A stretch of 36,086 bases of DNA from IMG/VR virus record IMGVR_UViG_3300010885_021444, positions 1-36,086 of that record; one strand, given 5' to 3'. The notes under the pieces are model-generated. The model worked only from the letters and a program-made list of their open reading frames with translations. It was not told where the DNA came from and ran no database searches. The translations under genes were made by a program, and so were the position numbers. Shown in pieces: positions 1 through 36,086 of this stretch; position 1 is the first letter of the stretch, and every line of letters begins with the position of its first letter. Source of the stretch: a virus.

Positions 1-1
1 T

Positions 2-2203
2 GCTTCTTATAACGATGGAACTGCAACTCACACAGTTCACGGTGTTTCTGGTTCTGTAGTAGGAACAACAGACACTCAGGCTTTGACTAACAAAGACCTT
101 TCATCTGCAACTAACACTCTTTCTACTTCAGTAGTAACCCTTACTGGCACACAGACTCTTACTAACAAGACAATCACCAGCGCAAGCGAGACTACCCCTA
201 CAATTGCTGGGGCTACAATCAGCGGTACTTGGACAAGCACAGCCACCATCACTGGTGGAACAATGAACCCAACTACTCTTACACAGAATAGCGTTCCTGT
301 CCTTACAACAACCAGCACATCTACTGTAACCAACAAGACTCTTACCAGCCCTACCATTAACGGTGGTACAGTTTCCTCAGCAACAGTTACTTCTTCAACT
401 GTTGTCTCAGGAACACTGGGCTCAGACCTTGCTGCTGGCGGATACAAGGTATCTGGCTTGGCTACCCCTACAGCTACTGCGGATGCAGCAACCAAGGGTT
501 ATGTAGATACTGCAGTGGCTAACGTAGTTGCCTCTGCTCCTGCTGCTTTAGATACTCTTAATGAGTTGGCTGCAGCACTTGGCAACGATGCATCGTTCTC
601 TACTACAGTAACCAACAACCTTGCTGGCAAGCTGTCTAAAACAGGTGGCACCATGTCTGGTGCTATTGATATGGGTAGCAGCAAGATCACTTCTCTTGGT
701 ACACCTACTGCTGGTACTGATGCAACAACTAAGACATACGTGGACGGCATCCTTGGTTCAGCTACTGCTGCTGCTAGCTCCGCTACAGCGGCTGCAACGT
801 CAGCATCTTCTGCTGCTACCTCAGCCACATCTTCAGCTAACTCTGCTACTGCTGCTTCTACATCAGCTTCTTCTGCTGCAACTAGCGCAACAAGTTCTGC
901 CAACTCTGCTACTGCAGCTGCAAGCTCAGCCACAGCAGCTGCAAGCTCGGCTACTGCCGCTGCTACATCAGCCAGCAGTGCCTCTACATCGGCATCATCA
1001 GCAGCAACCAGTGCTACAAGCTCAGCAACATCTGCTTCTGCAGCGCTGACATCTGCTAACTCTGCTGCTACTTCTGCTACTTCATCTGCCAACTCAGCAA
1101 CTGCTGCATCTACTAGCGCTAGCTCAGCAGCTACCTCAGCTAGCTCAGCAGCTACTTCAGCATCGGCTGCTTTGACAAGTGCTAACAGTGCATCTACTTC
1201 AGCTACATCTTCTGCTACTTCAGCATCTAGCTCACTGGTTACTTACAACACATACAAGACTTACTACCTAGGTTCATTTGCCTCTGCTCCTACATTGGAT
1301 AACCAAGGCAATGCACTTATCACAGGTGCTACATACTTTAACTCTGGCACAAACATTATGTATGTATACAATGGTAGCTCTTGGTCAGCAATTTCTTCTG
1401 CTACCTCTTACTCAGCACCTACCCTTGGTAGCACAACTATCAACTCAGGTACTACTTACTCAACAATTACTGGTCTTACCCTTAGCGGTGGTCTTGCTGC
1501 TGCAGACCCAACTGCATCTCTTGGTCTTGCAACTAAACAATATGTAGATTTAGTTACTGCTGGTGTTAATTACCATGCTCCAGTAATTGCTGCATCTGTT
1601 AGCAATCTTTCTGCTACCTATAACAATGGTACATCTGGTGTAGGTGCAACTCTTACTGCTGATACTAACCGTGCTTTTAGCACACTTGATGGTCAGTCAG
1701 TATCTGTTGGTCAGCGTATTCTTATTAAAGACCAGACAACACAGTTACAAAATGGTATTTATACATTAACTACTGTAGGTAGTGGCGCTGCGCCTTGGGT
1801 AATAACCCGTGCTACAGACAATGACCAAACTCCAGAAATTGCAAATGGCGATGTTGTAAATGTAACTGGTGGTACAGTAAACTCTGGCAAAACTTTTGTT
1901 AACTCAAGTGCTAGCAGCATTACTATTGGTACTACTGCAATTACATTTGCTTCATACTATACAGGATTGCCTTCACAAACTGGTAGTGCTGGTTTATATT
2001 TAACAACAGATGGAACAACCCCATCTTGGGGAACAGTATCTTCTTACTCTGCTCCTACCCTTGGTTCCACCTCTATTGGATCTGGTGCAACGGTAACAAC
2101 AATTAACGGCTTGACTAAGATTGTATCTGCTACATATGCATCTCTCGATGCAAACAATTACGAACAAAACATTGCACTCATGAACATCATGGGCGCTTGG
2201 TAA
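2..2203 (+). CDS. Tail fibre protein, 5' end outside the window
   Basis: Receptor-binding type tail fibre. The frame is open from base 2 to the stop at 2201-2203, so the true start lies upstream; the TTG at 83 is not needed as a start. Visible parts in order: beta-repeat segments with TLTNKT motifs; a TPTATADAATKGYVD unit followed by two more copies of the (A/T)TKxYVD motif (near 490, 730 and 1530); a long Ala/Ser repeat rod (761-1233); a DNQGNALITG...YNGSSW segment; and a C-terminal domain with DGQSVSVGQRILIKDQ and NGIYTLT motifs that recurs in phage fibres. Two related segments beginning YSAPTLGST (about 1408 and 2044) are an internal duplication. Fibre identity is secure from the repeat architecture; the receptor is unknown. 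Confidence 0.85.
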   Translation, partial: ASYNDGTATHTVHGVSGSVVGTTDTQALTNKDLSSATNTLSTSVVTLTGTQTLTNKTITSASETTPTIAGATISGTWTSTATITGGTMNPTTLTQNSVPVLTTTSTSTVTNKTLTSPTINGGTVSSATVTSSTVVSGTLGSDLAAGGYKVSGLATPTATADAATKGYVDTAVANVVASAPAALDTLNELAAALGNDASFSTTVTNNLAGKLSKTGGTMSGAIDMGSSKITSLGTPTAGTDATTKTYVDGILGSATAAASSATAAATSASSAATSATSSANSATAASTSASSAATSATSSANSATAAASSATAAASSATAAATSASSASTSASSAATSATSSATSASAALTSANSAATSATSSANSATAASTSASSAATSASSAATSASAALTSANSASTSATSSATSASSSLVTYNTYKTYYLGSFASAPTLDNQGNALITGATYFNSGTNIMYVYNGSSWSAISSATSYSAPTLGSTTINSGTTYSTITGLTLSGGLAAADPTASLGLATKQYVDLVTAGVNYHAPVIAASVSNLSATYNNGTSGVGATLTADTNRAFSTLDGQSVSVGQRILIKDQTTQLQNGIYTLTTVGSGAAPWVITRATDNDQTPEIANGDVVNVTGGTVNSGKTFVNSSASSITIGTTAITFASYYTGLPSQTGSAGLYLTTDGTTPSWGTVSSYSAPTLGSTSIGSGATVTTINGLTKIVSATYASLDANNYEQNIALMNIMGAW
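761..1233 (+). repeat. Ala/Ser-rich repeat rod inside the tail fibre gene
   Basis: About 158 codons made almost only of Ala, Ser and Thr with occasional Asn, in units such as SSAATSATSSANSATAA. Such low-complexity rods occur in side tail fibres (lambda Stf-like) and probably form a trimeric helical shaft. The repeated nucleotide words (tctgctac, tcagcaac) offer targets for slippage or recombination that would change rod length. Confidence 0.75.
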
Positions 2204-2220
2204 CGAAAGGGTAGTAACTA

Positions 2221-2523
2221 ATGGCTACAACAACTAAAGCTCTTGCCAGAACGGCAGCAGCTACATCAAGCACAACACTATATACGGTTCCCTCTGCAAC
2301 TACTGCAGTGGTAACTAATATACTAATTAGCAATACAGCTACATCTGCTGCTACAGCAACCATCTCCCTTGATGGTGTTGTTGCTGTCCCTGCAGTAAGC
2401 GTTTCTGCTAGCACAATTGTTAGCATTGATCTTAAGCAAGTACTTGCTGCTACAAAAGTTATTGCTGGCTTTGCTTCTGCAACCACAGTTAACTTTCATA
2501 TCAGCGGAGTGGAGATTGCATAA
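2221..2523 (+). CDS. Small virion-associated protein (unknown function)
   Basis: 100 residues, Ala/Thr/Val-rich and predicted mostly beta. It contains TTLYTVPSATTAVVTNILIS, a type of segment common in small phage structural proteins placed beside fibres. A GAAAGGG site precedes the ATG at 2221. The stop overlaps the next start as TAATG, so it is translationally coupled to the adhesin-like gene at 2523. Its position between the fibre and the FN3/Gly-rich protein suggests a fibre or baseplate accessory role; this is inferred from context and a short motif. Confidence 0.6.
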   Translation: MATTTKALARTAAATSSTTLYTVPSATTAVVTNILISNTATSAATATISLDGVVAVPAVSVSASTIVSIDLKQVLAATKVIAGFASATTVNFHISGVEIA

Positions 2524-4097
2524 TGGCATTTCAAAAGTTTCCCGCTGATAAAAGCGGAATCTCATCAGGTAATACTGCTGGTCGTCCAGCAAGTCCTGTA
2601 ATTGGTGACCAGTATTATGATGGAACTGTAGGTTTTCTTATTATTTGGAGTGGAACTGATTGGATTCCTTGTTCTGCACCTGCTGCTCAGCCAACTATTG
2701 CAGTAACAGATGTTGGAACTAGTGTTGCCTATGGCACAGTTCAAGGTAGCGTTGCTTTTACAGAAGGAACATCTGGTGGTAAAGCCGCTGGATTTACTGC
2801 AATTCAAGGAAGCACTACATCCACATCTACATCTAATCCAATTGTTCTTACTGTGACTGGAACACCTGGTTCTTATTCATTTACTGGAACAGCATATAAT
2901 GGTTTTGGAACAAGCGCACAGGCTATATCTGCTTCACAAACATTAACATCTGTTCCACAAGCACCAACTATTGGTACTGCAACTACATCAGGTTCTACAT
3001 CAGATGTAACTGTTGCCTGGACACTCAATGCAACTGGTGGTAAAAACCTTTCTGCTATTACCGTTACTCCATATTTAAATGGAGTAACTGCTGGTTCTAC
3101 TCAAAATGCATCAACAACAAGTTCTACAACTATGACATTTACTGGTTTGACCGCAGGCGCTGCTTATACTTTTAAGGTAAAAACAACTAACGCTAATGGT
3201 ACCAGTTTAGAATCATCTGCTAGTAACTCTATAACAGTTCCACTTATATTTGAATATCTTATAGTTGCAGGTGGTGGCGGTGGAGGTCGTCAAGCAGGTG
3301 CTGGCGGAGGTGCGGGTGGACTTCTTCAGTCAACTACATTTGGAGTTGCATTAGGTAATTCTTATACTGTAACAGTTGGTGCGGGTGGAATTGCAATGGT
3401 GGCTAGTGCTGCTCCTTCTGCTGGCAATGGTAGCAATTCAGTTATTGGTTCACTTGTTGCTTATGGCGGCGGTGGTGGTGCGGGTTATAATAACGGCACA
3501 GCATCAACTTACACTGGTGCAGATGGTGGCTCAGGTGGAGGTTCTTGGCAAAACAGTGGTTATTCTACACCAGTTACAGGACAAGGAAATCGTGGTGGAA
3601 AAGGCGTTTCTGGTGGTCCAGGTTACTCTGAAACATCTGGCGGTGGTGGTGGATTTGGTGCTGTAGGAAATGACGGAACAAGTTCTACAACTGGTTCAGG
3701 TGGTGCTGGTACTACATCTACAATTACTGGAGTATCTGTTGCATATGCAGGAGGTGGTGGAGGTGCTGGTCCATCTGCTTCAACTGCAGCAAACAGTTTT
3801 GGTGCTGGTGGTACAGGTGGTGGTGGTCGCGGTGGACAATCTGGCGGACCCGTTGATGGAACTAATGGAACTGCAAACACAGGCGGCGGTGCTGGTGGTT
3901 CTTCTTATACTGGTTCACCTGGAACAATTGGAACACCAGGAACAGGTGGTTCTGGTGTTGTAATTATTGCATACCCTTCATCTATTGCAGCACTTAGTTC
4001 AATTGGTGGAGGTCTTACATACACAGTTGACACATCAACACGCAGCGGATATAGAGTTTACAAATTTACTGCTGGAACAGGAACGGTAACAATCTAA
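2523..4097 (+). CDS. FN3-domain and glycine-rich tail adhesin-like protein
   Basis: 524 residues. The N-terminus (about 1-60) has the GRPASPVIGDQYYDGTVGF...W pattern of virion proteins that carry a short display domain. Residues about 145-240 form a fibronectin type III fold (VPQAPTIGTATTSGS... TFTGLTAGAAYTFKVKTTNANG). From about 245 onward is a glycine-rich domain beginning FEYLIVAGGGGGG, with many Gly2-6 runs, ending in a short beta-rich tail. Glycine-rich tip domains are known in distal adhesins, where loops between polyglycine sandwiches contact the receptor. It lies directly behind the fibre gene and overlaps both neighbours by one base, consistent with host recognition. A structural role other than adhesion cannot be excluded. 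Confidence 0.7.
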   Translation: MAFQKFPADKSGISSGNTAGRPASPVIGDQYYDGTVGFLIIWSGTDWIPCSAPAAQPTIAVTDVGTSVAYGTVQGSVAFTEGTSGGKAAGFTAIQGSTTSTSTSNPIVLTVTGTPGSYSFTGTAYNGFGTSAQAISASQTLTSVPQAPTIGTATTSGSTSDVTVAWTLNATGGKNLSAITVTPYLNGVTAGSTQNASTTSSTTMTFTGLTAGAAYTFKVKTTNANGTSLESSASNSITVPLIFEYLIVAGGGGGGRQAGAGGGAGGLLQSTTFGVALGNSYTVTVGAGGIAMVASAAPSAGNGSNSVIGSLVAYGGGGGAGYNNGTASTYTGADGGSGGGSWQNSGYSTPVTGQGNRGGKGVSGGPGYSETSGGGGGFGAVGNDGTSSTTGSGGAGTTSTITGVSVAYAGGGGGAGPSASTAANSFGAGGTGGGGRGGQSGGPVDGTNGTANTGGGAGGSSYTGSPGTIGTPGTGGSGVVIIAYPSSIAALSSIGGGLTYTVDTSTRSGYRVYKFTAGTGTVTI

Positions 4098-4480
4098 TGG
4101 CACACTATGCATTTCTTAACAAAGACAATATTGTAACTGAAGTTATTACTGGGGTTAATGAAACAGAATTAATTGATGACAAATCACCAGAAGAATGGTA
4201 CGGTGAATTTAGAAATCAAACTTGTAAAAGAACTTCATACAACACTAATGCTAATCAACATAAAGATGGCGGCACACCGTTTCGTGGTAATTATGCTGGT
4301 ATTGGTTTTAAATATGATGAACGGTTTGATGTATTTATTGCACCACAACCATTTCCTTCTTGGAAATTAAATTATACAAATTACACTTGGGAAGCACCAA
4401 CTCCTATGCCCGATTATATTGAAGACTCATGGTGGAAATGGTCTGAGTATAATAAAGAGTGGATTAAAGTAGACTTTTAA
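4097..4480 (+). CDS. Conserved small phage protein (tail-fibre neighbourhood)
   Basis: 127 residues beginning MAHYAFLNKDNIVTEVITG, with a Trp/Tyr-rich C-terminal half (PFPSWKLNYTNYTWEAPTPM). Proteins with this N-terminus and a TYNT..N.H..G...RGNYAGIG-like core occur widely in aquatic phages near tail genes; no function is established as far as I know. The start overlaps the previous stop (TAATG). It is the last gene before a hairpin terminator. It may be a fibre-attached or chaperone-like accessory. Confidence 0.6.
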   Translation: MAHYAFLNKDNIVTEVITGVNETELIDDKSPEEWYGEFRNQTCKRTSYNTNANQHKDGGTPFRGNYAGIGFKYDERFDVFIAPQPFPSWKLNYTNYTWEAPTPMPDYIEDSWWKWSEYNKEWIKVDF

Positions 4481-4490
4481 TCTATACCCC

Positions 4491-4520
4491 TGAGCATGGG
4501 TTTAAACTGCTCATATTTTT
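4491..4520 (+). terminator. Rho-independent terminator-like hairpin after the fibre unit
   Basis: TGAGCA (4491-4496) pairs with TGCTCA (4508-4513) across an 11-nt loop, followed at once by TATTTTT. It lies 10 nt after the stop of the 127-residue gene. The stem is only 6 bp, so termination may be partial. Confidence 0.55.
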
Positions 4521-4530
4521 ATGAGGTTTT

Positions 4531-4620
4531 ATGTGTAAACAATGTGAAGATTGTAGCAAGGAACATCAATATGATGGGCTTGCTGGCGTAGATTTTGTAG
4601 AGCAAAGCGAATTTATTTAA
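4531..4620 (+). CDS. 29-residue Cys-rich micro-protein
   Basis: ATG at 4531 preceded by TGAGG; encodes MCKQCEDCSKEHQYDGLAG and ten more residues, ending at TAA 4618-4620. The CxxCxxC cluster at the N-terminus could bind a metal. It fills the gap between the terminator and the tail gene at 4630. A start site with a plausible SD and the tight fit before the next SD support it, but an ORF this short could be chance. Confidence 0.4.
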   Translation: MCKQCEDCSKEHQYDGLAGVDFVEQSEFI

Positions 4621-4629
4621 GGAGATACC

Positions 4630-6603
4630 GTGTCAGGTAGAGACATAACCGAAGGTCGTGCAACGCGAGCTATTGCCGTAGATCTTGGCATTCAAACTAA
4701 TGCCATCTGGCAAAACACAGGTTATGACTATGACTGTGCTATTGGTGGGCTGCCGTTTCTTATGGCTATGACCAATGGTCGAGCTTATGAACGCGGCACT
4801 ACCCCTTTCCGTAAGCAGCAGTTTGATAACCAACGTGACCCAGGTGAGCAGTCGCTACAAGGCTGGTGGATTCGTAGCCAGTCAAGCTTCCATACAGGGC
4901 AGGGCGTACAGTTCTACGATCCATTTGCCAACCCATACCTTACAACGCTGGCATCTAACTCTTACCGATACAACTCATCCTTTGGTGTAAACCCTTGGAC
5001 ATTTGGGCAAGTATCTTTACTTAATAGAACTAGCAAGATCCTTGATACAAGCAATGCTGTGTACATGCAGTCTGTATCAATCAGCGGTGTAGACAAGCTG
5101 CTTGTCCTTGACACAGACATCAAGGTAGTTGATGCCTCAACATCATCTACTCTAGTTACTCATACTGGAACCATTAACTCAATGGCAACAGATGGTACTA
5201 ACGTCTATTACACTGACAATGGTAACGTTTATTCAAAGGCGCTTACTGGTGGCTCAGCTACCACCCTCTTTACTTCTGCTATATCTGTTACTTCATCTGT
5301 TATGCACTGGGTTAAGCAACGCCTAGTTGGCACAATGAACAACAAAATCTATGAGCTAGTAGGCGGCACAGGCGCAGCTTTGCCTGCTGCTACATACACC
5401 CACCCTAACGCAGCGTGGAAGTGGACAGACATAGACGAAGCAGGTACTGCTATTTACGCATCTGGTTATGCTGGCGGCAACTCTGCTATCTACAAGTTCA
5501 CCCTTGATACCACCGGTGCTATGCCTACCCTTACTTCAGGTATCATTGCAGCGCAGCTTCCAGAAGGTGAAGTTATCTATTCACTGTACTCACACCTTGG
5601 AGCATACCTTTGCATAGGTACTAGCAAGGGCGTACGTATTGCAACTATTGATACAACTGGCAGCCTTACCTATGGTCCGCTGTTGGTTAATACATCCGTA
5701 CCTGTACGTGGCTTCTCAGCCCGCGACAGCTTTATCTGGTTTGGCACAGCAGTTAGTGATGGCTTTACTAACTATGCTGGCACTTGGCGTATTGATCTGT
5801 CTAATGAAATAGATACCTTACGCTTTGCGCTAGCACAGGACATCTACGCTGAGAACACTGTAGGCGGAGCTTACGACGTAGCATTCCTTGGTACTAGTGA
5901 TCGTCTAGCTTTTGTTGCAGCTACTGTTAGTGGGTCTACTGAGACCCCTAGCTTAGGTATCTGGCTTGAATCAACAGGAGAGAAGTATCCTTCTGGCTGG
6001 ATACAAACTGGTCAGATTAGATACAACACCCTAGAACAAAAGAACTTTAAGCGCATTGTAGGGCGAGGCGACTTTGGTATTGCACCTTCGTCTACCACTA
6101 CGGCAGTAACCAAGGGATCTATGACGATCTCTTCAGTAGATAACAAGGGCAACCTTTATGACATTGTCTCTTATGACAACGTTATTGGCACCCCTGAATC
6201 TACAATTACCAGCCCAGCTGGAGCACAAGACTCTCTTGCTATCCGCTTTACTTTATACCGTGATGCTACTGACAACACACTTAGCCCTATCTTTAAGGGA
6301 TATCAGCTTAAAGCTGTGCCTGCTACACCACGTACCCGACTAATCAAGGTACCTCTGTATAATTTTGACACAGAGTCAGACAAGTATAACGGAACTACAG
6401 GCTGGGAAGGTCGTGCATGGGCACGTCTTGCTGCCCTTGAAGATGTTGAAGCAGCTGGTGACGTGGTCACATTCCAGGATTTCCGTACAGGAGAAACGGT
6501 TCAATGTCTCATTGAAGAAATTTCTTTCCAGAACACAGCTCCGCCAGACAAGCGACTAACAGGCTTTGGTGGAATTGTCACACTCACTATCAGAACGGTA
6601 TAA
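4630..6603 (+). CDS. Large tail protein (minor tail/beta-propeller-like)
   Basis: 657 residues from GTG 4630, with GGAG 6 nt upstream. The sequence is rich in short beta strands with repeated units such as YKFTLDTTGAMPTL, GAYLCIGTSKGVRIATID and SFIWFGTAVSDG, giving a beta-propeller-like pattern from about residue 150 to 420. The C-terminus (about 560-657) resembles a carbohydrate-binding or tail-plate domain with ...GWEGRAWARLAALEDVEAAGDVVTFQDF... It precedes the lysis genes and follows the fibre module, so it is probably a minor tail protein. The exact part of the tail is not determinable here. Confidence 0.65.
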   Translation: MSGRDITEGRATRAIAVDLGIQTNAIWQNTGYDYDCAIGGLPFLMAMTNGRAYERGTTPFRKQQFDNQRDPGEQSLQGWWIRSQSSFHTGQGVQFYDPFANPYLTTLASNSYRYNSSFGVNPWTFGQVSLLNRTSKILDTSNAVYMQSVSISGVDKLLVLDTDIKVVDASTSSTLVTHTGTINSMATDGTNVYYTDNGNVYSKALTGGSATTLFTSAISVTSSVMHWVKQRLVGTMNNKIYELVGGTGAALPAATYTHPNAAWKWTDIDEAGTAIYASGYAGGNSAIYKFTLDTTGAMPTLTSGIIAAQLPEGEVIYSLYSHLGAYLCIGTSKGVRIATIDTTGSLTYGPLLVNTSVPVRGFSARDSFIWFGTAVSDGFTNYAGTWRIDLSNEIDTLRFALAQDIYAENTVGGAYDVAFLGTSDRLAFVAATVSGSTETPSLGIWLESTGEKYPSGWIQTGQIRYNTLEQKNFKRIVGRGDFGIAPSSTTTAVTKGSMTISSVDNKGNLYDIVSYDNVIGTPESTITSPAGAQDSLAIRFTLYRDATDNTLSPIFKGYQLKAVPATPRTRLIKVPLYNFDTESDKYNGTTGWEGRAWARLAALEDVEAAGDVVTFQDFRTGETVQCLIEEISFQNTAPPDKRLTGFGGIVTLTIRTV

Positions 6604-6610
6604 ACCCGAC

Positions 6611-6865
6611 ATGTCATCCGATACAGCTACTATTGTTTACTCTTACTTCTTTGTAGGCGCAGCCCTTATGGCTGGACTTAGTATGGTTGCACGACACACC
6701 ATATTAAAGTACACAGAAGAGCTTAAAGATAAATTAAACAGAATTGAGTACGCTCTTTATAACGATGGACATACTGGTTTGATTAACAAGGTTGATCAAT
6801 TAATTGAAAACCAACAGCAGATTAAAATTGACGTAGAAGTTATGAAAGCAAGGGCAGAAGCGTAA
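6611..6865 (+). CDS. One-TM protein with coiled-coil tail (holin/spanin-like)
   Basis: 84 residues from ATG 6611 (MSSDTATIVYSYFFVGAALM). One hydrophobic segment spans about residues 6-25; the rest is a charged amphipathic helix (EELKDKLNRIEYAL, then KVDQLIENQQQIKIDVEVMKA). A TTG start at 6566 would overlap the tail gene by 38 nt and has no better SD, so 6611 is preferred. It sits just before the endolysin, and its stop overlaps the next start (TAATG). A lysis-accessory membrane protein is the likely role; a structural anchoring role is possible. Confidence 0.6.
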   Translation: MSSDTATIVYSYFFVGAALMAGLSMVARHTILKYTEELKDKLNRIEYALYNDGHTGLINKVDQLIENQQQIKIDVEVMKARAEA

Positions 6866-6945
6866 TGGGATTCATACTACCTGAACCAGACTGGGGTAAT
6901 CCTTTTCCAAATGTAGACCCAGAAGAATGGGAAGACGATGACTAA
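6865..6945 (+). CDS. 26-residue acidic micro-protein coupled to the endolysin
   Basis: ATG 6865 overlaps the previous stop (TAATG), and the TAA at 6943-6945 overlaps the endolysin start at 6938. It encodes MGFILPEPDWGNPFPNVDPE followed by EWEDDD. The Pro/Asp-rich acidic peptide has no recognisable domain. The gap-free coupling on both sides suggests it is translated, perhaps mainly to carry ribosomes to the endolysin start. Confidence 0.5.
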   Translation: MGFILPEPDWGNPFPNVDPEEWEDDD

Positions 6946-7435
6946 GGTTGATGACTTCCTAGCGGTAGCCCAGAAAGAAGTGGGCACAGCAGAGACAGGT
7001 GACAACCTCACCAAGTACGGCGAGTTTACTAAGCACAATGGTCAGCCATGGTGTGGATCTTTTGTCATGTGGTGCGCAGCTCAAGTAAAACAACCTATGC
7101 CCAACGTAGTCTGGACACCCGGCGGTGTGACTGCATTTCAGGGCATGGGGGCATGGGCTAACGGCGCTACTGCCAAGCCTAAGCCAGGCGACATAGTCTT
7201 CTTTGACTTTATAGAAGGCGGTGCCAAGGTGGAGCATGTCGGTATTGTCCTCAAGGACAACGGTGACGGCACAGTAACCACCATTGAAGGCAACACATCC
7301 CCTGAGCACAAGACCAAAGGGTCTCAGGCTAACGGCGGTGAGGTAGCAGAACGCATCCGTGCCTACAGGAAAGACAACAAGCGTAAGCTCACAACGTTTA
7401 TCGTTGGGTTCGGCACACCAAAGTGGGGCAAGTAA
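6938..7435 (+). CDS. CHAP-domain endolysin (peptidoglycan hydrolase)
   Basis: 165 residues forming a single CHAP-like cysteine peptidase/amidase domain. The nucleophile is Cys39 in GQPWCGSFVMW, the histidine is His100 in VEHVGIVL, and the third polar residue is Glu117/Asn119 in IEGNT. PKPGDIVFFDF is the characteristic strand before the His. There is no separate wall-binding domain and no signal peptide, so export would need a holin; a two-TM candidate follows at 7560. The family cleaves peptide cross-links or amide bonds of peptidoglycan. The short C-terminal basic tail (YRKDNKRKL) may help wall contact. Confidence 0.85.
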   Translation: MTKVDDFLAVAQKEVGTAETGDNLTKYGEFTKHNGQPWCGSFVMWCAAQVKQPMPNVVWTPGGVTAFQGMGAWANGATAKPKPGDIVFFDFIEGGAKVEHVGIVLKDNGDGTVTTIEGNTSPEHKTKGSQANGGEVAERIRAYRKDNKRKLTTFIVGFGTPKWGK

Positions 7436-7563
7436 GCGCCACGCGCAAGTACTACAAGCATGCTGCTTGTTTTAAATGTGGTACTTTAGGTGCTGCACTA
7501 TACAAGGGCTGGGCGGTCTACTGTCCAACCTGCTACGAACAGAAACTAAAGGAAGCCAAATGA
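7423..7563 (+). CDS. 46-residue zinc-ribbon micro-protein
   Basis: In-frame GTG at 7423, overlapping the endolysin end by 13 nt; the TGA at 7561-7563 overlaps the holin start (ATGA). The product contains CFKC and CPTC 16 residues apart (ACFKCGTLGAAL...VYCPTCYEQK), a classic zinc-ribbon knuckle pair. No clear SD precedes the GTG, so the start is uncertain, but the paired Cys motifs and the tight overlap with the holin argue for a real gene. Confidence 0.5.
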   Translation: MGQVSATRKYYKHAACFKCGTLGAALYKGWAVYCPTCYEQKLKEAK

Positions 7564-7787
7564 ATATCTCACCAAAGCTATATACAATCCTAGGTACTTA
7601 TGCACGTGCTTTCATTGCTGCTGTAGTTACCCAGTACACAGTAGGTAACACCAGCGTTAAAGCACTCTTTGCTGCAGGCATGGCATCGATCATCCCTGTC
7701 ATCCTACGCTGGGCTAACCCAGGAGACCAGTTCCCGCACCCACAGAAGTCAATCAAGGCTGCAGCGGACGCGGTTGACACCCTCTAG
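7560..7787 (+). CDS. Putative holin, two membrane segments
   Basis: 75 residues from ATG 7560 with an AAAGGAAG site. Two hydrophobic segments (about residues 11-28 and 34-50) are separated by a short turn, followed by LRWANPGDQFPHP and a short Lys-containing tail. Small two-TM proteins with a VVLRWANP-like exit of the second segment are common as holins beside actinophage endolysins. A longer in-frame start at 7476 exists, but it would overlap the zinc-ribbon gene and lacks an SD. This is the last gene of the plus-strand lysis unit. Confidence 0.7.
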   Translation: MNISPKLYTILGTYARAFIAAVVTQYTVGNTSVKALFAAGMASIIPVILRWANPGDQFPHPQKSIKAAADAVDTL

Positions 7788-7800
7788 CATACCCTTTTAA

Positions 7801-7880
7801 GGGGCGTAGCAGCCCCATAGAAGCCAGAAACCCCCCGACTTAAGGTAATCACCTTAGGAAGGGGGGTTCTTTTCTGTTTT
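7801..7880. terminator. Terminator between convergent transcription units
   Basis: A small hairpin GGGGC-GTAGCA-GCCCC (7801-7816) is followed by a strong one: AACCCCCC (7829-7836) pairs with GGGGGGTT (7861-7868), with an inner AAGGT/ACCTT pairing. A T-rich stretch (CTTTTCTGTTTT) follows on the plus strand. It lies between the holin stop and the end of the minus-strand unit, so it probably ends plus-strand transcription and may also work in reverse. Confidence 0.8.
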
Positions 7881-8045
7881 CTAGGACTCTTCTTCATCCT
7901 CTTCAAACTCAAACTGGTCTTGAATCTGGGCAAGAAGGCTGTCGATCTTCTCCTGCCGCTTCTTGCGGCTGGCTAAAGTTCCGATGACGTTAATTAAACC
8001 AGCTGTCAGCAATGCCAACAGCACCCCTACGTAGGTATCTAACAT
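7881..8045 (-). CDS. 54-residue one-TM membrane protein
   Basis: ATG at 8045 with a GAAAGGA site; stop at 7881-7883. Sequence starts MLDTYVGVLLALLTAGLINV: an N-terminal membrane segment (about residues 5-24), then a basic stretch (SRKKRQEK) and a very acidic C-terminus (FEFEEDEEES). This resembles a small class of one-TM holins or lysis modulators, but it is the last gene of the minus-strand unit rather than part of the lysis unit. A motif shared with the terminase upstream region (TACAGTACAGTAC) lies 31 nt upstream of its start. Confidence 0.6.
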   Translation of the reverse strand: MLDTYVGVLLALLTAGLINVIGTLASRKKRQEKIDSLLAQIQDQFEFEEDEEES

Positions 8046-8076
8046 GTTGTTCCTTTCAGCGTTTCGTTATTCTGCT

Positions 8077-8095
8077 GTACTGTACTGTACAGTAC
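8077..8095 (-). promoter_or_regulatory. TACAGTACAGTAC motif and 14-bp palindrome
   Basis: On the minus strand TACAGTACAGTAC (8089-8077) lies 31 nt before the 54-residue gene. It overlaps a perfect 14-bp palindrome, GTACTGTACAGTAC (8082-8095). The same 13-mer occurs in the same gene-relative orientation at 21712-21724, upstream of terminase. A dimeric regulator or promoter element is plausible; only the sequence match is observed. Confidence 0.4.
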
Positions 8096-8117
8096 TGTAG
8101 CCCATGTTGATGGGCGC

Positions 8118-8423
8118 TTATTCCCAGTCATCCTTTTCCTGATGGAACTGATAACCGCCTGACTGTATCTGCTTCATCATGATTGACTCAGGAATAATAC
8201 CTAGTTCTTCACGCAGTCTTCTTCGATCTGCTTCCGTAGTACCGCCCCAGTATCCATCTACATCCCACTTTAACGCATACTCTAAGCATTCAGTCTTTGC
8301 CTCACAAGAGGCACAGATACCAGCTAGTACTGTTGGATATCGGGTAGCGCCAGGGGTATCTGGTAGAAAGAAAAGATTGGTATCAATGGACTCACACACT
8401 GGTGTAGCACTAGGTTTAAACAT
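8118..8423 (-). CDS. WhiB-family iron-sulfur transcriptional regulator
   Basis: 101 residues. The four cluster cysteines are Cys10, Cys37, Cys40 and Cys46 (the CxxC...C set in AGICASCEAKTEC), followed by the family's turn GYWGGTTEADRRRLR at about 57-71. WhiB proteins bind a [4Fe-4S] cluster and act with the primary sigma factor in actinobacteria; phage versions can repress or mimic host WhiB genes. The strong SD AGGAGG overlaps the end of the upstream FmdB-like gene. This is the best single indicator of an actinobacterial host. A GCCCAT/ATGGGC hairpin (8099-8114) follows its stop. Confidence 0.92.
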   Translation of the reverse strand: MFKPSATPVCESIDTNLFFLPDTPGATRYPTVLAGICASCEAKTECLEYALKWDVDGYWGGTTEADRRRLREELGIIPESIMMKQIQSGGYQFHQEKDDWE

Positions 8424-8591
8424 CTATCCTCCTGTTGAGTAGAAACCAGAAGCATTAAACTTAACTGGTACAGCAGACCATACGCGGCTCATAGACTGTT
8501 GGCAACAGGTTGGGACAGAGTCGTCACCAAAATCTTTTTGTATTTCTTGGACTGCTTTGCAGACCTCACATTTATAATCATATGTCGGCAT
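8424..8591 (-). CDS. FmdB-type zinc-ribbon protein
   Basis: 55 residues from ATG 8591 (MPTYDYKCEVCKAVQEIQK). The MPxYxYxCxxC start is the hallmark of the FmdB putative regulatory zinc ribbon; the second pair is CC at TCCQQS. An in-frame ATG at 8615 would add eight residues, but the family start is at MPTYDYKC. It overlaps the methyltransferase end by 14 nt and its tail carries the WhiB SD, so it is coupled to WhiB. It is probably a small nucleic-acid- or protein-binding regulator. Confidence 0.8.
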   Translation of the reverse strand: MPTYDYKCEVCKAVQEIQKDFGDDSVPTCCQQSMSRVWSAVPVKFNASGFYSTGG

Positions 8592-9159
8592 GTTTCTTAA
8601 CCCAGACTTGGACACCCTTCTCTAGTAGATCGTATTCACCCATGTGCCTGTCAAGGAACTTGTCAATGCCAGGCTTAGGAGCTAACGTCTGGTCAGCCAG
8701 AGCATCACCCCATGTGTAATCATCAAAGGCTAAAATACCTTCGGGCTTGAGTGCATACCATGCAGCTTCCCCATCCTCAAAGGTAACTCTTGCTGTGTGG
8801 TCTCCATCAATGTAAGCAAAGTCAAAGAGCCCTAGCTTTACATCTTTAAAGTATTCCTCACTTGTCATCTTGTACTTGATGCGGTTGCGGTAATGGGCTA
8901 GCTTCTCATCATAGGTACGCTCTACATCTTCAAAGTCCATCACATGATGGGCTCCCTCATCAGATCCTTGCCACGTATCGACATCTACAAGCGTACTAAA
9001 GGGGTGGGTCAGGATGTTCTCCATCAGCCACAGTGAAGCGTCGCCTGTAAAGACCCCTATCTGTAGTGCCCTGAAGCCTGCCTTACCACTATATCTAGTA
9101 AGGTATCTTTCAAAGTTCTGCTTTGCTGTACCGTTAAACCAGTTTGGGTATTCAGTCAC
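8578..9159 (-). CDS. SAM-dependent methyltransferase (class I, MTF_24-like)
   Basis: 193 residues from GTG 9159, with GGATGA upstream. Residues 31-41 (ALQIGVFTGDA) match the SAM-binding glycine motif; VDVDTWQG is the acidic strand 2; FDFAYIDGDH is the conserved strand-4 motif of the cephalosporin-hydroxylase/MTF_24 group; LKPEGILAFDDYTWGD follows as expected. Members act on small molecules or sugars. The glycosyltransferase two genes upstream makes glycan or nucleotide modification a reasonable guess. The substrate cannot be read from the sequence. Confidence 0.8.
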   Translation of the reverse strand: MTEYPNWFNGTAKQNFERYLTRYSGKAGFRALQIGVFTGDASLWLMENILTHPFSTLVDVDTWQGSDEGAHHVMDFEDVERTYDEKLAHYRNRIKYKMTSEEYFKDVKLGLFDFAYIDGDHTARVTFEDGEAAWYALKPEGILAFDDYTWGDALADQTLAPKPGIDKFLDRHMGEYDLLEKGVQVWVKKHADI

Positions 9160-9340
9160 GTTCTATCATCCAGTCTATAGGTGTGGGTGCAGTGGTAATA
9201 GCACCGCATTCTTTGCACTTCTGTGCTAGGTCATACCATGACACCTCGCGTGTCTCGTTGTCCCACATCACAGTAATCTCAAACATAAGGCAACCACATA
9301 TGCAAGCCATAGTGGGCTCGCCTCTAAGATCATGTGGCAT
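9152..9340 (-). CDS. Zinc-ribbon small protein
   Basis: 62 residues from ATG 9340 (MPHDLRGEPTMACICGCLMF). Cys pairs CICGC and CKECG are about 29 residues apart, forming a likely zinc ribbon, with WDNETREVSWYDLAQK between. A later ATG at 9310 has a better-placed GAGG, so the protein may begin at MACICGC. It overlaps the glycosyltransferase end by 11 nt and the methyltransferase start by 8 nt. Confidence 0.65.
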   Translation of the reverse strand: MPHDLRGEPTMACICGCLMFEITVMWDNETREVSWYDLAQKCKECGAITTAPTPIDWMIERD

Positions 9341-10079
9341 CTTGGTTATTCCAAAAAAACTTGTAGTACTCAACGTCAAGGGCAAAGCGTTTCATATGCT
9401 TGACCGTTGCTCCTGTGTGTGAGTAAAGCGGTACGCCTGCCTGCCCCATAAGCTTAAAGAAGTTGATGTCTTCGGATACAAAGTTTTCGCCAACCCCAGT
9501 CTCATTAAAATATGGGATAGAACCATGAGCTTTACGCATGGCTGTTACTGCGTTGCGATGCATCAGCACAAACCCAAACCCTGCTGAACCTACCTTGATA
9601 AGAGCATCCTTAGGCAAAGGGTGAACGTATCTAATCTTGTAGTCATCCCCTTCAACCCAGTCAAAGATAGCAGGATACGGAGCCATGAGGCTACGCTCAT
9701 TCTCTTTAGAGATGAAGTAAGTACCAGTAACTACTGGTCTATCCTTTGCATCTGCTGCTGCCCATACTTTTTGCAAAGCTTCTTCGGTAAGGACAATGTC
9801 GCTATCTACCCATAGCACCCAGTCAAAGCCACTGTTGTCATACCAGTGCTCTAGTGCTACCTGACGTTGCCGTCCTATCTGGTTGCCTTGTACACGCATA
9901 GCTGACTTGATGGGTAGCTGTGAAGTTAAAGCAGAGTAGACAGTGCCCTCTGCAAACTTGCCATCTACTAAGCCGTTATCACACCAGCATAGAATGATCT
10001 CGCCTTTATTCCTCTGGGGCATCGTAGTCTGGGTCTTCATTGGTGGCAACGCCTGCTTCTTCTTGTGTGTCTTCGTCAT
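9330..10079 (-). CDS. Glycosyltransferase (GT2-like)
   Basis: 249 residues from ATG 10079, chosen for the GGAG 8 nt upstream; starts at 10040 and 10022 are possible and would overlap the previous gene less. The fold begins at KGEIILCWCDNG. WVLWVDSDIVLTEEAL carries the DxD-type metal/nucleotide-sugar motif; VTGTYFISKEN and VGSAGFGFVLMHR are typical later strands of GT-A enzymes. It transfers a sugar from a nucleotide donor to an unknown acceptor (phage DNA, virion protein or host glycan). The methyltransferase downstream may act in the same pathway. Confidence 0.78.
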   Translation of the reverse strand: MTKTHKKKQALPPMKTQTTMPQRNKGEIILCWCDNGLVDGKFAEGTVYSALTSQLPIKSAMRVQGNQIGRQRQVALEHWYDNSGFDWVLWVDSDIVLTEEALQKVWAAADAKDRPVVTGTYFISKENERSLMAPYPAIFDWVEGDDYKIRYVHPLPKDALIKVGSAGFGFVLMHRNAVTAMRKAHGSIPYFNETGVGENFVSEDINFFKLMGQAGVPLYSHTGATVKHMKRFALDVEYYKFFWNNQDAT

Positions 10080-10689
10080 GGTATGGTCTCCAACCACCTA
10101 GATGTTGTACTAAAGATGCCAGCGCTCGCTGGACTTTCATTCGTGCGCCATCAGCGCTAGTGTCCCATTCGGTTGCTAGGGTAGCCCAGTCAGCGCTCTC
10201 ATCCATAAAGCGCAGACGCAAGATGTTCTGCTTGGTCTCTGATATTTTATTAAAAGCTCCAGCTATATCAGCACGTAACGCTAGCCAGTTCATGCCATCG
10301 CTAATCTCACCGCCACTAAACTGGAAGTTAAGATCTTTGATCTTGGCTGGCATCTCGTATGACTCAAGAATAATGGTAGGCAAGAACGTCTCTACTACTG
10401 AGATGTCGTAGTAGTAAAGATCGGTTGTGTCGTACCCTTGCTGCCGTGCCTTTTCTTTTTCGCAATACTTAAGTACTTGATTGCGTAGGGACTTGGCTAT
10501 TAGCCTATCCCTTTCTTTTTCAGGGAAGGATAGCCATTCTTTAAACTTACGAGGATGAGAGACAAACCAAAGATTTTGCTCTTGTACAAGATCCTCATGC
10601 TCTACCATTTGGTAGCGTTTTTTGTACTCAGAAGCGATACGCGCTACCATCTCTGAGTACTCTAGCCATTCTTCTGTATGGTGTCTCAT
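10006..10689 (-). CDS. Sigma-factor-like/HTH DNA-binding protein
   Basis: 227 residues. The C-terminal third (FNKISETKQNILRLRFMDESADWATLA, then a helix with SADGARMKVQRALASLVQHL) resembles sigma region 4 and its helix-turn-helix. The N-terminal part (EDLVQEQNLWFVSHPRKFKEW) resembles a degenerate region 2. The acidic tail after residue about 205 is disordered. Proteins of this size and layout occur in actinophage replication clusters and may redirect host polymerase or act as DNA-binding factors. ATG 10689 overlaps the preceding stop (ATGA). Confidence 0.65.
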   Translation of the reverse strand: MRHHTEEWLEYSEMVARIASEYKKRYQMVEHEDLVQEQNLWFVSHPRKFKEWLSFPEKERDRLIAKSLRNQVLKYCEKEKARQQGYDTTDLYYYDISVVETFLPTIILESYEMPAKIKDLNFQFSGGEISDGMNWLALRADIAGAFNKISETKQNILRLRFMDESADWATLATEWDTSADGARMKVQRALASLVQHLGGWRPYHDEDTQEEAGVATNEDPDYDAPEE

Positions 10690-11435
10690 GGAAGGCGGAT
10701 GTCACCATCAATGATAGGGATAGCATAGGGGATAACATTACGATTGCTTTGTACCAGCATACCTATGCCTTGTTGCCAGTTAGCAATACCTGAAGTTAAG
10801 TAACTTGCTTTCTTAATATCCATCAAGTGCCCAACTTCAAGACCAAAAAGAGTTTTAGTCTTGCCATTGAGACCAGTAGTCTGGTGCTGTAGTCCCATCT
10901 TATGAGTATGTCCACACACTACAGACTTGCCTAGCTTATTGGCTAGGCTCATAGCAGTAGATCCTGGTACACGATTCATAGACGACTCGTCTCCGTGTGC
11001 CATGACCCAGCCCGGTAACAACTCACGCATCTTATGTAGATACGTGATGTCTAAAGAACGATACCCCAGCAACTCTTCTACCTTGAGTGATTCAAGTGAA
11101 GCAAATGCTGGGGCATATTTCTTAATGTAAGTTTGGATACGGTCTGTGTGGTTAGATCTCTGAATGATAAACGGTTTACGTTTACCCAATGCCAGTCGGA
11201 AATCTAACATAATGTTATACGTCTGGTCTATTGAATCTTGCAAAGTTTCTGCATATTCACCAGCCATATTCTTATTCCACCTTGACGGTTCTGGTGCATC
11301 TAGCTCATCGCCAACACACCAGAGTTCATCTGGTTTTTCTTGCCGAATAAAACTGAGTACAGTCTTTACGGCAAGAGGATCATGATAAGGTATCTGGAGG
11401 TCAGATAATACTATTACCTTCTTGGTTCTGCTCAT
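10686..11435 (-). CDS. Calcineurin-like metallophosphoesterase
   Basis: 249 residues from ATG 11435 (MSRTKKVIVLSDLQIPYHDP). Metal-site motifs in order: SDLQ (11-14, in place of DxH), GDELD (42-46), RSNHTD (93-98, in place of GNHD/E), MAHGDE (145-150), GHTHK (175-179). The family hydrolyses phosphodiesters or phosphomonoesters, including DNA ends and nucleotides. It lies in the replication cluster, so a DNA-repair or nucleotide role is likely. The unusual SDLQ replaces the first metal-binding His with Gln, as in some phage members. A GTG-like longer start at 11480 lacks support. Confidence 0.82.
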   Translation of the reverse strand: MSRTKKVIVLSDLQIPYHDPLAVKTVLSFIRQEKPDELWCVGDELDAPEPSRWNKNMAGEYAETLQDSIDQTYNIMLDFRLALGKRKPFIIQRSNHTDRIQTYIKKYAPAFASLESLKVEELLGYRSLDITYLHKMRELLPGWVMAHGDESSMNRVPGSTAMSLANKLGKSVVCGHTHKMGLQHQTTGLNGKTKTLFGLEVGHLMDIKKASYLTSGIANWQQGIGMLVQSNRNVIPYAIPIIDGDIRLP

Positions 11436-11718
11436 TGGCAGGTACGCCTTCCCACTGTCCACGTTGGACAAGCAGACCAATTATTGCATAATTAGCTAGA
11501 TCAAGTAGGGTATCTTCCAATGATTCGTACTTTGGCGTGTCGCCTGTATCCAGTAAGTTATTAAGTCTAGCCAACTTGTCATACATGCGTACTCGTAATC
11601 CATTCATTGGACCACCAGGAGCACCGGCAATATTCATAGGACCATAGTCCTTATGCTTATCGTAAAGGGTCTGAAGTAGTTGATTTACAATGACTTCAGC
11701 ATCACTTGGGTTCTTCAT
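11401..11718 (-). CDS. DUF1599/Nmad1-like protein (nucleotide-modification associated)
   Basis: 105 residues. The HKDYGPMNI segment and the MYDKLARLNNLL...ESLEDTLLDLANYAIIGLL helix pair match the DUF1599 family, also named nucleotide modification associated domain 1. The family recalls MazG-like all-alpha NTP hydrolases and occurs in phages near genes for modified bases; its reaction is not firmly established to my knowledge. AAGGAAG precedes the ATG; it overlaps both neighbours. Confidence 0.7.
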   Translation of the reverse strand: MKNPSDAEVIVNQLLQTLYDKHKDYGPMNIAGAPGGPMNGLRVRMYDKLARLNNLLDTGDTPKYESLEDTLLDLANYAIIGLLVQRGQWEGVPANEQNQEGNSII

Positions 11719-12013
11719 CTAGTACTTCCTTTACACTCATTTCAAAGTTCTTCATAGATTCTTTGACATCTAATTCCTGCCATACCTTCTCGGCTTGCCC
11801 TAGTGGGGCAGCCACAAGGATAGCAGCCAAGCCTATGATTAGCTCTAGCCCATCTGCTTGGTCAGCCTTGGTTACATAGTAGATATCATAGAGTGCACCG
11901 AGCAGGTCAAGCATTTTCTTCTCGGTTACTTGGATACCAATAGATCCATCCATGTGACGGACATGTTCCCAAATACTTTCATCAAGAGGCAAAACAATTT
12001 CTGACTCGCTCAT
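11702..12013 (-). CDS. Unknown small acidic protein
   Basis: 103 residues from ATG 12013 with a GAAAGGA site. It is mainly helical; residues about 34-85 include a hydrophobic helix (LELIIGLAAILVAAPLG) that may be a core helix rather than a membrane segment. No family recognised. It overlaps the primase C-terminal gene by 32 nt and the Nmad1-like gene by 17 nt, so it belongs to the replication operon. Confidence 0.55.
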   Translation of the reverse strand: MSESEIVLPLDESIWEHVRHMDGSIGIQVTEKKMLDLLGALYDIYYVTKADQADGLELIIGLAAILVAAPLGQAEKVWQELDVKESMKNFEMSVKEVLDEEPK

Positions 12014-12611
12014 CTATCCATTCCTTTCCTAGTTTAATGAAGGCGCTGTTTACGTCTTCACCTTCTGGCATCTGTACTACATTGGTATTGGGTAGCTCAC
12101 GTGCTATTTTCTTACCAAACTCTGCACCTGCATTGTCTCCGTCTGCTAGGACTATGACTGTATCAAAGTCATCTAGAATTCTAGAGTAGTGAGGCTTCCA
12201 GTTGTTAGCACCAGGCACACCTACAGTAGGGTGCTCGGTTTTAACAGACATAATAACACAATCAAATTCACCTTCGGTAACACAGATATAATTACTTCTA
12301 GCAAAGATTGCTGTTGTATTAAACATAGTAGTCTTGGCACCTAGCATGCCCATGTACTTAGGATCTTGTCCGTTCATAGCACGAAAGCGTATGTCTACCA
12401 CACCACTAGGTGTGAGGTAAGGTATAGCTAAACGTCCAGCAAATATTTCATGACCCGGTAGAGGATCTACGACTACCCCCAGGTGAAATCGACGAGCCTC
12501 GTCTACCGATAGATGCCGAGTTGAAAGATACTCCTCGGCTAGATCGATACGGTTTGCGTACTGTTGGGTTGCCCGTAGTAGAAATTGTCGATGCGAATTC
12601 GATAGCCTCAC
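11982..12611 (-). CDS. DNA primase, C-terminal (Toprim) part in a second frame
   Basis: 209 residues from GTG 12611. It carries the Toprim core: the catalytic glutamate in VTEGEFDCV (E113) and the metal-binding DxD in VLADGDNAG (D157, D159), preceded by an RNA-polymerase-like basic segment (GRLAIPYLTPSGVVDIRFRAM). DnaG-type primases make RNA primers for lagging-strand synthesis. The zinc domain that should precede it is in the gene at 12448-12828, in the -1-relative register: passage into this frame needs a +1 shift (or -2) within 12611-12448. Stops lie directly upstream of the GTG in this frame. Confidence 0.8.
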   Translation of the reverse strand: MRLSNSHRQFLLRATQQYANRIDLAEEYLSTRHLSVDEARRFHLGVVVDPLPGHEIFAGRLAIPYLTPSGVVDIRFRAMNGQDPKYMGMLGAKTTMFNTTAIFARSNYICVTEGEFDCVIMSVKTEHPTVGVPGANNWKPHYSRILDDFDTVIVLADGDNAGAEFGKKIARELPNTNVVQMPEGEDVNSAFIKLGKEWIDERVRNCFAS

Positions 12612-12828
12612 TTAGACTTATACCTTTCTCATTCATAATTAAATCGTATGTATCACCTGATACACCACAACCATGACACTTGAATCTGTTAGCATCAAAG
12701 TTAACAGCACTACTTGCATTAGTGTCTTTATGGAATGGACAACGCATTTTACGCCATCCACTACCACGGGCTGGAACTGTAGCACCTATGTGGCGCAAGT
12801 AATCTTCAATGGAATGTTTATCACCCAT
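12448..12828 (-). CDS. DNA primase, N-terminal CHC2 zinc-finger part
   Basis: 126 residues. Zinc ligands Cys30, His33, Cys51 and Cys54 (RCPFHKD...FKCHGCGVSGD) are those of the CHC2 primase zinc domain, followed by the usual helix DLIMNEKGISLSEAIEFA. After about residue 80 the sequence becomes Ser/Arg/Gly-rich and looks out of frame, whereas the other frame then encodes the expected primase sequence. It is therefore either half of a two-subunit primase or the N-terminus of a primase made by frameshifting. It overlaps the resolvase-like gene by 8 nt. Confidence 0.8.
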   Translation of the reverse strand: MGDKHSIEDYLRHIGATVPARGSGWRKMRCPFHKDTNASSAVNFDANRFKCHGCGVSGDTYDLIMNEKGISLSEAIEFASTISTTGNPTVRKPYRSSRGVSFNSASIGRRGSSISPGGSRRSSTGS

Positions 12829-13162
12829 TCTTTATTGCCCTTCTTAAGAGTTCAATCCATACAGTAGCAGGCTGGGTGCAGTACCAACGCCCCACGTCGG
12901 TAGTACCTTTACGTTTATGAAGTACCGTCCCTGTCCAAGCAGAATCATTATTCATTTCTGTTTCAAGTTCTGCAACCCAACCAGCCAAGTCCATCTTAGC
13001 GTGATTCTTTATTTCAATAGTAACTCCTGGTATGCCAGAAATATCACCTTTGTCTAAGGTAGCTCCAGCTAAACGACGATCAGCATATGGGAACCATTGC
13101 TTGAGCCATTTAACTACATCTAATTCTGCTTTGCTACCCTTAGCCTTGGATGCACTGGTCAT
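12821..13162 (-). CDS. PD-(D/E)XK nuclease, Holliday-junction-resolvase-like
   Basis: 113 residues. GSKAELDVVKWLKQWFP gives the N-terminal Glu13 helix; KGDISGIPGVTIEIKNH gives Asp40, Glu50 and Lys52 of the PD-(D/E)XK site, spaced as in archaeal Hjc-type resolvases and phage VRR-like nucleases. It probably resolves branched DNA or helps in recombination and packaging. Start ATG overlaps the helicase stop as ATGA. Confidence 0.78.
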   Translation of the reverse strand: MTSASKAKGSKAELDVVKWLKQWFPYADRRLAGATLDKGDISGIPGVTIEIKNHAKMDLAGWVAELETEMNNDSAWTGTVLHKRKGTTDVGRWYCTQPATVWIELLRRAIKNG

Positions 13163-13983
13163 AGTAAAGTCACTTGCTCCTGTCTATTATCACGCACTAC
13201 ATCTTCAAGATACATACTGGCTGGATCAAAGGATAGGTTGACATATGTCTGACCTGTATGATCTGCCTTGCCATACCTGTTCTTGACTGGTGCTACACAC
13301 AGATAAACATCCTCTGTATTAGGCAGAGTAATCTGCCCAACTGTTAGCACCATTGCCGGTATCTGGGCTACTTTACCCTGCAAAGCAGAGCGGGGTTGAC
13401 ACGGATAACCAGGCGATCCTTCTTGTGTATGGTGCAGTACTAGGACACAAGCATTGGTATCTCTTGCAAGATACTTCAACTCTTTCATAGCTGCACGCAT
13501 ACCAGCAAACTCCTCATGCCCATCCATTGCAATGTCCATCAGATTGTCTACGACAATAAGAGAAGGACTCCTGCCCCAGATAGTTTCGAAGGCAGACACT
13601 TCTTCATCTAAGTCTTTCAATGTGGGTGACGGTTCGAAAGACCAGTACAAATGATTGTTGTCTGCAAGCAAAGACTCAGCTTTATCAGGGTCGGTCTTTA
13701 ATATATTTTCAGCAGACTGTTGCGTCATCTTGCCTGACATAGCCATCAAACGCATAGCCATGGTGTGTGCATTAGTATCTGCTGAGAAGTACAGCGTCGG
13801 TTGTTTCAACCTAGCTGCAATATGTAAAGCAATAGATGACTTACCAGCACCAGGAGTGCCAGCAATAATCGTTACCTCTGCACGACGAAGGATAATACCA
13901 CTGCGTTCAAAGGCTTGAAAGGGAGGGGCTAATGGCTCCCCTCCCACTTCATGCTTACGTACTGAGCGACGTAATGTTTTCAT
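13159..13983 (-). CDS. DnaB/RecA-type helicase ATPase
   Basis: 274 residues. Walker A is GTPGAGKS (42-49) and Walker B is SLIVVDNL (141-148); LARDTNACVLVLHHTQEG holds the sensor-type His, and KNRYGKADHTGQ holds a likely arginine-finger loop region. The length fits only the C-terminal RecA-like domain of DnaB, with no N-terminal primase-binding domain, as in many actinophages. It probably unwinds DNA ahead of the phage fork with the split primase two genes downstream. The start overlaps the previous stop (TAATG). Confidence 0.82.
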   Translation of the reverse strand: MKTLRRSVRKHEVGGEPLAPPFQAFERSGIILRRAEVTIIAGTPGAGKSSIALHIAARLKQPTLYFSADTNAHTMAMRLMAMSGKMTQQSAENILKTDPDKAESLLADNNHLYWSFEPSPTLKDLDEEVSAFETIWGRSPSLIVVDNLMDIAMDGHEEFAGMRAAMKELKYLARDTNACVLVLHHTQEGSPGYPCQPRSALQGKVAQIPAMVLTVGQITLPNTEDVYLCVAPVKNRYGKADHTGQTYVNLSFDPASMYLEDVVRDNRQEQVTLL

Positions 13984-14441
13984 TACTTGATACGATCAGG
14001 TACGAATGTATTCCATTCCGGTTCAAACTTCTGAATGTATTGGGTGCGACACTTATCGTTTGCACCTTGTGGTGTAGGGCAGAAGTAACCCTTGTACACA
14101 CCACCAGTTTTAGCTGGACCCTGAAGTGCAGTCATCTTGCCATGAGCACAAGAGCGTCCCCCATCAAGGGATGGGGTACCGCTAAAAGGTGGAGTATCCT
14201 GCTGACTGATGACTGTGCCACCCAATGATGAAGCAGCATATCCAACAGCAGGACTTACCGGTGTTGCTTGAGGCGCACCCTTGCGTAGAGCTGACTCAAG
14301 TTCTGTAACTGCAGACTCAAGAGCAGCAAGCGCTGAACTTACCAGCGCATCTAATTGATCTCCGTTATCTGCACGTACAGTAACAAGCGATCCAGCGGTA
14401 GTTTTAACAGTGATACTGATTGGTGATTCAGTACTACTCAT
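13983..14441 (-). CDS. Unknown protein with C-terminal zinc-binding motif
   Basis: 152 residues. The first 55 residues are beta strands plus an Ala/Leu/Glu-rich helix; the middle is Pro/Ser-rich; the C-terminus has CAHGKMTALQGP...KGYFCPTPQGANDKC, a Cys/His cluster that recurs in actinophage replication-module proteins. A single-strand-DNA or nuclease-partner role is suggested by its place between the helicase and the exonuclease, not by a recognised domain. Confidence 0.55.
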   Translation of the reverse strand: MSSTESPISITVKTTAGSLVTVRADNGDQLDALVSSALAALESAVTELESALRKGAPQATPVSPAVGYAASSLGGTVISQQDTPPFSGTPSLDGGRSCAHGKMTALQGPAKTGGVYKGYFCPTPQGANDKCRTQYIQKFEPEWNTFVPDRIK

Positions 14442-15216
14442 GTGGTATTTCCTCTATTCTTTCTGTTAGTTCCTTAGCTTTCTGCCAAGTTCTTACTTTG
14501 TCTGCTAATTGTATACCCTTCCAACCTCTGGCAATGTTAACGAAATGCAGTTCACATTTACCTGAGCCAGCTGGCAGATGTACAATGATACCCTTCTCTT
14601 GGTTTACGTCACCCCATGACGAACGGGTTGCCGTAGCAGGGTCATACGGCAGCCCGTGAGCATAAACTGCTAGTTGCATAGCAATCTTACCTGGGTGCGA
14701 GATACTTCCTGTCTTAAGATCTGATATGAATAGCTCACCTTTGTACCGTACAACACGATCCGGTGTACCTGCAATCTTGTATTTATCCAAGACACAAAAC
14801 TGTTCAATGAATACATTCTCAAACGCAGCAGTTGCTTCAGCGTATGCCTTGAGGTCAGGCAAGTATTCATCAGGCACTACGCCTACTTCCTCATCACGGT
14901 CAATCTTTTCCGTGAGCGCATGTATAGCAGTACCAATGGTAGCCTGACGAGTAGCACCCGCTGCTTCCATTGCATCTTCAATTAACTTATTTAAAGCTAG
15001 CTTATCTTCACGCGCAGCAGTAGCAGCCAGCAGTAAATCAGGACGCTGCGTCAAACCAATAGCAGCCATGCGTAATTTCCATGCTACCAATGCAGACCCA
15101 TCATCTAATGAGCCAGCCAGTGTAGTTGTACGAGTGTATGGTACTGGCTTCCCACCTTTAACTGGCACAACCATAGGTCTGCCATAACGATCTCTAAGTA
15201 CTTCTACTTGTGCCAT
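14434..15216 (-). CDS. RecB/Cas4-like PD-(D/E)XK exonuclease
   Basis: 260 residues. Motifs in order: GTAIH (95-99), GTPD (150-153), ISDLKTG (164-170, with Asp166 and Lys168) and MQLAVYA (180-186), the RecB-nuclease signature. Only two cysteines are present, so the iron-sulfur cluster of true Cas4 is missing. It probably processes DNA ends for recombination or recycles host DNA. Its SD, AAAGGGGACA, sits next to ATG 15216 and is complementary, with one bulge, to a segment about 90 nt upstream in the transcript. Confidence 0.82.
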   Translation of the reverse strand: MAQVEVLRDRYGRPMVVPVKGGKPVPYTRTTTLAGSLDDGSALVAWKLRMAAIGLTQRPDLLLAATAAREDKLALNKLIEDAMEAAGATRQATIGTAIHALTEKIDRDEEVGVVPDEYLPDLKAYAEATAAFENVFIEQFCVLDKYKIAGTPDRVVRYKGELFISDLKTGSISHPGKIAMQLAVYAHGLPYDPATATRSSWGDVNQEKGIIVHLPAGSGKCELHFVNIARGWKGIQLADKVRTWQKAKELTERIEEIPHE

Positions 15217-15217
15217 A

Positions 15218-15328
15218 TGTCCCCTTTAATAAGGCTGACTGGGTAAGGAGAAAGTATGAAAGACCTACCCAGCCAGCCCATAGAGGATACCACAAAACCA
15301 GCATAGTTGTATACTTGAAAGGAGGACA
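15218..15328 (-). promoter_or_regulatory. Structured leader with anti-SD before the exonuclease
   Basis: In the minus-strand transcript TGTCCTCCTTT (15328-15318) can pair with the exonuclease SD AAAGGGGACA (15227-15218), giving 10 bp with one bulged U. Between them a 13-bp hairpin forms (15266-15278 with 15233-15245, one G-U, 20-nt loop). This would hide the ribosome site unless the outer pairing is opened. No known riboswitch class is recognised. Confidence 0.5.
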
Positions 15329-15365
15329 CGCCTATGCTGCTCCGCCGTCTATGGTATCACATTTA

Positions 15366-15482
15366 TTAACCGTCGCACCTGCAACCAGCAGCTGTGGCGG
15401 AACCACAGAAGCATAGCTCATCATAGTCAACGTCTTTGCCAAGGGCTATGTCATCGCCCTCTAGCCATTGAGGTTCACTCAT
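15366..15482 (-). CDS. 38-residue Cys-rich micro-protein
   Basis: ATG 15482 with GGTGG upstream; product starts MSEPQWLEGDDIALGKDVDY and ends with CFCGSATAAGCRCDG, a CxC...CxC cluster that could bind zinc. It lies between the amidotransferase and the exonuclease leader. The N-terminus is acidic. It resembles other tiny metal-binding proteins in this window, but no family is recognised. Confidence 0.5.
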   Translation of the reverse strand: MSEPQWLEGDDIALGKDVDYDELCFCGSATAAGCRCDG

Positions 15483-15624
15483 TATTTCCACCACCATGTT
15501 ATACGGTATTTCCAAAACAATAGAGCAATTGAAAAACAACTATCAGATTTACTATAGTATACACTAATTGTAAATCCCCCACCATCTCCATGTGTGTAAC
15601 GTTGTATAAGTATGGGTTTTAATT
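15483..15624 (-). promoter_or_regulatory. AT-rich intergenic stretch, possible promoter
   Basis: 142 nt without a gene, AT-rich compared with its flanks. It contains a perfect palindrome TACTATAGTA (15550-15559) inside TATACTATAG-like -10 sequences, but no good -35 match at the right spacing. A promoter for the 38-residue gene and the exonuclease operon is possible. Confidence 0.3.
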
Positions 15625-16437
15625 TTACCATGCAGCCCACGACCCATTGCTAGATAGCTTGCTGTTGGTAGTTTTGCTGAAACACATACATGAATCAACT
15701 ACTTGACTACAGTCAGAGCATGCACCACAATAGAAGCATGCACCATCATACAGCTCAAGCATATCCTCTGTATTGACTGACTTACAGTTGAAACACTCAA
15801 CCTCAAACTCATCATAGTATCCATCATAAGATCCATAAGGCTTGAGTACAGAAGGCTTGCTAGCCCATGAGGTGAGGTAGCAGGAATCATTAGACCACCA
15901 TACACCTGATTCATCTTTCTTACCCTTCTCCTCATGGATAAGGTAGCATTGGTACTCAGCACGTGGGTCTACAGTAAGCACACACACCTTGGAACCAGAG
16001 GTAAAGTCTTCAATAATGTTATACAACTGTTCGTTGTCTAACGCCTTGACGCCACCCATATCATGCAGAATATCTTCTGCAAAGATACGTGTGTCGCTGC
16101 GGTCAGTACCATCCTCAAGCACTGGCAAGATACCATTGTGTGCTAGGTAGGTTTGAGTATCATGACCAACTGAGAACGGATGACAGTTGGCTATTGTCTG
16201 TGAGCCATGCGTAGCAAGGCGGGCATGCCACATAGCATACCCTTCTGGGTACTTACCACGGAGCTCAAGGAATTTATTGACTGCCTCATCAGGATTCATT
16301 GTACGTTCTACAATGATACGTTTATCGGCTGGTATTACAATCGCAAAGCCAAAGCCATGCGGGTTATTGAGAGCTGAGTTCTCTAGCTTCTCACGTGATG
16401 GTACTACGTTAGGCGGAACTACACATAGCATACACAT
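15625..16437 (-). CDS. Class II glutamine amidotransferase
   Basis: 270 residues beginning MCMLCV, so removal of Met1 exposes Cys2, the N-terminal nucleophile of Ntn-type amidotransferases. Other family motifs: NNPHGFGF (24-31), HARLATHG (71-78), CHPF (85-88), LAHNG (98-102) and SDTRIF (114-119). The enzyme releases ammonia from glutamine for a partner synthetase. The last about 50 residues add a Cys-rich zinc-ribbon tail (CFNC, CFYCGACSDC, CMC) not found in metabolic relatives. It is coupled by TAATG to the amidoligase, with a GAGGAG SD, which makes that protein the obvious partner. Confidence 0.85.
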   Translation of the reverse strand: MCMLCVVPPNVVPSREKLENSALNNPHGFGFAIVIPADKRIIVERTMNPDEAVNKFLELRGKYPEGYAMWHARLATHGSQTIANCHPFSVGHDTQTYLAHNGILPVLEDGTDRSDTRIFAEDILHDMGGVKALDNEQLYNIIEDFTSGSKVCVLTVDPRAEYQCYLIHEEKGKKDESGVWWSNDSCYLTSWASKPSVLKPYGSYDGYYDEFEVECFNCKSVNTEDMLELYDGACFYCGACSDCSQVVDSCMCFSKTTNSKLSSNGSWAAW

Positions 16438-18092
16438 TAGTTATTCTCCTCATCGTTGGTTGTTGTATCTGATTCAAACGTTTCGTTAATAATAATAAAG
16501 AGATTCGGATATGTCTCAGAGTTAGCTGATACATAGGCTACGAATCTAGCCCATGAGAATGGCTTAAGTTTAGGCACAATTTCTAGGGCACGGGTATACT
16601 CTGTTACTGCATGAACAAACTCAATGGCAGACAGCACACGTTCTTTACGCAGTGAACCCTTGAATACACGCACCTCTAAGGTATGTTCATTCTGTACATT
16701 GACTGCGCTATAACGATTCATGTCATGACTTTTGTTCTTGATCTTAGGAATAGCTTTACCCTTGTCATTGAAGGTAGCATAGTTAGAAGTACGACCAGCA
16801 ATGCGCTTGACCTGACGTTCATTGTCATAGATAAACTTAGTAAATCTAATTTGATGATTGTCATTAACAAATGCAGTCAAGCCTACATGCACATGGATAC
16901 CACATGAACTAGCATCCCATGATCGATAGCCCATACTGCGTAGTTTATCAAGCCATTTCCAATCAAGGCTGTGATATTCTTTAAGACTGTGAGGATGAGT
17001 AACAACCTCAAAGCCATAGCTTAATGAGCCATCTGATTTAAGATATAAACGTTTGCCATGGTCAGCAAAAGTAGATACATACTCAGCACCTTCACGTAAG
17101 TTAGCGCGACGTTGGCTAGCTTCTACCTCTAGCTCAATGCCCATGTATACACGGTCATCACCAAAGAATCTAGGCGATGGCTTGTAATTGTAGTTATAAA
17201 TATAACTACTGCCTTCATCGTTTTCTTCACAGTCATGACCGTCATCCTCTTGATACTCATAACCACAATCACCGCATTCAATGTACTCATCATAGCATAA
17301 TTGACAACGGTAATCACCATAGTGATTTGAATAAATAAGATTGTCACTATAATAAGTGGCACATGAATCACACTGTGAATAATCTGTATCATCAGGATTA
17401 AAGCATGAAGTACATACCCATTTGTTATCTAATAAGTTACGATCAACTGCATGAGTACCACGATATATATGATGCTCATTACAATCATTACATACAAATG
17501 CACAGCTACCATGAACATTATGTTGCTCACCATCAGAACCTGTGGCTACAAATGTACGGTGCCCTGAACTAGCAGCACTAACAGGTAACAGGATTTGATC
17601 ACAAGCATGACAGTTATCTAATACTGTAGTAGCATTTGGAAAGATACCATCAGGCAAGATAGAACTAAATTGATTACGTGTTATGTGATGATCATAATCA
17701 TATAGACTAACACCTAAAATACGTGAACGAATACATACCTTACACATTGCATTTGTATTTGTTAGTGTATACAAAGAGTAATTACTGTCATCACTAACAG
17801 GAGCAATAACATAGTACTGTGCATACCAACCTGGTACTGTGCTGTTTCTATGAAGTACTGAGTATGTATACAAAACACGTGGATCATAACAATGACTACA
17901 CGTACCATATTCATCTTCAGTTAACGTGATATTGATTGTTGCAAGTACATCTACACGACGCACTTCATAATCCCCAATGGGATCATACAATGCACTGATT
18001 GCATCTGCATGTATATTGCCATCTTGATTTAAGATAGCAGCTTGGATCTCTGGGTAAGTAAATACCTCAGGAGGAACCAATGTATCTGGCAT
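16437..18092 (-). CDS. COOH-NH2 ligase-type amidoligase with zinc-ribbon N-terminus
   Basis: 551 residues. The C-terminal half has the glutamine-synthetase-fold amidoligase motifs: MGIELEVE (317-324), LKSDGSL (351-357), GFEVVTHPHS (360-369), SCGIHVHVG (396-404), and NRYSAVNV/EVRVFKGS (459-480). These bind ATP/metal and join a carboxylate to an amine. The N-terminal half (65-290) is a chain of CxxC knuckles (CSHC 65, CKVC 117, CHAC 161, CNDC 201, CTSC 227, CDSC 241, CQLC 263, CGDC 273), probably several zinc ribbons for binding a protein or nucleic acid. With the adjacent amidotransferase it would form an ammonia-fed amidation system. The substrate is unknown. Confidence 0.82.
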   Translation of the reverse strand: MPDTLVPPEVFTYPEIQAAILNQDGNIHADAISALYDPIGDYEVRRVDVLATINITLTEDEYGTCSHCYDPRVLYTYSVLHRNSTVPGWYAQYYVIAPVSDDSNYSLYTLTNTNAMCKVCIRSRILGVSLYDYDHHITRNQFSSILPDGIFPNATTVLDNCHACDQILLPVSAASSGHRTFVATGSDGEQHNVHGSCAFVCNDCNEHHIYRGTHAVDRNLLDNKWVCTSCFNPDDTDYSQCDSCATYYSDNLIYSNHYGDYRCQLCYDEYIECGDCGYEYQEDDGHDCEENDEGSSYIYNYNYKPSPRFFGDDRVYMGIELEVEASQRRANLREGAEYVSTFADHGKRLYLKSDGSLSYGFEVVTHPHSLKEYHSLDWKWLDKLRSMGYRSWDASSCGIHVHVGLTAFVNDNHQIRFTKFIYDNERQVKRIAGRTSNYATFNDKGKAIPKIKNKSHDMNRYSAVNVQNEHTLEVRVFKGSLRKERVLSAIEFVHAVTEYTRALEIVPKLKPFSWARFVAYVSANSETYPNLFIIINETFESDTTTNDEENN

Positions 18093-18117
18093 AGCTTTCT
18101 CTCTTTCTCTTTGTTAG

Positions 18118-18549
18118 TTAGTACCAACCGTGAGTACGGTGGTGTGACCAAGCAATAGACGGCTTATCATATCTGGCTGATATGTATGCCAGTCCCCGCT
18201 CAATTTGCAGCGGGGCTGGCGTCTCAGGATTCAGCCCTAAGATCTGAGGTATACCCCCAGCATGTTCGCCAGATAATTCATCGACGTGTTTATTGAATGC
18301 CTCTGCTCTCCAGTTAGATTCGCTAGTCCACAATTTGTTTAACGCTTTCCACTCACTAAGATTCCAACCATAAGCAGCAGCTCTGGTTTTAGCATAACCT
18401 TTAGCCAGACGTGGAGTCCAGTAACCTTGCGGTAAATCACAGGTAGCACGCTCAATGATAGGAGAAGTTTGATGCTGAGCAAATCCAAAAAAAGATATTA
18501 CCATCAACATAAAAGCATTGAACGTTGCACTAATCTGTAGTTTATTCAT
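18118..18549 (-). CDS. Exported transglycosylase-like protein
   Basis: 143 residues from ATG 18549, which overlaps the previous stop (TAATG) and has GGAG upstream. Residues 11-24 (NAFMLMVISFFGFA) form a signal peptide or anchor. The rest is a lysozyme-like domain of the actinobacterial type: WKALNKLWTSESNW with catalytic-type Glu77, AGGIPQILGLNP, LQIERGLAYISARY and a terminal AWSHHRTHGWY. Such domains cleave peptidoglycan glycan strands. It lies in the replication-side operon beside the amidoligase, not with the endolysin, so it may act early at the wall or be a second lysis enzyme. Confidence 0.75.
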   Translation of the reverse strand: MNKLQISATFNAFMLMVISFFGFAQHQTSPIIERATCDLPQGYWTPRLAKGYAKTRAAAYGWNLSEWKALNKLWTSESNWRAEAFNKHVDELSGEHAGGIPQILGLNPETPAPLQIERGLAYISARYDKPSIAWSHHRTHGWY

Positions 18550-18779
18550 TACACTCTCCATGTCTGCCTGAGTATAGGCTCACCGGTTACAACACGTATC
18601 AATGCTACGCTAGCAGTAAACTCCGCTTCACTCTTACGAGCAAGCGCCCGTCTATAGTATGCTAGCGCATCATCATACGAATCAAAGTATCTTACTACTT
18701 CATCAGGTCTATGATCTGAATAGGTAAGTACTTTGAATTCTTTATCTTGTTCAGCTATATCAGTTAAGTACATATGCAT
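18549..18779 (-). CDS. Unknown small protein
   Basis: 76 residues from ATG 18779 (MHMYLTDIAEQDKEFKVLTY); an ATG at 18773 is an alternative. A YFDSYDDALAYYRRALARKS stretch forms a helix after a short strand; its pattern (strand, then D-A-x-x-Y-Y-R-R helix) suits a small alpha/beta host-interaction protein. It overlaps the upstream gene by 20 nt and is coupled to the transglycosylase-like gene by TAATG. No family recognised. Confidence 0.5.
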   Translation of the reverse strand: MHMYLTDIAEQDKEFKVLTYSDHRPDEVVRYFDSYDDALAYYRRALARKSEAEFTASVALIRVVTGEPILRQTWRV

Positions 18780-18972
18780 CAACGATCTCAGGAAAAACTT
18801 CGCTTTTATTAATAACCGAACGAAGTTCTTTCATGTTAGTTGACACACATAAGCTATGGTTACGTAGCCAAGCATGTTTACTGGCTGAACTTATTTCATA
18901 CCAATTAGATGGCAAATTATTTGTTTCATATACATCATCAATCATTACTGTATGGTTAATAGCTATGCGCAC
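18760..18972 (-). CDS. Unknown small protein
   Basis: 70 residues from GTG 18972, which overlaps the previous stop (TAGTG); GAGAGGA lies upstream. Sequence starts MRIAINHTVMIDDVYETNNL; the remainder (WYEISSASKHAWLRNHSLC) is mixed alpha/beta. No family recognised. One of a run of tiny tightly coupled genes between NADAR and the amidoligase. Confidence 0.5.
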   Translation of the reverse strand: MRIAINHTVMIDDVYETNNLPSNWYEISSASKHAWLRNHSLCVSTNMKELRSVINKSEVFPEIVDAYVLN

Positions 18973-19193
18973 TATCGATCCTCTCGTCCCTCTAATGCCA
19001 TCATCTTATAGTACTCATCGATGTCTAGTCCAACAGGCTCGGGCTCAAGTACTGACTCGACATGTAGCACAGCGTCGTTCACAAACGGAACGCCGTACTT
19101 GTCAGCCAGGTCGGCTGTCGCATAGGCAGCAGCATCCTCAGCTGAGTTGCATTCTTGAAACGATACAGTTTTAAAGACAACTTTATATTTCAC
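18972..19193 (-). CDS. Unknown small acidic protein
   Basis: 73 residues from GTG 19193 with a strong AAGGAG 7 nt upstream. MKYKVVFKTVSFQECNSAED begins with a beta strand, then a helix (AAAYATADLADKYG), and ends acidic (LDIDEYYKMMALEGRED). No family recognised. It starts inside the end of the 50-residue membrane protein gene. Confidence 0.55.
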   Translation of the reverse strand: MKYKVVFKTVSFQECNSAEDAAAYATADLADKYGVPFVNDAVLHVESVLEPEPVGLDIDEYYKMMALEGREDR

Positions 19194-19335
19194 GTGGCAA
19201 CTCCTTTATGAAGTTACGTAAGTAACGGTTACGTTCTTGCAGTTTAGCATTAGCCATGGTAGTAAGCACAAGCAGCACAGTACTGCTGGTTAGTGCAATC
19301 ATAATACCGAATACAGTTCCCATATTAAGGTACAT
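19183..19335 (-). CDS. 50-residue one-TM protein
   Basis: ATG 19335 with AGGAGG 5 nt upstream; an ATG at 19338 lies too close to the SD. MYLNMGTVFGIMIALTSSTV continues as a membrane segment (about residues 6-27), followed by a basic helix (KLQERNRYLRNFIKELPRE). It overlaps the next gene by 11 nt. Possibly a small membrane effector or superinfection-exclusion protein; only the topology is visible. Confidence 0.55.
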   Translation of the reverse strand: MYLNMGTVFGIMIALTSSTVLLVLTTMANAKLQERNRYLRNFIKELPREI

Positions 19336-19358
19336 CATATCCTCCTAGTGTTGACGAA

Positions 19359-19382
19359 GCCCCTGCCGTAGGGTTCAGGGGC
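19359..19382 (-). promoter_or_regulatory. GC-rich hairpin before the 50-residue gene
   Basis: GCCCCTG (19359-19365) and CAGGGGC (19376-19382) form a 7-bp stem with a 10-nt loop. It overlaps the last codons of the 55-residue gene and lies just upstream of the strong SD of the 50-residue gene. There is no T-tract, so it may set the level of read-through or translation rather than terminate. Confidence 0.35.
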
Positions 19383-19542
19383 GAGGCAACTGGAACATAG
19401 AGGGACCTGATAGGATCCCTTTCAGTTCATCAGCTACCAACTTACAGTTGTTGCAGCCACACTCAGTAAACTTATTACTGATGCGTAGTATATCGGACAG
19501 CCTAACCTCATAGGTAGGCATAGGTGCTGCGTGTTTGCTCAT
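19375..19542 (-). CDS. 55-residue protein with CxC..C motif
   Basis: ATG 19542 overlaps the NADAR stop (TAATG), with GGAG upstream. Product starts MSKHAAPMPTYEVRLSDILR and holds ECGCNNCKLVADELKGIL, a Cys cluster (CGCNNC) that could bind metal. The stop is at 19375-19377. No family recognised; coupling to NADAR suggests co-expression. Confidence 0.5.
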   Translation of the reverse strand: MSKHAAPMPTYEVRLSDILRISNKFTECGCNNCKLVADELKGILSGPSMFQLPRP

Positions 19543-19946
19543 TATGCTAGCTCCAATCGTATATCCATTAATATATTACCAAGCATATTCTTGCCTATTC
19601 CATTACATACCCCCCAGTAGGTATCGCCCCAGGTATTTTCTTCGACGATCTCTTCATTACCCGTAGCTATTAATTTCTTAGCTAAGTCTGGATGCTGCAC
19701 GAACTTAGCCTTTACTATATCGTACATAATTTGCAATCGATCTGCATCCCAGTCATCTTGGATCTTAACTTTCTTACCCAAGGCTTTGGCTTCAGCACCA
19801 GTTAACTTAATAAACCGGTGCTGCTCATACCCGTCCGCGCATTTCTGCGCCTGAAAGGCAGCTTCAGCATTCCTATATGCCAAACCGCCATACTCAACAG
19901 TACACTCCCAGAAGTTCGAGAGGTAAGTATCTTTAATGCTATTCAT
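19542..19946 (-). CDS. NADAR/YbiA-family N-glycosidase
   Basis: 134 residues from ATG 19946, with AAAGGG upstream; a TTG at 19952 is an alternative start. Family motifs in order: YLSNFWEC (8-15), NAEAAFQAQK (26-35) with Glu28, DDWDADR (64-70), IMYDIVKAKFVQHPDLAKKL (73-92), TGNEEIVEENTWGDTYWG (95-112) and GIGKNMLGNILMDIR (116-130). YbiA-like enzymes cleave N-glycosidic bonds of ribosylated compounds; NADAR proteins linked to DarT1-type toxins remove ADP-ribose from guanine in DNA. In a phage, repair of such damage would be an anti-defence function; that role is inferred. Confidence 0.88.
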   Translation of the reverse strand: MNSIKDTYLSNFWECTVEYGGLAYRNAEAAFQAQKCADGYEQHRFIKLTGAEAKALGKKVKIQDDWDADRLQIMYDIVKAKFVQHPDLAKKLIATGNEEIVEENTWGDTYWGVCNGIGKNMLGNILMDIRLELA

Positions 19947-19953
19947 TATCAAC

Positions 19954-20427
19954 TCACCCTTTCACTAATGGACGTTCGCAATCAAAGCATACTTTATGCC
20001 CGCGAGTTTGCACAATGAAGCACCAAGGACATACGATCTCTCTGGCTCCGAGCTCCAGGCTTTCGCCTAAGCCCATCGCTAAGTTCGGACTCATACAGTC
20101 CTCAAGGTGCACAGTTTGCGGGCGTAATTCATCTGGACGATTAGTCCAATCATGCCCACTTATAGGCTCAATATCTCGCAACCAAGGACGGCGATACTGC
20201 TGATTGCCTTCATCGACAATCTCATGAGCCTTATCGGCAAGCCTAGACTCACGCTTATCAGCGCATTCTAGGCACATAACTTGCCTATCATCTAACATGC
20301 ACACCAGACTAATTCCTGATATGCAGCCTGGACATTGGCGATCTGGCTCGATCCACTCGGGATCAATCACCAGCTCACGATGCCCTAACTCATACCCATC
20401 ATCATCAATTCCGTCATCGTAAAGCAT
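19954..20427 (-). CDS. Zinc-ribbon protein (two CxxC pairs twice)
   Basis: 157 residues from ATG 20427, which has AAAGGA 7 nt upstream; an ATG at 20454 lacks an SD. The N-terminus is very acidic (MLYDDGIDDDGYELGH). Two zinc-ribbon pairs are visible: CPGC...CLEC (about 31-57) and CPWC...CFDC (about 132-150). It may be a nucleic-acid-binding or protein-adaptor protein. It is the first gene of the long minus-strand operon after the terminator at 20507-20540. A decayed copy of its start region appears at about 21360-21400 on the plus strand. Confidence 0.6.
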   Translation of the reverse strand: MLYDDGIDDDGYELGHRELVIDPEWIEPDRQCPGCISGISLVCMLDDRQVMCLECADKRESRLADKAHEIVDEGNQQYRRPWLRDIEPISGHDWTNRPDELRPQTVHLEDCMSPNLAMGLGESLELGAREIVCPWCFIVQTRGHKVCFDCERPLVKG

Positions 20428-20506
20428 AACAGAATCCTTTCGTAATCCTGACATACGACTTGCACGCCAGTACCGAGAGCTAGGCAGAGGCTGCCTTGCT
20501 CGACAG

Positions 20507-20540
20507 CAAAACAGGCTACCTACCGAAGTAGGCAGCCTGT
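20507..20540 (-). terminator. Rho-independent terminator of the OB-like gene
   Basis: In minus-strand RNA, ACAGGCTGCCTAC (20540-20528) pairs with GTAGGTAGCCTGT (20523-20511) with one G-U pair and a UUCG tetraloop, followed by UUUUG. This is a textbook intrinsic terminator. It separates the OB-like gene from the Zn-ribbon/NADAR operon. Confidence 0.85.
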
Positions 20541-20546
20541 CTGCTG

Positions 20547-20572
20547 CTGAGATTACGCTAGCGTAATCTCAG
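20547..20572. repeat. Perfect 26-bp palindrome at the end of the OB-like gene
   Basis: CTGAGATTACGCT (20547-20559) is directly followed by its exact reverse complement. It covers the last codons (SEITLA) and the stop, and lies 7 bp before the terminator stem. It may be an operator or a processing hairpin. The inverted copy near 21270 lacks it. Confidence 0.7.
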
Positions 20573-20870
20573 ATACCTGGAAGGATTGCTTCCATTCATC
20601 ACCGACCTTGTTGGACTTGAACCAGCCGGTGATGTTAGCGCGTGGGCGCGGCGCTTGCGCCGCTGCTGCTTCATCCTCTCCGAGGATGACAGGGAAGGCT
20701 TCCCGCGCCTCATCGACTGCGTCGAATGAGATGAAGGGAAGGGACGACTCGAACTTACCGTTCTCGTCACGGAGGATGACGACACCAGTAAGGTAAGCAT
20801 TGCCAGACTTGGCAACCTTGACTTTAAGGGAAGCGAGTTCCCCTTTGAACTTAACAGAATTTGTGGACAT
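20553..20870 (-). CDS. OB-fold-like protein, candidate ssDNA-binding protein
   Basis: 105 residues from ATG 20870, preceded by a strong GAAAGGAGG. Strands FKGELASLKVKVAKSG and YLTGVVILRDENGKF, then SLPFISFDAVDEA, an Ala/Pro linker (about residues 70-81), and ANITGWFKSNKVGDEWKQSF plus VSEITLA suggest an OB-like barrel, the fold used by phage single-strand-binding proteins. It is a monocistronic gene with its own terminator, as expected for a highly made protein. The acidic C-terminal tail of typical SSBs is missing, so SSB function is a guess. Its start region pairs with an upstream inverted copy. Confidence 0.55.
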   Translation of the reverse strand: MSTNSVKFKGELASLKVKVAKSGNAYLTGVVILRDENGKFESSLPFISFDAVDEAREAFPVILGEDEAAAAQAPRPRANITGWFKSNKVGDEWKQSFQVSEITLA

Positions 20871-21028
20871 ATTTTGTCCTCCTTTCAAGCAGCCCGTCTT
20901 GCCACTGCCTGGGCGCCCGGTCTGTCAAGGACGACACGCGCAGCGTGGCGCAGCTTGCTGCTTGTCCTTGCAGACTGGGCTGGCTGTGGCAGGCTGTGCT
21001 GAAAGGAGGCTGTCCACAAGTTAAGTTC
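20847..21028 (-). promoter_or_regulatory. Structured leader masking SD, start codon and first codons
   Basis: Three 9-bp blocks pair in register: GAACTTAAC (20847-20855) with GTTAAGTTC (21020-21028); TTGTGGACA (20861-20869) with TGTCCACAA (21011-21019); CCTCCTTTC (20878-20886) with GAAAGGAGG (21001-21009). In minus-strand mRNA the 20847-20886 side holds codons 1-8, the ATG and the SD. The loop between (20887-21000) folds further: GCCCGGTCTG plus CAAGGAC (20915-20932) pair with GTCCTTG plus CAGACTGGGC (20964-20980), and two small hairpins lie inside. Translation would require opening of this structure. Confidence 0.65.
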
Positions 21029-21276
21029 ATGGAGGACACCGCTTCCAGTCAAGGTGCCGAGGCAGCAATGGCAACCGTCTGGTGTCTAATCACGTAGTGA
21101 GAGGTAAGGAGAGGAGGATCCAGCCGAGTCTCTGAGACAGCGGAGACAGGCGGCAGGAAGCCTGACCAGCATCCGACGGAGGGTGAAGCTAGGCTGCCTT
21201 GGCAGCCGTAGCGCGACACATCGTAGGCTGGGAGAGTCCTTAACGGGAGGCATGAAGGATGCCAGCCGTCTGCAGG
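21000..21276 (+). pseudogene. Decayed inverted copy of the OB-like gene
   Basis: The plus strand from the RBS-like TGAAAGGAGG at 21000 follows the OB-like gene block by block to about 21276, including the equivalents of its start (ATGTCC has become CTGTCC at 21010), CGCTTCC, AGTCAAGGT, CTGGTGTC, GGAAGCCT, GGTGAAGC-type and ACATC..GGCTGG..AGTCC words. Deletions of 8, 5 and 4 nt and others break the frame: the fifth codon is already a stop. It is not translatable as the same protein. It may be dead DNA, or it may be kept as a regulatory RNA/DNA element, since it retains hairpins where the gene has them (GGCTGCC-TT-GGCAGCC at 21192-21207 against GGCGC-AA-GCGCC in the gene). Confidence 0.7.
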
Positions 21277-21494
21277 GCAGCAGACTGACTGCCCTTCGGG
21301 CAGCCATGAGCCGTCTGCCGCCAAGGCAGACTCTGACCTGTGCGCAGTACGGCGCAAGGGTCAGGATTACTTATAGGATTTCCATTATGATGACAGGAAA
21401 TCTGATTATGTAAGGGGCGCTGGACTAAGCCCCTGGCAGACTGCAGCGTACAGCACACCTACTGCTGTAGCCAGCAGTGCTGCTAAGTAATCCT
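21249..21494. ncRNA. Candidate structured RNA domain (strand unknown)
   Basis: Dense perfect hairpins: GGCAT/ATGCC (21249-21263), GTCTGC/GCAGAC (21268-21285), CTGCCC/GGGCAG (21289-21303), GTCTGCC/GGCAGAC (21313-21331), CTGACC/GGTCAG with an inner TGCGC/GCGCA (21333-21364). Then an 11-bp long-range stem, AGGATTACTTA (21363-21373) with TAAGTAATCCT (21484-21494), encloses three more helices: GATTTCC/GGAAATC (21377-21402), AGGGGC/GCCCCT (21413-21434), and CAGACTGC/GCAGTGCTG with inner TACAGCA/TGCTGTA (21437-21482). A multi-branched RNA on either strand is plausible. No known family could be matched by eye. Confidence 0.45.
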
Positions 21495-21791
21495 TTGACC
21501 CCAGGGTTATTAAAGACAGGGGTGTAATGCTATGTGAAACTCTGCCTGTAATTTTCTGTGGTTATAGTGACACCTCTGCTCTGACCAGCACTTATAGAGG
21601 AAATAAAAAATATTTCCGAATAAAGTGTTCGTTATGGCTGTTTGAACGGATTAATACTATATAGAGCAGAAAGTTTATTCGCAGGCTCTTTTATAGCCTG
21701 CTCATAACTGTTACAGTACAGTACGCATACTGCTCATTCCTGAGCGGCAAGAGCTGTATCTATAGAGCGGTTGGCACGGGAATAGGACGAT
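21495..21791. other. AT-rich intergenic region before terminase
   Basis: No gene seen. It holds a pairing of CAGGGGTGT (21517-21525) with ACACCTCTG (21570-21578), one G-U; a GGAAATA/TATTTCC hairpin with an A-loop (21599-21617); GCAGGCT/AGCCTGC (21682-21702); and the TACAGTACAGTAC motif. TACTATAT near 21654 could be a -10 element for the head operon, but its -35 match is poor. The promoter for terminase is expected here. Confidence 0.5.
21712..21724 (+). promoter_or_regulatory. Second TACAGTACAGTAC motif, upstream of terminase
   Basis: The 13-mer TACAGTACAGTAC lies 67 nt before the terminase start and matches the minus-strand copy at 8077-8089 exactly, in the same orientation relative to the gene that follows. 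A shared regulator or promoter element for late genes is a possible meaning. Confidence 0.4.
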
Positions 21792-23681
21792 ATGACATTT
21801 CAAAAGGGTGAGGCGCATCATAGAGTCAAAGCTCTAGCCGAGGCAAAAGCTAAAGTTCTTGAGCTGGTGGAGCAAGGAGCAACCCCACACCAAGCTATGG
21901 TTGCGGCGGGCAAAAAGCCCGATACGGTCAGACAGTGGATGCTTCGTGACTCCGAGTTCGCAAAGGCTTTAGCCGAAGCGAAGGAGCGAGGGGAATCTAC
22001 TTCCCTGGAGACCTTAGGGGTATCTAAGCAAGAAATCCCTTTTGCCCAATTTTCAAAATTATTTTTACAGCAGGAAGTATTCCCCCATCACCAGGACTGG
22101 ATTGATCTTCTGGAGGGTAGAGACCCTAGCTGGTTACATAAGAGCATGATCTATGAACCCGGCGCTCGGCATAGGTTGCTTGTCAACGTGCCCCCTGAGC
22201 ATGCCAAGTCTACAGTCATCACGGTCAACTATGCGACCTACCGAATTGCCCTAGACCCTAACGTCCGTATCATCATCGTCTCTAAGACTCTGGTGAAGGC
22301 TCGAGAGTTCGTCTATGCTATCAAGCAGCGCTTGTCCCATCCACGATGGATCAAGCTTCAGAATGCCTATGGACCTCAGGGTGGCTATAAAGAAGATTCC
22401 GATACCTGGCGAACTGATACAGTCTACCTGGGTAGCGATGCTCGTAACTCCAGCGAAAAGGATCCAACCCTTCAAGCTCTAGGTATGGGTGGTCAGATCT
22501 ACGGTGCCCGTGCTGACCTGATTATCCTTGACGACTGCATTACCACAGCTAACGCCCATGAATGGGAAAAACAGATTAACTGGCTGCAGAAGGAAGTTAT
22601 CACCCGTCTTGGTAAGAACGGTAAACTCCTAGTAGTTGGGACACGAATTGCTGCTAACGATTTATATAAAGAACTCCGCAACCCAAAGCATTGGTCTGGT
22701 GGAAAGAGTCCGTTTACTTACATGGGTATGCCGGCAGTTCTGGAATTTGCTCAAGACCCAGCAGACTGGAAAACCCTCTGGGCAAAGTCAGATTATCCGT
22801 GGGACGGGGATGAAGACCAAGAACCAGATGAGTCGGGTTACTACCCCAAGTGGGATGGCGGAGCTTTATTCGCGCGCAGATCTGAAGTTACCCCTTCAAC
22901 GTGGGCACTCGTCTACCAACAAGAAGACATCCAAGAAGATTCAATATTCTCCCCAGCTGTGGTTCAAGGATCTACAAACGGATCGCGGCGGGTGGGAGCA
23001 TTAAAGCCTGGCGCTGTAGGACATCCTAATCATGTCGAAGGTTACACAATCATCGGACTTGACCCCGCCATTGCTGGCAAGACTGCTCTTGTTGCCATTA
23101 CGTATAATCGCGCCGATGGTAAGATTTATGTGCTTGATTGTCTTAATATGTCTGAGCCTTCTTACCAGAAGATCCGTTCGGCAATTGAAGCGTTTACGGA
23201 AAAGTACCACCCACAAGAGTTCCGTATTGAAATTAATGCGTTTCAGAAAGCTTTTGAACTAGACGACGATCTACGTGGCTGGCTAGCTGGACGCGGTGTG
23301 AGACTGTCATCTCACTTCACAGGTAAGAACAAGTGGGACTCTAACTTTGGTGTGGCATCTATGTCATCCCTCTTTGGTACTGTCCGAGATGATAAGCACC
23401 AGAAGAACAACCTAATCGAATTACCTTCGAGCGAAGGCTCAGAAGGAATCAAGGCTCTAGTACAGCAGCTCCTTACATGGAAAGCTGATACTAAGGGAGC
23501 CACAGATACTGTCATGGCTTTATGGTTTGCGGTCATTCGTGCCCGTGAGCTTATCCAGAGCGGTACCAGAGTCACCCCTTATTTAAATAACCGTTGGGCA
23601 ACACGTGCCCAGATGGAACAAAGATACTCTCTTAACCTTGACGATGCATTCGCAGAGCAATGGCAAGAGACCTATGGATAG
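21792..23681 (+). CDS. terL: Terminase large subunit
   Basis: 629 residues from ATG 21792, with AGGA upstream. An N-terminal helix-turn-helix-like segment (ELVEQGATPHQAMVAAGKKPDTVRQWM, about 24-50), of the kind usually seen in small terminase subunits, is followed by the packaging ATPase: a Walker A-like PPEHAKST (134-141), Walker B LIILDD (243-248), and a coupling motif LLVVGTR (279-285). The C-terminal RNase-H-like nuclease begins at YTIIGLDPAIAG, with further acids in RIEINAF and near TDTVMAL. It cuts concatemers and pumps DNA into the head. The fused HTH may replace a separate small subunit, which is not seen here. Confidence 0.9.
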   Translation: MTFQKGEAHHRVKALAEAKAKVLELVEQGATPHQAMVAAGKKPDTVRQWMLRDSEFAKALAEAKERGESTSLETLGVSKQEIPFAQFSKLFLQQEVFPHHQDWIDLLEGRDPSWLHKSMIYEPGARHRLLVNVPPEHAKSTVITVNYATYRIALDPNVRIIIVSKTLVKAREFVYAIKQRLSHPRWIKLQNAYGPQGGYKEDSDTWRTDTVYLGSDARNSSEKDPTLQALGMGGQIYGARADLIILDDCITTANAHEWEKQINWLQKEVITRLGKNGKLLVVGTRIAANDLYKELRNPKHWSGGKSPFTYMGMPAVLEFAQDPADWKTLWAKSDYPWDGDEDQEPDESGYYPKWDGGALFARRSEVTPSTWALVYQQEDIQEDSIFSPAVVQGSTNGSRRVGALKPGAVGHPNHVEGYTIIGLDPAIAGKTALVAITYNRADGKIYVLDCLNMSEPSYQKIRSAIEAFTEKYHPQEFRIEINAFQKAFELDDDLRGWLAGRGVRLSSHFTGKNKWDSNFGVASMSSLFGTVRDDKHQKNNLIELPSSEGSEGIKALVQQLLTWKADTKGATDTVMALWFAVIRARELIQSGTRVTPYLNNRWATRAQMEQRYSLNLDDAFAEQWQETYG

Positions 23682-24059
23682 GAACTAACTATGCCAAAGC
23701 AAAATCCAACAGCTAACAATGGTGGCGGTGCTCCTATGCGCGCTAGCATGAACTCTGCTTCAGCTGCACGTATTGTTGGTCCATCTGCGCGTAATAGTGC
23801 AATGGACAAAGCAATGCAAGATAGAGCTAATTTGATTTCAAAGAATCCTACACCAACAGAATTTCGTTCTAGCAGAGAACAACAAGCTGTTGCTGCTAGA
23901 GCTAATTCAGATGTTGTTGCAAAAAATTCTGTTAGAGTTAAACCTTCACAAAGTTCTGCAGCGGGTACTGGAGTACGTCGAGCAACTGGAACTAAATCAT
24001 CTAATCATCAACCACGTATCGGTGGACACGCTAACTAAGGATTTTATGGATAGGAACTA
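23673..24059 (+). repeat. 15-bp direct repeat spanning a small gene
   Basis: TATGGATAGGAACTA occurs at 23673-23687, where it encodes the terminase C-terminus, stop and the next RBS, and again at 24045-24059, just before the 100-residue gene. The second copy thus looks like a left-over terminase end. Such repeats mark a past duplication or cassette exchange. Confidence 0.65.
23691..24038 (+). CDS. Unknown low-complexity basic protein
   Basis: 115 residues from ATG 23691, with AGGAA upstream in the repeated RBS. It is Ala/Ser/Asn/Arg-rich (MPKQNPTANNGGGAPMRASM, then ARIVGPSARNSAMDKAMQ) and probably disordered. It lies between terminase and portal, where actinophages often carry small unknown genes. 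It ends with GHAN and a stop in a sequence (GCTAACTAAGGATT) repeated at the end of the next gene. Confidence 0.55.
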   Translation: MPKQNPTANNGGGAPMRASMNSASAARIVGPSARNSAMDKAMQDRANLISKNPTPTEFRSSREQQAVAARANSDVVAKNSVRVKPSQSSAAGTGVRRATGTKSSNHQPRIGGHAN

Positions 24060-24369
24060 TCATGGCATTAGGCATAGATAAGCCAAGAACAACAGCTGGA
24101 ATTTCTGGTCCAGGCGGCGCAAATGTACATCCAACTTACAAGCCGACTCAAGGTCCATCTACTTTTAGCAAAGCAATTACTGCTATTAAAGAAGGTTTTA
24201 AAGAAAAACCTATTAGTACAACTGAAACACGTGCTCGTGCTCAGGAACTTGATCAGCAAGCAAGAAAAGCCGCAGCCAAAGAAAAAGCTGACGCTATAGC
24301 AAATAAGATTGAAAATAAAATTGCTAAAGCCAGAGGTATTAACCGAAATAAAAAAGCTAACTAAGGATT
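24030..24369 (+). repeat. 14-bp direct repeat flanking the 100-residue gene
   Basis: GCTAACTAAGGATT at 24030-24043 and again at 24356-24369 brackets the gene at 24062-24364. Each copy supplies a final Ala-Asn, the stop and the next gene's SD. Recombination between them would remove or duplicate exactly one gene. Confidence 0.65.
24062..24364 (+). CDS. Unknown small protein with coiled coil
   Basis: 100 residues from ATG 24062, after a second copy of the GATAGGAACTA RBS. The N-terminal 45 residues are Gly/Pro/Thr-rich; from about residue 52 a charged Ala/Lys/Glu helix (TRARAQELDQQARKAAAKEK) continues to the end. Flanking direct repeats (GCTAACTAAGGATT at 24030-24043 and 24356-24369) suggest it entered or left as a unit. 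Function unknown. Confidence 0.55.
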   Translation: MALGIDKPRTTAGISGPGGANVHPTYKPTQGPSTFSKAITAIKEGFKEKPISTTETRARAQELDQQARKAAAKEKADAIANKIENKIAKARGINRNKKAN

Positions 24370-24372
24370 AAT

Positions 24373-26169
24373 ATGCTAACTATGCCGCAGATTGTGGCGC
24401 GAGTTCAGTCTCTGCGCTACCGTGCCACCAGTCGCGACATGCGAAATGGCGACGTCCAGATGGTACGTCAGGGTAAGATCTCACAGGTCTACCCTAACTT
24501 CTTCCCGGACGGTATTGACCAGAACGTGGTCGCTAACTTTATTGACATTGTTGCTCGCGACCTTGCTGAAGTTATGGCACCACTACCTACCATTAACTGC
24601 TCTGCTGTCAACCAGACTTCAGACCGTGCCCGTACTTTTGCTGACAAGCGTACTCGCATTGCAGCTAACTATTTCAGACACTCAGATTTCCAAGTACAGA
24701 TGTACAACGGCGCTGACATGTATATTACCTATGGTTTCCTCCCGTTCATTATTGAATTGGATGAAGAAGCAAAGTTGCCGCGTATCCGATTAGAGAACCC
24801 AGTGGGTGCTTACCCAGAGTTTGATCGCTATGGACGATGCACAGCCTTTGTAAAAAGATACTCAATGACATTGGGTGAGCTTGTTGCTCAGTTCCCAGAC
24901 TATGAGCGTCAGATCCTAGGTCCAGACGGATACAAGCAGGACCTTAATGGAATGATTGAAATGATCCGTTATTACGATAAGGATCAAAGCGTTATATATT
25001 TACCTTCACGCTCTAACCTCTTGCTCTCACAGGCAAGTAACCCGCTAGGCAAAATGAATGTCATCATTGCTAAGCGTCCAAGCGTCGATGGTGAACTCCG
25101 TGGGCAGTTCGATGATGTGTTGGGCATTCAGTTGCTCCGTAACCGATTTGCTTTGCTTGCTATGGAAGCAGCAGAGAAATCCGTTCAAGCACCAATCGTA
25201 CTACCTAACGATGTGCAGGAACTTCAACTAGGTGGAGATGCGGTCATCAGAACTGCAAACCCACAAGGTGTACGACGTGTGGAGCTTACGCTACCACAGG
25301 GGGCGTTCACTGAGCAGCAACTTCTGAATGAAGAACTCCGAGTAGGAGCACGCTACCCAGAATCACGTACCGGAAACGTCAAAGCATCCATCGTCACAGG
25401 TGAAGGTGTACAAGCACTTCTTGGTGCTTTTGATACCCAGGTGAAGTCTGCACAGGCTATCTTTACAACAGCGCTACGAGATGTTATCTCGCTCTGTTTT
25501 GAAGTAGATGAGATGATCTTCAACGAAGAAAAAACAATCCGCGGCACCGATGCAGGTGCACCATATGCGCTGACCTATACTCCGTCAAAAGATATTAAGG
25601 GCGATTACTCAGCCGATGTGCGCTACGGTATGCTCGCAGGATTGAACCCAGCACAAGGCTTGATCTTTATGCTTCAAGCACTTGGTGGCAAGCTTATTTC
25701 TAAAGATATGGCTATGCGTGAACTACCGTTCAATGTGAACGTCACGCTTGAGCAGGAACGTATTGAGACCGAAGATCTCCGCTCTGCATTGATTGGTTCA
25801 ATGCAAGCAATGACACAAGCAATTCCTCAAATGGTTATGCAAGGACAGGATCCAACGGACCTAGTCAGCAAGCTAGCAGCAGTTATCAAGATGCGCCAAA
25901 AGGGCGTTGTTATTGAAGATGCTATTGAGGAAGTGTTTAAGCCAGAGAATCCTCCTGCTGGGACAGAACAACCGGTTGAACAGCCGCCCGTCCCCGCTGG
26001 TCCCGCTGCTCCAGCAGGAGGCGCTGGCGAAGCGCCACAGCCTGGCATAGAAGCTGGACCGGGAATGGTACAACAGAAGCCAGAACTACAAACATTATTA
26101 GCAGGACTATCAAGCACAGGCGCAGCTAAGAGCAGCGTCAGAACAAGTAACCGTCGCGTAGTAGGTTAG
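24373..26169 (+). CDS. Portal protein
   Basis: 598 residues from ATG 24373 with AAGGA upstream. It lies directly in the portal position after terminase. The N-terminal part (KISQVYPNFFPDGIDQNVVANFIDIVARDLAEVMAPLP) and the central part (PVGAYPEFDRYGRCTAFVKRYSMTL, DDVLGIQLLRNRFALLAMEAAEKSVQAP) match dodecameric portal proteins of the SPP1-gp6-like group. The C-terminal 60 residues are Pro/Gly/Ala-rich (EQPPVPAGPAAPAGGAGEAP) and disordered. The portal forms the vertex through which DNA enters and leaves and binds terminase. Confidence 0.85.
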   Translation: MLTMPQIVARVQSLRYRATSRDMRNGDVQMVRQGKISQVYPNFFPDGIDQNVVANFIDIVARDLAEVMAPLPTINCSAVNQTSDRARTFADKRTRIAANYFRHSDFQVQMYNGADMYITYGFLPFIIELDEEAKLPRIRLENPVGAYPEFDRYGRCTAFVKRYSMTLGELVAQFPDYERQILGPDGYKQDLNGMIEMIRYYDKDQSVIYLPSRSNLLLSQASNPLGKMNVIIAKRPSVDGELRGQFDDVLGIQLLRNRFALLAMEAAEKSVQAPIVLPNDVQELQLGGDAVIRTANPQGVRRVELTLPQGAFTEQQLLNEELRVGARYPESRTGNVKASIVTGEGVQALLGAFDTQVKSAQAIFTTALRDVISLCFEVDEMIFNEEKTIRGTDAGAPYALTYTPSKDIKGDYSADVRYGMLAGLNPAQGLIFMLQALGGKLISKDMAMRELPFNVNVTLEQERIETEDLRSALIGSMQAMTQAIPQMVMQGQDPTDLVSKLAAVIKMRQKGVVIEDAIEEVFKPENPPAGTEQPVEQPPVPAGPAAPAGGAGEAPQPGIEAGPGMVQQKPELQTLLAGLSSTGAAKSSVRTSNRRVVG

Positions 26170-26177
26170 GAGAAATC

Positions 26178-26396
26178 ATGGCAGCTCGTAAAAGAAAAAC
26201 TGTCATTGATGAGTCCTACTCAAAGCTAGACCAATACGCAATCCAAATGCATGAATACTATAAGTCTTTACGTAAAGCTGGTTTTTCAGTAGAGAATGCT
26301 TTATGGATAGTAGCGGCAAAGGAATCCCATCCAGAATGGATGCAGGAACCTACACTTGATGATATTAGACAACATATGGAAGACGAGGAAGAATAA
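26178..26396 (+). CDS. Unknown small helical protein
   Basis: 72 residues, AGGAGAAATC before the ATG. Helical and acidic at the end (DDIRQHMEDEEE), with KLDQYAIQMHEYYKSLRKAG as its first helix. Genes of this size with a YYKSLRKAGF...ALWI segment occur after portal genes in related phages; function unknown. TAATG couples it to the next gene. Confidence 0.6.
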   Translation: MAARKRKTVIDESYSKLDQYAIQMHEYYKSLRKAGFSVENALWIVAAKESHPEWMQEPTLDDIRQHMEDEEE

Positions 26397-26815
26397 TGGC
26401 AAGAGGCGGCTATCGTCAACCTAACAACCCAGCACCAGTCTCCGGACCAGGAGCGCTATCAAAGCGCACTGACGGTGGTGCTACAGAAGGAATGACCCAA
26501 CCAGCACAATACATTTCTGGTTTGGGTTACGGAAAAGGCAAAGAAACCTACGACATGCAGACTGCTGCACCTATGCAGGGGAATGATATCCCTGCGATGC
26601 CAGTACCTCAAGCCGTTCCTCTCTCTGCGCCTACCATGCGTCCAAACGAACCTGTAACTTCAGGTATTGATATGGGACCGGGACCAGGCTCAGAGGCAGT
26701 ACGTATGCCTAACATGCAACTGTCCCCCTCTCATACGGTCAAACAAATCGCTCAGAATGATCCATCAGGGGAATCAGAACTTCTTTACAGAGCGCTTATT
26801 GACCGAGGCTTGTAG
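26396..26815 (+). CDS. Unknown Pro/Gly/Met-rich protein
   Basis: 139 residues. The first 100 are Pro/Gly/Ala/Met-rich and probably disordered (MARGGYRQPNNPAPVSGPGA); the end (SGESELLYRALIDRGL) is a short helix. Coupled at both ends (TAATG before, TAGTG after). The position between portal and the giant protein suggests a head-assembly or scaffold-like adaptor; not established. Confidence 0.55.
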   Translation: MARGGYRQPNNPAPVSGPGALSKRTDGGATEGMTQPAQYISGLGYGKGKETYDMQTAAPMQGNDIPAMPVPQAVPLSAPTMRPNEPVTSGIDMGPGPGSEAVRMPNMQLSPSHTVKQIAQNDPSGESELLYRALIDRGL

Positions 26816-29800
26816 TGGCAGAACTAGATCCTAACGTAGCTAAACTTTCACCAGCACTTTACTCAGCTGCATATTATGCAGGACTCAACGGACAACAGAT
26901 TAATTCTGTCAACCAGATTGCTGGAACCGTTGCACTTAATAAAGAACTTTCTGGCTTGCCCACAGATAGGGCTAATGCGCGTTGGAAGACACTTGACCCA
27001 CATGCGCAGGAACAAATCAAAGCCATGTATGGGGACGCTTCTTACATTCCTAAACAACAGGATAACCTTATCTGGCGTGGCATTAAAGACGTAGCGGGTA
27101 TTGGACTAGGTCCTTTTAAAGCAGCTTTCAAAGCAGCAGGAGAATATAACCGTGCAATCAATACTCCGTATCTCGTCTATCGCGAGATTAGCCAAGGCGC
27201 TAACCCTTTTAGCTGGTCCGTATACAAGAACGCCTTCGACGGAACGAATGTATTCGACCAAAAAGCACTAGCTTCTCTTCATCAAGAATACGGCAACACA
27301 GATACTTTTGTTGCCATGAAGACTCTTCAGGGTCTTAAGCCTGGTGAAATTGTAGATGCTTACGGTCAGGTTAATGGAGAGATTATTCAGTCTCTTACTA
27401 AAATGTTCAATGAACCTGAAAAGTTTCAGAACATGCTTAACCAGTTTAAAGCAGCACAGATTTCTCCTGGTCGCGACATTGCTCGCATTATGCTTAATGC
27501 CAGCCCAACAGACCACAAACTTTATGGCTCTCAGCCATGGAACAAACTTTCTGGAACTATTGATGCTGTCTACCAGATTGTAGTGGACCCATTAACTTGG
27601 GTCACAGGCGGCACATCTAAAGCTATTACCCGTGCTGATAAGTTAGCTGAGCTCCTTGCTAAGGATCCATCAGAAGCTAACATTGCCAAAGTATTTGGAC
27701 GTAAAGACATCCGCGATACTTGGGACAAGGCAGCTGGTCCACTTATCAAAAACTTTGCTGAAGCAACAGATCTTAACGCTCGTCGTATTGCTCGCAATGA
27801 AATTGCTCGTCAAATGCCAGATCTCAGAAATGACAACATCCTGCATTTGCTAGCAACCAACAAAGTCTTTGATGCTGAGTCAGCTAAGACGTTTTTTGGT
27901 AAGTCAGAAGCTATGCTTGATTTGCTATCAGGACGCGTTGATGGAACTACGTTCTTCCGCACTGGTATTCCTATTGCTAAACGTTCACGTAACATTACCT
28001 CTGGTCTAAACAAATCAATTAATAATTTCTTTAACGGGGCTGAAGATGTAGCTGTAAGCAGTGACTTTGTCAATGACTTGCACAAGGTTGGCATAGCAGC
28101 TGACCCTATTCATGAGGCTCAGACTCCTCTGCTAGAAAGCATAAATAAAGAACTTGAGTCAAGCAAGCGTAAGCTTGGTCGCCTTATGGCTCGCTTCCCT
28201 GCAGACCGTGAAATTAATATTACAGATGAAGGTGTCAATAAGACACTTCCTCTTGTCAGATCTCTTGCTCGTACAATCTACCCAAAGGCACATGCTGAAT
28301 TTCTTGCAGAAGCCTTTGCAGATTCCAATGCGTATGACCGTGTAATTCTTCTTCGTGGACTTTACACCCAGATTATGCACAATATGGGCATGCATGGCAG
28401 TGAAAACGGTCAGAATTTAATGCGTCAGATTCTTCAAGAGAAGTTTGCTGACACTACATCGTTCCTTAGCCGCAGCGATTTAGCTGTTCCGCCACAGCAT
28501 GAAAGCTTTTTAAAGTCTCGAGGCATTCTTGAGGAGCAACCAGCACAAGGCATGGGTGGTTTGTTAAAAACTTCTTATGCTGGACCGGTAAACTTTTACA
28601 ACGGAAAGCCTACTATTGGCAATTTGCCTTGGGCAGCTAGGTCTGGGGAGCCATCTCTTGCAGATTATGCTTTTAATAACAGCAAAAGTGTACAAGGACG
28701 CAAGTTAATTGACGCAGTGGGCGGTGCAACACGCAACCAGTTCCTTCGTAAAGCGGTAAGTGGCTGGACTGTAGCAACTTTGTTTCCACGTTTAGGTATT
28801 CGTTCTGCACTTGATGAAGCTTTTATGTATTCTATGATGGCTCCAGGTGAAGATCTTCTTAAATTAGGTTTAGGACGTAAGCTTCATAAATCTATTATTG
28901 CATTTGGTGGCTCAGATAAAGGAATTCCTCCAATCAAAAAAGCCATCCTTAACTGGTTGGATAAAAACCCTGCAAATGCAGTAGAACTTGAAAAGCGTTT
29001 TGTTAAGACTACCATTAACGGCGAAGAAAGACTACGTCTTGAGAGCCGTGAAAATATTGCTAACGAAGTAATCAAGGCTTTTGACCAAGTTATACCTGAG
29101 CATCTGCACGACAAGATGTTCCAGGCTATGGTTCACCACCCAGAGATTGCCTCTGCTATGGTCAACTCTGTCATTGGTAAGTCCGGTCTAGATCAAGTTG
29201 GTATTGTTGGCGGAGACTTAGCTAGCATTATTGTCAGCAACTCACATTTGACCAATCTTTGGAAAGACCTTGGCTTCAAGCCAACAGGTAAGTACAAAGA
29301 GTGGCAGGTTGAAGACCTAGCCAAAGTTAATGAGTACGCTCTTTCTGCCGCTCACTACAAAAACTGGTTTATGCGAATGACTCGCAACTCCCATAACTTT
29401 ATTGGTGACACAGATGGATACATCCATGCTGGAGAAACCTTTATCCGCAATAACGCATTGCGCACAGGCGAAGATTTTGAACACGCAAGAGACTACATCC
29501 TTCAAAAGGTTGGCGTCAACCCAGAGACTATGGCTGTATCTAATCCTAAGGCTCTGCAACGCTACCTAGAACAGTCACAGCAGACAGCACGTGATGCAAT
29601 GAATGGCTGGACTGGGGTAGAAACCGCAGTCAAGCGTGTAGAAACTATGCTCTTAGATATGTATAACACATTTCATGGCAGCGGTGTTGCATTTAACGAC
29701 AGACTCTATGACCATATCCGTGAGACCGCAGACTTTTTGCAGTCCACCGAGAAGATGGGTACACAAAAGTCTATCCGTGAAGCGCTCAATACTGTAGATG

Positions 29801-31845
29801 GTAAGACATTTGAGGAACTCACCCGTGGATTCCGCCCAGAAGGCAAGATCAACTCAGACATTGGCTTTTCAAAGGTGGATTCTAACGAAGGATTCATGCA
29901 GCAGATAGTTGCTTGGGCTGAGCATGCAGGTTTTGATAGCCCAATGGAATGGATGGACGCACAAAACAACCACTTGTTCCGTCAGCCAGCACTCTGGGCT
30001 ACCTATGCCAAGCTTCGTGAGCGTTATGACCCTCTTGAAAAGAAGTACGTGGACGAACTCTACAGAACCGGCATGAAGATGGATTTGGCTACCGAACTAG
30101 CTGAAAAGAAATTTACCGAAGTGGCTATGAACCATGCCGCTAACTATGTTTTAAAGGCTTCTGATAACCCTCTTGTACGTTCTAATTTGTCTTGGACACT
30201 TCGTACTACAGGACGTTTCTACAGGGCTACAGAGGACTTCTATCGCCGTGTGTACCGCCTTAAGGATGTGTCTCCACAGGTACTTTACCGTATGCGAGTA
30301 GCGCACCTAGGTTTGCAGTCTAATGGGTTTATTCACCCAGACCAGAATGGCGATCCATACTTGGTAATGCCTGGGGATAACCTTATCTTTGCAGCATTAA
30401 ATGCTGCAGGGGCTGCCTTAACAGGCAATCCTGACGCTATCAAGCAACCTATGTTTAATGAATTTGCTGTCAAGTTAGCTATGGGAAACCCATCATTCCA
30501 GCAGGATGCGGGTCAGCCTAGCTTATCAGGACCGCTGATTGCTGTGCCTATCCTTGGTATTCAAAAGATGCTCAAGGGCTGGGGTGGAGATCTCGGTGCT
30601 CGCGTTGCTAAGGACTTAGACAACGCCGTACTAGGTAACGTTAACCAAAACCTTGATTGGACTAAAGCTTTGGTTCCTTCATCTGTTCAGCGTGTATGGG
30701 CTATGTTGCCTCAAGACGACAAAAATCAGCAGGAAGTATCTGCTGCTATGCAAGCCGTTGCTTACAATGCAGCACATGGAAACATCCTTTCTCCTGCTAA
30801 ATACGCAGCACTTCCACAAGAAGAACGTGCCCGTGCACTCAAAAAGTATCAAGATGGCATCCGTGTATCTGCACATAACATTATTTTTATGCGTACATTT
30901 CTAGGACTTATCTCACCTATTGCACCTACAATGCAAGAAGGCAGAGATGTTCCTGCATACTTAAAGAATGCTGGCATCAATGGACTACGTCCTGAGTTTG
31001 CTGACATCCTTCAAGGTGTAATGCGTAACTCAAAGGGTAGAATCCGGGACCCTTATGAGGCAGCACTCATGGCGTTTATCGGTAAACACCCAGGAAAACT
31101 AGTCTATACCGTTGCCCGTGATGAAAAGCAGACACAGGTTTTGGTCAATAAGACTAAAGAAACACAGAACTGGATGCTATCTAATGGTAAGAACATTAAC
31201 ACTTATGGTGATGCATCCTTTATCTTTGCCCCACATGTAGGTGAATATAACTCTGATGTGTATACCTGGATGCAAGCAGCTGGCTTAATGCAGCAGCGCA
31301 AACTAGGTGATTATCTTGATGAAGTTATGGTTTCAGCGGATCGTCAGAAGTACTTTGACCTTAAGGCTCAGGCTGAAAATTTATTTACAGATCCACAGTA
31401 TAGCAACATCCAGCGTCAACAGATTTTAGATACTCTTAAGGCTGCTCAAGATGGAATGAAGAAAGCAAATCCTCTACTAGAGGAAGCGCTTAATAGCAAG
31501 TCATTTGGTATTGGTAAGCAGCAGAAGATGGCTGATAGCATGGCTGGCATCCTATCTGATCCTAATTTTAAGATGGATCCTGCAGTTCGCGCCAAGATGT
31601 CTACAGCTTTTAAGATCTATAAGCAGGGGTTAGATGCTATCCGCAACGATATGACGGATAATGTGCTTAACCCTAGCGCAACAAAACAAGAGATAAAATT
31701 ACGTGTGATGGCTGCTTTGCGCGAGCTTGGTGGTTCTTCAGGAAGAAATGCTCCACAAGATCCTGTGGTTGCTGAGGCTACACGTTCTATCTTTGAACCA
31801 ATCCTTGATTTCTACGTACGTAATAACATGAGAGCAGGTGCTTAA
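26815..31845 (+). CDS. Giant virion-associated protein (1,676 residues)
   Basis: GTG 26815 overlaps the preceding stop. No catalytic motif is recognised. Most of the chain is alpha-helical, with a fairly hydrophobic Gly/Pro segment at about 1165-1225 (LIFAALNAAGAALTGN, then SGPLIAVPILGIQKM) that could touch membrane. Its length and place between portal and capsid resemble large internal/ejection proteins of podovirus-like phages, but also polyproteins with a maturation domain. It ends in GRNAPQDPVVAEATRS and a C-terminal helix. It is coupled by TAATG to the next gene. Role as an internal or ejected virion protein is inferred from size, topology and context only. Confidence 0.6.
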   Translation: MAELDPNVAKLSPALYSAAYYAGLNGQQINSVNQIAGTVALNKELSGLPTDRANARWKTLDPHAQEQIKAMYGDASYIPKQQDNLIWRGIKDVAGIGLGPFKAAFKAAGEYNRAINTPYLVYREISQGANPFSWSVYKNAFDGTNVFDQKALASLHQEYGNTDTFVAMKTLQGLKPGEIVDAYGQVNGEIIQSLTKMFNEPEKFQNMLNQFKAAQISPGRDIARIMLNASPTDHKLYGSQPWNKLSGTIDAVYQIVVDPLTWVTGGTSKAITRADKLAELLAKDPSEANIAKVFGRKDIRDTWDKAAGPLIKNFAEATDLNARRIARNEIARQMPDLRNDNILHLLATNKVFDAESAKTFFGKSEAMLDLLSGRVDGTTFFRTGIPIAKRSRNITSGLNKSINNFFNGAEDVAVSSDFVNDLHKVGIAADPIHEAQTPLLESINKELESSKRKLGRLMARFPADREINITDEGVNKTLPLVRSLARTIYPKAHAEFLAEAFADSNAYDRVILLRGLYTQIMHNMGMHGSENGQNLMRQILQEKFADTTSFLSRSDLAVPPQHESFLKSRGILEEQPAQGMGGLLKTSYAGPVNFYNGKPTIGNLPWAARSGEPSLADYAFNNSKSVQGRKLIDAVGGATRNQFLRKAVSGWTVATLFPRLGIRSALDEAFMYSMMAPGEDLLKLGLGRKLHKSIIAFGGSDKGIPPIKKAILNWLDKNPANAVELEKRFVKTTINGEERLRLESRENIANEVIKAFDQVIPEHLHDKMFQAMVHHPEIASAMVNSVIGKSGLDQVGIVGGDLASIIVSNSHLTNLWKDLGFKPTGKYKEWQVEDLAKVNEYALSAAHYKNWFMRMTRNSHNFIGDTDGYIHAGETFIRNNALRTGEDFEHARDYILQKVGVNPETMAVSNPKALQRYLEQSQQTARDAMNGWTGVETAVKRVETMLLDMYNTFHGSGVAFNDRLYDHIRETADFLQSTEKMGTQKSIREALNTVDGKTFEELTRGFRPEGKINSDIGFSKVDSNEGFMQQIVAWAEHAGFDSPMEWMDAQNNHLFRQPALWATYAKLRERYDPLEKKYVDELYRTGMKMDLATELAEKKFTEVAMNHAANYVLKASDNPLVRSNLSWTLRTTGRFYRATEDFYRRVYRLKDVSPQVLYRMRVAHLGLQSNGFIHPDQNGDPYLVMPGDNLIFAALNAAGAALTGNPDAIKQPMFNEFAVKLAMGNPSFQQDAGQPSLSGPLIAVPILGIQKMLKGWGGDLGARVAKDLDNAVLGNVNQNLDWTKALVPSSVQRVWAMLPQDDKNQQEVSAAMQAVAYNAAHGNILSPAKYAALPQEERARALKKYQDGIRVSAHNIIFMRTFLGLISPIAPTMQEGRDVPAYLKNAGINGLRPEFADILQGVMRNSKGRIRDPYEAALMAFIGKHPGKLVYTVARDEKQTQVLVNKTKETQNWMLSNGKNINTYGDASFIFAPHVGEYNSDVYTWMQAAGLMQQRKLGDYLDEVMVSADRQKYFDLKAQAENLFTDPQYSNIQRQQILDTLKAAQDGMKKANPLLEEALNSKSFGIGKQQKMADSMAGILSDPNFKMDPAVRAKMSTAFKIYKQGLDAIRNDMTDNVLNPSATKQEIKLRVMAALRELGGSSGRNAPQDPVVAEATRSIFEPILDFYVRNNMRAGA

Positions 31846-33356
31846 TGGCTGATAATATCTTCACGCAAACAGCAGAAGGCATTAAGTCTGGTCTCTTTGG
31901 TCTTGCAGGACAACAAGCAGCAGGACCCAAAGGTGCTACTGCTGCAAAGACTAAAACAACCGGAAAGTTTGTTAAGCCAGCTGATGTAGTTTATAGCGAT
32001 CCTGATGCTTTCTATCAGCAAATTGTTTCTGCTGGTTCAACAACTGATCCTACTACATCATCAACAGTAATCCCTAACAACATTAGTCCCTTGACTAATC
32101 AAGCTATAGGTGGAACAGCTGGAACTCCAGGTTCCCCATATACCATGGGTACTTATACTGCAGACTTTCTTGGTGGTAATGGTGCAAGCCCTCGTCTAGG
32201 TGCAAACTATGATGAGAAGTACAAGCGTTATTACATATCAATGACTGATGCCTATGGTACTAAACATGACGTAGCAATCATAGGTGATCCAAAGAATCCT
32301 AGCGCATATCGTGTAGTAGATAAACTACAGGGTATCCAAGAAATCCTAGGTGAATATCAGGCTAAACCAGGTGGTATTGCAGCCCTTAAAGAAGAGCTAT
32401 GGCGTAAAGGTTCCCTTACTGGAGCCAAAGGCAAAGCTTCTATTGCAAATGGAAAGAACATTGATAGCACTTTTATTGCTGCTCTTTCTTCTTATGTAGA
32501 TGAACTTACCTTTAGCAACTTTAATAATGCTGACACAAAGCAGTTTAAAACCTTTGGCGATATCCTAGATAGCACTAAGTCTTTTGCTGGCACACGTACA
32601 TCAATGAACTATACCTATACTCCTAAGAGTATAGCTGCTCAAGACATCACTGGGTTTATTCAAACACAGTTAGGACGTAGTGCCACCTCTCAAGAGGTAA
32701 GCGATTATACCGCTGCGCTACAAACATTTGAGCGTGAGCACCCACAGAAGTCTATAGTCACCACCGATGCACTAGGTATGGAGCGCAATCGCGTCTCTTA
32801 CACAGGTGCATCTGAGCAAGATAAGATAGCTGTTAAGGTAGCTGTTCTTGCTAAGTCTCTTACCGCTGCTGGAGTAGACCCATCTACCATTTCTAAAGCA
32901 GGTGGAGCCATTGCTCAGGGAATGGATCTACTTAAGCAAACAGCTGGAGCCTATGGTCTTGTAGGGTATGACGATAAAAAAGCTTTAAACACAATGATTG
33001 GAACCCTTAAGCCAGGTGGAGACATAAAGGCTGAGCAGGAAAAGATGAAGCAGGTAGCGAAGGTTACATATAAAAACCTTGCATCCTCCATTGACCAGGG
33101 TCTTACAGTCAAAGATGTAGCTGACCAGTACGCTTATTACAACCAAAAAATCCTTGAGAAGCCAGGGGTTACTGATGTATTCGATCCTTATATCCAAAAA
33201 GCTCTACACAATGATGGCAAGTCTGGGCTTATGAGTACCAATGATTATGTTACTTATTTAAAGAACCAGCCTGAATGGGCAAAGACACAGAACGCACGTG
33301 AAGAAGCAGCAAGTTACGCTAACACTATCCTCAAGCAGTTTGGACTAATAGCATAA
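31845..33356 (+). CDS. Unknown virion-associated protein (503 residues)
   Basis: The N-terminus is low-complexity (about 1-110, Gly/Thr/Ala-rich: GPKGATAAKTKTTG, TTDPTTSSTVIPNN). A mixed alpha/beta core follows, with YDEKYKRYYISMTDAYGTKHD and a helical stretch (DITGFIQTQLGRSATSQEVSDY) typical of small structural helices. TAATG links it on both sides. Together with the genes before and after, it forms a block of large unknown proteins between portal and scaffold; function not recognised. Confidence 0.55.
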   Translation: MADNIFTQTAEGIKSGLFGLAGQQAAGPKGATAAKTKTTGKFVKPADVVYSDPDAFYQQIVSAGSTTDPTTSSTVIPNNISPLTNQAIGGTAGTPGSPYTMGTYTADFLGGNGASPRLGANYDEKYKRYYISMTDAYGTKHDVAIIGDPKNPSAYRVVDKLQGIQEILGEYQAKPGGIAALKEELWRKGSLTGAKGKASIANGKNIDSTFIAALSSYVDELTFSNFNNADTKQFKTFGDILDSTKSFAGTRTSMNYTYTPKSIAAQDITGFIQTQLGRSATSQEVSDYTAALQTFEREHPQKSIVTTDALGMERNRVSYTGASEQDKIAVKVAVLAKSLTAAGVDPSTISKAGGAIAQGMDLLKQTAGAYGLVGYDDKKALNTMIGTLKPGGDIKAEQEKMKQVAKVTYKNLASSIDQGLTVKDVADQYAYYNQKILEKPGVTDVFDPYIQKALHNDGKSGLMSTNDYVTYLKNQPEWAKTQNAREEAASYANTILKQFGLIA

Positions 33357-34555
33357 TGGCACGTAGTTTCAGAGAAGCCGAAGAAGCATCCAATGCTCAG
33401 GGTACAGTACAAGCAGCACTTGATTGGGCTCTAGAGAACGCAAGGAAAAACCCTACCCCAGAAAATATCGCCATTGCAAAAGATACTTTTGCTGCTAGAC
33501 AGGCAACGATTAATGCACAACCTAGCTATACACAAATCCTTAAAGAAGCACAAGCAGATGTAACAAATATTGGTAAGACTATTGCTGATATTAATACCAA
33601 TATTGCTGATATTAATGCTGTTGGTGCTGAGGCTAATCTACTGAGTCCTGGAATATTTACACCAATCGTAGATGTTCCTGGCGGAACTCCTAAGTCTAAT
33701 TTAACCAGTGAGCAGCTAGATGCTTTTGCATTACTTAAGTCTGTCTTTACCAGCTATGGTCTTGCCGAGATGGTTCCATCTATCACTAAGTTAATGCAGG
33801 CAAACGTTGGTCCTAACCAGGCAGCCCTTATGCTTAAGACAGATCCAAACTATAACGGTCCATACCTTAAGCGCTTTGCTGGCAACACAGCACGTGTTGC
33901 TGCAGGTAAGAACGCCCTTGATGAGTCTACATACTTGACCCTTGAGAATCGTTTCCGTGAGCAGCTTAGCGCATATGGTCAAGATAAGTACGCTACTCAG
34001 GATGAGTTTGCTGCTCTTATCGGTAACGATATAGCCCCAACGGAGTTAGGTTCACGCCTTGATTTAGCCGTCAATCAGGTACAAAACGCTGACCCTAATA
34101 TCCTTAATACTCTTAAGCAGTTCTATCCTACTATCTCACAGGCTGATTTAGTTGGTTACTTCCTTAAGCCAGACCAAGCGCTTGTTGATCTTACACAGAA
34201 GGTTACAGCATCTGAGATTGGTGCAGCTGCATTACAGCAGAACCTCACTCCTTTGACTACAGACCGTATGCTTGAGCTCCAGAAGCTAGGCGTAACCCAA
34301 GATACAGCACGTACTGGTTTCCAGAACGTAGCAACAGTATTGCCTGAGGCTAAGAAACTCAGCAGTATCTACGGTGAAGCTGACATCAAGTACACACAAC
34401 AGACCGGTGAGGAAGAATTCCTCCAAGGAACAGCATCCGCTGCGCGTAAGCGTAAGCAACTTGCTCAACTTGAGAAGGGTTCATTCAGCGGAGATAGCGG
34501 TGTAGATACAGCAAGAGGCAGCAGCCTCGCAAGGAACATGCAAGGTTCCTTCTAA
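33356..34555 (+). CDS. Unknown virion-associated protein (399 residues)
   Basis: Helical, with a 7-residue tandem repeat: IADINTN then IADINAV, encoded by ATTGCTGATATTAAT at 33581-33595 and 33602-33616. FRE...GQDKYATQDEFAALIGNDIAPTELGSRLDLA and later YFLKPDQALVDLTQK recur in shape with the preceding gene's DITGFIQTQLGR helices. The C-terminus has the basic segment ARKRKQLAQLEKG. It starts at TAATG 33356. Internal virion or ejection role is a guess from context. Confidence 0.55.
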   Translation: MARSFREAEEASNAQGTVQAALDWALENARKNPTPENIAIAKDTFAARQATINAQPSYTQILKEAQADVTNIGKTIADINTNIADINAVGAEANLLSPGIFTPIVDVPGGTPKSNLTSEQLDAFALLKSVFTSYGLAEMVPSITKLMQANVGPNQAALMLKTDPNYNGPYLKRFAGNTARVAAGKNALDESTYLTLENRFREQLSAYGQDKYATQDEFAALIGNDIAPTELGSRLDLAVNQVQNADPNILNTLKQFYPTISQADLVGYFLKPDQALVDLTQKVTASEIGAAALQQNLTPLTTDRMLELQKLGVTQDTARTGFQNVATVLPEAKKLSSIYGEADIKYTQQTGEEEFLQGTASAARKRKQLAQLEKGSFSGDSGVDTARGSSLARNMQGSF

Positions 34556-34681
34556 ATAGAATCCTGACGTGGACCAACCAGCCCCACGCAGCGTAACAAG
34601 ACTGGTAGTAGAAGCCACCATAGTTTCCCCGAACCTTGGTGAGGTCTGCGATACAACTAACAGAATGGGAGAACGGTTGCT
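34556..34681 (+). other. 126-nt gap before the scaffold gene
   Basis: No gene seen. GTGG (34571-34574) and CCAC (34588-34591) can form a small hairpin, and other short GC pairings are possible. A GGGAG lies 11 nt before the scaffold start. It is the only sizeable gap in the head block, so a promoter or mRNA-processing site is possible. Confidence 0.35.
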
Positions 34682-35167
34682 ATGGCAACAAACAATGACT
34701 GGGAACTAGATGACGACTTCGATGACGAAGATAGTCAGCCACAATCAAATGACGGAAGCGATCTTTTAAAGAAGCTTCGTAGAGCGAAGCGGGCAGATGA
34801 GAAGCGCATCAAAGAACTCACTGAGCAACTTGAGGGATTATCCAAGGTGCAGCGTGAGCGAGTTATCAAAGAAGTCCTAGATCAAAAGGGTGTTAACCCT
34901 AAGGCAGCACGTCTTATTATGAAAGACCTAGACGATATTACCGAAGAGTCAGTATCACACTGGCTTGAGGATAATGCGGATTTGTTTGGAATTAAGACAG
35001 AGCCTCAGGTTAGCCCGGAGCAACAACTGGACCGTGCTGCATTACGTCAGCAGGACATTGTTACTCAGAGCGCAGTATCACCTGACAAGCAGATGGACGC
35101 ATTGCAACGTATTAACGAAGCCACTGAGGAAGAGTTAATTGCGATGATCCAATCTGGAAACTTTTAA
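34682..35167 (+). CDS. Capsid scaffolding protein (putative)
   Basis: 161 residues, very charged and helical. An acidic N-terminus (DWELDDDFDDEDSQPQ), then a coiled-coil stretch (LLKKLRRAKRADEKRIKELT, EQLEGLSKVQRERVIKEVL) and a C-terminal helix ending EATEEELIAMIQSGNF. This charge pattern, small size and position directly before the major capsid gene are typical of scaffolds, which fill the procapsid and leave before DNA packaging. Confidence 0.75.
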   Translation: MATNNDWELDDDFDDEDSQPQSNDGSDLLKKLRRAKRADEKRIKELTEQLEGLSKVQRERVIKEVLDQKGVNPKAARLIMKDLDDITEESVSHWLEDNADLFGIKTEPQVSPEQQLDRAALRQQDIVTQSAVSPDKQMDALQRINEATEEELIAMIQSGNF

Positions 35168-35204
35168 TCAACCGAACTAACATCCTCAAAGGAGGTGCAA
35201 CACA

Positions 35205-36086
35205 ATGGCTAACGCATATACAACTACCGGGTCCTCAACACTCGGAGGTACAGTTGGTGGTGCAGGTCTCGTACAAAAGGCGTATGATCGTCTTATCGAG
35301 TTCGCACTACGTACACAGCCACTTATCCGCCAAGTTGCGGACAAAACACCAGCTCGTCAGAGCATCCCGGGTTCATCAGTAGTATTGCAGCGTTACGTAG
35401 ACCTTACAAAGGTTACTTCAACTCTTACAGAAACAACTGACCCAGATGCAGTAGCACTGGCTACCCCAACATACACAACCATTACATTGGCTGAGTATGG
35501 AAACGCAGTACTTGTTACACGTGCACTTGAACTCTTCAGCCTTGCTGACGTAGATCCAGCTGTCGCTAACATCATTGCATACAACATGGCAGACTCACTT
35601 GATGACGTTGCACAAACAGTACTACGCGGTGGAGACAACGTTCTCTACGGTGGAACACGTACATCTACAGCAACACTCACATCATCAGACACATTCACAT
35701 CAGCTCTTGCTCGTAAGGCAACAGCTAAGCTTCGTGCTAACAAGGCTATCCCACGCAAGGGTTCACTCTACTGGGCTGGTATCCACCCAGAAGTAGCTCA
35801 CGATCTCCGCGCTGAAACAGGCGTAGGATCATGGCGTCAGCCACACGAATACCAGTCAAATGATTCTATCTGGGCTGGCGAAATCGGTACATACGAAGGT
35901 GCATTCTACGTAGAATCACCACGTCTGTATAACGACCTAAAGGGTGCTGGTAAGTCAACATCCACAACAACAACAACTGCTTCAGGTGCAGTCGGAGCGA
36001 CATCACTGTCTCTTACTTCTACATCAGGCATTGTTATTGGTGACCTTGTTGCTGGAACTAACGTTCCAACAGGTGCAAACGTAACA
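35205..36086 (+). CDS. Major capsid protein, N4-gp56-like, cut by window end
   Basis: ATG 35205 with AAAGGAGG upstream; 294 codons open to the last base, no stop inside the window. The start MANAYTTTGSSTLGGTVGGA, VQKAYDRLIEFALRTQPLI, a PGSSVVLQRYVDLTKVTSTL strand, LTETTDPDAVALATPTYTTI, and later GSLYWAGIHPEVAHDLR and QPHEYQSNDSIWAGEIGTY match HK97-fold capsid proteins of the N4 gp56 family. From about residue 252 a Thr-rich stretch leads into SGAVGATSLSLTSTSGIVIG, a beta-rich inserted or surface segment seen in related phages. It builds the icosahedral head. Confidence 0.88.
   Translation, partial: MANAYTTTGSSTLGGTVGGAGLVQKAYDRLIEFALRTQPLIRQVADKTPARQSIPGSSVVLQRYVDLTKVTSTLTETTDPDAVALATPTYTTITLAEYGNAVLVTRALELFSLADVDPAVANIIAYNMADSLDDVAQTVLRGGDNVLYGGTRTSTATLTSSDTFTSALARKATAKLRANKAIPRKGSLYWAGIHPEVAHDLRAETGVGSWRQPHEYQSNDSIWAGEIGTYEGAFYVESPRLYNDLKGAGKSTSTTTTTASGAVGATSLSLTSTSGIVIGDLVAGTNVPTGANVT

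What the first reader, a model, noticed from the sequence alone, without database searches (positions are those of the whole stretch)
15625..18092. Amidoligase and class II amidotransferase as an ammonia-fed modification pair
A COOH-NH2 amidoligase with eight N-terminal CxxC knuckles is coupled by TAATG to a glutamine amidotransferase that has its own zinc-ribbon tail. Amidoligases of the glutamine-synthetase fold are known from comparative genomics to pair with such amidotransferases in phages, with unknown targets. The long zinc-ribbon arm suggests a macromolecular target. The next gene upstream encodes an exported wall hydrolase, so a carboxylate of peptidoglycan or a cell-envelope protein is one possible target.
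Basis: partly seen in the sequence, partly recalled or inferred. Interest (0 to 1): 0.72.

Follow-up and report, generated by a model that had tools for sequence, protein, structure and literature searches.

The report
Phage zinc-armed amidoligase–amidotransferase gene pair
A freshwater phage carries two coupled genes that very likely form a two-part enzyme, one part stripping ammonia from glutamine and the other using ATP to attach it to a carboxyl group; phages and mobile elements of very different bacteria almost always keep the two together, but what gets amidated is still unknown.

Summary
Window 16437-18092 (-) is a 551-aa PF12224 amidoligase with exactly eight N-terminal CxxC motifs. 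Window 15625-16437 (-) is a 270-aa class II glutamine amidotransferase with a Cys-rich tail. They are coupled by TAATG.

Models show a glutamine-synthetase/YbdK fold and an Ntn-hydrolase fold; the expected catalytic residues are invariant. In relatives sampled through the terminase, the genes are present together (33) or absent together (15), never singly. The module also occurs in mobile elements of gut Firmicutes (GATase beside 74 of 79), Marvin-like mycobacteriophages, mycobacterial plasmids, and OM43 and Acinetobacter phages. Zinc-armless PF12224 proteins (55 examined) have no class II amidotransferase nearby, so the arm goes with the class II partner and may be a docking element rather than a target reader.

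The cell-wall inference is not supported: the transglycosylase gene is adjacent in only a minority of relatives and persists where the pair is absent.

The pair is a published kind (Marvin, OM43 phages; hypothesis of Iyer 2009). Less expected are the conserved zinc arm tracking class II GATase and a DUF932 cassette filling the same slot in sister phages. Target unknown.

The parts
16437..18092 (-). Amidoligase (PF12224), 551 aa, zinc-armed
   Evidence: ORF; Pfam PF12224 37.6 bits; PHROG 16683 E 1.5e-40, function unknown; 64-sequence alignment
17229..17900 (-). N-terminal zinc arm, residues 65-288: eight CxxC plus H286/C288; the last four CxxC and C288 (residues 227-288, bases 17229-17414) are invariant in phage and gut homologues
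   Evidence: weak LIM-domain profile hits, best 1ibi E 1.6e-4
16458..17159 (-). Glutamine-synthetase-fold ligase domain, residues 312-545, with invariant E320, E322, D354, S356, E362, H400, H402, R434, R460, E473, R475
   Evidence: AlphaFold2 model pLDDT 82; Foldseek/VIA hits YbdK 1r8g Z 13.2, GCL, GmaS, GS, Dop/PafA; invariance
15625..16437 (-). Class II (Ntn) glutamine amidotransferase, 270 aa
   Evidence: model pLDDT 86, best hits GFAT/GlmS glutaminase domain, EgtC; invariant C2, R73, N101, G102, D115
15682..15795 (-). Cys-rich C-terminal tail of the amidotransferase, residues 215-252, probable zinc ribbon
   Evidence: C215, C218, C234, C237, C240, C243, C252 invariant in 80 phage homologues; CxxC also in the Marvin tail, none in the MEP402, ctgrD200 or Acinetobacter phage GATases
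16435..16439 (-). TAATG stop/start overlap, translational coupling
   Evidence: sequence; spacing -1 nt or about +33 nt in relatives
18118..18561 (-). Upstream neighbour: exported transglycosylase-like protein, probably not part of the module
   Evidence: not linked to the pair across relatives
15482..15631 (-). 49-aa microprotein overlapping the GATase stop; subclade-specific
   Evidence: homologues in L342, L344, L338
15366..15482 (-). 38-aa acidic Cys-containing microprotein MSEPQWLEGDD..., TAATG-coupled to the preceding microprotein
   Evidence: homologues in L001, L044, L046, L054, L056, L074

Best explanation
The two genes encode a two-subunit, glutamine-dependent amide synthetase. The Ntn subunit releases NH3 from glutamine with Cys2. 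The glutamine-synthetase-fold subunit activates a carboxylate with ATP as an acyl phosphate and joins it to that NH3, giving a primary amide. The conserved zinc arm most likely holds the two subunits together and/or presents a protein substrate. Shown: both folds in prediction, the conserved catalytic residues, obligate co-occurrence, and the module's presence in phages and mobile elements of several bacterial groups. Inferred: the chemistry, the physical complex, and a cytosolic protein carboxylate (host or phage) as the most likely target in an early host-takeover role.
For: Pfam, PHROG and fold matches. Invariant residues in 53-64 diverse homologues. Pair present together or absent together in terminase-sampled relatives: 9 both, 13 neither, 0 single and 24, 2, 0. 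GATase beside 74 of 79 zinc-armed homologues in bacterial genomes. 55 armless PF12224 proteins from 796 genomes have no class II GATase in the locus, and 20 of 20 have none within about 6 kb. AMI and GAT distances correlate at r 0.89, or 0.84 given terminase, above every other gene tested. The module is in hosts with and without an outer membrane and lies near replication/exonuclease genes, not lysis or structural genes.
Against: No biochemistry exists for this branch that I could find. The amidotransferase scores just under Pfam's cut-offs. No complex was modelled. The genomic context names no substrate, and no conserved peptide gene sits next to the pair. The WhiB gene next to the pair in the large sister clade also shows a high partial correlation (0.71), so part of the AMI-GAT correlation is physical linkage.
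Confidence: 0.65

Rival explanations
1. The pair amidates a carboxylate of peptidoglycan precursors or another envelope component, changing the host surface or wall and excluding other phages (the hypothesis of Iyer 2009 for phiEco32, as cited in later papers; the first reader's guess).
For: Published hypothesis (quoted in PMC10580990, and PMC11318856). Wall amidation by a ligase plus a glutaminase exists (MurT-GatD, PMC3267633, listed). A glycosyltransferase-like and a methyltransferase gene lie elsewhere in the window.
Against: The transglycosylase neighbour is not linked to the pair. The module occurs in hosts with very different envelopes, including Gram-negative ones. GatD is a class I, not class II, amidotransferase (own knowledge).
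Confidence: 0.17
2. The pair makes a small amidated metabolite or modifies a free amino acid or peptide, serving nitrogen metabolism, signalling or neutralisation of a host molecule.
For: GS-fold relatives YbdK, glutamate-cysteine ligase and GmaS act on small molecules. A phage with amidoligase and amidotransferase was suggested to help nitrogen use (PMC10945688).
Against: A long, conserved zinc arm is unusual for such enzymes. There is no consistent biosynthetic neighbour.
Confidence: 0.15
3. The pair modifies nucleic acid, with the zinc arm as a DNA/RNA-binding element.
For: Zinc ribbons often bind nucleic acid. The pair sits near replication and exonuclease genes. Phages do use glutamine-dependent DNA modification (dG+ phages, PMC6884629, listed).
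Against: No 7-deazaguanine or other base-synthesis gene among the window ORFs scanned. An amidoligase needs a carboxylate, which normal bases lack.
Confidence: 0.05

Closest known systems
Mycobacteriophage Marvin gp105-gp106 (cluster S) amidoligase/amidotransferase pair
   Same: Same gene order, about 29-34% identity, zinc motifs in both proteins, annotated as glutamine amidotransferase domain proteins.
   Different: Four CxxC in the arm instead of eight; 79-nt gap instead of TAATG; at the far right end of the genome; gp105 falls just under the Pfam cut-off.
OM43 phages MEP401/MEP402 amidoligase and GATase (PMC10580990)
   Same: Adjacent PF12224 and class II GATase genes.
   Different: Single zinc ribbon and no Cys tail on the GATase.
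LUZ24/tf/UFV-P2-type amidoligase + amidotransferase + ATP-grasp cluster
   Same: PF12224 and GATase_6 genes in one early operon; a similar arrangement in Rhizobium phage RHph_N3_13.
   Different: The window pair has no ATP-grasp or GGCT-like gene among the neighbouring ORFs scanned; the RHph amidoligase lacks the zinc arm and its genes are not adjacent.
Chromosomal/ICE PF12224 amidoligases
   Same: Same Pfam family and core motifs.
   Different: No zinc arm and no class II GATase; the neighbour is a class I-type GATase in three Proteobacteria loci read, and a gamma-glutamylcyclotransferase-like gene in one Bacillota locus.
MurT-GatD peptidoglycan amidation
   Same: Ligase plus glutaminase using ATP and glutamine to amidate a carboxylate (general logic).
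   Different: Mur-ligase fold plus class I amidotransferase; no homology claimed.

Membership tests
PF12224 amidoligase (GS-like COOH-NH2 ligase) | Sequence match above the curated cut-off | tested here: met
   37.6 bits vs 22
PF12224 amidoligase (GS-like COOH-NH2 ligase) | Glutamine-synthetase fold | tested here: met
   Model residues 312-551 match YbdK (Z 13.2, 221 aligned, rmsd 4.6), GCL and GS
PF12224 amidoligase (GS-like COOH-NH2 ligase) | Conserved ExE, D-x-S, HxH and E-x-R active-site motifs | tested here: met
   E320/E322, D354/S356, H400/H402, E473/R475 invariant in 64 sequences
PF12224 amidoligase (GS-like COOH-NH2 ligase) | ATP-dependent amide formation | not testable with these tools
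   needs protein
Class II (Ntn) glutamine amidotransferase | N-terminal Cys after Met, Arg, Asn-Gly, Asp catalytic set | tested here: met
   M1-C2, R73, N101-G102, D115 invariant
Class II (Ntn) glutamine amidotransferase | Sequence match above the curated cut-off | tested here: inconclusive
   25.7 vs 27 and 21.5 vs 23 bits for one protein; the family profile finds PurF/GFAT at E down to 7e-10
Class II (Ntn) glutamine amidotransferase | Ntn-hydrolase fold | tested here: met
   GFAT/GlmS and EgtC are the best fold matches
Phage amidoligase-amidotransferase pair of the Marvin/OM43 kind | Adjacent, co-directional amidoligase then class II GATase that co-occur | tested here: met
LUZ24-type cluster | ATP-grasp ligase in the same operon | tested here: not met
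   No ATP-grasp match among the larger ORFs from 8118 to 20454 that were scanned; small ORFs were not scanned
Superinfection-exclusion / cell-wall modification system | Altered envelope and reduced adsorption | not testable with these tools
   needs experiment; the supporting neighbour argument fails
LIM domain | Match to a LIM profile or fold | tested here: inconclusive
   Alignment profile hits LIM chains at E 1.6e-4, but cytochromes c also appear at 0.002; no Pfam LIM match; arm not modelled alone
Pup ligase/depupylase (PafA/Dop) | GS fold plus a Pup-like tag substrate | tested here: inconclusive
   Dop and PafA are among the fold matches, but no conserved tag gene is next to the pair

The most novel reading that the evidence does not exclude
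A zinc-armed amidoligase plus class II amidotransferase is a distinct, mobile protein-amidating effector module shared by phages, phage-plasmids and integrative elements. It disarms or reprograms a conserved cytosolic host protein by neutralising a carboxylate, and it occupies an early-gene slot that in sister phages is filled by a DUF932 cassette of related purpose.
Probability: 0.15. Interest if true: 0.75.

Novelty: new member of a known kind. Interest (0 to 1): 0.42.

Why it matters
Phage amidoligase-amidotransferase pairs have been predicted since 2009 and are annotated in cultured mycobacteriophages, yet I found no paper with a demonstrated substrate. Showing that the pair is a strict module, that the zinc arm goes with the class II partner, and that the cell-wall clue does not hold narrows the search and gives a tractable laboratory system (Marvin gp105-gp106 in Mycobacterium smegmatis).

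Tried and rejected
Wall-hydrolase adjacency as target evidence: rejected, because the adjacency is subclade-specific and the gene persists without the pair. A conserved peptide substrate next to the pair: the first downstream ORF falls into several unrelated microprotein families, so rejected as a general feature. DUF932 as a strict functional substitute: Marvin carries both a DUF932 match and the pair, and some gut elements have both close together, so the mutual exclusion is a property of this phage lineage only. Armless means no amidotransferase at all: rejected, since three Proteobacteria loci read have a class I-type GATase downstream. A natural amidoligase-GATase fusion in L039: the GATase lacks its first residues including Cys2, so it is likely an assembly or deletion artefact. 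A PDB sequence match to the amidoligase domain: none, only zinc-finger-like hits to the arm. Known-defence library: no match for either protein. VIA-align rows cover only residues 311-551, so the fold of the zinc arm remains untested. The 2009 primary paper and the Marvin genome paper are not held; what they say is taken from papers citing them.

Full report
Observation. Both genes are real and as described. The amidoligase has exactly eight CxxC motifs N-terminal to its ligase domain, and the amidotransferase begins Met-Cys and ends in a Cys cluster. Stop and start overlap as TAATG. The window is a 36-kb virus record. A WhiB-family gene at 8118-8423 points to an actinobacterial host, since WhiB is an actinobacterial family (own knowledge).

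Catalytic integrity. In 64 amidoligases, 26-77% identical to the window protein, the Glu-x-Glu, Asp-x-Ser, His-x-His and Glu-x-Arg motifs are invariant. In 53 amidotransferases Cys2, Arg73, Asn101-Gly102 and Asp115 are invariant. AlphaFold2 gives confident models (pLDDT 82 and 86). The ligase domain (residues 312-551) matches YbdK, glutamate-cysteine ligase, GmaS and glutamine synthetase. The amidotransferase matches GFAT/GlmS and EgtC.

Coupling. Among 80 viral loci fetched with the amidotransferase, every contig with room has the amidoligase directly upstream; the three exceptions end at a contig edge, and L039 carries an odd in-frame merger. Sampling through the terminase, which is not chosen on the pair, gives 9 both, 13 neither, 0 single in one clade, and 24 both, 2 neither, 0 single in another. 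Related phages are not independent, so these counts are not a probability. The AMI-GAT distance correlation is 0.89, and 0.84 after removing terminase distance. The neighbouring WhiB gene also reaches 0.71, so part of it is linkage.

Breadth. The module recurs in Marvin-like mycobacteriophages, mycobacterial plasmids, OM43 phages, a Manatee Spring podovirus and an Acinetobacter phage, and in 79 loci from bacterial genomes, mostly gut Oscillospiraceae. Of these 79, 74 have the class II amidotransferase beside the amidoligase. Resolvase, integrase, DUF3846, DUF960 and YqaJ-nuclease genes recur nearby, typical of mobile elements. One genome has four copies, each with its amidotransferase. Real exceptions are L260, L264 and L292.

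The zinc arm. The last four CxxC and C288 are invariant even between phage and gut versions, and the first four are extra in the phage clade. A survey of 796 genomes for PF12224 found 55 proteins without the arm and none with a class II amidotransferase in the locus; four of five armed ones had it. Twenty armless loci read to about 6 kb either side also had none. Armless proteins can have a class I-type amidotransferase or a cyclotransferase-like gene next door instead. The armless amidoligase of Clostridioides phage AR1086-1 lives in a genome with no GATase_6 match at all. The arm therefore tracks the class II partner. A docking role is my inference; substrate recognition is not excluded. OM43 and Acinetobacter versions keep only one ribbon. 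The LIM resemblance is weak and may be driven by Cys spacing.

The wall clue. The transglycosylase gene next door (18118-18561) is adjacent in the window-like subclade only. In the larger sister clade it lies about 6.3 kb away on the opposite strand. It is present in all 13 relatives that lack the pair. It therefore says nothing about the target.

The slot. In those 13 relatives the place between the transglycosylase and the exonuclease holds a DUF932 gene (TIGR03299 'phage/plasmid-like protein') and an unknown gene of about 148 aa. Elsewhere DUF932 and the pair coexist, so equivalence is not claimed.

Mechanism and standing. The best reading is glutamine-dependent, ATP-driven amidation by a two-subunit enzyme. 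A protein carboxylate is favoured over wall, metabolite or nucleic acid because the module works in hosts with different envelopes and carries a conserved zinc arm, but that step is inference. The pair itself is a published kind: it is reported in OM43 phages, and the earlier hypotheses for phiEco32 and Marvin are quoted in PMC10580990 and PMC11318856. Hence 'new member of a known kind'.

Noticed in passing
L118:4265-5908, L161:4010-5738, L116:5014-6633: In 13 of 13 terminase relatives lacking the pair, a DUF932 (TIGR03299) gene plus an unknown ~148-aa gene fill the same slot between transglycosylase and exonuclease.
   Followed up: partly
window 15366-15631 (-): Two tiny genes follow the amidotransferase, a 49-aa protein and a 38-aa acidic Cys-containing protein MSEPQWLEGDD..., the second TAATG-coupled; the family at this position differs between subclades.
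   Followed up: partly
window 8118-8423 (-): WhiB-family gene; in the large sister clade the WhiB gene is the close downstream neighbour of the pair.
   Followed up: partly
window 19542-19952 (-): NADAR-domain protein (PF08719, E 4e-26), possibly NAD/ADP-ribose related; weak match to a PADLOC candidate model.
   Followed up: no
window 8578-10097 (-): Methyltransferase-like (PF13578) and glycosyltransferase-like genes next to the WhiB gene.
   Followed up: no
L292:7671-10808 and L300, L304, L286, L318: In gut mobile elements zinc-armed amidoligase, DUF932 and YqaJ recombinase-type nuclease genes lie close together; in L292 DUF932 follows the amidoligase directly and no amidotransferase was found.
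   Followed up: partly
L269:5118-7360: Two amidoligase genes in tandem followed by one amidotransferase.
   Followed up: no
L039:2446-4026: In-frame merger of an amidoligase C-terminal part with an amidotransferase lacking its catalytic Cys; probably an assembly or deletion artefact.
   Followed up: no

Follow-up and report, generated by a model that had tools for sequence, protein, structure and literature searches.

A gene for an SSB-like protein accompanied by a co-evolving, non-coding inverted copy in freshwater tailed phages

Introduction

Why should a tailed phage keep, head to head with a small protein gene, an inverted copy of that gene which has no reading frame? The question arises from a locus near the terminase gene of an IMG/VR virus record, of which the whole stretch of 36,086 nucleotides (referred to here as the window) was analysed. 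An initial annotation had described an inverted duplication at this place and had offered three explanations for it, a fold-back copy in decay, an origin-like giant palindrome and a gene turned into a regulatory RNA; the first of these fails, as described below, and the other two survive as rivals of the reading that we propose. The inverted partner is kept complementary to the ssb-like unit, is regularly interrupted, and is better paired on the plus strand, and the phage group that carries the SSB-like gene together with its mirror copy is one of freshwater phages.

Anatomy of the inverted duplication

When the reverse complement of positions 20400-20890 was aligned with positions 21000-21420 by the Smith-Waterman algorithm a score of 639 was obtained, against a mean of 197 and a maximum of 267 in 500 dinucleotide shuffles, and three further scoring schemes concur; the inverted duplication that had been claimed is thus real. 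It is, as the initial annotation had it, a segmental inverted duplication that forms a giant palindrome (Table 1), the only one of such kind within the 36 kb window, and its longest perfect run is 11 nt. The limits first assigned to it, 20413-21394, identify the right locus, although both ends fall slightly short of the arms. The homology includes the centre and covers the 5′ leader, the Shine-Dalgarno sequence, the ORF, the terminator hairpin and the start of the next gene, in keeping with the earlier view that the match runs through coding DNA and terminator into the neighbouring gene. The earlier view of the right arm, that it is frameless yet retains hairpins, also proved correct. The perfect 26-nt palindrome over the stop codon belongs to the left arm only and is deleted in the right arm. 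We rejected the possibility that the right arm is an unrelated gene, since it matches its own ssb. A TTG at 20888 is a possible alternative start of the SSB-like gene.

Table 1. Features of the inverted duplication and of the SSB-like gene within it (window coordinates)
Feature	Position	Strand	Basis
Left arm: apex, leader, SSB-like ORF, terminator hairpin, start of next leftward gene	20395..20944	-	Inverted alignment to 20957-21416
Right arm: non-coding inverted partner; small indels destroy the frame, pairing kept	20957..21416	+	Alignment; compensatory co-variation in relatives
Palindrome apex	20945..20961		Sequence; apex sequences of relatives
Apex hairpin GCAGCTTGCTGC, closable with a CTTG loop on the plus strand	20950-20961		Sequence
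SSB-like OB-fold protein, 105 aa from ATG; conserved orphan family	20553..20870	-	Structure model; relatives
Shine-Dalgarno sequence TGAAAGGAGG of the SSB-like gene	20878..20887	-	Sequence
Shine-Dalgarno copy in the right arm, without ATG at a usable distance	21000..21009	+	Sequence
TTGACA, -35-like, reading towards ssb	20923..20928	-	Sequence; weak prediction
TTGCAG-16-CAGGCT, site of the right-arm promoter-like element	20968..20995	+	Weak in the window; clearer in relatives
Terminator of the SSB-like gene: hairpin with CTTCGG loop, followed by TTTT	20511..20540	-	Sequence
Equivalent of that hairpin in the right arm, with TTCG loop; the T-tract has been lost	21289..21303	+	Sequence
Perfect 26-nt palindrome CTGAGATTACGCT/AGCGTAATCTCAG spanning the stop codon of the SSB-like ORF	20547..20572		Sequence

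The AlphaFold2 model of the left-arm gene product is an OB fold (pLDDT 88.4) whose best matches in the PDB are bacterial SSBs, the best Foldseek match being a Mycobacterium SSB (E-value 1.3e-5, TM about 0.55), and the OB-like reading first given to this gene is thereby supported. We call the product SSB-like, and its putative SSB function is assigned from this predicted fold. No sequence relative of it was found in Pfam, PHROG or the PDB, and there was no match in the bacterial genome collection or among annotated phages.

The locus is that of a tailed phage beside its terminase, and not a conjugative leading region next to oriT. For the terminase gene (21792-23681), the nearest relatives that bear a name are those of ct2KA10 and of Streptomyces phages. 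The structural genes point right from the locus and the replication genes left, so that the palindrome lies between divergent operons, adjoining the terminase gene, and the SSB-like gene is the first of the leftward set, which also encodes a DnaB-like helicase, a primase, a RusA-like resolvase, an exonuclease and a sigma-factor-like protein. The last of these (10006-10689) has a match to sigma-K in PHROG, which suggests that phage-specific late promoters may be used. The gene two positions downstream of the SSB-like gene (19542-19952) encodes a NADAR-domain protein, and genes adjacent to each other at 15625-18092 encode amidoligase-like and glutamine-amidotransferase-like proteins; far to the left, a tail-fibre-like gene (83-2203) contains direct repeats at 758-1228. 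No tRNA or tmRNA was found by a search for these, and a search of the window and locus against Rfam gave no match at the gathering threshold, the best weak hits being those of chance, and no ribozyme.

Just upstream of the terminase gene, positions 21598-21724 hold a strongly conserved non-coding element that is present in 127 of 143 fetched loci and occurs with or without the SSB-like palindrome. It contains a hairpin-like CGTTC..GAACG repeat (CGTCC..GGACG in the relative L022), TTAATACTATATAG and an AGGCT..AGCCT hairpin; candidate readings are a late promoter or operator, a leader or a packaging site.

Distribution among relatives

A scan of relatives anchored on the terminase revealed the inverted copy in 11 of them and in none of those without the SSB-like gene, and four further SSB-like loci were also found to have an inverted arm. 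A profile search in IMG/VR then provided 55 SSB-like loci, every one of which has the arm, with alignment scores of 188-1113 against shuffle maxima of 108-197; the lowest score (188) comes from an element cut by a contig end. No phage that has the SSB-like gene and lacks the arm was found among these 55 loci, and when strong inverted duplications of any kind were sought in the 143 fetched loci and the window, only the SSB-linked element was returned. Phages of the same group that lack the SSB-like gene lack the palindrome too, and keep both the terminase and the conserved element upstream of it.

The regions upstream of the terminase in these SSB-less relatives contain no gene-length palindrome. 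In some of them (e.g. L035, L033, L060 and L081) approximately 0.5-0.9 kb of non-coding DNA before the terminase gene folds moderately more stably than shuffled sequences. A Smith-Waterman comparison that allows for G.U pairs is uninformative for these phages, its low gap costs leading to end-to-end alignment.

Covariation and run length of the arms

The two arms of the element evolve together. The median alignment score of left with right arm within a phage is 668, as compared with 248 for left with left and 108 for right with right arms between phages, and 18 of 20 right arms are closer to the left arm of their own phage than to the right arm of any other. Among 17 non-overlapping pairs of close relatives, 111 positions have changed on both sides and are still paired, where 8.6 were obtained with shuffled partners, and one-sided changes are depleted. 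Within the ORF, 72 of the 132 left-arm changes at paired positions (55 %) are compensated on the right, 49 of the 72 at third codon positions, and the compensated positions are mostly isolated, not gathered in tracts.

The second striking aspect is a ceiling on the length of perfect runs. In a set of 20 non-redundant paired elements (rods) the longest perfect run is 9-13 nt in 19 and 18 nt in one. Simulated decay with matched numbers of substitutions and indels, realigned identically, gives a median longest run of 24.5 with a minimum of 15, and runs of at least 11 number 20 in the observed rods as against 191 in the simulations. The style of interruption varies by clade (left bulges, right bulges or 1x1 mismatches) and the ceiling is the same. 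We note that L093, L095, L096, L110, L119 and L134 have bulges of 4-6 nt every 8-18 pairs, and that these recurrent bulges have a plus-strand G-Y-Y-Y(Y) pattern (GCUU, GUUU, GCUCC or GUCUC), whichever arm bulges.

The suggestion that the right arm is a fold-back copy in decay is wrong. The arm is present in all 55 relatives and none of these has a fresh, nearly identical copy; the right arm follows its own gene by compensatory changes, and the interruptions are too regular for random decay. Neutral decay is rejected on these grounds together with the capped runs.

Strand preference and paired extent

Read on the plus strand, the standing mismatches comprise 259 G.A and 257 G.U, against 107 A.C and 89 C.U. 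Among 20 rods, G.U (G.T in DNA) outnumbers A.C in 17 and is outnumbered in two, and A.G outnumbers C.U in 19 and is outnumbered in none; coding columns alone give 149 to 63 and 175 to 37 for the same two comparisons. The bias peaks close to the apex and disappears in the basal part. Folding is stronger on the plus strand in all 20 rods with DNA parameters and in 19 of 20 with RNA parameters, and because the RNA parameters favour the plus strand too, folding does not separate DNA from RNA. The plus strand, which is the ssb template, is the better-folding strand, and there seems to be selection for the strand carrying the gene and its mirror copy to fold back on itself over the full length of the gene. 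The mirror reading of this preference is that stable mismatches are avoided on the minus strand. Recent one-sided changes have little strand preference (93 G.U on the plus strand where 161 were expected, a ratio of 0.58, and 73 on the minus strand where 146 were expected, 0.50).

At the apices of L099, L100, L114, L132 and others a GGTTC motif separates the -35 from the -10 position. It points in one absolute direction in the two arms and is hence not inverted; it is perhaps a directional binding site. Being shared and non-inverted, it inflates the apical G.U count and accounts for part of the excess there.

When G.U pairs are counted as paired, the plus-strand helices include 13 runs of at least 14, where 7.9 would be expected if G.U were an ordinary interruption. 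Since these helices exceed the ceiling, what seems to be limited is the identity of the two arms as DNA and not the length of helices in a plus-strand RNA. The paired region corresponds to the ssb unit: it commonly begins at the apex, with its promoter-like elements, and continues a short way beyond the end of the ssb reading frame. Of 53 rods, 41 are paired through the stop codon, 28 of them with an end 8-51 nt downstream of it, and in the other 12 the trimmed pairing stops short of it. One clade has its pairing end precisely on the T-tract of a bidirectional terminator, and in the window the homology goes on past the terminator.

Sigma70-like elements that read away from the apex score higher in the right arm than in the left in 16 of 20 rods, a weak difference (means 5.05 and 3.47). 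The scores were calculated with E. coli weights and are weak, including those for the window (2.2 in its near-identical relative L090); the apex is paired, and the right-arm promoter-like elements located there likewise score weakly. In an earlier promoter scan the left arm did no better than wrong-direction controls. A better score in the right arm is what is expected of the non-template strand of a hairpin promoter, and is equally expected of a plain rightward promoter.

A possible mechanism and its alternatives

The structure described above is solid, and the mechanism that we infer for it is one to which we would give a probability of roughly 35 %: the plus strand would fold back, with the right arm as a surrogate non-template strand, and ssb would be transcribed from a single strand of DNA. 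The plus strand could do so when it is single-stranded, as in replication gaps or as a displaced strand, or when it is extruded under negative supercoiling. The apex would then become a double-stranded promoter, with the -35 and -10 reading supplied by the right arm and the template by the left, and RNA polymerase would run from the apex down the hairpin through ssb towards the ssb terminator, the surrogate strand displacing the mRNA from the template. Output of SSB might thereby rise when naked ssDNA accumulates and be shut off once SSB coats that ssDNA. The interruptions, every 13 or so bases at least, may serve to keep the double-stranded genome from perfect palindromy, a perfect palindrome being a likely target of hairpin nucleases, Holliday junction resolvases and recombination. 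It is a tentative extension of this reading that the phage carries a gene with its own non-template strand in cis, and that the supply of SSB in a dsDNA phage might in this way be coupled to free ssDNA.

An unlikely, though serious, alternative is that the plus strand is transcribed into a rod-shaped structured RNA of about 1 kb, in which the left arm is antisense to ssb and the right arm pairs with it, and which could be a scaffold, a protein sponge or an antisense RNA neutralised in cis. Much of the detail is as one would wish for such an RNA: G.A and G.U are the most frequent plus-strand mismatches, tandem GA/GA is the commonest 2x2 loop, RNA folding is stronger on the plus strand in 19 of the 20 rods, minimum free energies lie far below those of shuffles, the recurring 4-6 nt bulges have their plus-strand G-Y-Y-Y pattern, and there are the compensatory changes. 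However, a plus-strand RNA would have to begin at the left end of the paired region, and no rightward promoter that recurs among the relatives was seen there; in several clades what occupies the left base is a bidirectional terminator. The ends of the rod go with the ssb unit, the Rfam search matched no family, and the run ceiling, which protection from RNase III for example would predict, fails for plus-strand helices of Watson-Crick and G.U pairs. We had at first taken the mismatch bias on the plus strand to prove that the rod is an RNA, a reading that we dropped given that the ceiling has no effect on helices with G.U pairs and that the boundaries are those of the ssb unit.

It is rather improbable that the palindrome is a product of mutation only, that is, an old inverted duplication whose arms are kept alike by polymerase template switching, with functionless pairing and with selection acting only against perfect palindromes. 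Template switching is known to make the arms of imperfect inverted repeats more alike (PMC7202029, PMC3820800, PMC8604942), and both arms of our element do change together. Against this, no rod has a homogenised tract longer than 18 nt, the compensated positions are mostly isolated, no arm-less phage that keeps the gene was found, and the strand-specific mismatch preference and the terminator boundaries would be unexplained.

Less probable again is a minus-strand RNA, in which the ssb mRNA would begin to the right of the right arm and its antisense leader would fold back and shut off translation. The antisense leader proposed in the initial annotation is of this kind, and it is disfavoured by mismatch types that favour the plus strand, as well as by the folding energy; a consistent leftward promoter to the right of the right arm was sought and none was found. 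The paired extent does match the ssb mRNA, the ceiling holds when minus-strand G.U pairs are counted (28 runs of at least 11 and two of at least 14), and the bulges are purine-rich on the minus strand.

Of similarly low probability is a strand-specific DNA structure for replication or packaging (a single-strand initiation site, an origin or a terminase-side site) in which ssb is included by chance. Single-stranded DNA hairpin origins exist in other replicons, and the position between divergent operons and adjoining the terminase gene would suit one; but phages of the group without the SSB-like gene have no palindrome and yet keep the terminase and the conserved element upstream, and such a site would not need gene-length pairing that tracks codon changes. 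Finally, long reads are known to yield spurious inverted copies with indels, but a fold-back read or other error of assembly or sequencing is so improbable that it can be set aside: it is refuted by the recurrence of the element in 55 contigs, which come from many samples and have it at one and the same locus, between homologous flanks and with co-varying arms.

Relation to known systems

Transcription from a folded single strand has precedents that cover parts of what we propose, which for the ssb unit would amount to a gene-length version of the Frpo or N4 hairpin promoters. The Frpo/ssi promoters, which belong to the leading regions of conjugative plasmids, regain their -35 and -10 elements when a DNA strand folds, and known copies lie directly upstream of ssb, are active on ssDNA and are stimulated by SSB (PMC11541004, PMC9849209). 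There, however, the hairpin comprises the promoter only and the plasmid enters as ssDNA, whereas the element described here, known from its sequence, takes in the putative promoter, the whole ORF and often the terminator, has co-evolving arms, and resides in tailed phages. Phage N4 is alike in being a dsDNA phage with template-strand hairpin promoters of strand-asymmetric stability, extruded, in its case, from supercoiled DNA with the participation of SSB (PMC4496689). The N4 hairpins differ in being short promoters without a gene-length arm, and the enzyme that uses them is a virion RNA polymerase. No match to a polymerase such as the T7-like virion enzyme was found among the scanned subset of proteins, which included one of 1676 aa.

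Quasi-palindromes of the kind associated with SbcCD and template switching are likewise imperfect inverted repeats with coupled change of the arms; in the present case the runs are capped, the mismatches are strand-biased and no arm-less gene was found, and we know of no quasi-palindrome that tracks a gene codon by codon. Obelisks and deltavirus-like rod RNAs resemble the element: they too fold back over about 1 kb, are interrupted at regular intervals and have a single ORF in one arm. They differ in that the element lies inside a DNA phage genome, on DNA phage contigs with conserved neighbours, has its ORF opposite the better-pairing strand, and has no known ribozyme, the Rfam search having given none. 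SSB expression in T4 is tuned to free ssDNA by translational repression of gene 32 at its mRNA; here any such tuning of SSB to ssDNA would take place at the DNA template. A search of the literature, restricted to open-licence papers, found no description of such an element, and the anatomy corresponds to none of the kinds of element described there; the mechanism given above is a proposal.

The anatomy is that of a protein gene which, in the loci found, never occurs without an inverted copy that is non-coding, is interrupted at regular intervals and co-evolves with it, and selection is visible on one of the strands. Whether the plus strand acts as RNA or as DNA, the 55 loci constitute a natural data set on how near-perfect a genomic palindrome can be. 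If the plus strand acts as RNA, the element would represent a new type of rod-like RNA, about a kilobase long, which limits codon choice in the gene on the opposite strand. If instead the plus strand acts as DNA, single-strand promoters would be extended to whole single-strand genes, and the phage would have a direct route by which to sense its own ssDNA.
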